41,043 nt of DNA, from the IMG/VR virus record IMGVR_UViG_3300017779_000030, positions 1-41,043 of that record; one strand, given 5' to 3'. Position numbers and translations under genes: made by a program. The stretch comes from a virus. Shown one piece after another: positions 1 to 41,043 of the stretch; the stretch's first letter is position 1, and every line of letters starts with the position of its first letter. The notes under the pieces are model-generated. The model worked only from the letters and a program-made list of their open reading frames with translations, was not told where the DNA came from and did not search any database.

Positions 1-271
1 TAAATATCATTAATACCGTACATACAACTAGAAATATAAGAACCATTGGTCTTACATTTTTGGATAACCAAGAATCAGAATTCATATCTGATTTCCATCT
101 GTCTGTTATGTTAGCTTCCATTTTAGTTTCGTAGTCAGAAACTAATTCTTTTATTTTTTGTTCAGCTGCTAACTTTTCTTCTTTAGATGTATGTAGGTTG
201 TCTATTACTCCACCAACACCCTTTACCAAATCAGCTGCACCGCCTGAAAATAACTTTGTTAATATACTCAT
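1..271 (-). CDS. Holin, GTA/3TM type (C-terminal part beyond the window)
   Basis: This ORF starts at 271 and is still open at base 1, so 90 residues are visible. An AAGGAG-type ribosome site lies just upstream of the start. The N-terminal two thirds are soluble and charged (KEEKLAAEQKIKELVSDYE, about residues 30-48). They are followed by WLSKNVRPMVLIFLVVCTV (about 68-86), where an Arg-Pro precedes the first membrane segment. This layout is typical of the three-transmembrane holins related to gene transfer agents (PF11351-like). Such holins make the inner-membrane lesion that lets the cell-wall hydrolase out or triggers it. The later membrane segments fall outside the window. The family assignment rests on the overall pattern and the SKNVRP motif; another small membrane protein is possible. 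Confidence 0.72.
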   Translation of the reverse strand, partial: MSILTKLFSGGAADLVKGVGGVIDNLHTSKEEKLAAEQKIKELVSDYETKMEANITDRWKSDMNSDSWLSKNVRPMVLIFLVVCTVLMIF

Positions 272-287
272 AACTTTTTCTCCTTAT

Positions 288-983
288 TTAGTATTCAAAT
301 GGAGGTGTACCATAATCTTTTTGTTGAATACCATACCAAGTATTTCCAACTTGATAGTACCACCAACCATGTTTGTTGTCTTCTATAATCTTAAATTTGC
401 CCTTTGGTAATGGCGAATCTTTTTTAGAAGCTCTTGCAATGTATTTAAGAACAGGAACACCATCATCCCATGTTTTATCTGTTTTTCTAGCCTTTACAGA
501 TTTTCTATTGTCTGTGTTTGTTGCTGTATAAAGCTTAAATGTTGGGTCATCACCAAGAAAAGACTTAAATACATCTTCATTTACAGATTCTTTGTTTATT
601 GACCTAGCTGCCTTAACTGCTTTTTTATGGGCTTTACTTCCTTTTTTAGCTGGTTTTTCGCCTCTTTTTCTTTTGGCATGTATATTTGCCCAAAGGCCTT
701 GACTTTTTTCCGTTAAATCATCTATTGGTTCACTAGTAACCGCTTTATTAAAATCTTTTTCTGCTTGCTCTACTTTCTTATGAAGGCTTATTAAAGATTT
801 TTTAAAAGTTTCTTTCTTTTTAGGATCCTTTTCAGCAACAAACTTTTTTCTAAGTTCTTGCTGCTTTAATTGTATTGATTGAAGAGCTTCAACAGCTTTT
901 TGAAACCTTTTTGTTATTGAAGCTTCAGATAAAACAGATTCTATTTCCTCGCTTAGTATTTTTTTAAATTGTTTTATATTCAT
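288..983 (-). CDS. Basic protein with leader-like N-terminus and SH3-like C-terminus; candidate internal (packaged) protein
   Basis: No family is recognised with confidence in this 231-residue protein. The first 22 residues (MNIKQFKKILSEEIESVLSE, then Ala-Ser) form an amphipathic leader ending in L18-S19-E20/A21. That fits the [LI]-x-E/[AGS] cut site used by T4 gp21 prohead protease on internal proteins. Residues about 25-90 are charged and probably coiled coil. The middle is very rich in Lys and Arg (RKRGEKPAKKGSKAHKKAVK). The C-terminal 50 residues (KGKFKIIEDNKHGWWYYQV) look like a small SH3-type beta barrel. A basic body behind a capsid-type leader recalls the T4 internal proteins IPI-IPIII, but that is inference. 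The start has a weak GGGAT ribosome site. Sixteen bases separate its stop from the holin start. Confidence 0.6.
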   Translation of the reverse strand: MNIKQFKKILSEEIESVLSEASITKRFQKAVEALQSIQLKQQELRKKFVAEKDPKKKETFKKSLISLHKKVEQAEKDFNKAVTSEPIDDLTEKSQGLWANIHAKRKRGEKPAKKGSKAHKKAVKAARSINKESVNEDVFKSFLGDDPTFKLYTATNTDNRKSVKARKTDKTWDDGVPVLKYIARASKKDSPLPKGKFKIIEDNKHGWWYYQVGNTWYGIQQKDYGTPPFEY

Positions 984-1031
984 AGTTTAATCCCAGTAAA
1001 TTGTTCTTATTATACTACAATAAATATAGTA

Positions 1032-1622
1032 TTAGTCTTTGTTATTCAACTTTTCCAAATGAGAAGTTATTTGACTCTTTATATTTTCAACGTTTTCGTC
1101 TACTATTGTTTTGATTTCGTCTTTATTTTGACTTGACCAATCTTCTATTTTTCCTGTTTCAGTAATATAACCTTTTCTATTTGTTTCTGAAATAAAATCT
1201 TGTGCAACCTTAGTTAAATCTTCCATCCAATCTTTTGCGTTTTCAGATCTTATTTTATTTGCATATTCTATATAGTTTCCACCAATTTTTAATTTAGTTT
1301 CATAACTTATTCTACAATTAGAGCACTCGCCATACAATTTCCAAAATAGTTTATCCATTTGACCTCTCATATGTTTTTTCTTACACTTTGGGCAAAATAA
1401 AGGCATTATTGCTGAATTTCTGGCCTTGTCTAATTTAGTAAGGGTTTGGGTAATTCCGTTCTTTATTGTCCACTTTTTGCCTTTTTCTTCCCAAACTTCT
1501 CCTTCAACGTGATCACCTAAACTTTTACCATAACCTACCTGTATTTTGGTTTTACTTCCAAACTGTTTTGTAACTAAATTTCTCATTCTTTGAACTTTAT
1601 GTTCTGGAATATATTTTTTCAT
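1032..1622 (-). CDS. Zinc-ribbon protein of unknown function
   Basis: This 196-residue protein carries a four-cysteine zinc ribbon: C77-x2-C80 (CPKCKKKH) and C100-x2-C103 (CSNC). About 19 residues separate the two pairs. The segment before it (KKWTIKNGITQTLTKLDKAR, about 50-68) may be a nucleic-acid-contacting helix. The C-terminal 60 residues are acidic and helical (DEIKTIVDENVENIKSQI). No catalytic motif is visible. The start is supported by AAAGGAG. The gene lies 14 bases downstream of the 801-residue nucleotidyltransferase/ligase-like gene, so the two are probably co-expressed. Unlike three neighbours, its N-terminus has no convincing [LI]-x-E-[AG] leader. A role as a nucleic-acid-binding partner is only suggested. 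Confidence 0.62.
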   Translation of the reverse strand: MKKYIPEHKVQRMRNLVTKQFGSKTKIQVGYGKSLGDHVEGEVWEEKGKKWTIKNGITQTLTKLDKARNSAIMPLFCPKCKKKHMRGQMDKLFWKLYGECSNCRISYETKLKIGGNYIEYANKIRSENAKDWMEDLTKVAQDFISETNRKGYITETGKIEDWSSQNKDEIKTIVDENVENIKSQITSHLEKLNNKD

Positions 1623-1636
1623 AACCTTTTTCTCCT

Positions 1637-4042
1637 TTAGAAAGTCATCATACCAGCAATTTGATTTACTGGGGCAAATGCACCTGTTAATTTATATGTG
1701 TTTCCTTTGTATATAAAAACCAATCCTTCACTTGGAATTATAGTTTTAAATCCTCCGATAGCTGCAATTTTTTGCAATTGTTGAGTCATTCTATTTAATT
1801 TTTTAAGGTCTCCACCTTTTCTAACATCATTAATAGCTTTTGCTACCTGTTTTCTAACATTTTGAATTGCTTTATCTGGATTAGCTGCTAAGAATCCTTC
1901 CACATTTTTAAGTACTTCAGCGCCTAATTCAAAAAATAATGTTTCAAAAGGAAGCATATTATTTTTTACTTGGTCTGCATGTTTTATTTTATCAAATTCT
2001 TTTGCTTTTTTAAGTAGGTCTTCACTAGGTATAGTTTTCTTGTCTAATCTAAATGACTTATCAAAGAATGCCCAACGTTTAACCAATCCCATTTTAATTG
2101 TATTATCAACACCTTTCATTTTTTTATCAACAAAGTTTTCCCACCAAGCTTGATGATATTCAGCAAATGTTGATGTGTCTTTCATATTAAACTTTTTCAT
2201 AAGTTTTTTAAGTTTTTCAGTGAAATAAGGTTTTTTTGCTGAGTAGTCTTGGTGAGGTTTCATCTTCAGAATCTTAGGTCCAATTATAGAAAAGTTTTTT
2301 TGAACGCTTTGATTTATTTGTGCAATCATTCCTGCAAGAATTCTTGCTCCGTCTTGAACTGACCCTATGGCTTTGCCATCTTTATATTGTAATACATTAT
2401 GAAACTGTAGGTATGGTGCATCATACGTAATCACATTGGCAGAGGCAGGAAACATTATTTCCATATTTACCCAGTTATTACCGCCATTAAATATTTTTTC
2501 TTGTTGTTTAGCATTAAGACCTCCAATTGCTTTTGCTAGATCTTTCATTGCAAAAGTAAATGCTTTTTCTATATTGCCTCTACCTTTAAATTTTGCAGCA
2601 ACGGCTTTATAGTCCATTCCACCACGCTTAAGGTCTCCAGTATTTCTAGCAGCTAGCATTTTGCCATTCCAACTAATAAATAAATTTTGGCCATCAGTTT
2701 TTTCTGTTGCTGCTTTTTCTAAATCAAGATTTCCTTGAAGAGCAAGGTTAATTATATTTTTAAAGTCTCCAAATGTTAAAGCTCTATCATCGAATGGATG
2801 GGACATGTGACCATATGCTCCACCTTCAACTAATAATATTTGATTAGCTAGCCATTCACCTAAACTTTCTTTAACAGTATGGATAGATGTAGGTTTAATA
2901 ACGGTTGGCTCTTGAAAGTGTATATTGGTTTTTTTCTGTTTGCTCAACATTTTTTGTAGCTTTTTTTCTTCTTTGTCTATTTTTATAGGTTCTTTTTTAG
3001 ATTGTGTAGATGATATTTCAGCACCTAGAAAGTTCAAAAATTCATATCCAGCAGATTGAGCTATATATTTTGACCAACTACTCCATCTAGTATAAGCGTC
3101 TCTTCCTCTTTTATCTTGAAGGTAGTTTGTTCCAGCAACAACATCTTTTGCTCCTGTACCCGGTACACCAACAGGAAAATATGAAACTGCTGCGGTTGGT
3201 CCTCCAGTAAAGTCTTTCTTAAACGCTGTATCGTGTTGAAAAAATTCATTTTCTCCAGCAATATAATCTATAACCTCCATTCCCATTTTTTCAGCTAAGG
3301 CTTTATTACTTGTTCGATATGCTTTTTGAGTACCATAAAAATATCTTGGTCCGTCATCAACATCAGCTGACCCTGGGGCTGTTTTTGAAGCTTCACTTAT
3401 TATATCTAATATATTACTGTTTTGGCAAAAGTCTTCAATGGTTTCATTTAATTTTTCTAGCTTATTTACTATAAGGTCATAATTTTTTGTGTGGCCAAAT
3501 ATTCCCTTAAAAACCTTTAACTTTTCAACCTTGTTTAATTCTTTATCTCCCAAAGCTTTTCTAATTGCCGTGCCGCTCATTTCTCCATATCCTGGTACAT
3601 TCATTGAAACATGAGGAGCAATTATGAGATATGCTCCTTCTTTATATCCAATCTCAGCCTTGCCTTTCCAATCTTGAAAAAACTTACCCTTAAGTCTTCC
3701 TGCGTCTTTTGAACCTACCATAAATACTGCTGCTGTAGTTTTAGGGTCATATTTTTTTAATATTTCTTCTGCCTTATATGGGTTTTTTACTTTTACAACG
3801 TTTTTTATTCCGTGGGAATTTATTATTTTTCTTTTTTCAGCAAATGAAAATGGTGATTTTGGTAAATTTATTTTATCGCTTGTTCCAACATAAGAGTCTT
3901 TAAACTTTGACTGGAGCCACTTAAATGTTTTTGCGTGGTGAGCTCCCATAGGTTGAAATCTTCCAGGATATATTGCAACAATAGTTTTAATATTTGTTTC
4001 CTCAAGTAAAATTTTATCTGATAAATATTTTCCTAAACTCAT
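1637..4042 (-). CDS. Multidomain nucleotidyltransferase / unknown / ligase-like protein, possibly a cleaved polyprotein
   Basis: Three domains can be seen in this 801-residue protein. Residues about 18-200 are a cytidylyltransferase/NMNAT-type fold with GRFQPMGAHH at 27-36 (the H-x-G-H region) and SGTAIR at 156-161 (the ISSTxxR-type motif). Residues about 218-345 are a domain I do not recognise. Residues about 407-801 resemble covalent nucleotidyltransferases (RNA/DNA ligase superfamily). They show K448-T-D-G (motif I), AARNTG just after it, WVNMEIMFP (motif III-like), E772-G-L-V-F (motif IV) and K784-L-T-G (motif V-like). The protein start (SLGKYLSDKILLEE, 2-15) is echoed at 393-406 (SLGEWLANQILLVE), immediately before the ligase domain. 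A third leader-like stretch ends IISE217/A218. These resemble prohead-protease sites. The gene overlaps the kinase gene by four bases (ATGA), which implies coupled translation. Substrates are unknown; NMN, CTP/ATP-activated metabolites and nucleic-acid ends are all possible. Confidence 0.8.
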   Translation of the reverse strand: MSLGKYLSDKILLEETNIKTIVAIYPGRFQPMGAHHAKTFKWLQSKFKDSYVGTSDKINLPKSPFSFAEKRKIINSHGIKNVVKVKNPYKAEEILKKYDPKTTAAVFMVGSKDAGRLKGKFFQDWKGKAEIGYKEGAYLIIAPHVSMNVPGYGEMSGTAIRKALGDKELNKVEKLKVFKGIFGHTKNYDLIVNKLEKLNETIEDFCQNSNILDIISEASKTAPGSADVDDGPRYFYGTQKAYRTSNKALAEKMGMEVIDYIAGENEFFQHDTAFKKDFTGGPTAAVSYFPVGVPGTGAKDVVAGTNYLQDKRGRDAYTRWSSWSKYIAQSAGYEFLNFLGAEISSTQSKKEPIKIDKEEKKLQKMLSKQKKTNIHFQEPTVIKPTSIHTVKESLGEWLANQILLVEGGAYGHMSHPFDDRALTFGDFKNIINLALQGNLDLEKAATEKTDGQNLFISWNGKMLAARNTGDLKRGGMDYKAVAAKFKGRGNIEKAFTFAMKDLAKAIGGLNAKQQEKIFNGGNNWVNMEIMFPASANVITYDAPYLQFHNVLQYKDGKAIGSVQDGARILAGMIAQINQSVQKNFSIIGPKILKMKPHQDYSAKKPYFTEKLKKLMKKFNMKDTSTFAEYHQAWWENFVDKKMKGVDNTIKMGLVKRWAFFDKSFRLDKKTIPSEDLLKKAKEFDKIKHADQVKNNMLPFETLFFELGAEVLKNVEGFLAANPDKAIQNVRKQVAKAINDVRKGGDLKKLNRMTQQLQKIAAIGGFKTIIPSEGLVFIYKGNTYKLTGAFAPVNQIAGMMTF

Positions 4043-4743
4043 TTTGATTTCCTAAGCTCTAATTCTTTTTTAATCCACTGTTTGGCTATGTGATTTTGTA
4101 CGGGTCTTGTTACAAATTCTCTTGCCTTTGATTTTATAATATCTGCAAAATCTTTTTTTTCTGAATTATCTACAACTAGCATATTGCTTGAACCAAATAA
4201 ACTTTGGAATTTACCTAGGTTATTTTGTACTGCCTGCCAAGAAGATTTTACTAATTCTGTTGGAAGTTTTCTTTCTCTTTCTTGGTTTCTTTCAAGAGCA
4301 ACGTCTAGGTCAGTGTTGACAAATATCATAAAGCAGTCATAACCTACAGCCTGTAATCTTTTTTTCTGCTTAGCTATATTAGGATAATTTTTACCTGTTC
4401 CATCTATGAGTAAACCTAGCCGTCCATTTATATAATTTTTTAATGCAGCATCTCTAACCTTTTTACTTTTTTGCCTTAGTTGCATGGCTTGAGAATATTC
4501 TGATGGTTTTAATTTAGCTATGTCTTGGCTTAATCCTTTCATCTGTAAATATGTTTCAAAATACTTATCGCTGTTTACAGATTTCAACCCTTGAGCAGAA
4601 ACAAAAGGCATTTTTTCAGGCATACCAAATAGACTTGACGCTGCATATGATTTACCACTACCAGGGCCACCTGCAGTAAATACCGCTTTGAATATACCTG
4701 GATCGTATATGCCTTCGTTTAATATGTCTACTAGTTTAATCAT
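4039..4743 (-). CDS. Zeta-toxin-like P-loop kinase
   Basis: A Walker A motif GGPGSGKS lies at residues 25-32 of this 234-residue protein. The fold continues with NSDKYFETYL, a Walker-B-like segment (GLLIDGTGKNY) and a lid-like Arg-rich helix (ERNQERERKLP). This is the pattern of the zeta toxin / AAA_33 kinase family, which phosphorylates small molecules, sugars or nucleic-acid ends. No antitoxin gene accompanies it, so toxin function is not implied. The N-terminus MIKLVDILNE/GIYDPG ends in L8-N9-E10/G11, matching the prohead-protease site pattern. Its stop overlaps the start of the nucleotidyltransferase/ligase-like gene, suggesting a joint pathway such as polynucleotide end processing. The start lacks a Shine-Dalgarno site; an AT-rich GATATTTATATA element directly abuts the ATG. 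Confidence 0.78.
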   Translation of the reverse strand: MIKLVDILNEGIYDPGIFKAVFTAGGPGSGKSYAASSLFGMPEKMPFVSAQGLKSVNSDKYFETYLQMKGLSQDIAKLKPSEYSQAMQLRQKSKKVRDAALKNYINGRLGLLIDGTGKNYPNIAKQKKRLQAVGYDCFMIFVNTDLDVALERNQERERKLPTELVKSSWQAVQNNLGKFQSLFGSSNMLVVDNSEKKDFADIIKSKAREFVTRPVQNHIAKQWIKKELELRKSK

Positions 4744-4745
4744 TT

Positions 4746-4757
4746 TATATAAATATC
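4746..4757 (-). promoter_or_regulatory. Intergenic AT-rich element (sense GATATTTATATA)
   Basis: Read on the coding strand it is GATATTTATATA, ending three bases before the kinase ATG. On the plus strand it contains TATAAATA, the T4 late -10 sequence, but pointing away from the genes. It occupies the place where a Shine-Dalgarno site would be expected. Confidence 0.5.
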
Positions 4758-4758
4758 A

Positions 4759-5325
4759 TTATTCTACTGTTATTTTACCACTATCTAATGTTATTGTTCC
4801 AGAGTTTAGTGTTATGGTTCTAGGACCTGCAGGAGTTTCTATTGATACAATAAAAAATATATCTGCTAAAGTTAATCTAAAGGCTTCTCCGGGTGGACCG
4901 CTAAGTGGATGTACATCAAATTCTAAGCTGAGACCGTCTATGTTGGTAGTTGTTAACGCAGCTCCGCTAGAATCAACCGTTAATTCAGGTAGTTCTACAT
5001 CTCCTAAAACTAGGTTATCGACTGTAATAGAAATAGAACTATAGCTGCCTAAATCATCAGATATGACAGATTCTATTTTAATATCGCCTTTAAGCTTTTG
5101 ACACCTGTATACCAATTTTATTGAATTTATAGTTGCATTTTGCTGCAAAGGACCAAGATTTTCAAATTCTATTCCGGCAGCTGCACAAGTATTGCTTGTT
5201 TGGAGTACAACGGTTGAGTCATCCCCATCGCCTATTCTACCTAAAAATGAAGCAAGTTGGCCAATGCTCCATCCTGTAATTGACGTTATAGCTGTTGGTC
5301 TTATTATTTGAGTTTGGATTGGCAT
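4759..5325 (-). CDS. Small beta-rich tail/fibre-associated protein
   Basis: No named family is recognised in this 188-residue protein, which is rich in Thr, Ser, Ile and Gly. Regular alternation of hydrophobic and polar residues predicts an all-beta fold. The C-terminus (RTITLNSGTITLDSGKITVE) is built of short x-T-I-T-L-x-S-G units. It resembles the end of the 218-residue protein at 8621-9277 (RYRLTAGKLTIKQ). The gene follows a large fibre gene and a small coiled-coil gene on the same strand, so a structural or fibre-tip role is inferred. No clear Shine-Dalgarno site precedes the ATG, so translation may be coupled to the upstream gene, which ends 15 bases before. Confidence 0.6.
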   Translation of the reverse strand: MPIQTQIIRPTAITSITGWSIGQLASFLGRIGDGDDSTVVLQTSNTCAAAGIEFENLGPLQQNATINSIKLVYRCQKLKGDIKIESVISDDLGSYSSISITVDNLVLGDVELPELTVDSSGAALTTTNIDGLSLEFDVHPLSGPPGEAFRLTLADIFFIVSIETPAGPRTITLNSGTITLDSGKITVE

Positions 5326-5340
5326 ATTATTGTTAAGCTA

Positions 5341-5514
5341 TTACTGGTTTTTTAACTTGTTTACCTCTACTATAATTTCATCTATTTTTTTAACAATAAA
5401 TTTTATAGTTTCTTGCATTTCATATATGTTTTCTGATGATTCAATATCTTCTTTTACTTGTGATAATGAACCAGATAATTCAAACTCTTCATTCGATGAT
5501 TTTATGTCTGACAT
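5341..5514 (-). CDS. 57-residue coiled-coil protein, paralogue of the 54-residue protein at 9844-10008
   Basis: This short ORF is preceded by a good ribosome site (AAGGGAG). It begins three bases after the stop of the 722-residue fibre gene. It encodes MSDIKSSNEEFELSG at the start and a C-terminal helix KKIDEIIVEVNKLKNQ with hydrophobic residues in heptad spacing, suggesting a coiled coil. The other small protein downstream of a fibre gene (9844-10008) shares both ends: M-[SA]-D-I-K at the start and K-I-D-E-[IL]-x-x-E-V-N-x-L-K at the end. The conserved ends and equivalent gene positions argue that this is a real gene. A fibre-assembly or trimerisation cofactor is a reasonable guess, with no direct evidence. 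Confidence 0.7.
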   Translation of the reverse strand: MSDIKSSNEEFELSGSLSQVKEDIESSENIYEMQETIKFIVKKIDEIIVEVNKLKNQ

Positions 5515-5517
5515 CTA

Positions 5518-7686
5518 TTACTCCCTTATCTTTGCCGTTACGGTATAATTACCCCTTACGTTTCCTGTCGCTTGTTGGGTTGTTTGTGCAAATACATAAA
5601 GCATTTCACCCTTATCCATGGTAAGTCCAGTACTACCCGTTATGTATATAGTATTATGGTGGGCCCTTTTAAGTATTCCAGCTTTACCATTAGAAGAACC
5701 ACTAGCTAAAAATCTTAGGTTTTGGATTCCATCTCCTTCAGGAGAATCTCCCGCATAAAGCCAATAATTTAGTTGATTGCCAGGATTTGTGTCTCCTGTA
5801 TTTGATGTATCTCCTGCAGTATATGGATCGCCTGAACCATCATTAGAACCAGAAGGAGCCGTTGAAGGCCTAAGATTACCAATAAGTTCAATGTCTGTTA
5901 CGTTGTGCATAACAGGAACACCTTTTTGAATGTCATAGCTATTTGCAAAGGATCCTCCAGCTATTTCTGACTTTGTGACACTATCATTCCAAGCCCTGTC
6001 TGCCCATCCAAAGTTAGAGTTGCCATTAATTAGGTTATCTAGTCCTTGATCAGAGGTTGTGTTTGAATACCATGCATGCGTTACTAATTGGATGGGTGCA
6101 CCAATTATACTTGATCCATATATATTTCCACTTGCACTTATAGTACCTGATGTTGTTATATTACCAAATAATACATCACTTCCTGTTATTGCATATGAAC
6201 CTGTTTTATTTGCTATACCATCAAATTGAGTTTGTATTGTTTGAGTAATATCAATTCCATCTAAAGTACCATATTCACTATTACCGACGTTACCATTCGA
6301 TCCAATTTGATTTGCATTTAATCTACTACCTAATGTTATAGAACCAAAATGTCCTTTACTTCCTGTTATAGTTCCACTTGCACTTATGTCTCCTGAAGCT
6401 GTTATGTGGCCTGATCCGGATGCTAAATATATTGCATTTCCAATGTTTACTTTTTCATCATCAAATGTAGCAACTATGTGTTCTCCACTAGAGCCAGCAG
6501 TTCCATCATTTGCTCTAATTTGAACTACGCCATCTTCAGCTCTATTAGCTAATGCTACAACATCTGACCCTGGGAATAGAAGTCCGTATCTAATACCCGC
6601 ACTAGAGTCTTGATAGAGTACTCCTTCAGTTTGTCCACCATTTGCTCCTGTGAACATTATTCTTGCAGCTCCACTTGTTAGACTTAAATCATCTGCCATA
6701 GTGACGTCGTCTCCTACAGAAGTAATATCACCTACAATTGTTAAATTATTTGCTTTTAAATCTCCACTTGCACTTAGATGACCGTTAATAGTTGTGTCAC
6801 CTTCTACAAGCAGTCTTGTATTTGAAGGGATATTGGATGTTCCTATTGCTACTGTTCCTGAATCGTTGTCTATTTTTATAGCATTTGCATCATCAACATT
6901 GATTTCTATTCCATCAAGACTATAGTTTATATACTGATTACCTGGTAGTCCTGTTTTTGAAGTTATTACATTACCATTTGAACTTATATCACCTAAAAAT
7001 GTATTTGTACCAGTTCCGCTTGAGCTTATATTTCCTGAGGCTGATATGGACCCTAGCACATTTAAAGATACCGTATCACCGCTTCCTTTTAATGTGGAGG
7101 TATGTATGTGGGAGCTGGCACTAATTATGCTTGAGGTAATTCGAGTTATATTTGCAGACTGTCCTCTAAACTCTCCTCCGTCTTGTGATCCGGGGCCTAG
7201 ATGAATGTTAACCCCTGCAGATGCTGATAGATGACCTCCCACGCCAAAAGTATGTCTCGTAGTTGTATCTTCCAATATAGCCATTTTTACATTATCAGTG
7301 TGTTTTATTGTATAATCACTGTCAGTACCAAATTTTATTCCTTGATTTTCTCCCGTTCTTAAATTTGGTACTATAATTTGATTGAATGCAGACTGGAAAA
7401 CCACCATTGAATCTCCATCAACAAATAACTGAGGTGTTGTGGAATCAAAATATAGATTGCTTGCAATATTAAAGTTGTTTTCAGCGGCCGATGCGGTTTG
7501 TGCGTAAGATGAAGACGTTTCAAATGTTATTTCATGGGAAGCAGACACAGCAAAAGACGCTGTGACGTCTAGTAGTTCAACAAGAGATCCTGTTCCGTCC
7601 GCTAATTGACCACTAGATGATAATTGCAATACTCGTTGATAAGTATCTTGAATATTTTGGCCTGTAAAGTTGTCTGATCCAGCCAT
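5518..7686 (-). CDS. Tail fibre / adhesin protein with C-terminal knob
   Basis: This 722-residue protein is made mostly of modular beta repeats around the phrase S-[AS]-S-G-[ND]-I (for example SISASGNISSSG and HITASGDISASGTITG). Long trimeric phage fibres have this composition. Ala/Ser-rich helical stretches occur near the N-terminus (about residues 40-75). The last 140 residues change character (VTDIELIGNLRPST, then LTMDKGEMLYVFAQTT and RGNYTVTAKIRE) and probably form a globular receptor-binding knob. A similar layout ends the 296-residue protein at 10010-10900. The ribosome site is AAGGG with an AT-rich spacer. A 57-residue coiled-coil gene follows directly. The receptor is unknown. Confidence 0.8.
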   Translation of the reverse strand: MAGSDNFTGQNIQDTYQRVLQLSSSGQLADGTGSLVELLDVTASFAVSASHEITFETSSSYAQTASAAENNFNIASNLYFDSTTPQLFVDGDSMVVFQSAFNQIIVPNLRTGENQGIKFGTDSDYTIKHTDNVKMAILEDTTTRHTFGVGGHLSASAGVNIHLGPGSQDGGEFRGQSANITRITSSIISASSHIHTSTLKGSGDTVSLNVLGSISASGNISSSGTGTNTFLGDISSNGNVITSKTGLPGNQYINYSLDGIEINVDDANAIKIDNDSGTVAIGTSNIPSNTRLLVEGDTTINGHLSASGDLKANNLTIVGDITSVGDDVTMADDLSLTSGAARIMFTGANGGQTEGVLYQDSSAGIRYGLLFPGSDVVALANRAEDGVVQIRANDGTAGSSGEHIVATFDDEKVNIGNAIYLASGSGHITASGDISASGTITGSKGHFGSITLGSRLNANQIGSNGNVGNSEYGTLDGIDITQTIQTQFDGIANKTGSYAITGSDVLFGNITTSGTISASGNIYGSSIIGAPIQLVTHAWYSNTTSDQGLDNLINGNSNFGWADRAWNDSVTKSEIAGGSFANSYDIQKGVPVMHNVTDIELIGNLRPSTAPSGSNDGSGDPYTAGDTSNTGDTNPGNQLNYWLYAGDSPEGDGIQNLRFLASGSSNGKAGILKRAHHNTIYITGSTGLTMDKGEMLYVFAQTTQQATGNVRGNYTVTAKIRE

Positions 7687-7697
7687 TTATATAACCC

Positions 7698-8276
7698 TTA
7701 TTTTCTTTTTGAAAGTACTTTTACAACATTATTAATAACGTTTCCTGCTTCATTTATAGGATTAGTACTAACATATTCTGCTACTATTTTATTTAGCTTA
7801 TTTTTCTTTACGGAAAGATTGTTTAAGTTTATATCTTCCTTTATAAGCAATTTTAATATGTTTATTACATGTTGTTTTTCTGATAAGGTTACTGTATCTT
7901 CCTTTATTCCGCTAACAACAATTTTTGGAGTAGTAGATTCTTGTATAGTTTCTTTTTTAGATTGATTTTGACTAACTACCTCAACAGTTACTTTTTTTGA
8001 TTGTTGAACTTCAAAGTCGCTTTGCCACGGAATAAAATAAGTATCTTCGGCTATTACCTCTAATTTAATACTTCCCTTAGAAGATTCATCTATCAACCCT
8101 CTTAATTTTTTTATTGGTACTACACATTTCCCGTTAGAATCAACTTTACCTTTAAAAAGTAAATTTAATTCTGGAGTTTCAACTATTAGCCTGGCAGATG
8201 TTTTTGCCATGCTTGCTCCTGAAATATTAATATCACACTCAAATAGTTCCGTTTTATCAGTAAATAATTTATACAT
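7698..8276 (-). CDS. Conserved phage protein of unknown function, beta domain plus helical tail
   Basis: This 192-residue protein begins MYKLFTDKTELFECDI. A beta-rich N-terminal domain (about 1-105) includes KCVVPIKKLRGLID and LEVIAEDTYFIPWQSDF. A polar linker (about 108-125) and a helical C-terminal part (LSEKQHVINILKLLIKEDIN) follow. I recognise this type of protein from marine T4-like phages but know no function for it. The start overlaps the end of the upstream 107-residue gene by eight bases, so the pair is probably translationally coupled. A virion or assembly role is inferred from its position between fibre genes. Confidence 0.65.
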   Translation of the reverse strand: MYKLFTDKTELFECDINISGASMAKTSARLIVETPELNLLFKGKVDSNGKCVVPIKKLRGLIDESSKGSIKLEVIAEDTYFIPWQSDFEVQQSKKVTVEVVSQNQSKKETIQESTTPKIVVSGIKEDTVTLSEKQHVINILKLLIKEDINLNNLSVKKNKLNKIVAEYVSTNPINEAGNVINNVVKVLSKRK

Positions 8277-8592
8277 CTATATTCTCCGCTAATATTTTAG
8301 CTTTTATTTCCTTTATTAGTAGTTTAACGTCTTCTACTTTTATTTCTATATCTTTTACTTCTTTATGTTTGTCATACATTTGTATACCTTTTCTCTTAAG
8401 TATTAAACGTATTAGTTTTTTCTTTTTCTCTTCAGGTAATTTGTCAACTACTGTAGAAACCGATCCAGATCCACCACCATCAATTTGATCAGCAATTTCT
8501 TGAATTAGCTGGACATCATCCCAAGTATATGGATTATCGTTCCACGCAAAATCTGCCGTGTTCCATTTAAATGTTGTTATATTTTGTGCCAT
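8269..8592 (-). CDS. Small conserved phage protein, unknown function
   Basis: This 107-residue protein has an aromatic N-terminus (TTFKWNTADFAWNDNPYTWD), a Gly/Ser linker (DGGGSGSVS, about 40-48) and a strongly charged helical C-terminal half (EEKKKKLIRLILKRKG and VEDVKLLIKEIKAKI). It is coupled to the 192-residue gene by an eight-base overlap, so the two products may interact. No Shine-Dalgarno sequence precedes the ATG. A GATATTTATAT element sits directly against the start codon instead. The repeated W-N/D motifs near the N-terminus could be a docking peptide for a larger virion protein, but this is a guess. Confidence 0.62.
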   Translation of the reverse strand: MAQNITTFKWNTADFAWNDNPYTWDDVQLIQEIADQIDGGGSGSVSTVVDKLPEEKKKKLIRLILKRKGIQMYDKHKEVKDIEIKVEDVKLLIKEIKAKILAENIDV

Positions 8593-8603
8593 ATATAAAT
8601 ATC
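8592..8603 (-). promoter_or_regulatory. Intergenic AT-rich element (sense GATATTTATATA)
   Basis: Same 12-mer as at 4746-4757. It runs directly into the ATG of the 107-residue gene, and no Shine-Dalgarno sequence is present. Confidence 0.5.
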
Positions 8604-8620
8604 AAGTTTTATTCTATTTA

Positions 8621-9277
8621 TTACTGCTTTATTGTTAATTTACCAGCCGTTAACCTATATCTTCCGTTTTCCAGTTTAATGTATGGTGGAACAGCCGGAG
8701 ATTCATCATAGGTTATTCGCATTATTCCGCTAAAATTAACATCATTAGTAACGTCTCCATCTTCTGATAAACCTTGATCGTTAAAATCAAGTCCTGCAAT
8801 TAAGGCTATTGTAAAGGTGCTGTTATTATTAATATCCGATGCTGCGTCTGAATTTAATGCTACATCATTGGTTCCAGATCCATATAACCATTCCGTTCCT
8901 GTTGCTGCTTGAGAATATAGGTTTGCTGCTCCAAAAGAAAGATTATTAAAATCATCATTGGCAAGAACACCGTCTTCGCCAGTAAAAGCATTTGATTTTA
9001 CAACAAAAACGTTGTCTGCATCTCCTGATGCTGCTTTCTGTACGTTTAGTACAACATTAGTAGCAGTGGTAATACTAGACGTGTCAAATTTAATAAAGGT
9101 TCTAATGTATCTAAATGTACCACCGCCTCTACCTGCAGATTGAAAATATTGCATGGCGACTACGTTTCCTGACGGTGCGTTATTTGCTGTACCTGAAGTT
9201 GCATCTCTTGCTTCTTCTTGAGTAGTTTGTGAGGTTCCTGTAATAATTCCGAAAGCAGCTGCATTTTGTGTTGGCAT
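8621..9277 (-). CDS. Beta-sandwich virion protein, DNRLRE-like
   Basis: This 218-residue protein has a central segment TFRYIRTFIKFDTSSITTAT followed by NVVLNVQKAA. The pattern of 'aromatic-x-hydrophobic-F-D-x-S-x-[IL]' and then a strand is the one seen in DNRLRE/CBM-like beta-sandwich domains of secreted and phage adhesin proteins. The C-terminus (YIKLENGRYRLTAGKLTIKQ) contains short beta repeats like those ending the 188-residue protein at 4759-5325. The ATG follows directly after the TAA of the methyltransferase gene, with AAGGA upstream. A fibre-tip or surface-exposed tail role is inferred from context. Confidence 0.6.
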   Translation of the reverse strand: MPTQNAAAFGIITGTSQTTQEEARDATSGTANNAPSGNVVAMQYFQSAGRGGGTFRYIRTFIKFDTSSITTATNVVLNVQKAASGDADNVFVVKSNAFTGEDGVLANDDFNNLSFGAANLYSQAATGTEWLYGSGTNDVALNSDAASDINNNSTFTIALIAGLDFNDQGLSEDGDVTNDVNFSGIMRITYDESPAVPPYIKLENGRYRLTAGKLTIKQ

Positions 9278-9844
9278 TTAAAATTCCTTTTTCGGTAAAT
9301 AATAGACTGTATTATTAAAATAACTATTGCTTGGTGGATCTACGGTTATTGCCTGATAATTAACGTTAGGTATATTATAATAATTAGTTTCTGTAATATT
9401 ATTATTCCACCAGGTTGTTTTAGCTCCTGAGTTTACAAGGTTGCTTAAGGATGAACTAAAATTTTTCATGTTTTGGTCTCCAAAAGTATCATAAAATATA
9501 CCGTCATAGGTTGATAAAGAATCTTTAACATCATACCAGCTACCAGTTATAATATTTACATTTGATCTACCTGAAGCCCATGATAAAGCTTTAGGTATTA
9601 TATTAGGATGATTTTCTATTATGGTGTGACTTGAAATAGAATGGGATTGAATATATCCTGCAGAGATTCCCATTCCATATCCTATTTCTAATATATCTCC
9701 TCCGTTTTCGCAAACATATGCTGCTGAAGCTGACATTAGAGAATCTTCCCAATCCATCATTACTTCAAATTCTCCTCCAAAAGATGCATCTGTATAATAT
9801 ATTTTAGATGTATTAAACGTTAATGTTCTGGTTAAATAAGTCAT
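9278..9844 (-). CDS. Class I SAM methyltransferase, guanidinoacetate-methyltransferase-like
   Basis: This 188-residue protein shows a clear motif I, D50-ILEIGYGMG (51-59). It is preceded by VMMDWEDSLM (28-37) and followed by IIENHPN (75-81) and DGIFYDTFGDQ (114-124). The combination of an upstream 'M-x-x-W-E-x-x-[YL]-M', the [EV]-[IV]-G-[FY]-G-M nucleotide loop, 'I-I-E' and 'Y-D-G-I-[FL]-Y-D-T' is characteristic of the GAMT/RMT2 branch, which methylates guanidino groups. No DPPY/NPPY DNA-methylase motif is present. The ATG overlaps the stop of the 54-residue gene (TAATG), so it is coupled to the fibre cluster. The target is unknown; a guanidino or arginine-like group on a fibre protein or a host metabolite are possible. 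Confidence 0.75.
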   Translation of the reverse strand: MTYLTRTLTFNTSKIYYTDASFGGEFEVMMDWEDSLMSASAAYVCENGGDILEIGYGMGISAGYIQSHSISSHTIIENHPNIIPKALSWASGRSNVNIITGSWYDVKDSLSTYDGIFYDTFGDQNMKNFSSSLSNLVNSGAKTTWWNNNITETNYYNIPNVNYQAITVDPPSNSYFNNTVYYLPKKEF

Positions 9845-10008
9845 TAGTCTCCTTTAAGAGTATTAACTTCTGCAACTAGTTCATCTATTTTTTCTTTTAA
9901 AAGTTTTATTGTTAAAACCTCTGGAATTTCATCATTTCTAAGAAAATTTTCTTCAGTGTCATATGAACCAGAAGCTATTGTTTCCGTTATTGTTTTTATA
10001 TCTGCCAT
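9844..10008 (-). CDS. 54-residue coiled-coil protein, paralogue of the 57-residue protein at 5341-5514
   Basis: This short ORF lies directly after the 296-residue fibre-like gene, two bases beyond its stop. GAGG lies just upstream of the ATG. The product begins MADIKTITETIASGS and ends LLKEKIDELVAEVNTLKGD, a heptad-like helix. Start and end match the 57-residue protein that follows the 722-residue fibre gene, although the middles differ. Its TAA overlaps the methyltransferase ATG. Each copy trails a fibre gene, so a fibre-specific chaperone or trimerisation factor is suspected. Nothing in the sequence proves that. Confidence 0.7.
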   Translation of the reverse strand: MADIKTITETIASGSYDTEENFLRNDEIPEVLTIKLLKEKIDELVAEVNTLKGD

Positions 10009-10009
10009 T

Positions 10010-10900
10010 TTACCTCGCCACTATTATTATATTCATTAATCCTCTTGCGTTTTTTGCAGGGGTACCTGATGTTTCAGATCCTACACCAACAAATATCATA
10101 GATCCTTTATCTAAATTTCCAGTATAAGTTAAATCATTTGTAGCATAATTGGCGTTATTAAATGTATCTGATTGATGAGCTACTTTAGTTAACGTAATAT
10201 TTGTATTACTATCATTTGATCTGTTTGCTGTATAAATTGCCAGTGAAAAATCATCACCTGTTACTCCACCACCTCCAGCTGGTCTTAAAGAACATTGTAC
10301 CTCAACACCAGATATATCAAAAGGTAATATATAACCCCAGTTCATATCATCTTCAGCTATATCAAAGTTGGCTGTACTAGAAATAGCTCCTCCAACTGCT
10401 TGAGGGTCGTTCCAATTTGAGTTTTGGTGTCCTAAATTTCCACCAAAGTATAATGAATTTTGAATCATTGGGTCATCATTAATATAGAATGATGCCGCTT
10501 TTAAAATGTGCTTTGTTCCTTGGAATGCTGATCCTGTTATTGGTCCATCAACCTCTAGACTAGTTTCTGTACCAACTCCGTGTAATTCTACAAAGGCTCC
10601 AATCCCGGCCGTTATTGTGCTTGTTGCCGAGGCAGATATATTAGATCCTGCTGAAGATGTTACGTGACCATTGAGGGTTGTTTTACCTATAAGTTGATGG
10701 GTATCATTTGCTGGTGAATTTCCTGCAGTAAGATCATTAGATGTAGTAATATCTCCAGAAGTATCTACTGAAAAGGCGCCATTAGCAAGTTTAAATTCAA
10801 CTCCTGTTATATCTCCATTTGAACTTATATTTCCTGAGGCTGTTACGTGTCTTACCTCTATGGCTGATCCACTGACCAGCACTTTTTTCCAATTAGGCAT
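10010..10900 (-). CDS. Short fibre/adhesin protein with WKKV N-terminus and C-terminal knob
   Basis: This 296-residue protein starts MPNWKKVLVSGSAIEVRHVT, nearly the same module as the 623-residue protein at 11373-13244 (MASWKKVIVSGSSAEFAHVS). That module is probably the attachment end. SASG/SSNG beta modules fill about residues 20-125. The C-terminal half (VEVQCSLRPAGGGG, then LTYTGNLDKGSMIFVGVG, and a final ARGLMNIIIVAR) resembles the end of the 722-residue fibre, so it is likely a receptor-binding head. The start has a TTGGAG site. It may be a short side fibre or a head-swapped relative of the larger fibres. Confidence 0.75.
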   Translation of the reverse strand: MPNWKKVLVSGSAIEVRHVTASGNISSNGDITGVEFKLANGAFSVDTSGDITTSNDLTAGNSPANDTHQLIGKTTLNGHVTSSAGSNISASATSTITAGIGAFVELHGVGTETSLEVDGPITGSAFQGTKHILKAASFYINDDPMIQNSLYFGGNLGHQNSNWNDPQAVGGAISSTANFDIAEDDMNWGYILPFDISGVEVQCSLRPAGGGGVTGDDFSLAIYTANRSNDSNTNITLTKVAHQSDTFNNANYATNDLTYTGNLDKGSMIFVGVGSETSGTPAKNARGLMNIIIVAR

Positions 10901-10997
10901 GCATTATATCTCCAATTATGGTTGGTTACTCTTGGTGAGCCCACTTCCTTTTCAGGCCAATAATTAATATTATATACAATAAATATAATTTATGGAA

Positions 10998-11162
10998 TTA
11001 TTTATTATTGTTTGCGTCTTGTTTTTGTATTTTCTTATTTTCTTTTTCTATTTGTCTTTCTATTTTTTGAATTATAGAGGCAACAAAAAACGCATCAGAA
11101 CCTTTTATTTGTGTATTGTGAATTGCAGCCATTATAAAGCCGTATTCTCTTAAATTAAACAT
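10998..11162 (-). CDS. Small helical protein, 54 residues, unknown
   Basis: The ORF starts at 11162 with a strong AAAGGAG ribosome site that overlaps the end of the upstream 62-residue gene; only two bases separate that stop from this ATG. The product begins MFNLREYGFIMAAIHNTQIK and ends in a highly charged helix (QKIERQIEKENKKIQKQ). There is no signal peptide or known motif. It sits with the 62-residue gene in the space between two fibre genes. I cannot assign a function. It is followed by about 97 bases without a gene, which hold an ATACAATAAATATAA element and AT-rich sequence. Confidence 0.6.
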   Translation of the reverse strand: MFNLREYGFIMAAIHNTQIKGSDAFFVASIIQKIERQIEKENKKIQKQDANNNK

Positions 11163-11164
11163 AA

Positions 11165-11353
11165 CTATTCTCCTTTAATGTATTCTTTTTGAAGTTTTGA
11201 TGTAAGGTGGTACATTGAATCTATCATGTTTCCACCAAAATTAGAATTTTTTATTAATTCTAAAAGTATTGTAATTTCTTCTCTGGATAGTTGAACTAGA
11301 GCTATGTTAGACTTTTTTGTCTCTTCTGCTCTGTTTCTTGAAATAATTCCCAT
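11165..11353 (-). CDS. Small helical protein, 62 residues, unknown
   Basis: MGIISRNRAEETKKSNIALV begins this protein. Two predicted helices follow: LSREEITILLELIKNSNF and MIDSMYHLTSKLQKEYIKG. An AAGGG ribosome site precedes the start. The composition (E-E-I-x-x-L-L-x-L-I) resembles small regulatory or adaptor proteins often seen in T4-like phages, but no family is certain. It lies between the 623-residue fibre and the 54-residue gene and is close-packed with both. Confidence 0.58.
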   Translation of the reverse strand: MGIISRNRAEETKKSNIALVQLSREEITILLELIKNSNFGGNMIDSMYHLTSKLQKEYIKGE

Positions 11354-11372
11354 AATAACCCTTTTTATTTTC

Positions 11373-13244
11373 TTAACTAAATATATATATGTCCTCAGAA
11401 TCTGTATCTACAACCATTAATCCTGCTCGTGATGCTTGATCGGCACCAAAACCAACAGGGTTTCCAGTTGGGGCTCCAGCTGATTGTGAAATTGCAGCAA
11501 CATGATAATCTGCAACAACTGCAGTTGAGTTCCAAGCTGCTTGATCTTCATATGCTAATCCCCATCTTTTTAAAGAATCATCATAAAACATAGAAGTACC
11601 AATACCCGCTGCTCCGGTTTGAACAACAATACCACCGTCTCCAGAAGTTGAACCGCTATTCATAAGTATAAACTGGTCATCAACGTTTAAGTTTGTTACC
11701 TGTAACGATACTAAATCTCCAGATACAGTAAGATCACCAGTAACGGTTGCATCTCCAGTAACTGTTAAAAGACTTCCATCAAAAGTAAGGTTAGCTTCAC
11801 CATTCATTGCGTCTGTACCTGTTGCAGTTACGATTCTATTGTTAGATCCATTTGACATAAAGTCAGAAACGTCTACTGCAATTGCATTTGTTGAAACATC
11901 AATACCTGTACCGGCTCCAACTGCCAGTGCAGATCCTCCACCACCTGTTAAACCGTTGCCTGCTACTGACGTTGCTAGTTGAGTAGCTGTTACTCCAGCA
12001 TCAGCAACTTTTACCCCTGATGAACCTAAAGATAACGTACTGCCATCTAAGTCTAATGCAACAGATGCACCGCTTGATCCATCAAACGTAAAATCTGCTA
12101 TACCATTGCCGTCAGTTAAAGATGCTGCTAAACTATCTGCAGATACTCCAGTTAAGCTTGATCCATCTCCCACAAAAATAGATGCAGAAATATAGCCACT
12201 CGAGCTTATATTTGATGCTACTGCGCTTTGTAGTATTGAGTTGTTTGTTGCTTTTAATGTTGATGCTTGTATTTGTCCTGATAAAACTGCAGCTGCAGTA
12301 GTTAGTAGGCCTGTGTTAGGATTATAAGAAAGACCGGTATCTGTTTCTATTCCTTGTGTTCCTGTTGCTCCGTCTACAAACGTTAGATATACAGTTTCAT
12401 TAGCAGTGTTATTTGCGGTTGCAGTAATACTTGTTGCCAAAGTAGCAGTATCTGCGTTACCAGTAAGATCTCCAGTTACATCTCCAACAACATTACCAAC
12501 TAAAGCACCTACAAATTTAGTACCAGCAGTTATTGTGTTTTCTGTAAAAATATTACCAGAAGCAGTTACGTTACCAATCAGACTGATTGGGTTAGCAGAC
12601 CTACCAATTTTAATTGGCGTGTTATTTTCAAACCCAAACGCAATTTCTCCGCCTGTTCCATTAGTAACGGCAAATCTTGCTGTACCTCCATCATTAATTT
12701 TAAATCCACTTGCAGCATCCACTGTGATTGCGGAACTAGCAGATATTTTACCAGTTATTTCTAATGTAGTTCCATCAAAAGTAAGGCTAGATTCCGCATT
12801 CATTGCATCGGTACCCGTTGCAGTTACGATTCTATTGTTAGATCCATTTGACATGAAGTCAGAAACGTCTACTGCAATTGCATTTGTAGAGACATCAATA
12901 CCTGTACCAGCACCGACTGCCAGTGCAGATCCTCCGCCTCCAGTTAAACCATTACCAGCTACTGATGTTGCTATTTGTGTTGCTGTAATTCCTGCATCTG
13001 CTACTTTTACTCCTGATGAGCCAAGATTTAATGTAGATCCGTTTAAATCTAATGCTACTGTTGCGTTTGCAGAACCATTAAAGGTAAAATCTGCTATACC
13101 ATTGCCATCTGTTAGTGCACCACCTAAGGTACCGTTTATTGCAGCTGCCGATATTGTGCCAACAACATCAAGGTTACCAGAAGAACTTACGTGAGCAAAT
13201 TCTGCAGAAGAACCACTAACTATTACCTTTTTCCATGAAGCCAT
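11373..13244 (-). CDS. Fibre/adhesin protein with a long internal duplication
   Basis: This 623-residue protein starts with the WKKV module shared with the 296-residue protein. Two nearly identical segments of about 114 residues follow (for example LTDGNGIADFTFNGS and LTDGNGIADFTFDGS, and the shared GNGLTGGGGSALAVGAGTG). They are encoded by 343-base repeats at 12772-13114 and 11776-12118. Between them lie SASG-type and Thr/Asn-rich beta modules (VGDVTGDLTGNADTATLATS). The C-terminus (AISQSAGAPTGNPVGFGADQ) is short, without the knob seen in other fibres. The composition is typical of repetitive trimeric fibres. The ribosome site is AGGGGA. The repeats could recombine to change fibre length. 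Confidence 0.75.
   Translation of the reverse strand: MASWKKVIVSGSSAEFAHVSSSGNLDVVGTISAAAINGTLGGALTDGNGIADFTFNGSANATVALDLNGSTLNLGSSGVKVADAGITATQIATSVAGNGLTGGGGSALAVGAGTGIDVSTNAIAVDVSDFMSNGSNNRIVTATGTDAMNAESSLTFDGTTLEITGKISASSAITVDAASGFKINDGGTARFAVTNGTGGEIAFGFENNTPIKIGRSANPISLIGNVTASGNIFTENTITAGTKFVGALVGNVVGDVTGDLTGNADTATLATSITATANNTANETVYLTFVDGATGTQGIETDTGLSYNPNTGLLTTAAAVLSGQIQASTLKATNNSILQSAVASNISSSGYISASIFVGDGSSLTGVSADSLAASLTDGNGIADFTFDGSSGASVALDLDGSTLSLGSSGVKVADAGVTATQLATSVAGNGLTGGGGSALAVGAGTGIDVSTNAIAVDVSDFMSNGSNNRIVTATGTDAMNGEANLTFDGSLLTVTGDATVTGDLTVSGDLVSLQVTNLNVDDQFILMNSGSTSGDGGIVVQTGAAGIGTSMFYDDSLKRWGLAYEDQAAWNSTAVVADYHVAAISQSAGAPTGNPVGFGADQASRAGLMVVDTDSEDIYIFS
11776..12118. repeat. 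Copy 2 of a 343-base direct repeat in the 623-residue fibre gene
   Basis: It matches 12772-13114 with the same length and only scattered, mostly third-position differences. Both copies include the stretch coding SNGSNNRIVTATGTDAMN. The repeat is in frame, so loss or gain by recombination would keep the reading frame. Confidence 0.85.
12772..13114. repeat. Copy 1 of a 343-base direct repeat in the 623-residue fibre gene
   Basis: This is the partner of 11776-12118. The copies lie 996 bases apart, a multiple of three. One crossover would delete 332 residues and leave a shorter in-frame fibre. Confidence 0.85.
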
Positions 13245-13276
13245 TTATTTTCCCCTTTTATTTTCCTAATGTATCA

Positions 13277-13288
13277 TATATAAATATA
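13277..13288 (-). promoter_or_regulatory. Intergenic AT-rich element (sense TATATTTATATA)
   Basis: One mismatch to the 12-mer at other sites. It lies about 33 bases upstream of the ATG of the 623-residue fibre gene, which also has its own AGGGGA ribosome site. Confidence 0.5.
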
Positions 13289-13300
13289 ATTTAAAATGTT

Positions 13301-13654
13301 TTAATTTCCGTCTCCGAGATAAAATATTGATTGACTATAATATATACCTCCTTCAATTGCTGTTGGAGCACTATCTGGGGCTCCTAAAACAACAATTCCT
13401 TCTGAATTTACTTTAAGCTTTTCTACGTCTCCTCCAATTTGATCCATTGCTATTACAAACGGACTAGTAGATACTGAACTAGACAATATAAAACTTCCAG
13501 AAACTACTACTCCAGAATCTGCGTTAAGATTTAGTGATGCCGTTGCTGAAATAAGAAAAGATTCAATTGACGCAGACGTAAATGCAACCTGCTCGTTATT
13601 TGAACCCGAGAATTGCATTACTCCTGATGATGGTACTATTCTAATATCAGCCAT
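13301..13654 (-). CDS. Small fibre-like beta protein
   Basis: This 117-residue protein begins MADIRIVPSSGVMQFSGSNN and continues in short beta modules rich in Ser and Val (SASIESFLISATASLNLNAD and VVVSGSFILSSSVSTS). It ends GIYYSQSIFYLGDGN. The style matches the larger fibre proteins around it and suggests a small fibre segment or cap. Its start lies directly after the stop of the 584-residue gene with no good ribosome site, so it is probably translated by coupling. It may be a domain split off a fibre gene. Confidence 0.6.
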   Translation of the reverse strand: MADIRIVPSSGVMQFSGSNNEQVAFTSASIESFLISATASLNLNADSGVVVSGSFILSSSVSTSPFVIAMDQIGGDVEKLKVNSEGIVVLGAPDSAPTAIEGGIYYSQSIFYLGDGN

Positions 13655-13655
13655 A

Positions 13656-15410
13656 CTATTTTATTTTTTCTAGTGGAGCAACATCTTTTCTGGTTCCATG
13701 AACAAGAAAAAATGCATTTATTGCTTTAAAAATTAAATTATTGTTTTTAATAAATATAGTGTTGTCTTTTATTTCTTTAACTATTAGTTTTTGATCTGAT
13801 CCTATTGGAGTGAGTTGTACTGTTATAGACTCTTTGTCTACCAAACCTGTCCATTCTTCTGGCAATGTAATAGTATTGCTGGTAGTTTTTCCCCTATAAT
13901 ACACCGCATGTTCTGGTCCTTCTAGTACACCATACCTTAACTTTTTACCATCTTGAGTAGGGTGAGGAATAACAAATGATTTTACAGCAGCCTCTAGTGT
14001 TCCGGTTGTTGTAATGTCTGCGTTTGAAGTTATTGACCCAGTAACTACTAATAGTCCTCCTACATGTGTGTTTCCAGTTACATCTAACATTACATCATTT
14101 CGAGGTGTAGTTGTTCCAATACCTAATCTTGCGTTGTCTGAATTGCCGTCAGATGTTGCCGTTATAAAAGATATTCCTTTTGCAGAAAGTTGAACTTTTT
14201 GTGTTCCGTCATCATATAATAATAGTCTACCTATTTTTTGATCGGTACTATTTCCTCCATATCTAGTTAACTGGTGAGTGCTATTTGCAGATGGACCCTT
14301 TATGTTTATTCCACCAGAAGTACCAGAAGTTCCTCCTATTGTTAAAGATCCAGTTAATTCATGTTTGTCTCCTGCATCTAGTACCATTCTTTGCTGTGAC
14401 GTTCCTGTTTGGTCTGCTACACTAAATATTAAATCTCCACGAACCCCTGATGCATCAGCACTATGAATAACTGACTTTATAGATGCTGCTTCTCCAGATA
14501 TCCTATCGTTAAATCCTTCATTGGCGTCGGTTGAGCCTGATTCTGCTACAAATCTTATAGATCCTATAACATCGCCTACTTGAGGTAAAGCGTTAAATCC
14601 GTTTGCTTCTGCTTTTTCTAGTATTGCGTTTTGGTCTTGGGGTCTTTGTGCTTGAAAAAATGTTACTGCAGCTTCATCATTTGCAAAAATAGCTGAAGGA
14701 AAGACTGAATTCATCATTCTCTTGTCTACTACAGCCCCTCTAGAATATCTTAATACAAATTCACTACCTGTTGCAGCTGTTTCTGAATCTTTATTAAAGC
14801 TTTCAATGTTTCCGTCTTCATTTATCTTAAGGCCTTTTCTTTTACCTTTTGTTTGAAATTGTGCTTCTTTTACAACTGCGTCAAACTCAGATTGCGGATC
14901 ATCGGTATTAAATCCAATTCGACCACTTTCTGAAACATATAGTGAAGACGTATAGCCACCACTACCAGATATTTCTAAGGCTATGTTAAATGACCCTGGT
15001 ACCGCTCTTATTCTGACCTTTTCTCTGTCGTCTTCAAACTCAGGGTTGGTAGGATCAGTTTCTGTAGATTCAAAAAATGATATTAATCCTTCTCTAATAG
15101 ATATAGGTTTGCCGTCTGGTCCTGAAACGAATACATCGTTGGTTTGAACTGTTCCGCCTACTTCAAGAAGCGATGTCGGATTAGTTGTTCCTATTCCTAT
15201 ATTACCAGACGACGAGATAAAAAATGGAGTTGAATCTGCTGTTAAGTTTGGGTTTAAAGTTCCACTTGGTTGGGTTATCGAAATACTTCCGTCAGTGCTT
15301 CCATTCCCGCCAATTACAAATGAATAGCTTCCAGTCAGTTGACTATAGAGAAACGGCTCTGGATATTCGTCAGAGAAGTTTGTAATAAATATAGATCCTA
15401 TAGTATTCAT
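13656..15410 (-). CDS. Fibre protein with a conserved C-terminal HPT/LEGPEH domain
   Basis: The 584-residue protein opens with beta modules including SSSGNIGIGTTNPTSLLEVG, a 'GIGTxxP-LxV' phrase common in phage fibres and collar-like adhesins. Similar modules recur near residue 430 (LGIGTTTPRNDVMLDV). Residues about 480-584 form a distinct end domain: FVIPHPTQDGKKLRYGVLEG, then PEHAVYYRG and ITLPEEWTGLVDKESITVQL. I recognise this ending from many marine phage fibre-like proteins; its role (assembly, chaperone or binding) is not known to me. AAAGGAG lies upstream of the start. Confidence 0.75.
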   Translation of the reverse strand: MNTIGSIFITNFSDEYPEPFLYSQLTGSYSFVIGGNGSTDGSISITQPSGTLNPNLTADSTPFFISSSGNIGIGTTNPTSLLEVGGTVQTNDVFVSGPDGKPISIREGLISFFESTETDPTNPEFEDDREKVRIRAVPGSFNIALEISGSGGYTSSLYVSESGRIGFNTDDPQSEFDAVVKEAQFQTKGKRKGLKINEDGNIESFNKDSETAATGSEFVLRYSRGAVVDKRMMNSVFPSAIFANDEAAVTFFQAQRPQDQNAILEKAEANGFNALPQVGDVIGSIRFVAESGSTDANEGFNDRISGEAASIKSVIHSADASGVRGDLIFSVADQTGTSQQRMVLDAGDKHELTGSLTIGGTSGTSGGINIKGPSANSTHQLTRYGGNSTDQKIGRLLLYDDGTQKVQLSAKGISFITATSDGNSDNARLGIGTTTPRNDVMLDVTGNTHVGGLLVVTGSITSNADITTTGTLEAAVKSFVIPHPTQDGKKLRYGVLEGPEHAVYYRGKTTSNTITLPEEWTGLVDKESITVQLTPIGSDQKLIVKEIKDNTIFIKNNNLIFKAINAFFLVHGTRKDVAPLEKIK

Positions 15411-15422
15411 TTTTTATCTCCT

Positions 15423-18400
15423 TTATGCTGGGTAATAATTTCCATAACTACCACTTCTATCGTATGATACCTCAAGGGTTATTGTTGGGGCATATAAACC
15501 ACCTTGGGTGTCCAAAAATGAATCTTGGAATTTTGCCGGGGATCCATCTGTTTTTGACTTAAATATGTTTACCTTTAGCCTATCTCCAGGATGAACCTTA
15601 TATGTACCTTTATTATATGTTCTTTCCCAAGAAACTCTGCCATAGTAAGCTTTAGTTAATGCACTAGATCCAAAAACTTCTTCTGGTAATATTGGACCAG
15701 TTTCACAATATAGGTTAATTAAAGATCCGCTATAACCATGGTCCATACCATCAATTTGAGTTGAAATTGGAACTAATGTGTCATTTGCATATGCTGCATC
15801 TCCATCCATATTGTTTGCATCAGTATAAAAGGGTCCTGGAACGCCTGAACCGGATCTAAATACGCTAGCAGATACAGCTATACAACACTCTGCCATAAAA
15901 AAGCAATTTGTTAAGTTGTAGTCTACCTTCATTCCAGTTATACTTCCACTATGTAGTACGTTTATTCCTTGAACATACTGTTTGGAATTGGCTGATACCG
16001 CAAATTGTTGGTATATTGTGTCATCCGCGAAATGGGCCTGAGGAACATTTTGGTATAAATGTGCTGATGGCATTGCGCCCATTGTTCCATTTTTAAAAAT
16101 ATATTCTTGTGTTGTTTGGAAAACTGTTCCACCTACATCTAAGTCTCCCGATGCTGAAATATTTATTGGAGAAAAATTATCTACTTGTAGCTCGTTGGCT
16201 ATTATGGTACCACTTGAGCTTATATTGCCGTGTACTTGTAGCTCGTTAGCTATTACAGTACCACTTGCGCTAATGTCAAGAGATGCAGTTATACTACCTA
16301 TAAATTCATGGGTATCATCTCCAACATCTCCAAAAATATTAGAACCTGAAGTATTAATTGTTGAAGAAGTAATGTGAGATGAAGTTATTGAGGTTACAGT
16401 GATGCTTTCAACATTGTTAATACTAAAGCCTCCCATATCTAGATCTTCTGTTGCCGTGTGATCTCCAAGATTATCTGAACCTCCGCCGGTTCCTCCTACT
16501 CCATAACTACCAGTTAGGTATAAGTCACCATTTGAATCTACAACTAAAACACTATTGTCTGTGGTGTCTCCTCTATCGTTTAGTCCTTGAATTCTTACTT
16601 TAGAAAGAGGAGACGTTCCACTTTGAGAAATTATAAGTATATGGGTATCTACTGAAATTGAACCATTTTCGTCAAAAGAATCCGCTATAAATACAGTCCT
16701 TCCTTCTCCTGTTGATGTATTTCTAGATTGAGATATATAATTAGATCCTATAAACCAGTCTCTGTCTGCTCCTAAACTTAATGCAGCTGCAGTATCTCTA
16801 AATGACATTGAAACAAGTCTTCCCAAGTTATTTTCAACAACAATCATTTGAGCATCTGCTCCAGCGTCTGCGCCTGGAGCTTGAGGATAATATATAGATC
16901 CGCTTGAAAGCATCATACTTCCAGAAACATTTAGCTCAAATCCAAAATGATACGGGGTAAAAGGTCCAGTTGAAACGTCGTCATACCCAATATATACACT
17001 ACTAGGAGTAGAGTCAGCTTTTCCGTCATATGCTACCTGTAATCCAACCTTTCCTCCAACACCTATTGCAATGGAGTTTGCGTTTCTTTCATGAATAGTA
17101 AAACTTCCGGCCGGAGCACCATCGAAAGTTGCACCACCTGGGTCTAAATTAACTGTGTCTGTGTATCCTATTATTGAAGAAGTTGTTGCATTATTATGGT
17201 CAAATATAACCATGGCATTTTTTTGGTTTGCTAATCCTGACCCATTAACATCAGATGCCAGATGTAGAATTGACGAGGAATATGATTCAAGCTTTAACGT
17301 TGCGTTTCCTTCATTAGCTAATTTTTTTACATGTAAAGGAAATCCTGGTTCAGACGTTAAAAAATTACCTATACCAACAGAACCACTGTGGTATATGCTT
17401 CCCGTAAGATTTGGTTGAAACTGTGCTTGGTCTCCTTGAGTAGTAAATGGTTTAACCCAGTCAGAATCACCCATAGGCGTTGCACCAATAAATTCTCCAA
17501 TACTTGCACTAGTAAAATAAGCATTAGTTGCCGTAAAGGTAAACTCATTGTCAAATTCTATGTTTGGTATGTCTGCCGTATAGACTGCCTTGTTGTGTTC
17601 ATCATTGTAAAATTCAAACTTAAAATCTAGAGCATCTACTTGGCCTACATTTGCCTTTGTCGTAGGTATTATTGCGTCAAAAAAGTGAGGAGTATATCCA
17701 TGTTCATAATATGGTTTAACGGTTACGTCAAATAAAAACCATAATCCTTGTTCAATTTTAAACCTTAAATATGCAAATTCAGTTGCATCTGCTTTATAGG
17801 TAAATCGTAAAGCTGATGTTTCGTATTCATTAAAAGGATCTTCTGTAACGACTAATTCTTGATTTTCAATGTCGGTTATTTCACCAATCATTTGGCCAAA
17901 ATCGTCTCCATCATCATTTATTGCTGAGCCATACATGTATATTTTTAAAATTGGAGTATTAGAATTTACTTTTTGGCCAAAACACTTAAATTCTACTTGG
18001 TAATATTGATCTTGCCTATGTTCTATTGGTATGGTAGAGTCTACTAATATATGGTTGGTACCATCAAGTTGACCGACCTCATGAGCTAAAATAGAATCAC
18101 CTATTTGTAATGAATCTGGGATTGGATTATTTACATTTCCAACTAATTGTCTAAATACCTGTAAATTTTCATTTGCAAACCCTAGTCCATCGGATGAAGA
18201 AGCTGACCAGTAGTTATCGACTGATCCACTTACTCCAAACTGGGAAAAGTCTCCTGCAGAATGCCTGGTTACCAGCGATTCAGATTGTATTAATAAGTTT
18301 TGTGAAACTACAGGATTATCTCCAACCAAAAAGAAGTCTGTGGCTGTTTGGTCGTTTCGTATAAATGTTTTTACTCTAGTCACGTCTCCAACTAAAGGCG

Positions 18401-19514
18401 TTAAACCATTAAAAGAAACTTTTGCATATGATGTTGCAAAGTTATTACTTCCACTAGCTAATGGATTACTTCTAGAAACAGGAGACTGCGCAAAATCTAA
18501 TCTAAAATTACTATCATTAAATCTTCTATGAAATACTTCTTTTTGGTTTGCTCTACCTATTCCTTGAAAAGTAGTATGTGGACTATTTACTCTTATCCTT
18601 AATGGAGAAACAACCTCTGATATAATTGTATTAAATGCTCCTTGATTAGTGTATTGTTGAGTATTTTCATCTATCTCTCCAGTACCATCTCCAGTCTCTA
18701 TTTCGTTATATAGTGGAGGACCAGTAGGACTGTTAAACGCGCTTGGAAAAGGACTTTGAGGGGTTGGAATAAAAATTGTTCCTCCAACCATATCGTTTGT
18801 AAAACCTCCAAAATCTGGAGCTTCTGATGAAACTAAATAGTATTTGTCGCCGGCTGTTTCATACCTAACATTTGCTGTTGTGTTTACTACTCCTTCAGAT
18901 CCAGTAGAACATAGTGTAAATAAAGATCTAGAGTTTGAAGCTGAAAGCTCTGCGTTGTAGTGTAATTGAAAGTATGGCCTTTTTATTTCTTCTATTGTTA
19001 TGTCTGGCTTTTCAAAATATACTATTTCGTCGGTGTTTCTTCGCCTAGGATAACAATTTAATCTTTTTGTCCAGCGTATATTAAATGTTCCTCTATACCT
19101 TGGAGGAGCTGGTTCAGAAATATCTCTTTGCCTTTCTGAGTCAAAACCTACTTTTCCTTTTGCAACACCTACAATAGATATTCGAGCATCTCCTTCAGGT
19201 ACTTCTTTTCCAATCTCTATTGCAAATATTCTTTCGTTTCCTTCTCCTATATGGTCATACGTTCTAATTGGTATAGTATCGCCATTAGCATCTAAAACTT
19301 CTATGGCTATTTCTGAGCCAGGAACAAGATTTTGTGTACCTGTAAAAGAAATTAAATTTCGTCCAGCTGTTAATTCTCTTGGAAATCTAGTTATTCCAAA
19401 ATAATCATATGAGTCTGGAGATCCATCCTCTATAAATACAGGTATCGTGTCCAATCCTCTATAATCTAAAGGTTGAAACTTTAAAGGTTCTTTAAAACGT
19501 ATTACTTTTGCCAT
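15423..19514 (-). CDS. Very large tail fibre / adhesin protein
   Basis: In this 1363-residue protein, residues about 1-120 look like an Ig-type beta sandwich (PGSEIAIEVLDANGDTIPIR). A conserved-looking segment FNIRWTKRLNCYPRRRN (about 145-161) may attach to the tail. Residues about 430-640 are beta-rich and could be a carbohydrate-binding-type sandwich. Residues about 700-1130 are fibre modules (GSIYHSGSVGIG, LNISASG phrases and a 17-residue tandem repeat). A cysteine-containing head (NLTNCFFMAECCIAV, about 1195-1209) and a beta end domain follow. It is the largest protein of the fibre cluster, directly downstream in transcription of the recombination genes. TTAGGAG marks the start. The receptor is unknown. 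Confidence 0.75.
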   Translation of the reverse strand: MAKVIRFKEPLKFQPLDYRGLDTIPVFIEDGSPDSYDYFGITRFPRELTAGRNLISFTGTQNLVPGSEIAIEVLDANGDTIPIRTYDHIGEGNERIFAIEIGKEVPEGDARISIVGVAKGKVGFDSERQRDISEPAPPRYRGTFNIRWTKRLNCYPRRRNTDEIVYFEKPDITIEEIKRPYFQLHYNAELSASNSRSLFTLCSTGSEGVVNTTANVRYETAGDKYYLVSSEAPDFGGFTNDMVGGTIFIPTPQSPFPSAFNSPTGPPLYNEIETGDGTGEIDENTQQYTNQGAFNTIISEVVSPLRIRVNSPHTTFQGIGRANQKEVFHRRFNDSNFRLDFAQSPVSRSNPLASGSNNFATSYAKVSFNGLTPLVGDVTRVKTFIRNDQTATDFFLVGDNPVVSQNLLIQSESLVTRHSAGDFSQFGVSGSVDNYWSASSSDGLGFANENLQVFRQLVGNVNNPIPDSLQIGDSILAHEVGQLDGTNHILVDSTIPIEHRQDQYYQVEFKCFGQKVNSNTPILKIYMYGSAINDDGDDFGQMIGEITDIENQELVVTEDPFNEYETSALRFTYKADATEFAYLRFKIEQGLWFLFDVTVKPYYEHGYTPHFFDAIIPTTKANVGQVDALDFKFEFYNDEHNKAVYTADIPNIEFDNEFTFTATNAYFTSASIGEFIGATPMGDSDWVKPFTTQGDQAQFQPNLTGSIYHSGSVGIGNFLTSEPGFPLHVKKLANEGNATLKLESYSSSILHLASDVNGSGLANQKNAMVIFDHNNATTSSIIGYTDTVNLDPGGATFDGAPAGSFTIHERNANSIAIGVGGKVGLQVAYDGKADSTPSSVYIGYDDVSTGPFTPYHFGFELNVSGSMMLSSGSIYYPQAPGADAGADAQMIVVENNLGRLVSMSFRDTAAALSLGADRDWFIGSNYISQSRNTSTGEGRTVFIADSFDENGSISVDTHILIISQSGTSPLSKVRIQGLNDRGDTTDNSVLVVDSNGDLYLTGSYGVGGTGGGSDNLGDHTATEDLDMGGFSINNVESITVTSITSSHITSSTINTSGSNIFGDVGDDTHEFIGSITASLDISASGTVIANELQVHGNISSSGTIIANELQVDNFSPINISASGDLDVGGTVFQTTQEYIFKNGTMGAMPSAHLYQNVPQAHFADDTIYQQFAVSANSKQYVQGINVLHSGSITGMKVDYNLTNCFFMAECCIAVSASVFRSGSGVPGPFYTDANNMDGDAAYANDTLVPISTQIDGMDHGYSGSLINLYCETGPILPEEVFGSSALTKAYYGRVSWERTYNKGTYKVHPGDRLKVNIFKSKTDGSPAKFQDSFLDTQGGLYAPTITLEVSYDRSGSYGNYYPA
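16183..16284. repeat. 51-base tandem repeat, two copies, in the 1363-residue fibre gene
   Basis: Copies at 16183-16233 and 16234-16284 encode ISASGTVIANELQVHGN and ISSSGTIIANELQVDN. They agree best over the first 38 bases. The 17-residue unit looks like a single fibre repeat duplicated recently. Confidence 0.65.
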
Positions 19515-19535
19515 TGAGTACTCCTAACTATTCAA

Positions 19536-19547
19536 TATATAAATATC
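19536..19547 (-). promoter_or_regulatory. Intergenic AT-rich element (sense GATATTTATATA)
   Basis: Exact 12-mer, about 22 bases upstream of the ATG of the 1363-residue fibre gene, in the 47-base gap after the Mre11-Rad50 side of the cluster. A promoter or RNA-processing role is possible. Confidence 0.5.
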
Positions 19548-19561
19548 AAATAACGGCGTAA

Positions 19562-22500
19562 TTAGTGCTCAACATGGCTATAACCTTTCTTATTAGATAT
19601 TTCCAAAAGGTTATCGGTGGCATCTTTCATCAAATCTATATGGGATATTACCGTTATGAAGTCAAAGTTTAATTTTAAATATTCAAATAATCTAAAAATT
19701 GCGTTTAAGTTGTTTGAATCTAAATTTCCAAATCCTTCATCAATTGCTAAAAAATTTGGACACGGTAAATTAGATACATTTATTAGTGCTGTTCGGATTG
19801 CAAGTGAGCTTACAAATTTTTCCATTCCACTGGTCATTTCTAATGGCCATTTTTCTAAATCACCGTAAACTATATATGTATTTATGTTTCTACCATCTGT
19901 TTCAAATTGTATTGAAAAGTCTGATATTTGAGAAAGAATAACGTTTACTTCTTCTTCAACATAAGGAAGTATTTCTGAAATTAACTCGTACGGTACTCCA
20001 TCTCTTTGTATTGCACTAAGATAATATTCGTACGCTTTAAGTCTTTCTTCTAGGTCGTGTGCTCTCTCAATTGATTCATGAATAGACTGAATGGTTTTTT
20101 CACAAACCTTAATGTCACTATATGCTTGTTGTTGTTTTGAAGCTACAACATGTAGGCTTTCGGTTATTTCTTCTAACTCTAATTCTTTTTGTTCTATCTT
20201 TTCATTTATTTTATTATTTGAAAATATAGATCGCTTATTTTCAAAAAACTTATCAATTGAACCCTTTGTATTTTTTATATCTAATTCTTTAGAAGATATG
20301 TTAGATTCTCTAGTAACTTTTTTTACCTTTATTTCAGATTGATATTTTACGTGTAATGCTAGTTTAGATTCTAGGTTTATTAATGTTTGCAACTTTGTAA
20401 CTGAGGGTTTTAAATTGTTTTTTTCAGTTTCAAGATTATTTTTTTCAAATAAAAGTTTTTCAGTTTCTATTTTTAGTTTTGGAAGTTCTTGTTTGGCGGT
20501 TTCTGCATTTTTTACAAATACGTTGTCTTGGCAGTATTCACAGTCTGGATCGTACTCGTGGCTGTGTAATCTTTTAACGGTATCTAGCTTATTTTTAACT
20601 TCTACCTTCATTAAGTCTATATTATTGTTTACCTTTTGTAATTTTTTTTCTATGTTATTATACGACTCTGATTCAGTTGTTAGTTTTTGCTTATTATAAG
20701 ATTTTATTTCTCCAGATAGCTCTATAAACAATTTTTTATTTTCTTTAGTGTATTTTTCATACTTACTTAACTTTTCGTTTTCATCCTTTAACTGTTTTGA
20801 CAAGGCAGTAAGTGATTCTTTTAGTGCCTCTACACTTTCAGGTACATCTGAACCTAGTCTAATTAACTTAGACGTATATTCAATAATCTTTTTATTTGCA
20901 GTCTTTTCACTTTTTTGTATTTTGGTTTTTTCTACATTTAGGTTTGAGTATTCTAGTTCTAAACCTTTTAAAGAGTCTGTTGCTTCTGTTAAATTTTCAG
21001 AAAAGTCTGTTTTATTAAAGTCTTTTAATAGTACCTGTACGTCTTTTATTTCTTCATTTGCTAATTGGTATAGTTCTTCAAAAACGGTTATATCTAAAAA
21101 CTGTACCAGTAGGTCTTTTTTCTCTGTCTGCGTTTTATCTATAAATCCAGTATTATTATTTTGAACAGATAGAGATGTTAGTGCAAAATCTTCATAACTA
21201 CCAAGCATTCCTCTAATATTTCTATTTGTATATACTCTTTGCTCTCCATTTAATGATATTATAGACCCATCTTCTCCAACCATCCAAAAATTTACGTCAA
21301 CTCGTGCACCGCCATCTTTTTTTCTTTTTGCTTTTCTTTCTATAAAATAATCAACACCATCAATTTCAAAATTTAGTTTACAAGAAAAATTATTTTTTTT
21401 ATTGTTTATTACGGCGGCCGCCATTTTAGTTCTAGAGCATTTATCAAATATACAAAAAGATAAAGCGTCTAATATTGCAGATTTTCCGGCATGATTTGCT
21501 GCAAATATTCCGACTGCTCCTTTCATATTATTAAAGTCTATGGTGTTTCCTTCTCCATAACTAAACATATTAGAAAACTCAAACCTTTTAGGTTTCCACT
21601 TTATATTTCTGCCTATTTCAATGTCAGGCAACATTTTGTTTAATTCTCTATTTATGTTTCTTATTCTAGATATTTTTTCTTCGTCTATGTCCGCAAAATT
21701 TCGTTGAAGGTGCTCTATTATTAGTTTATTTTGATACTCAGAATCTCTAATATCCCTTGTAATTTCAGTTGAAGACCTAGAATTATTTGATATATTTGAA
21801 ATCTTATCTCCACGTATTACAACATAATCTTGAACCCTACATTTTTTTCGTATTTCTAATAAAGACTCTTTTACTTGTGCTTGGGTAGTATTTTCCGTTA
21901 TAAACCTTAGCCTAGGATATTTTGGTATATCATCAATGTTTGGTAATACTCCATCCTTCATTCTTATTGTATAATATCCATATTCATTGGTTATATTAAA
22001 AAATTCAGATTTTCTAGTTTTAACATCCCAAATAACATATCCATGATCTTCAAAAGTTTCTCCAAAATTTTGTTGTATAAGAGATCCTGCGTATGTTATT
22101 GTTTCAGACTTGTTTAAATGTTGGTATTTGTGTATATCTCCCAACATTACCATGTGGCAGCCATCAAAAGTTTTTAACGGTAAATTTTCATCTTTTACAG
22201 TATAGCCTGCATCAGTTTTTGAATTGTTTACTGCACCGTGAAATAAACCTATCTTATTTTTAGATTTTGATTTTTTTGCATCAGGCCAAGTTTCTGTTTC
22301 TTCTAGAACAGAGTATACTATAAAATCAACGTTTGCAAACGTATATATTCCACTATCTCTTAAATAATATAAGTTTTCATTTGCTAAATTTTCTACTATT
22401 GGGCTTAACGCATCTAGTCTTGACCTATTATTAAGGTTGGCATCGTGATTACCAGCAATTAAAACTGTTGGTCGTATGTTTGCAAGCTTATTAAAAAATT

Positions 22501-22717
22501 CGCTTACTATACTTACCAGTTCTGGGCTAATATCTGTTTTTGTGTGTACAATATCTCCAGCCAAATATATTATGCTATTTTCAGGCAAAGCTTTGGCAGC
22601 TTTATATAATTTTCTAAACACTTGCCTGTATTCTTTGTGTCTTTTGTAATTTCTAATATGTACATCTGCAACGTGTAATATTTTTTCAACTTCGTTAAAT
22701 TTTAAATTAATATGCAT
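19562..22717 (-). CDS. Single-chain Mre11-Rad50 recombination nuclease (gp47-gp46 fusion)
   Basis: One uninterrupted 1051-residue ORF carries both subunits that T4 encodes separately as gp47 and gp46. The nuclease part (about 1-340) has D18-V-H20, G54-D55, G89-N-H-D92, H160 (GLFHG) and GDIH at 193-196. The ATPase part (about 375-1051) has a Walker A-like AANHAGKS (about 402-410) and long coiled coils. A zinc hook C-E-Y-C (about residue 726), a signature-like TSGMEKF (about 960), Walker B FLAIDEGFGNLD (about 985) and ISHID follow. It should resect DNA ends for recombination-dependent replication. The start overlaps the end of the primase gene by 11 bases. Departures from consensus are Ala for the first Gly of Walker A and Asp for the first His of GHxH. 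Confidence 0.9.
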   Translation of the reverse strand: MHINLKFNEVEKILHVADVHIRNYKRHKEYRQVFRKLYKAAKALPENSIIYLAGDIVHTKTDISPELVSIVSEFFNKLANIRPTVLIAGNHDANLNNRSRLDALSPIVENLANENLYYLRDSGIYTFANVDFIVYSVLEETETWPDAKKSKSKNKIGLFHGAVNNSKTDAGYTVKDENLPLKTFDGCHMVMLGDIHKYQHLNKSETITYAGSLIQQNFGETFEDHGYVIWDVKTRKSEFFNITNEYGYYTIRMKDGVLPNIDDIPKYPRLRFITENTTQAQVKESLLEIRKKCRVQDYVVIRGDKISNISNNSRSSTEITRDIRDSEYQNKLIIEHLQRNFADIDEEKISRIRNINRELNKMLPDIEIGRNIKWKPKRFEFSNMFSYGEGNTIDFNNMKGAVGIFAANHAGKSAILDALSFCIFDKCSRTKMAAAVINNKKNNFSCKLNFEIDGVDYFIERKAKRKKDGGARVDVNFWMVGEDGSIISLNGEQRVYTNRNIRGMLGSYEDFALTSLSVQNNNTGFIDKTQTEKKDLLVQFLDITVFEELYQLANEEIKDVQVLLKDFNKTDFSENLTEATDSLKGLELEYSNLNVEKTKIQKSEKTANKKIIEYTSKLIRLGSDVPESVEALKESLTALSKQLKDENEKLSKYEKYTKENKKLFIELSGEIKSYNKQKLTTESESYNNIEKKLQKVNNNIDLMKVEVKNKLDTVKRLHSHEYDPDCEYCQDNVFVKNAETAKQELPKLKIETEKLLFEKNNLETEKNNLKPSVTKLQTLINLESKLALHVKYQSEIKVKKVTRESNISSKELDIKNTKGSIDKFFENKRSIFSNNKINEKIEQKELELEEITESLHVVASKQQQAYSDIKVCEKTIQSIHESIERAHDLEERLKAYEYYLSAIQRDGVPYELISEILPYVEEEVNVILSQISDFSIQFETDGRNINTYIVYGDLEKWPLEMTSGMEKFVSSLAIRTALINVSNLPCPNFLAIDEGFGNLDSNNLNAIFRLFEYLKLNFDFITVISHIDLMKDATDNLLEISNKKGYSHVEH

Positions 22718-23621
22718 TTATTTTATACTCCAAGAGTTTTAAGGGTGTTAACTCTTTAACATTGTTTATTATATTTGTTATATTAAAAAATCCTATTTCA
22801 GAAGGATCTTTTTCTGGTAAATCTATAAAATGTACTGATATTCCGTTTGAAATAAAATACTCGCACATATCTATAGCGTTTGTCATGGCATCTTTATCTA
22901 AGGCAACGTTTACCCTCTTTACGCCTTTTTCTAAAATTTTTATTTTTAACTTATCTAAAATTAGTTTTCCAAACAATGGAATAGCATTTCTTTTAATTGC
23001 TATTGCGTCAAAGGCTCCTTCAACAATTGTTATTGGTTGATTCCAATTTATAAATAGTTCAAATCCTATAATGTCTTTTGTTACCACCGGGTTTAGGTGT
23101 TTAAAATTAACGTCATAATAGCTTCTGCCTGTAAAAAAATTTAATTTTCCATCTTCATCATAGCTTGGAATAATTATCATTCCATTATATTTTCCAGATT
23201 CACAATAGCCTATATTATATTTTAATATGTCTTGGCTAGTTATGTTTCTGCTATTTAAGTAGTGCAGTGCGTTTTTGGCTTCTGGGTTTTTTAAATTGGC
23301 TTTACATAGAGGTAAAAATTCAGCTGGTAAACTTAGATGTTCATATTGTTTATCAACAGAATAAGTTTTACCACCCGTTATTTTATTAAGTAAATCATAA
23401 AACCTTTTTTCTACTCTTAGCTTTCTAAATAATCCAAGTATTGTGTGACCACCCATTCCACAAACCCAACAATGCCACTTTTGACTTAGTAAGTTAACAT
23501 TTAGTTTTTTCTTGTGGTGATTACAAAAAGGACACTTAAATGAGATTTCACTTTGCTTGTGGTTGTGGTCTCCTTTTAATAAAACAGACTCTAATAGTTG
23601 TACTAATCTTACACTTTTCAT
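22707..23621 (-). CDS. DNA primase, DnaG/gp61 type
   Basis: This 304-residue protein has an N-terminal CHC2-like zinc finger (C30-P-F-C33-N-H-H and C51-W-V-C54). A TOPRIM core follows: ITIVEGAFDAIAI with its catalytic Glu near residue 198, then VNVALDKDAM near 237 with its Asp pair. T4 gp61 is of similar size (342 residues). No helicase Walker motif follows, so this is a stand-alone primase rather than a primase-helicase. It makes RNA primers at the replication fork. It lies between endonuclease I and the Mre11-Rad50 fusion, forming a DNA-metabolism group. No clear ribosome site precedes the ATG. Confidence 0.9.
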   Translation of the reverse strand: MKSVRLVQLLESVLLKGDHNHKQSEISFKCPFCNHHKKKLNVNLLSQKWHCWVCGMGGHTILGLFRKLRVEKRFYDLLNKITGGKTYSVDKQYEHLSLPAEFLPLCKANLKNPEAKNALHYLNSRNITSQDILKYNIGYCESGKYNGMIIIPSYDEDGKLNFFTGRSYYDVNFKHLNPVVTKDIIGFELFINWNQPITIVEGAFDAIAIKRNAIPLFGKLILDKLKIKILEKGVKRVNVALDKDAMTNAIDMCEYFISNGISVHFIDLPEKDPSEIGFFNITNIINNVKELTPLKLLEYKINAY

Positions 23622-23668
23622 TAGTAGTAATATAATAAAAATATTTGTGTTGGTAAAATTTTAGGTGA

Positions 23669-24070
23669 TTATTTTAACCAGTCGGTTGGTATTTCTTTTT
23701 CTGCCCAAACTATTCCATGTTTTTCACAAAAATCAGCATAAGTTGTTTTACTTCCCTTTCTTATTTTTCCATTTGGGTTTTGAAAAACAATTCTTATGTC
23801 TAATTTTGGGTACTGTTTCTTTATTAGTAAATGTTTTTTACGATCCTCAAGAACCCACCTTCCTTTTGTTTCTACCAATATACCGTTTGGTAATGTAAAA
23901 TCTACAGTATATTTGTGTTGGGTTTCTGGTTTAATATAATTTATAACTGTAGTTTCGTATTCAAATTTAGTTTTTGATTCTTTTAGTTGATCTGCTACCT
24001 TATGCTCAAATCCTGACCTGTATCCATGCTTGATTGCATTTGATCTAGCTTTACTTATTCTTCTTGCCAT
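23669..24070 (-). CDS. Endonuclease I, Holliday-junction resolvase (T7 gp3-like)
   Basis: This 133-residue protein closely follows the Phage_endo_I family. The catalytic residues known from T7 (E20, E35, D55, E65, K67) are matched here by E22, E37, D57, E67 and K69 in RSGFEHKV, KFEYE, YTVDFTLPNG and VETKGR. TTYADFCEKHGIVWAEKEIP ends the family-type C-terminus. It should cut branched DNA as a domain-swapped dimer, resolving recombination intermediates before packaging. T4 itself uses the unrelated gp49. An AAGGGATT ribosome site precedes the start. A 46-residue ORF overlaps its first 20 bases. Confidence 0.93.
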   Translation of the reverse strand: MARRISKARSNAIKHGYRSGFEHKVADQLKESKTKFEYETTVINYIKPETQHKYTVDFTLPNGILVETKGRWVLEDRKKHLLIKKQYPKLDIRIVFQNPNGKIRKGSKTTYADFCEKHGIVWAEKEIPTDWLK

Positions 24071-24191
24071 TTATATAATCCCTTATTCTGTATGTAATAT
24101 AACCTAAAATTGGTGTACCGTAAATTATTGTTAATAGACTTGGGTGCGGTTCACCACAAATACCCAATATATGTCTAAGCCATTCTATCAT
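24051..24191 (-). CDS. 46-residue putative membrane protein, unknown
   Basis: The product begins MIEWLRHILGICGEPHPSLL, continues TIIYGTPILGYITYRI and ends RDYINGKKNK. A hydrophobic stretch (about residues 19-33) followed by a basic tail suggests a single-pass membrane peptide. The ORF fills the gap between the 1201-residue gene and endonuclease I and overlaps the nuclease start by 20 bases. There is no strong ribosome site. The ORF could be real and coupled, or chance; I favour real because the gap is otherwise empty in an otherwise closely packed genome. Confidence 0.45.
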   Translation of the reverse strand: MIEWLRHILGICGEPHPSLLTIIYGTPILGYITYRIRDYINGKKNK

Positions 24192-24198
24192 CTAATTA

Positions 24199-27100
24199 TT
24201 ATGTATCAAATCTTACTTCTATTGTTGTATCGTAACCGTCATCTTTTTTAAGTGGACGAGACAATTTACCAACCGCCAAGAGTCTTGCATTGTCATCATA
24301 TAAACCTATTGTTGTTATATAAGGATCCCAATCCGTATCAGTCACAAACGACGATATTTTTGCCTCTCTTAATCCTTGGGCAGATCTATCAAGTATTGTT
24401 GGATTCGTTGTAAAGTTAAACTCTCCTCTTTTAATTTCTGCAGTATATGAATTTTCTGTTATTTCAAAGCTATTTTTAAAAGACGCGGTACAAAATTTAG
24501 AAATTCCATCGTATGCTGAAGATGGGTGGGTTATTGTTATTATCCCATGTTCATGCATTACGTTTCCAACAAATGGAGTTCCATTTGGGCAATTATAGAT
24601 AAAATCTCTTTGTGTCGAGTCTAATGCCTTGTCAAATATTTTAATTTCGTCAAGTGCACCAGATATTGGCGACATGAACTCGCGGGCCATTTTTCTAATT
24701 GGATTTCCTGTTCCTGGGTTTATTCTATACAATCCATCATTAGTTCTTTCATACTCTCCTGACCAAGTTAATCTGGTTGCTACGCCAAAATAAATATCAT
24801 CTTTATTTTTGGGATCACCCATATCCGACTGTGTTATTGCGTGGGTTAGAGTATTATCGATATATAACTCTAAATTTGAACCTGTTTTTTGGTACAATAT
24901 ATGTTTAAATTCTATGCCTTCGTCTGTGAATAGGTGATCTTGAGATGCACTAAGTATATATGTATCAACTCCGTCATTTCTTCTAGCCAATATTTGTCCA
25001 GGTCTACCAACATTACCATCAATTAAAGTCATACTACAACTATTTATTGGAAGAGGTATTATGGCTGAAGCACTAAACATTGCGCCAGGTTCACTACCAC
25101 TTTGAATAGGTGGAGTATTTCCTTGTGTAACTGCTTCAATATTTAATCTAATATGATTTCTTTCTGCGTCAGAGGTTGCATTTGCGCCTATATCATGAAA
25201 CTTTGGAAAAACATGAAAATTGCTTGAGCCTGTTATTGTAGGATTGTTGTGCTCTGGCTGTATTAAAATTGGTAGATCATTGTGCTTCCATCCGTATTCT
25301 GTCTCGGTGCCGACAAAAGATGTTATTATCCCTGCTACTTCATTAAAATATCTATATTCTACAGTTACACTAAATGATGGATGAGAATCTATTGCATTAT
25401 ATGATCTTGACGCTATATTAAAGTAATCATGGGCTCCACTAATGTGGGCAGTTGTTCCTGAGTAAAAGTGTGCAGCTCCTAAATCTATAACGGTCGTACT
25501 TGCCGTAACAAATGCTCCTAGGTCTGGAGCCGTTGAAGCTGTGTCTGAACCACTGTGCCAGTAAAATACATGCCTTTCTTCAAAGTCTGATCCAGATGCT
25601 GGAGTATATCCTTCCGGTTGACAAGAAAGTATAAAATAGCTTTCTGTAAATTGTGTTATTAGTGGACGACCAACTTGTTGGAATCCATCAACAGTTGAAG
25701 TATCATTTTCTTCTGGTGTTCCTGCAATTCCATAGTTATTAAATACGTTACCTTCATCTAAGACTACTTGCATGTTTTTGTGTCCTGGGCCAGCTGCAAA
25801 GTTTCCAAATTGTGAAAAATCACCAGCTATTGACGATGTCATAACTAATTCTGCTACATATATTGAAGTCTCACCAGTACCTGGTCTATATGAATTCCAA
25901 CTAGAACTAAGTCTTAGTATTGATTCTTGGGTGCTAGACGCAGTTGCGCCTGTCTCTATTCCAGCGTTAACAACAGAAACAATTCTATCCATAAAATTGC
26001 CAACCGAAGAAGTAACGTCTCCGTGTACAGATATATTTGGGTATTGCGCTTCTGAAGCAGAAGTTATTATAAAGTCTACTGATGTTCCAAGAACGTCTTT
26101 TAGTCTAAAGCTGGCAGATTCTGATGGCTGATGTAGTATGTTTCCTTTTCTGCTAGGTCCACCAACAACAGATACACTATTGACTCCTGATTCAAACCTA
26201 ATACCATTAACATTAGACGCCCAAAGGTTGTTTTGGTTCCAAAAATAAGGACCAAAAGAAGAAGATGCGTCTTGCCATACAAAATCATTTCCTGCATGAG
26301 GACTAAAGTTAGTGTTTACAGTAGAGCCGTTTTGTTTATTGAGGTGGCCACTATAGCCAAAGGTTAATCTTGAGTATGTTGAGTTTCCTCCTCCACTGTC
26401 AATATCTGCACTTATCATTCCTATTTTTGCTGCATACGCTGATTGTGTAGCTGCAGAGTTTATGTGATTAACAATTGCCGCCCCATCGTTAAATACTCCT
26501 CCTGTAGAAGGAATAAATATTTGGTTTGAGTTATTTGATCCAGCTGGTAGAGAGTATGTACTACCCGTGATAACAATTTCTAGTAGGTTTGATGCGTCTC
26601 TTCCTATTTCAAAACTAGCAGAAACATCTGGGTTTGCAAAATTACCAATACCAAAGGCAATTGAAGCAGATGCAGCTGATCCCGTTTCTATGCAATTTTT
26701 AAATACTCTAAGTAATTGTCTACTAGATCCAGAATAATTTTGTTGGAAGAAATTTAATTGAGCTGCTTCTCTTGTTCCTGCCGTTTGATTGTACATAACC
26801 AAATCAAATGGATATTTACTTCTCCATTGGCCAACTCCTTCAGGGTGATCTCCTTGTCCTGATGTAAGTATATAATTAAATAGCCTATCGGTGTTTGATT
26901 GAGATGGAGGAAGTTGGGCCCATAGAGATACTGCAAAGTCTTCGTCTTTTCTAAAATCTAGTTTTTCGTGTTTTTTTGCTGTAAAATAACTATATTTTGA
27001 CGGGTCATAGAGATTTCCTTTTTGACCAGTTAACATTGCTCCAGATCCGTGTTTACTTTTTGATGTTATAAATACACTACTTCCCTTTGTTTTTGTTTCA

Positions 27101-27804
27101 TATTGAGATCCATCTTTTATTTCTACAAAAAAACTAGGACAATGTCCTTTTATTCCATCTTGGTGATATGGGTAAAGTTCGTTAAAGCCCCAATATCCAA
27201 CCACGCTTCCCGTTATTGATCGATATACTTGTAAAGGATTGGATATGCCTCCAGCGGCTGTATCATATAAATTACCAAAACCATCTTCATGTAATACAAC
27301 GCTTCCGCCTTTATTTATAATTTTTAAAGATGGATTATCTATATCAAAATTTATATCGTTTTCTAAAAGCTTGTCTCCAAATAATTGTTGAGGTATAGAT
27401 ATTATTTGAGCAGTTCCATTTAATTCTCTATATTCATTTCTTGTTGGTTCTACGCAAAATGATTTGTCAAGCTTAACGTTTACGGCGTGGGATCCATTAT
27501 AATAGAGGTGAGCAAGAGAAGTGTGCATACTTCTTTTGAAAAAACCATTTGTTGTTGTTAATTCGGTGTAGGTTGTTCCAGCTATTGATCCGGTTAAAAA
27601 TTCATCATGTCTTAGTATTCTTCCAGAATCAGAATCCTTTAAGAATGCATTTACATGCAGTGAGTCGTAACCAATAACCTGATAATCCTCAAATCCCTCA
27701 TGAGAGCCTATAAAGTCAACCAGTCTTACTTCATATTGTTTGTGAGCGGTATACTTTGTTTTGACAATGTTGTCCGTTCTAAACTTTCTAAATGTTGTAG
27801 ACAT
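24199..27804 (-). CDS. Large LamG/concanavalin-type structural protein
   Basis: Two lectin-like regions can be seen in this 1201-residue protein. The first spans about 195-370 (VGYWGFNELYPYHQDG and LDFRKDEDFAVSLWAQLPPS). The second spans about 800-1085 and ends SGALDEIKIFDKALDS, the classic LamG 'G-x-[IL]-D-E-[IV]-x-[IV]-[FY]' strand. The C-terminus (about 1115-1201) holds YITTIGLYDDNARLLAVGKL and is shared with the next upstream protein at 27819-29015. A role at the tail periphery, perhaps glycan binding, is inferred. The start is supported by AGGGTAA. The whole reads as one intact frame. Confidence 0.72.
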   Translation of the reverse strand: MSTTFRKFRTDNIVKTKYTAHKQYEVRLVDFIGSHEGFEDYQVIGYDSLHVNAFLKDSDSGRILRHDEFLTGSIAGTTYTELTTTNGFFKRSMHTSLAHLYYNGSHAVNVKLDKSFCVEPTRNEYRELNGTAQIISIPQQLFGDKLLENDINFDIDNPSLKIINKGGSVVLHEDGFGNLYDTAAGGISNPLQVYRSITGSVVGYWGFNELYPYHQDGIKGHCPSFFVEIKDGSQYETKTKGSSVFITSKSKHGSGAMLTGQKGNLYDPSKYSYFTAKKHEKLDFRKDEDFAVSLWAQLPPSQSNTDRLFNYILTSGQGDHPEGVGQWRSKYPFDLVMYNQTAGTREAAQLNFFQQNYSGSSRQLLRVFKNCIETGSAASASIAFGIGNFANPDVSASFEIGRDASNLLEIVITGSTYSLPAGSNNSNQIFIPSTGGVFNDGAAIVNHINSAATQSAYAAKIGMISADIDSGGGNSTYSRLTFGYSGHLNKQNGSTVNTNFSPHAGNDFVWQDASSSFGPYFWNQNNLWASNVNGIRFESGVNSVSVVGGPSRKGNILHQPSESASFRLKDVLGTSVDFIITSASEAQYPNISVHGDVTSSVGNFMDRIVSVVNAGIETGATASSTQESILRLSSSWNSYRPGTGETSIYVAELVMTSSIAGDFSQFGNFAAGPGHKNMQVVLDEGNVFNNYGIAGTPEENDTSTVDGFQQVGRPLITQFTESYFILSCQPEGYTPASGSDFEERHVFYWHSGSDTASTAPDLGAFVTASTTVIDLGAAHFYSGTTAHISGAHDYFNIASRSYNAIDSHPSFSVTVEYRYFNEVAGIITSFVGTETEYGWKHNDLPILIQPEHNNPTITGSSNFHVFPKFHDIGANATSDAERNHIRLNIEAVTQGNTPPIQSGSEPGAMFSASAIIPLPINSCSMTLIDGNVGRPGQILARRNDGVDTYILSASQDHLFTDEGIEFKHILYQKTGSNLELYIDNTLTHAITQSDMGDPKNKDDIYFGVATRLTWSGEYERTNDGLYRINPGTGNPIRKMAREFMSPISGALDEIKIFDKALDSTQRDFIYNCPNGTPFVGNVMHEHGIITITHPSSAYDGISKFCTASFKNSFEITENSYTAEIKRGEFNFTTNPTILDRSAQGLREAKISSFVTDTDWDPYITTIGLYDDNARLLAVGKLSRPLKKDDGYDTTIEVRFDT

Positions 27805-27818
27805 AACATTACCCTAAT

Positions 27819-29015
27819 CTAGTATTCTAACTTAATTCTGATTAAAGCTTCTCTATTATATGTTTTAAGTAATGGCTTGCTTAATTTTGCAACAGCCAAT
27901 AATTCGTTATTATCGTTGTATAAACCAACAGTTGTTATATAAACTTTAGGATCCTTAAAAAAGGTTGGATGTGTAAACGTTCCTTGTGAACCCGAAGTAA
28001 ATGTTGGGTTATTACTAAAATTATATTCGTTGTTTCTTAATCTAATAAAATAGTGAGAAGCATGAACTGTTTCTTTATTTCTTGCAGCAAAATATCCTGC
28101 GTCTGATAAATGGTCAAAAAAGAAAGTAGTGTTTTGATTATTTACAGTTACTGGATCTGCACAATATGCATATGATTCAGAATTTATATTTAATCCTATT
28201 TCTCCGTCTATACCTTGCGTATCTAAAATCATTACCCCATTGTCTGGATAAAATAATCCGTACTCTGTGAAAGGAGATGTTCCAGCTGGACCATTTGCAA
28301 TAGTACCACTAACAATTTTATATACCTTACCGCCTTCAGTAATGCTTCCATCAGATACTGAAGAATCATCAATAAGTTTTATTTTCTTTTCATTATCTGC
28401 AGATTGTACGTTGTTTACGTCATATGCTCCTGATATATGTAATTCCCAATTTGCAGGGTCTACTTTTTCTTTAAATCTATTTCTTTGTATATTTACAGAA
28501 TATATTTGCTCAACATTAGTAGATAATGATCCAGACCTGTTTGCTAAAGAAAACGTATTATCGTCTGGTGCAAGTAAAAGGTTTGCGTATTGAGAGTATA
28601 TAGCTTTTGAAGGACTAAAACCAACACTTGCATATTGTGGTTGGTGAGATCCTGAACCTTTCAAGTGTCCATAAGCTATAGAAAATTGGGATTCTCTGTC
28701 TGCATTTGTAGACGAAGCTTCTCTAAATACGTCTAGATAGTATTCACCGGAACTGGCACTTTGTACAGAAGAAGTGTGAAATTCTCCCGTTGCCATAACT
28801 CCATCTTGATTAGACCACATTGCTGCAGTTATTACATCAGTATCTCCGCTTTCAACGATGTCTTCTCCACCAAACCTTTTATACAATGGTTGGAGAACTG
28901 GAGACGTTGGTCTTCTTCTAACTTGTCTTATTCTTGGAAGGTCTCTTCTACGCCCAACCCTTTCTATTTGATTTCTTCTAGGTGAACGACTAAATCTATC
29001 GCTATATTTTACCAT
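27819..29015 (-). CDS. Baseplate/tail protein with Arg-rich N-terminus and shared C-terminal domain
   Basis: This 398-residue protein has a very basic N-terminus (RSPRRNQIERVGRRRDLPRI, about 10-29), a beta-rich body, and a C-terminal domain with EYNFSNNPTF and YITTVGLYNDNNELLAVAKL. The 1201-residue protein ends with the same domain, so the two probably dock on the same partner. AGAGGAT precedes the ATG. Marine T4-like phages carry similar proteins beside the baseplate genes; I know no defined function. The Arg-rich tail might bind nucleic acid or an acidic neighbour. Confidence 0.68.
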   Translation of the reverse strand: MVKYSDRFSRSPRRNQIERVGRRRDLPRIRQVRRRPTSPVLQPLYKRFGGEDIVESGDTDVITAAMWSNQDGVMATGEFHTSSVQSASSGEYYLDVFREASSTNADRESQFSIAYGHLKGSGSHQPQYASVGFSPSKAIYSQYANLLLAPDDNTFSLANRSGSLSTNVEQIYSVNIQRNRFKEKVDPANWELHISGAYDVNNVQSADNEKKIKLIDDSSVSDGSITEGGKVYKIVSGTIANGPAGTSPFTEYGLFYPDNGVMILDTQGIDGEIGLNINSESYAYCADPVTVNNQNTTFFFDHLSDAGYFAARNKETVHASHYFIRLRNNEYNFSNNPTFTSGSQGTFTHPTFFKDPKVYITTVGLYNDNNELLAVAKLSKPLLKTYNREALIRIKLEY

Positions 29016-29026
29016 GGTTTATCCTC

Positions 29027-29698
29027 TTAGTATACTGCTCGTTCTAATATATTAGAACTTAAGTTTTCTTTATTAACTGTTAAGCTTATTGTTTGTACTC
29101 CACCAGTTTCGTTACCAATAATGGTTATTGTTGCTGTTTTTGTTTCAATCGGTTGAGGTTTTGAAACAATTTGAAATCTTCTACCAACAACAGAAATAGA
29201 CTTAGTACTGTCACCAGCAAAATCTGCAATGGTTGGATTAAATCTACTGTCTATTTCTCCTCCTGGAGCAATATTTAAGTAGGCTGCGTCTGTATCAGAT
29301 AAAATAGCAGTATACCCATAAGTATTATTTCCGCCAGCAAAGTTAACTGTTGTAGGAGTAATAGTTGCAGACTGACCTCCAACTGTAAGAGTTATTGCAG
29401 AAGGTTGTACAGATAAAACAGGCATTCTTGCAACATTTTTAGGTAAAGTTACCAGTTTATATTTCATAGTTTGCGTTTCGTCTGGAACCGCTTCAACTAG
29501 TGGTAAAGCTTCGATAGCTTGACCGTAATAGTTTGATCCAAGAGAGTGATTAACATCCCATAAATTATAGTCTATTTCATCGTCTGCCAACGCAAACTGC
29601 GAAATATTAAAAAATTCAGAACCTTTTGCTAAAAGTTCTCTACCTTTTTTGGTTAAAATTGCATCTACTGTAATTGTTGTTTTATCTAAATATCCCAT
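29027..29698 (-). CDS. Tail/baseplate protein with conserved N-terminal module and beta sandwich
   Basis: In this 223-residue protein the N-terminal 90 residues (YLDKTTITVDAILTKKGREL and FFNISQFALADDEIDYNLWD) form a module I recognise from tail-region proteins of marine myoviruses. Residues about 94-212 (LSVQPSAITLTVGGQSATIT and TATITIIGNETGG) look like an Ig/BACON-type beta sandwich. It lies between the 1548-residue protein and the Arg-rich protein, so it is probably part of the baseplate rim or a fibre connector. AAGGAG lies upstream. Confidence 0.68.
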   Translation of the reverse strand: MGYLDKTTITVDAILTKKGRELLAKGSEFFNISQFALADDEIDYNLWDVNHSLGSNYYGQAIEALPLVEAVPDETQTMKYKLVTLPKNVARMPVLSVQPSAITLTVGGQSATITPTTVNFAGGNNTYGYTAILSDTDAAYLNIAPGGEIDSRFNPTIADFAGDSTKSISVVGRRFQIVSKPQPIETKTATITIIGNETGGVQTISLTVNKENLSSNILERAVY

Positions 29699-29725
29699 AT
29701 TGTGTACTCCTTACATTTTTATTCG

Positions 29726-29737
29726 TATATAAATATA
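29726..29737 (-). promoter_or_regulatory. Intergenic AT-rich element (sense TATATTTATATA)
   Basis: One mismatch to the exact 12-mer, in the 63-base gap upstream of the 223-residue tail gene, about 28 bases before its ATG. Confidence 0.48.
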
Positions 29738-29761
29738 TCTTTTCTATAAAATTAGTTCAGT

Positions 29762-32700
29762 TTAGCTTCCTCTATTAAACCTTCCGGTTCTAGGATTAGG
29801 TCTAGCACTTACCCTTCCAGAAGATCCACCTCTAGTTATGTTCGTTACTCTTTGTGGTCCACTTCCTTGTCCTGCGGTTTGTATTCTTCCATCTGCTCCA
29901 TCATCTTTTGCCACGTATTTATATGGACTTATTTCATTAAATTCTACTACAGGCCCTCCATCAATAGTTTGAGAAGATTCCATATTAAAATCAGATCCAA
30001 CAAGCTTACACCCATTATAATATACATTGTGAATTGCCGTTGCTTTATAGTCTTGAAATTGAGCAGCTTCTGATAAGGAATGAGATGGTATTGGCGTTCC
30101 AAATAATCTATCCCCTACATAGTCGCTAACCCTATTTGATAATATATGGCTTTCAGGAATTGGCCTTCCTAAAGATTGGCTATACGCTGATGCATAATAA
30201 AATAATTGTTTTTTTCTTTCAAATGAAAATCTAGATTGACTAACAAACGGTATAGTTATTTCAGTTGTAAACTTTCTATTTAATCCCCACTTATGATAAG
30301 CATCTGTTACTGCTTCTCCTTCTTGCGCAGAACTACTAATTACTATTCCTTCATATGAACTATAAGAACACGTGTAATTGTCTAAATTACCGCCACCGCC
30401 ACCAGCGTGGATATTAGGGTGAGGAGGAGTATGTATTGTCATACCAATACTATCTCTTTCCCAATAAGGATTCCAAATTCTAGCACCATTTTCTCCTGTT
30501 GCCGAGACGTTTGATAAATCTACAGTTGTATATATGTATCTTGACCCTTCAAACCTATGGTCATAGTATCCTGCATAATCTACTCCGCCTTCTAATTCAC
30601 CAACTGCTGTATTTATTAAGGCTTGTTCTCTTTCTTTGTTTGTTGTTGCAACAAAGTTTTTATTTATCTGTTGGTTTTTGTGGGCAGCTGTTAAGGCTTG
30701 GGTACCAGTTCTTCTTCCTTTATCAAAAGAATAGCTTGCTGCTGGAACGAGTCCTTTATAGTATGTTTGATTTCTATTTCCGTCTGGATCGTTTGCTGGG
30801 TCGGTTAAAGCGCTTTGAGATATTTCTTTATATACTCCTCCAACTTCAGTAGTGTTTCCACTAGCAGACGCTATAAATAAATTTATAGATCCATCAATTA
30901 CCGTTTGTTGAAAATTATTAGTTGCGCCATCTTTAAAACTGTATCCTTCAAGGCTAGCACTAGGTCTTGCTATAATTTTAGGTCTTTCTAGTCCGTGAGG
31001 TTTAACTAATAATCCAACTTGTGCATTTGTTCTAGCAGGTAATAATTGTCTTACCGTTCTAAATAATGAATCATCAAAATATTTTAATATATATAAAAAG
31101 TCAAAAAATGACGGATTACCCGTATATTTTCTAAAATATTTTTCACGTAAATCTTTTAAAGACCCGTATGATGGTTTATATTCATCACTTGGGGCTCCAA
31201 CAAAATCATCATATTCAAACGGTCCAAACTCATGAGCTATATCTAATTCTACTTCGTCTACTGGAGAGAAATAAATACCAAGTCTATTTTCGTCTACCGG
31301 GTTTTTATCTGCCGAACTAAATTCATTTTTACTTTCAACTGAAAGATTTCCTTTTAGTTCGTTATCTTCAAGTCTTATTTTTTCAGAATATGGAGAAGGT
31401 CCAATATTTCTAGGACTAAGAGTATAATATCTTTCCTCAACTTCTTCATATTGTAATAATCCAGTATTTGTAAATCCTCTAAAAGATGCTGAAGTTTGTA
31501 TGTCTGCTGCATGAGTGCTGTCAGGATTAAGAAGTCTAAATCTTGTATATGAATTATCTGGGTGGCTAGATGAAACTACAGCTCCATTTACAAAGTCAAC
31601 CTTATGTAAGTTAGCACCAAGACTCCATCTAGCTATCAAATCGGAAAATGAACTAGTCTCATTTGTAGAGTTTGCAATTGTTCTAGGCGCTGAAACGTGA
31701 TAGTTAAAATATGACTCTGTTAAATGGTTGTGATAGACTCTCCATTCTTGAACAGACCCTGATAAAGTTTTTGCCTCAGATAAAGAATTAAATTCTGATG
31801 CTAAGTTTCCTGCCCAAATTGATGTGTGTGGATCCCCTCCCAAATATTGTTTTAGGGTACTTGCTGTTTGCGCTGTAGGATATGCATCATATAAAGTTGG
31901 GTTCGTGTAGAGCGGAGATATTTGCTCATCTCTACCCCAAGCGGAATTTAATACGAATCCAGCCTTAGTTGTTCCGTCTGTTGTGTGGCTTGCAGTAAGA
32001 TTATGGCTTATTCTTCCAAACGCACTAAAGTCTCCTTGTTTTTTACAAAATAGGTCATATGTAAGGTTTTGTCCATGGTGGTCATCTATTGATACCGATT
32101 CTGTGAATGCATAATCATGTAGTACCTTATCTAATTTATCAGCATCATATCTCATAAAGGCAACGCTCCACCAATCACCATCAAATATTGGACCATAATC
32201 TGTTGATGCTGTTATTGATGTCTCTCCTTGGCTTCCACTAATTGCAAAAACCATTCTACCATAAGGACTGTCTGAAGGCGCTGAAGCATTCATTGATGTT
32301 GTGTGTTCAGCTATTATAGATAAACTACCACTATGAGTATTCCAAAGTACAGTGTTCCTTTTTAATTTTGAATTTGCAATAACTCCTTGGTGAGATAAAT
32401 CTGGTATTTTAAATCTAAATTCAACTGTATCTGGGTACCTTTGTGGGCCAACATCAGCAGTTGCAACGGCCCAAGGAGCTTCAAGGTAGGCTCCTCCAAA
32501 AGCAGAACTACTTTCTATTCTTAAAGCATAATTAAACTTATCATATATTATCTTAGAATGCCTGTTTGGAAGTTTTTGAGGACCTCCATATTCATACACC
32601 TTTAATATCGTAGATGGTAAACCATAAAGATTAGTTATTGCTCTAACACTTCTTTCCGTTCCCTTTGTCTTATAAATCATTGGAAGATTGTTTAATATTC

Positions 32701-34408
32701 TTTTCCACAGTTCTTTTGATATATCTTCCTTTGAAAACGATTCAGTTGCTTGTGTGTTGTTTGCGTATGTAATTGATTGACTAAAGTCTGTAGTATGGTT
32801 TATATTTTCATTACCATAACTTCCAGAAACATCTGTTCCGTTTGTATATTCCCACAGGTCATTAAAGTCAAATCCTTGGTGAGGATACCACCCAAAGGAC
32901 TCAAGTACTGGTTGAATAAGATCTTTAGATAATCCTTCATAGAGTGGATTACTTCTGTCGTGAATAGATAAAAGCTCTTTGGTATAAGAATATATGTAGT
33001 CAAAGTGCTGAGACATCATATCAACATACAGTTCAAAGCTGCGATTATCTTCGTCTTCTCTAATGTGGGAAGGAATAAGATTCTTAAGGCTATTTTGGTT
33101 ATTTACATCAAAAATAGAAGCAGAATATATTGCTCCAGTACCGAAGTATTTATCACCAGGCGTTATGCTCCCAAACCAACGTTGAGCTTCTACAGAATTA
33201 ACGCTTTCTAAATTAAACGGCTGTGTGTCTGAATTTTTAGGCCACGTTAAAGGCCAGAATTCTCCATATGATGAAGATTCATGGGTATCTTTATTGTAAT
33301 ATAAATGTTGTTCAAACTCATCAAACGTGCTTATTAGCTCCCTTTTCAAGTTTGTAAATTTTGTAATATTTAGTTTGTAGTGAGGAGAACCTGTTGCTGC
33401 AGTTCCTGACAATCCAATCAAGTCTGTTGAAAGAGAAGAAATTGAAGTATCATATCCTTCTATTTGTTGTAATTTGTATTTAAAGTTTTCTAACTTTTCA
33501 ACCGCACTACCAAAATGAACTAGTTTAGAAAAATCTGTTCCTTCCATTTTAAAATCAAAATTTAACCTAACATCGCCTAAGCTTCCTGTTTTTTGAGATA
33601 GTCTATTTAATATTTTATCTCTAACGGTTGGTTGTGTACCAACTAACTCGTCAAAGGTTTTCCAACCGGTTGGGGTAGGGGTATCATATTGAATAGGTAT
33701 GCTAAAATCAGCTGGTGCTAGGAAGTGTGGTTGGGCTGCTGGTGGAGTATACTCTACAAGTATAGGTTCAGTTATAGATTCTATTATGGCTTTAACTATC
33801 CATAACTCATCTTTTTCTTCGATATCGCCTGGTAGCGGTTCGTATAGTTTTATTACTAAAGAGTGAGGTGGTTCTGGGTATGCTTTGTAGTCAATTAGCC
33901 AATTAGTTGCTAATGCTACTTCATTTCCACCAAAGTTTAATCTTACATCGCGGAAAAAATCTACTTCTACGTCTGCTATTTCTGGGTTTTGTTCTCGTCT
34001 TCCAAAGGCTAAAAATTCATCAGATAACGATGGGTCATCTGGATCTTTTGGTCTAACCCTTATTTCCATACGACTATTTGATATTTCGTCTATAATTAAA
34101 CTGTTAAAATTATTACCTACAATATTTCTAAAGAAATTATATTGTACATCAAATCTTCCAGATCTATATCCAAGATTTCTTATATCTTCATGAATACTAA
34201 GTTGAATTGTAGGAGATTGATTTTTTGTATCTTCTTGATTAACAGACCAAGTACTAATATTATATGAACTCTCTAAGGTGTTATCACCACTAATAACGTG
34301 CATTTCAACGTAGTCATCAAATAAACCAGTTCCAAAGTTGGTAAACATTGGTCTACTTTTAATAAGCTTTATATCTTTTGGGTCGTATGTATTTATTCTA
34401 GTTGCCAT
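29762..34408 (-). CDS. Giant baseplate protein with gp7/tail-protein-I-like segment and LamG domain
   Basis: Residues about 1-450 of this 1548-residue protein are an unrecognised region. Residues about 460-610 contain HFDYIYSYTKELLSIHDR and LPMIYKTKGTERSVRAITNL followed by LYGLPSTILKVYEYGGP. This 'LP-x-[IL]-Y-[KR]-x-K-G-T' plus 'L-Y-G-[IL]-P' signature is that of tail protein I / baseplate wedge proteins. Residues about 615-900 resemble a LamG/ConA sandwich (DTVEFRFKIPD and SGSVQEWRVYHNHLTESYF). Residues about 1095-1140 hold FFDFLYILKYFDDSLFRTVR with LLPARTN, a phrase repeated in related phage proteins. The tail end is Arg/Gly-rich. Position after gp25 and gp6 fits a gp7-like wedge role. It is intact and unusually long (T4 gp7 is about 1030 residues). 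Confidence 0.72.
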   Translation of the reverse strand: MATRINTYDPKDIKLIKSRPMFTNFGTGLFDDYVEMHVISGDNTLESSYNISTWSVNQEDTKNQSPTIQLSIHEDIRNLGYRSGRFDVQYNFFRNIVGNNFNSLIIDEISNSRMEIRVRPKDPDDPSLSDEFLAFGRREQNPEIADVEVDFFRDVRLNFGGNEVALATNWLIDYKAYPEPPHSLVIKLYEPLPGDIEEKDELWIVKAIIESITEPILVEYTPPAAQPHFLAPADFSIPIQYDTPTPTGWKTFDELVGTQPTVRDKILNRLSQKTGSLGDVRLNFDFKMEGTDFSKLVHFGSAVEKLENFKYKLQQIEGYDTSISSLSTDLIGLSGTAATGSPHYKLNITKFTNLKRELISTFDEFEQHLYYNKDTHESSSYGEFWPLTWPKNSDTQPFNLESVNSVEAQRWFGSITPGDKYFGTGAIYSASIFDVNNQNSLKNLIPSHIREDEDNRSFELYVDMMSQHFDYIYSYTKELLSIHDRSNPLYEGLSKDLIQPVLESFGWYPHQGFDFNDLWEYTNGTDVSGSYGNENINHTTDFSQSITYANNTQATESFSKEDISKELWKRILNNLPMIYKTKGTERSVRAITNLYGLPSTILKVYEYGGPQKLPNRHSKIIYDKFNYALRIESSSAFGGAYLEAPWAVATADVGPQRYPDTVEFRFKIPDLSHQGVIANSKLKRNTVLWNTHSGSLSIIAEHTTSMNASAPSDSPYGRMVFAISGSQGETSITASTDYGPIFDGDWWSVAFMRYDADKLDKVLHDYAFTESVSIDDHHGQNLTYDLFCKKQGDFSAFGRISHNLTASHTTDGTTKAGFVLNSAWGRDEQISPLYTNPTLYDAYPTAQTASTLKQYLGGDPHTSIWAGNLASEFNSLSEAKTLSGSVQEWRVYHNHLTESYFNYHVSAPRTIANSTNETSSFSDLIARWSLGANLHKVDFVNGAVVSSSHPDNSYTRFRLLNPDSTHAADIQTSASFRGFTNTGLLQYEEVEERYYTLSPRNIGPSPYSEKIRLEDNELKGNLSVESKNEFSSADKNPVDENRLGIYFSPVDEVELDIAHEFGPFEYDDFVGAPSDEYKPSYGSLKDLREKYFRKYTGNPSFFDFLYILKYFDDSLFRTVRQLLPARTNAQVGLLVKPHGLERPKIIARPSASLEGYSFKDGATNNFQQTVIDGSINLFIASASGNTTEVGGVYKEISQSALTDPANDPDGNRNQTYYKGLVPAASYSFDKGRRTGTQALTAAHKNQQINKNFVATTNKEREQALINTAVGELEGGVDYAGYYDHRFEGSRYIYTTVDLSNVSATGENGARIWNPYWERDSIGMTIHTPPHPNIHAGGGGGNLDNYTCSYSSYEGIVISSSAQEGEAVTDAYHKWGLNRKFTTEITIPFVSQSRFSFERKKQLFYYASAYSQSLGRPIPESHILSNRVSDYVGDRLFGTPIPSHSLSEAAQFQDYKATAIHNVYYNGCKLVGSDFNMESSQTIDGGPVVEFNEISPYKYVAKDDGADGRIQTAGQGSGPQRVTNITRGGSSGRVSARPNPRTGRFNRGS

Positions 34409-34415
34409 ATATATT

Positions 34416-35786
34416 TTAGAGCTCCTGGTCTTTATACGTTAATTTATCTACTTCATTTGTTCCTTGGAAAGTAAATCCTGTCGAACTTTTGTGCGATTCG
34501 TATTCACTCATACTTGTAAATTTAACGTTTGGTTTTCCTGGTTCAATGAAGAAAATATTTGAAGTTGAATCTTGAAAATACTTTCCAATGGCTCTTGACC
34601 TAGAAAGGTTTTGACTTTTGCTTGCTATAGAGCTTGCCTTTGAAATTAAAGTCTTTGCTTGATTTGTTGACTTAGGCAAATCTTTTCCTTTATAAAAGTT
34701 TGGTTCTTGATTTGACTCTACCCACTGGTTTCCATTCCATTCTGCTAAGAACCATCGTCCATCTTCTGTGTCATAGTCAAAGTATGAATCAAATTGACTA
34801 AATTCTGCGTCATGATCGTCATCTCTAACAAGAGCTCCAGTTGGTAATCCATTGTCATCTAATTCCCTTAATAAACCTCCAAGAGGGTTAAGAAATATAG
34901 TTTTTGTATACGAGCTACCTTTTTCGTTTTGAACCTCACAAGTATATCTACCTCTTTGTTGTAGTTGAACATTATATAGTCTAAGAATAGGTTCGTTTCC
35001 AACTATTGCAGCTTGGGCATTTCCTATTCCGTCTGCTGTAAATCTCCAAATATAGGTTAATCCTTCGTTTTTTCTAGTACCGTCATCATCAATATAACTA
35101 TATGCATCTGCATAAAAAGCAACATTATTATTAGATGGTATTTGATAACTAGGTTCTCCTAGCTCTGGTAGTGTTTGAATGGTGTATCCATCACTTCTAG
35201 TACCATCTAATAATCCATATCCTGGATAACATTGGGTATCTATCACTATAGGTGCTTTATTTGGACCATCTAATGGCTGAGGTTGAACTGCTAATTCAGT
35301 AATTTCAGTATCAACTATCCTTCTAAAGTCTGCATTGTCAAATACATATCGAGCATTTGCAATCACCATTCGTTCTCCATTTTCTTCACTATCTTCTGTG
35401 GAAATTATTATTCCAGCCGGGTTACGCACAACTTTTTCTGTTGCGACTTGATTGTTTCCGTCTTCGTCTCCTTCGTCAGAAGCTATTCTGTTTTTACCTG
35501 CAGGTCGTATTGATATTGAACCTAATGAATAATCAAAATCATCTCTATATTCAAATTGCTCTGGATTTTCTTTTGCCAGCTCAATTTTACAAGCTCGAGC
35601 AAAAGGAGTATATACCTCATCAATAGCTTCAAACCTATTAGATGAACCCTTTACAGGCCTGACAATTTTATTTGCTCCGTATTTATTTGACCTAGGTGTT
35701 ATAGGGCTGGTTGGAAACCTACGCTTATTACTTCTAGCTTTTCTAGGAGAAGTTCTTCTAGATTTTCCTTTGTTTGAGTATGCCAT
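34416..35786 (-). CDS. Ig-domain structural protein
   Basis: This 456-residue protein has a very basic N-terminus (KSRRTSPRKARSNKRRFP, about 8-25). An Ig-like domain lies at about 180-305 (LTYIWRFTADG, then RGRYTCEVQNEKGSSYTKTI). The Trp and the Y-x-C strand of I-set domains are present, but the first cysteine partner is not evident. The C-terminal part (residues 330-456) is polar and helical in places. Ig-like domains on phage virions usually aid weak surface binding. Its ATG overlaps the stop of the upstream gene (TAATG). The role within the baseplate is unknown. Confidence 0.68.
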   Translation of the reverse strand: MAYSNKGKSRRTSPRKARSNKRRFPTSPITPRSNKYGANKIVRPVKGSSNRFEAIDEVYTPFARACKIELAKENPEQFEYRDDFDYSLGSISIRPAGKNRIASDEGDEDGNNQVATEKVVRNPAGIIISTEDSEENGERMVIANARYVFDNADFRRIVDTEITELAVQPQPLDGPNKAPIVIDTQCYPGYGLLDGTRSDGYTIQTLPELGEPSYQIPSNNNVAFYADAYSYIDDDGTRKNEGLTYIWRFTADGIGNAQAAIVGNEPILRLYNVQLQQRGRYTCEVQNEKGSSYTKTIFLNPLGGLLRELDDNGLPTGALVRDDDHDAEFSQFDSYFDYDTEDGRWFLAEWNGNQWVESNQEPNFYKGKDLPKSTNQAKTLISKASSIASKSQNLSRSRAIGKYFQDSTSNIFFIEPGKPNVKFTSMSEYESHKSSTGFTFQGTNEVDKLTYKDQEL

Positions 35787-36964
35787 TAGTTAATCACCTT
35801 AAATATATAATCATTATCAAAAAAAGATTGACTACTTGGAAAATCAACGTTTCCTCCAATAGTTTTAAATACAAACTTATACCTTCTTTCAGGATAAAAT
35901 TGATCCATCCAGAGTTTAAAATGGTTTCCATTGCCATCAGCAGACAATTGAGTACCAGGCTCATCAAAAGGAATCACAACCTCATCAGTTACATAGTCCC
36001 TAACAGAGTAGTATGTTTGTTCGGGTAAAACCATTTGAGTTAGGGCTGCTGATACCGTGTCATATGTTTTTGCTGGAAATTTTTCTCTGACTACAAGTCT
36101 AAATGTTTCTCTAGACTTTGAGTTATATTTTGATTTTAAGTTTTTAATGTCAACGATACTTTCTGTTAGTGTGGTATCTAATACCTGTAATGCTGTTGCG
36201 TAATTGTAATCTTTTGTTACGACTTCTAGTTTTGGTTGGTATACTGTATGAGTATCGGCTGAGAAAAAACTGAGTTCTCCAAGAGGTTTTCCATTTCTTT
36301 CTTCATCAACCTCTCCTGACTCTTGTGATCCACTCCTAAGTATTATGAATCCATTTTGTTCGATTTCTTCGTTAAACCAATTATTTACTATATCGGTAAC
36401 ATCCAATCTTAAATCTGTTAACTCGTAATCAAACGACTGTGAAGCACTACCTGAGTTGTAATACCATGTTCCTCCTCCAGGATTATTTGAAAAAGATCCA
36501 GTACCGTCTGACCCTTCAAGCACACTACCACTAGCCCACTGGGTACCAAAGTATTTTTCTCCATCTCTATATTTCCAGCTGGATCCTTCTGTTTGGGTAA
36601 CTATTATTCCACCTTCGCTTTGACGATCTATTCTTCTTCCTTTACCCATATTCCATGATTCGCTTACTGGAAAGGCTTCTATTCCGTACTTATAATCTAT
36701 TGCAGCTGCTTGCAGAGTATATAAGTTAAGATAGTATTTAGGGGATGACGCATTTGGATAATTTTCGCCTAGTACTCCTGCGGCAACTGAGCTAGATAAT
36801 GCTGACAAATCGAAATCTATTAGTATTCTAGAGTTAAATGTTTTAGCAGTATTGGATGATGAAACTATTTTTTGTATTTGTAGCACTTCGTCTACCCCAG
36901 TATTCATACTAGAAGTAAATTCGTATAGTGTTGTATCTCTATTTGCTTTGATTGAATATATCAT
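35786..36964 (-). CDS. DNRLRE-like beta-sandwich baseplate protein
   Basis: In this 392-residue protein, residues about 1-235 follow the DNRLRE/CBM-like layout: DTTLYEFTSSMNTG, then SRILIDFDLSAL and YYLNLYTLQA. W-containing loops (SWNMGKGRR, WASGSVLEG) and the closing LRLDVTDIVNNWFNEEI with NGFIILRSGS follow. The C-terminal part (about 240-392) is different (FRLVVREKFPAKTYDTVS and FYPERRYKFVFKTI) and may dock to the baseplate. The gene sits directly after gp6 with an 11-base gap, suggesting stoichiometric co-expression. I infer a wedge-associated or peripheral role. Confidence 0.68.
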   Translation of the reverse strand: MIYSIKANRDTTLYEFTSSMNTGVDEVLQIQKIVSSSNTAKTFNSRILIDFDLSALSSSVAAGVLGENYPNASSPKYYLNLYTLQAAAIDYKYGIEAFPVSESWNMGKGRRIDRQSEGGIIVTQTEGSSWKYRDGEKYFGTQWASGSVLEGSDGTGSFSNNPGGGTWYYNSGSASQSFDYELTDLRLDVTDIVNNWFNEEIEQNGFIILRSGSQESGEVDEERNGKPLGELSFFSADTHTVYQPKLEVVTKDYNYATALQVLDTTLTESIVDIKNLKSKYNSKSRETFRLVVREKFPAKTYDTVSAALTQMVLPEQTYYSVRDYVTDEVVIPFDEPGTQLSADGNGNHFKLWMDQFYPERRYKFVFKTIGGNVDFPSSQSFFDNDYIFKVIN

Positions 36965-36975
36965 TATTTTTTCTC

Positions 36976-38859
36976 CTAGTAGCCTACGACTTTACCTCTA
37001 ATATCTTTTGATGGGTACTTGATTTCAAATATTGCTGGGTCTTGAGAAGGATAAATTACTTTGTTTTTTGTTGCAGATTGTATGTCATAAAAATTTCCAG
37101 AATATCCAGATGCCTTATCAAATTTACAATGTATTTGAAGGTCAGCAACTGTTTGTACTCCTTCAACTTTATCTAACTCTGTTGCTACATTTCCTAAAAA
37201 TATTGGTTCATTAAATTGCCATTTATCTATAGCAAATATATCTTGTATTTTAAGTATACACTTAGCAAGTACTTCTTTTCCTTGATAACCAGGTAAAGGC
37301 ACTATTGAAAAATCAACACCAAGGTTTATTATAAAACCGTCTTTAATATTTACTGCGTCTGTTAAAAGTCTAAATTTACTTAGGTAGTTTCTAACATTTT
37401 CTTTTGTCACTATGTTTGCAGGCGCCAATTGACCACTTGCATTATAAGCAAGCATGTAGCAATTTATAGCTAAAGGATTTGACAAAGAACCTCCTGTGTC
37501 TGGGTTTTCTTGTTCATCTTGAATTAAATATGCTTTTGCCACGTTTCCAAATCTACCTGGCATTGAATATATTCTAGCAATATAATCTTCTCTAGTTACT
37601 GCTCTATTTTGAGCAGCAAAAAACGCTAATGCATTTTGTCTTATTTCTTCTATTGTTTCAGCCGATTTTCCTCCAGCTGCTGGTCTTGGGTTGTTTACCG
37701 CTATAGATCCGTTAACAAAATTTATTGCATCTGCCGCTAATCCATCGTTGTCAAGTGAAAATGCTACCGAGCTTATATCAGTTATGGTTCCTGCTGGAAC
37801 ATTGGCTTCAACTCCTCCTCCAACTAAATACTTTATAGTTAAATCTGTATTTGCAGGAGCCTGTCCATATGCTCTAGTAAACATTGTATTTGATGGATCC
37901 CAGGCGTTGTCTATTTGAGAAACGTTTCCATATGGTAGTGCTAATCCAACATTGTCTGGGTTAGGAACAATTATTTCGTCTGCCTGTCCAGAGTTTCCAG
38001 CACCAAATAATATTTCAGTTGACATATCTGGCCTTATGTTGGTCACAAATCTTCTACCGGTTCTTTTTAATTTTAAAAGATAAGGAGTATCTTCATTAAA
38101 TTGAGCAAGCTCTTCGTCTTGAAGGGCTGTATTTTTTACATCTACATAAGAAGTTTCTTGAGCTAAATAATCTACCTCGTAATATTTATTTCCATCTGTG
38201 TCTACAATATTTAATACCTCTATAACATTTTCTTCAGGCAAAAGTCTTTTGTCAAATTTAATTGGGCTACCAAATTCAAATGTTCTTGATTTTTCTGTTC
38301 CAGATTTTGCGTAAATACTTTTTTTCAATAAAAAACTTTCTGGGTTACCATTTGCGTCTATTTTATACACCGATATATCAGTCGCGTCAATTGAACTAGA
38401 AAAGGTAAAATCTATTGGGGCCGTCGTAAAAAATTCTTGTGCACCTTGGTTTGGAGCATTTACCCGCATTCCTTCATCTACTACTGGGGCATATCTAAAG
38501 TCAGGAACAACGTTTGCTCCTGATCCTATTGGGGGAAGTAATATAAATACATCTAGTTCTACGTTTGCTGCAACAGTTGGTTTAACCTTATAGCCTAATC
38601 CTCTTGCAATCGACATTATATTACTTCTTTCTTGAGCCTCTGTTATTAAGCTTTCTCTAAGCTGGTTATCTATATAATAAGATAATACATCTCCAACATA
38701 GGCTGCCATTTCCATAAATATCATTCCAGGAGAAGATTCATTAAAGTCGTTAAACACATCTGGAAAATAAGTTTTAGAGTAGTCTATTAGTTTTGTTCTA
38801 AACTGCTGAAAATCTTTATTTAGGTATCTTAAATCTTTTTTAATTGTTTGTAGTCCCAT
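36976..38859 (-). CDS. 6: Baseplate wedge protein gp6 (baseplate J-like)
   Basis: This 627-residue protein is close to T4 gp6 (660). The N-terminal motif SSPGMIFMEMAAYVGDVLSY with YIDNQLRESLITEAQERSN (about 43-84) is diagnostic for gp6. The J-like core lies about 395-560, with AVTREDYIARIYSMPGRFGN and AYLIQDEQ. The end IFLGNVATELDKVEGVQTV is also typical. It forms the inner iris of the baseplate with the gp25 and gp7/gp53-type wedge proteins. The gp25 gene lies directly upstream, one base away, as in many myoviruses. Confidence 0.92.
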   Translation of the reverse strand: MGLQTIKKDLRYLNKDFQQFRTKLIDYSKTYFPDVFNDFNESSPGMIFMEMAAYVGDVLSYYIDNQLRESLITEAQERSNIMSIARGLGYKVKPTVAANVELDVFILLPPIGSGANVVPDFRYAPVVDEGMRVNAPNQGAQEFFTTAPIDFTFSSSIDATDISVYKIDANGNPESFLLKKSIYAKSGTEKSRTFEFGSPIKFDKRLLPEENVIEVLNIVDTDGNKYYEVDYLAQETSYVDVKNTALQDEELAQFNEDTPYLLKLKRTGRRFVTNIRPDMSTEILFGAGNSGQADEIIVPNPDNVGLALPYGNVSQIDNAWDPSNTMFTRAYGQAPANTDLTIKYLVGGGVEANVPAGTITDISSVAFSLDNDGLAADAINFVNGSIAVNNPRPAAGGKSAETIEEIRQNALAFFAAQNRAVTREDYIARIYSMPGRFGNVAKAYLIQDEQENPDTGGSLSNPLAINCYMLAYNASGQLAPANIVTKENVRNYLSKFRLLTDAVNIKDGFIINLGVDFSIVPLPGYQGKEVLAKCILKIQDIFAIDKWQFNEPIFLGNVATELDKVEGVQTVADLQIHCKFDKASGYSGNFYDIQSATKNKVIYPSQDPAIFEIKYPSKDIRGKVVGY

Positions 38860-38860
38860 A

Positions 38861-39397
38861 TTAATCCGCCTTTATGTCTAGTATAATAGTTCTTTCGTCT
38901 ATTGTATTATTAATTAAACCTATAGTTAAATGGACAATAATACCGTGATTTACATCTGCAAATGATGTTCCTTCTTGCGGATTTTTTGGTATTTCTGCTG
39001 AAGGATTCTTAATTACAATATATGGCAACCAAAATGCTATTGCGTCGGTTATTTCAGTTAAAACTGCCTCTCTAAGGTTTGGGTAGTTTGGCTCAAATAG
39101 AAATCTTCGTATATTTGTTCCAAAGTTTGGATGCATTACCCTTTCGCCTTTAACGGTTAATATTAAATTTTTAACATTTGATACTGCTTGGTCTATAGAC
39201 AAATAGTTTTTATTAAATAACCTCCCATTATCTCCCTTTAAAGGTAAAGATAATCCCAGCGATATGTCCTGTTCAAAATCTAAAGGCTCTATTTTAAACT
39301 CTTCTCTTCCTGGTCCAGGGTTTGAAGATCGCTTTACAATTTTACCTCTTGAAGGATCAATTTGAACATTATTTTCGTTATCTACTATTGGTTCCAT
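38861..39397 (-). CDS. 25: Baseplate wedge protein gp25 (GPW/gp25 family)
   Basis: This 178-residue protein carries the family signature I-x-x-A-V-x-N-V-K-N-L-I-L-T followed by KGERVMHPNFGTNIRRFLFE (83-102). It is longer than T4 gp25 (132) because of an N-terminal extension of about 40 residues rich in charged residues and a short C-terminal addition. gp25 joins the sheath-initiation side of the wedge. Pairing with gp6 supports the call. Confidence 0.92.
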   Translation of the reverse strand: MEPIVDNENNVQIDPSRGKIVKRSSNPGPGREEFKIEPLDFEQDISLGLSLPLKGDNGRLFNKNYLSIDQAVSNVKNLILTVKGERVMHPNFGTNIRRFLFEPNYPNLREAVLTEITDAIAFWLPYIVIKNPSAEIPKNPQEGTSFADVNHGIIVHLTIGLINNTIDERTIILDIKAD

Positions 39398-39406
39398 TAT
39401 ACGTTA

Positions 39407-39856
39407 TTATTTTTTCTTTTTATCGATTGCTTTCATTAAACCGCTATAATCTCTAGTTAATACTCCTGCTAGTTCGTCGTCTATTTGTACGTGTTTTCTG
39501 TCATCTGGTAACATTTGTTTGGCTGATGGTTTTCCTCCAAACATCTGTTCAGGTGATTCCATTCCCATCATTGAAGCTAGGCCGGCCCTACCATCACTTG
39601 CATTTAATGTTTTTCCTCCCATAGTTTTCCATTGATCTTTAGGAGTAGCTGCAGTTTCATTTAATACTTCATTTAAAATAGGATCTTTTGCAAAACTTTG
39701 TTTTTCTGTATTAAACAATCCATCTGCATGTTCCATCATTTGATTAAATTCTGTCTTTTTAGAGGGTTGTTTTTTGTTTAGTTCTTCTTTTATTGCTAAA
39801 CGTACTTCTTTTCTGACAACTTTTTTTATAACCTCTAGTAAATTTGATTTTTTCAT
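39407..39856 (-). CDS. Unknown small virion/assembly protein with charged N-terminal helix
   Basis: I take the ATG at 39856 because AGAGGAAAA lies at the right distance upstream; an in-frame GTG at 39880 would place that site inside the gene. The 149-residue product begins MKKSNLLEVIKKVVRKEVRL, an amphipathic basic helix. It continues with polar, Met- and Gly-containing segments (GLASMMGMESPEQMFGG) and ends with KAIDKKKK. No family is recognised with certainty. Placement directly before gp25 suggests a tail or baseplate assembly role. Confidence 0.6.
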   Translation of the reverse strand: MKKSNLLEVIKKVVRKEVRLAIKEELNKKQPSKKTEFNQMMEHADGLFNTEKQSFAKDPILNEVLNETAATPKDQWKTMGGKTLNASDGRAGLASMMGMESPEQMFGGKPSAKQMLPDDRKHVQIDDELAGVLTRDYSGLMKAIDKKKK

Positions 39857-39879
39857 AATTTTTCCTCTTTTGTAATACA

Positions 39880-39911
39880 CTATTTATCAATATATAAATA
39901 TCAATAAATAG
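39880..39911. repeat. Inverted repeat with 8-base arms around the intergenic element
   Basis: Arms CTATTTAT (39880-39887) and ATAAATAG (39904-39911) are perfect reverse complements with a 16-base loop. The stem is AT-rich and the RNA hairpin would be weak. It has no following T-run typical of an intrinsic terminator. Confidence 0.4.
39891..39902 (-). promoter_or_regulatory. Intergenic AT-rich element (sense GATATTTATATA) inside an inverted repeat
   Basis: Exact 12-mer in the 65-base gap upstream of the 149-residue gene. It lies between inverted arms CTATTTAT (39880-39887) and ATAAATAG (39904-39911), which could form an AT-only-like weak hairpin. Confidence 0.5.
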
Positions 39912-39921
39912 CAAATATTAA

Positions 39922-40374
39922 CTATAACCATGGCAATGTTACACCGGATGTAGTATTTACAGCTTTTCCTGTAGCAAACCACTGAAGAGCTACTAAAGAC
40001 ATGATATTTCCGGCACTTCCTAATTGGGTTATTTTAACAATAGTTGCTCCTTGTTGTTCCCATATTGGGCATGGAGATAGTGGTGGAATCGCTGCAAATG
40101 CTGGTAGCATTCCTAGTCCTAACGATGCAGCAAATGCTGCTGCTCCTTGTTTCATAAGTGTTTTTCCTGGGTCTTCTGGCTGATTATATGCATTTATAAA
40201 TATTCCAAATGCTGCTTGTCTAGCTATTTCTGCAGAAACAGATGGTGGAGCTGGTTTTCCAAACCCATTGTAAAATGCGTCTGCCCATCCATTTGCAAAA
40301 GCAAGAGCATTAGTTGGAGGATTTGCTTCCAATTTATCTACTGCGGCTGCGAATAATGCTGGGTTAAACGGCAT
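39922..40374 (-). CDS. Unknown small virion protein, Ala-rich
   Basis: This 150-residue protein is rich in Ala, Pro and Phe (NPALFAAAVDKLEANPPTNA and GAAAFAASLGLGMLPAFAAI). The hydrophobic stretch about 78-97 could be a membrane-active helix or a buried core. A second half with PPLSPCPIWEQQGATIVKIT may be beta. It begins three bases after the spike-like gene with no strong ribosome site and is probably coupled. I suspect a baseplate or hub component from context only. Confidence 0.58.
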   Translation of the reverse strand: MPFNPALFAAAVDKLEANPPTNALAFANGWADAFYNGFGKPAPPSVSAEIARQAAFGIFINAYNQPEDPGKTLMKQGAAAFAASLGLGMLPAFAAIPPLSPCPIWEQQGATIVKITQLGSAGNIMSLVALQWFATGKAVNTTSGVTLPWL

Positions 40375-40376
40375 AG

Positions 40377-40766
40377 TTATAGTGTTTTATTTTGTGGACT
40401 TAAAAATTCTTTTAATCTACTTTTTATTGATGAATATTGAGATGCGTTTATGGGCGGCCCGCTGACGCCAACCGGAGTGGGATGTGTTTCTGCCGCTAGT
40501 GCGTCACATAACTCTTCAAGCAGTCCTAGTAGAGTATCTCCTAATACTACTGGCTCAACAGCATCTAATCCAAGGTATATTTCCGGACTATTTATTATTG
40601 TTTCACCTCCACTATCAACATTAAAAGTTCCGTTGGTAGATATTCCAACAGTTTCGTTACCTATAATTAAAATAGCGTCTTCTTTTGCGTTAAATAGTAA
40701 TCTATCTGAATTTATAATTACCTGTTTTCCTGCATATTTATTTGGGCTATCTGGTTTGTAAGCCAT
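40377..40766 (-). CDS. Small beta-helix/spike-like baseplate protein
   Basis: In this 129-residue protein the segment KQVIINSDRLLFNAKEDAIL with GNETVGISTNGTFNVDSGGE (about 14-60) is a run of short beta strands like the C-terminal spike regions of gp5/gpV-type baseplate proteins. The next part (VEPVVLGDTLLGLLEELCDA) is a phrase frequent in phage spike-associated proteins. It follows nine bases after the M15 peptidase gene. In T4 the spike and a lysozyme are fused in gp5; here a separate peptidase may play that part. The assignment is tentative. Confidence 0.6.
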   Translation of the reverse strand: MAYKPDSPNKYAGKQVIINSDRLLFNAKEDAILIIGNETVGISTNGTFNVDSGGETIINSPEIYLGLDAVEPVVLGDTLLGLLEELCDALAAETHPTPVGVSGPPINASQYSSIKSRLKEFLSPQNKTL

Positions 40767-40775
40767 AATTTTCTC

Positions 40776-41043
40776 CTATACTAAAAAGTCCCATGTTGGG
40801 TGGCTTCTAGGTACTCTAGAAAACATACCTGTTCCTGGCGCATATTCCCAGTGCCAACGCTCTTTTGCAACCGTTCTAATAAATCCATACTCATGCATAT
40901 TTGCAACAAGCCATCTCCAAGTTTTAGATGTTTCTTTATAACCTTTAAAGTCTGGATCTCTTTTTGGATGTCCCCATCTTTTACCCATACCTGTATTTAT
41001 ATCAAATGCTTTACCATTTTGGTGGTTGGAATGTCCTGGTCCA
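40776..41043 (-). CDS. Peptidase M15 (VanY/D-Ala-D-Ala carboxypeptidase-like), N-terminal part beyond window
   Basis: The reading frame is open through 41042, so 88 residues of the C-terminal portion are visible. The zinc-binding signature S-x-H-x-x-G-x-A-x-D appears as SNHQNGKAFD, and the second His motif as RWHWEY. Together they give the His/Asp/His zinc site of M15 enzymes, which cut peptidoglycan peptides. An internal ATG at 40988 is not the true start because the first motif lies upstream of it. The gene may encode a tail-associated wall opener (it precedes the spike-like gene) or the endolysin. Confidence 0.88.
   Translation of the reverse strand, partial: GPGHSNHQNGKAFDINTGMGKRWGHPKRDPDFKGYKETSKTWRWLVANMHEYGFIRTVAKERWHWEYAPGTGMFSRVPRSHPTWDFLV

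Follow-up and report, generated by a model that had tools for sequence, protein, structure and literature searches.

A predicted head polyprotein of leader-bearing, enzyme-like modules in a T4-type phage

The stretch of marine phage DNA analysed here, which we call the window, is 41,043 nt long (positions 1 to 41,043 of IMG/VR record IMGVR_UViG_3300017779_000030). Among its genes is an open reading frame of 801 residues that a previous sequence-only reading had singled out without giving a strand, and that lies on the minus strand (Table 1). The three short segments on which that reading was built (residues 2-15, 211-219 with sequence ILDIISE↓AS, and 393-406) are all found where it had placed them. 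The gene sits between a P-loop kinase gene and a gene for a Zn-ribbon-like protein, the latter being directly downstream also in Microcystis phage Mel-JY01 and in the jumbo phage LR756508. Further along the window, a 1051-aa ORF (19562-22717, minus) joins Mre11-like phosphoesterase (PF00149 at 12-198) and Rad50/SbcC-like ATPase parts (AAA_23/SbcC Walker B later in the chain), which T4 encodes as separate genes 47 and 46, and a T7-type endonuclease I (23669-24070, minus; PF05367, 5e-55) adjoins a DnaG-like primase in this T4-type phage.

Table 1. Predicted polyprotein gene, its parts and candidate co-packaged proteins (window positions unless a contig is named; ↓ marks a candidate cut).
Feature	Position (nt)	Strand	Basis
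Predicted polyprotein ORF, 801 aa	1637..4042	minus	ORF calls; 80 collinear homologues in IMG/VR
Leader 1, aa 2-15, SLGKYLSDKILLEE	3998..4039	minus	candidate sites LLE14↓E and LEE15↓T; LxE in 64/65 homologues; leader PSSM
Module 1, aa 19-199, NMNAT/PPAT-fold nucleotidyltransferase-like (GRFQPMGAHH, SGTAIR)	3446..3988	minus	PHROG, profile, Foldseek
Leader 2, aa 201-217, TIEDFCQNSNILDIISE	3392..3442	minus	bracketed by LNE200↓T and ISE217↓A; E200 63/65, E217 65/65
Module 2 (middle domain), aa 218-346, linker to 392; VDDGP...GPTxAVSYFPxG	3005..3391	minus	alignments
Leader 3, aa 393-406, SLGEWLANQILLVE	2825..2866	minus	VKE392↓S before, LVE406↓G at end; repeat statistics; E406 65/65
Module 3, aa 407-801, ligase-like (EK448xDG, E528, E772G, YK784LTG)	1640..2824	minus	invariant motif residues; weak RNA_ligase PF09414; hhalign
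P-loop kinase gene, upstream of polyprotein gene, leader MIKLVDILNE↓GIYDPG	4039..4743	minus	Zeta_toxin/AAA_33; polynucleotide kinase/ATPase PHROGs
Kinase leader MIKLVDILNE, aa 1-10, site LNE↓G	4714..4743	minus	logo, separate versus fused kinase junctions
231-aa neighbour protein, leader MNIKQFKKILSEEIESVLSE↓AS, candidate co-packaged	288..983	minus	sequence; LxE at 12 and 20
196-aa Zn-ribbon-like protein, directly downstream of polyprotein gene	1032..1622	minus	position kept in relatives
Small ORFs with MIKLKxLIxE leaders	L344 7847-8161, 8163-8489; L343 6932-8000	rc	leader sequence

The first module resembles a nucleotidyltransferase, as judged from a match to a PHROG cytidyltransferase (4e-5), a profile comparison with PPAT/NadM, and Foldseek best matches to NadM, PPAT and NadD (E about 0.01) that give it the fold of HxGH nucleotidyltransferases. 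An ISGTxxR-type motif is kept in 160 of 167 sequences. The HxGH signature is found in 16 of 136 unique sequences, with GxHH in 120 and GAHH in the window; because of this replacement we do not claim NMN adenylyltransferase activity. The change falls at residues 28-36 (nt 3935-3961). The third module carries the KxDG nucleotidyl-lysine motif plus motifs III, IV and V, with K448, D450, G451, E528, E772 and K784 invariant in a 16-member alignment, and it is on these motifs that its putative assignment to the ligase superfamily rests. RNA_ligase (PF09414) matches a relative weakly (0.029), the Pfam gathering score not being reached (14.9 bits versus 27, in one relative only). With hhalign the module aligns with T4 Rnl2 at motif I only and gives nothing against T4 Rnl1 and gp30, and a PDB sequence search with the ligase profile returned nothing significant. 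The middle module (218-346) has no PHROG match and no relative in the domain libraries searched, and its AF2 model is poor (pLDDT 51). Of the domains typical of published polyvalent proteins, ART-like and Pol-beta-type ones are seen in some relatives; the window polyprotein has no Pfam match to a domain of this kind.

Residues 2-15 recur at 393-406 with 8 of 14 identities, exactly as the sequence-only reading had counted. The repeat scores 39 in BLOSUM62, the next best 14-mer in the 801-aa protein scoring 16, and 39 was reached in only 2 of 20,000 shuffles when the N-terminal leader was compared with all 14-mers (P=1e-4). With a PSSM made from 46 distinct homologue leaders, position 393 reaches 29.3 bits and the runner-up 0.1 bits. 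Ranked among all pairs of 14-mers in the protein, the repeat stands out less (P=0.03), so that its weight is carried by the N-terminal anchoring and the homologue profile. The sequence-only reading had named a lack of conservation of 393-406 as a refutation, and the complete segment is indeed not conserved: it is confined to some lineages, about 27 of 65 close homologues (20 of which also have [VIL]xE just upstream of it), and the remainder keep only the terminal [LI]xE↓GG. The conserved feature before the ligase-like module is the predicted site, not the 14-aa repeat.

The 801-aa protein has seven [LI]xE motifs (at 14, 15, 200, 217, 251, 396 and 406), six of them inside or bordering the three segments and only 251 within a domain. 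Among 65 full-length aligned homologues, whose counts are phylogenetically dependent and do not represent independent events, [LI]xE is kept in at least 60% of the sequences at just four columns, E14, E200, E217 and E406, all of them at module borders. L/I-x-E is found at the three leader/mature junctions in 64/65, 65/65 and 65/65 homologues, and E217 is invariant while its flanking columns have 2.3 bits of entropy. E200 (LNE200↓T) is a fourth site that the sequence-only reading had missed; since segment 201-217 is bracketed by E200 and E217, it would be excisable. The low AF2 confidence at the junctions favours cutting there; the position of E200 in a predicted helix speaks against it. In wider sets of unique proteins, the middle-module junction has LxE in 136/136, and the ligase junction (before GG[A]YGH) has E at P1 in 148 of 189, M in 39 and C in 2; where P1 is E, P3 is L or I in 148/148 and P2 is variable. 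At the other end of the chain, leader 1 finishes as LLE↓E or LEE↓T, with a P1' (E/D/N) unlike A/G/S. Leader 1 thus fits the T4 gp21 pattern in its published L/I-x-E form and not in the stricter form, with A or G at P1', that the sequence-only reading had seen in two of the three segments.

Some observations temper this picture. LxE also occurs in several non-head proteins of the window, so the motif alone proves nothing. Inside domains it is depleted in the close clade (0.85 per protein observed versus 3.35 expected), but the nucleotidyltransferase and kinase modules of giant relatives show no such depletion (ratios of 1.1 and 1.3), which weakens depletion as a general argument. A more distant clade, comprising 39 of the 189 unique proteins (L158, L165, L168-L170, L173, L174 and others), has LLLM↓GG at the ligase junction, with a further LxE at most 40 aa upstream in only 17 of 36 testable members; there the predicted site is lost or moved. 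The jumbo-phage homologue LR756508 has no site at the ligase junction.

The sequence-only reading had asked for the prohead protease of the phage and its cut site on the capsid protein, and both were located, the latter as a candidate. The window stops short of the head genes, and an IMG/VR contig 100% identical to it across 8 kb runs on into them, with terminase, portal, prohead protease (Peptidase_S77 type; PF03420, E=3e-34), a gp22-like core protein, an S21-like protein and a T4-type capsid protein. T4 gp21 cleaves after E in L/I-x-E (PMC9026906); the capsid protein here has a candidate site, QLIDE↓AS, at which cleavage is predicted and which lies close to where T4 gp23 has E65 (LTE↓A). PF03420 was found in 20 of 25 related contigs tested, and one relative's protease is 37% identical to T4 gp21. 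The S21-like gene (L342:1400-1759, minus; PF01165, 1.5e-10), related to that of the ribosomal protein, lies between the prohead protease and the core and capsid genes of the contig identical to the window.

Homologues in which the domains stand apart with leaders of their own, another expectation of the sequence-only reading, do exist. The ligase-like module is standalone in the 462-kb phage LR756500 (MKFLKSYEEFLNENLILE↓GGSYGH). In L376/L378 and L350 the chain opens with the middle module, whose N-terminal leader is there the homologue of 201-217 (GDKIGDFIVENDVISIIKE↓). The kinase is separate in the window and in most close relatives (MIKLxDIL[NST]E↓GxYDPG) and fused in L163, L167, L171, L174 and L255 (xxE↓GVNDPG or similar). 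Conversely, 26 giants carry the nucleotidyltransferase module inside the chain, and in 20 of them LxE immediately precedes it. A named two-part relative, the 639-aa protein of Microcystis phage Mel-JY01 (NNNIIAE↓GGLGGHMNHPFDD), comes from a phage with its own annotated prohead protease. Module orders include mid-nmnat-lig, mid-nmnat-kow-lig, nmnat-kow-mid-lig and lig-nmnat. L255 has a CCA/poly(A)-polymerase-type nucleotidyltransferase (PF01743, 5e-31) and an HD domain, with 2428 aa in the locus and a start that lies upstream in L344, giving about 2463 aa by coordinate reckoning; other relatives add a Pol-beta-type nucleotidyltransferase, a Zn_protease/retropepsin-like domain and, recognised by eye, ART-like (ADP-ribosyltransferase-like) and Nudix-like modules. 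Two or more distinct domains thus share a chain and vary among relatives, as is typical of polyvalent proteins, and the fixed three-part fusion of the sequence-only reading gives way to a shuffling modular family of one to six or more modules. 

Several features of these relatives deserve mention in their own right. An HNH/homing-endonuclease-like stretch, recognised by eye, is inserted between the middle and ligase modules in L148:1-2181, and the ligase module precedes the nucleotidyltransferase module in L349:4339-7243, on a contig binned as Pelagibacteraceae. A scan of genome contigs returned only phage-like contigs binned in MAGs. The phage with the giant polyprotein has further small ORFs with MIKLKxLIxE leaders, which are candidate packaged proteins.

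We consider it probable that the 801-aa ORF encodes a head polyprotein whose leader-bearing modules are cut apart by the gp21-type protease. In front of each enzymatic module stands a short segment, hydrophobic or amphipathic, that would act as a leader and ends in L/I-x-E. Judged by the T4 capsid-targeting sequences, such leaders may carry the chain into the core of the prohead. There the protease would cleave it after E14/15, E200, E217, E406 and perhaps E392, leaving in the capsid a nucleotidyltransferase-like protein of about 185 aa, a middle-module protein of about 175 aa and a ligase-like protein of about 395 aa, which could be ejected with the DNA alongside the separately encoded kinase. 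Cleavage, packaging and ejection are all steps that we infer from sequence. The strongest argument for joined proteins is the reciprocity of the modules, which occur separate or fused, with their leaders terminal or internal. The original idea that proteins with their own leaders were joined and are separated again by the protease thus survives, through the conserved border sites, the protease of the same species and these reciprocal forms, with corrections as to the conservation of the repeat, the P1' residue and the number of modules.

Among the alternatives, the one that fares best, although we regard it as unlikely, is a polyvalent protein that stays uncut: the N-terminal leader would target it to the head and be removed, and the modules would be injected as one chain, the internal LxE segments being former leaders or helices for interaction. 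Injected proteins of several modules that need not be cleaved have indeed been described (PMC5512222), and one clade has lost E at the ligase junction. However, unused leaders should decay, whereas all 65 of 65 homologues keep E217 and E406, and an L or I fixed at P3 amid variable P2 and flanks is the pattern of a protease site and not of a linker. We give distinctly less credit to a fused cytoplasmic enzyme, made during infection and absent from the virion, with the leaders serving as protein-interaction helices. The kinase and RNA ligase of T4 are ordinary non-virion enzymes, and nucleotidyltransferase-like and ligase-like domains could serve NAD or RNA metabolism after infection; yet the gene is part of the late block and lies just upstream of terminase-portal-protease-core-capsid, its leaders end with the prohead protease motif, and the standalone forms have leaders like the T4 capsid-targeting sequences. 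Least credible of all is a component of the prohead core or scaffold that the protease would break into fragments for expulsion, as with T4 gp22 or gp67, since core proteins, although T4 shows that they are cleaved to fragments (PMC9026906) and several LxE sites on one chain might recall them, are LxE-rich throughout (16 in the 269 aa of T4 gp22), whereas here the sites are at domain borders and leave intact the catalytic domains, whose active-site residues are conserved.

The set of modules always found with the ligase (kinase, CCA-type nucleotidyltransferase, HD, Nudix-like and ADP-ribosyltransferase-like) might, speculatively, constitute a ready-made kit. The joint occurrence of kinase, nucleotidyltransferase, HD and ligase-like enzyme suggests RNA end repair, and we put forward, tentatively, that the set repairs RNA or tRNA ends against host defences that cut tRNA; ligation of the entering phage DNA and restoration of NAD are alternative functions. 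It is conceivable, though short of probable, that tailed phages use a true polyprotein strategy for ejected enzymes. Mobile modules, each with a leader serving both as capsid address and as protease site, would be strung together into chains of at most about 2460 aa, enter the head as a single chain, be cleaved by the capsid protease at the prohead stage, and reach the host, just as infection begins, as an RNA-repair/NAD toolkit made in advance. Were the model correct, a leader plus L/I-x-E would be a modular, readable code predicting which phage proteins enter hosts, the loading of stoichiometric multi-enzyme kits would be explained, and a natural design would be at hand for delivering several proteins in one phage head. 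The model also connects, in a way that can be tested, packaged kinase, CCA-type nucleotidyltransferase and ligase-like modules with the tRNA-cleaving defences of the host.

The closest precedent lies in T4, whose internal proteins IPI-III and Alt bear capsid-targeting sequences and are processed by gp21 (PMC9026906). Short N-terminal L/I-x-E leaders, a gp21-type protease gene beside the capsid genes and the presumed ejection of enzymes with the DNA are common to both, and the kinase leader MIKLVDILNE and the standalone ligase leader MKFLKSYEEFLNE resemble the T4 sequences. However, capsid targeting in T4 is known for single proteins only, separate and with one leader each, whereas here several modules of other enzyme families would share a chain with internal leaders. 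With the kinase and ligase pair of T4, Pnkp (PseT) and Rnl1, the system shares the association of both types of enzyme and a plausible role in countering tRNA cleavage; the T4 enzymes are separate and synthesised after infection, and the ligase here is only distantly T4-like (best, weakly, Rnl2). In the giant phages phiKZ and SPN3US, a gp21-like protease cleaves many packaged ejection proteins after x-x-E (PMC10052503, PMC7411985), but the cuts reported in the consulted parts of these papers remove propeptides, and several mature enzymes from one chain were not found there. A literature search for a phage polyprotein cleaved by the prohead protease, with subscription papers and preprints outside its scope, found none. 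The polyvalent proteins of phages and conjugative elements, for which the authors noted a likeness to viral polyproteins and a release by embedded peptidases (Iyer et al. 2017, PMC5512222), also unite unrelated enzymatic domains in one polypeptide; these are shuffled among relatives, and the proteins have been proposed to accompany the DNA into the host. Their peptidase is embedded, whereas the cutter predicted here is the prohead protease, which would act in trans on leaders with a conserved L/I-x-E. The ingredients, T4 capsid-targeting processing and polyvalent proteins, are already known; their predicted combination, in a leader-bearing chain of enzymes cut in trans by the prohead protease, was not found in the literature searched.
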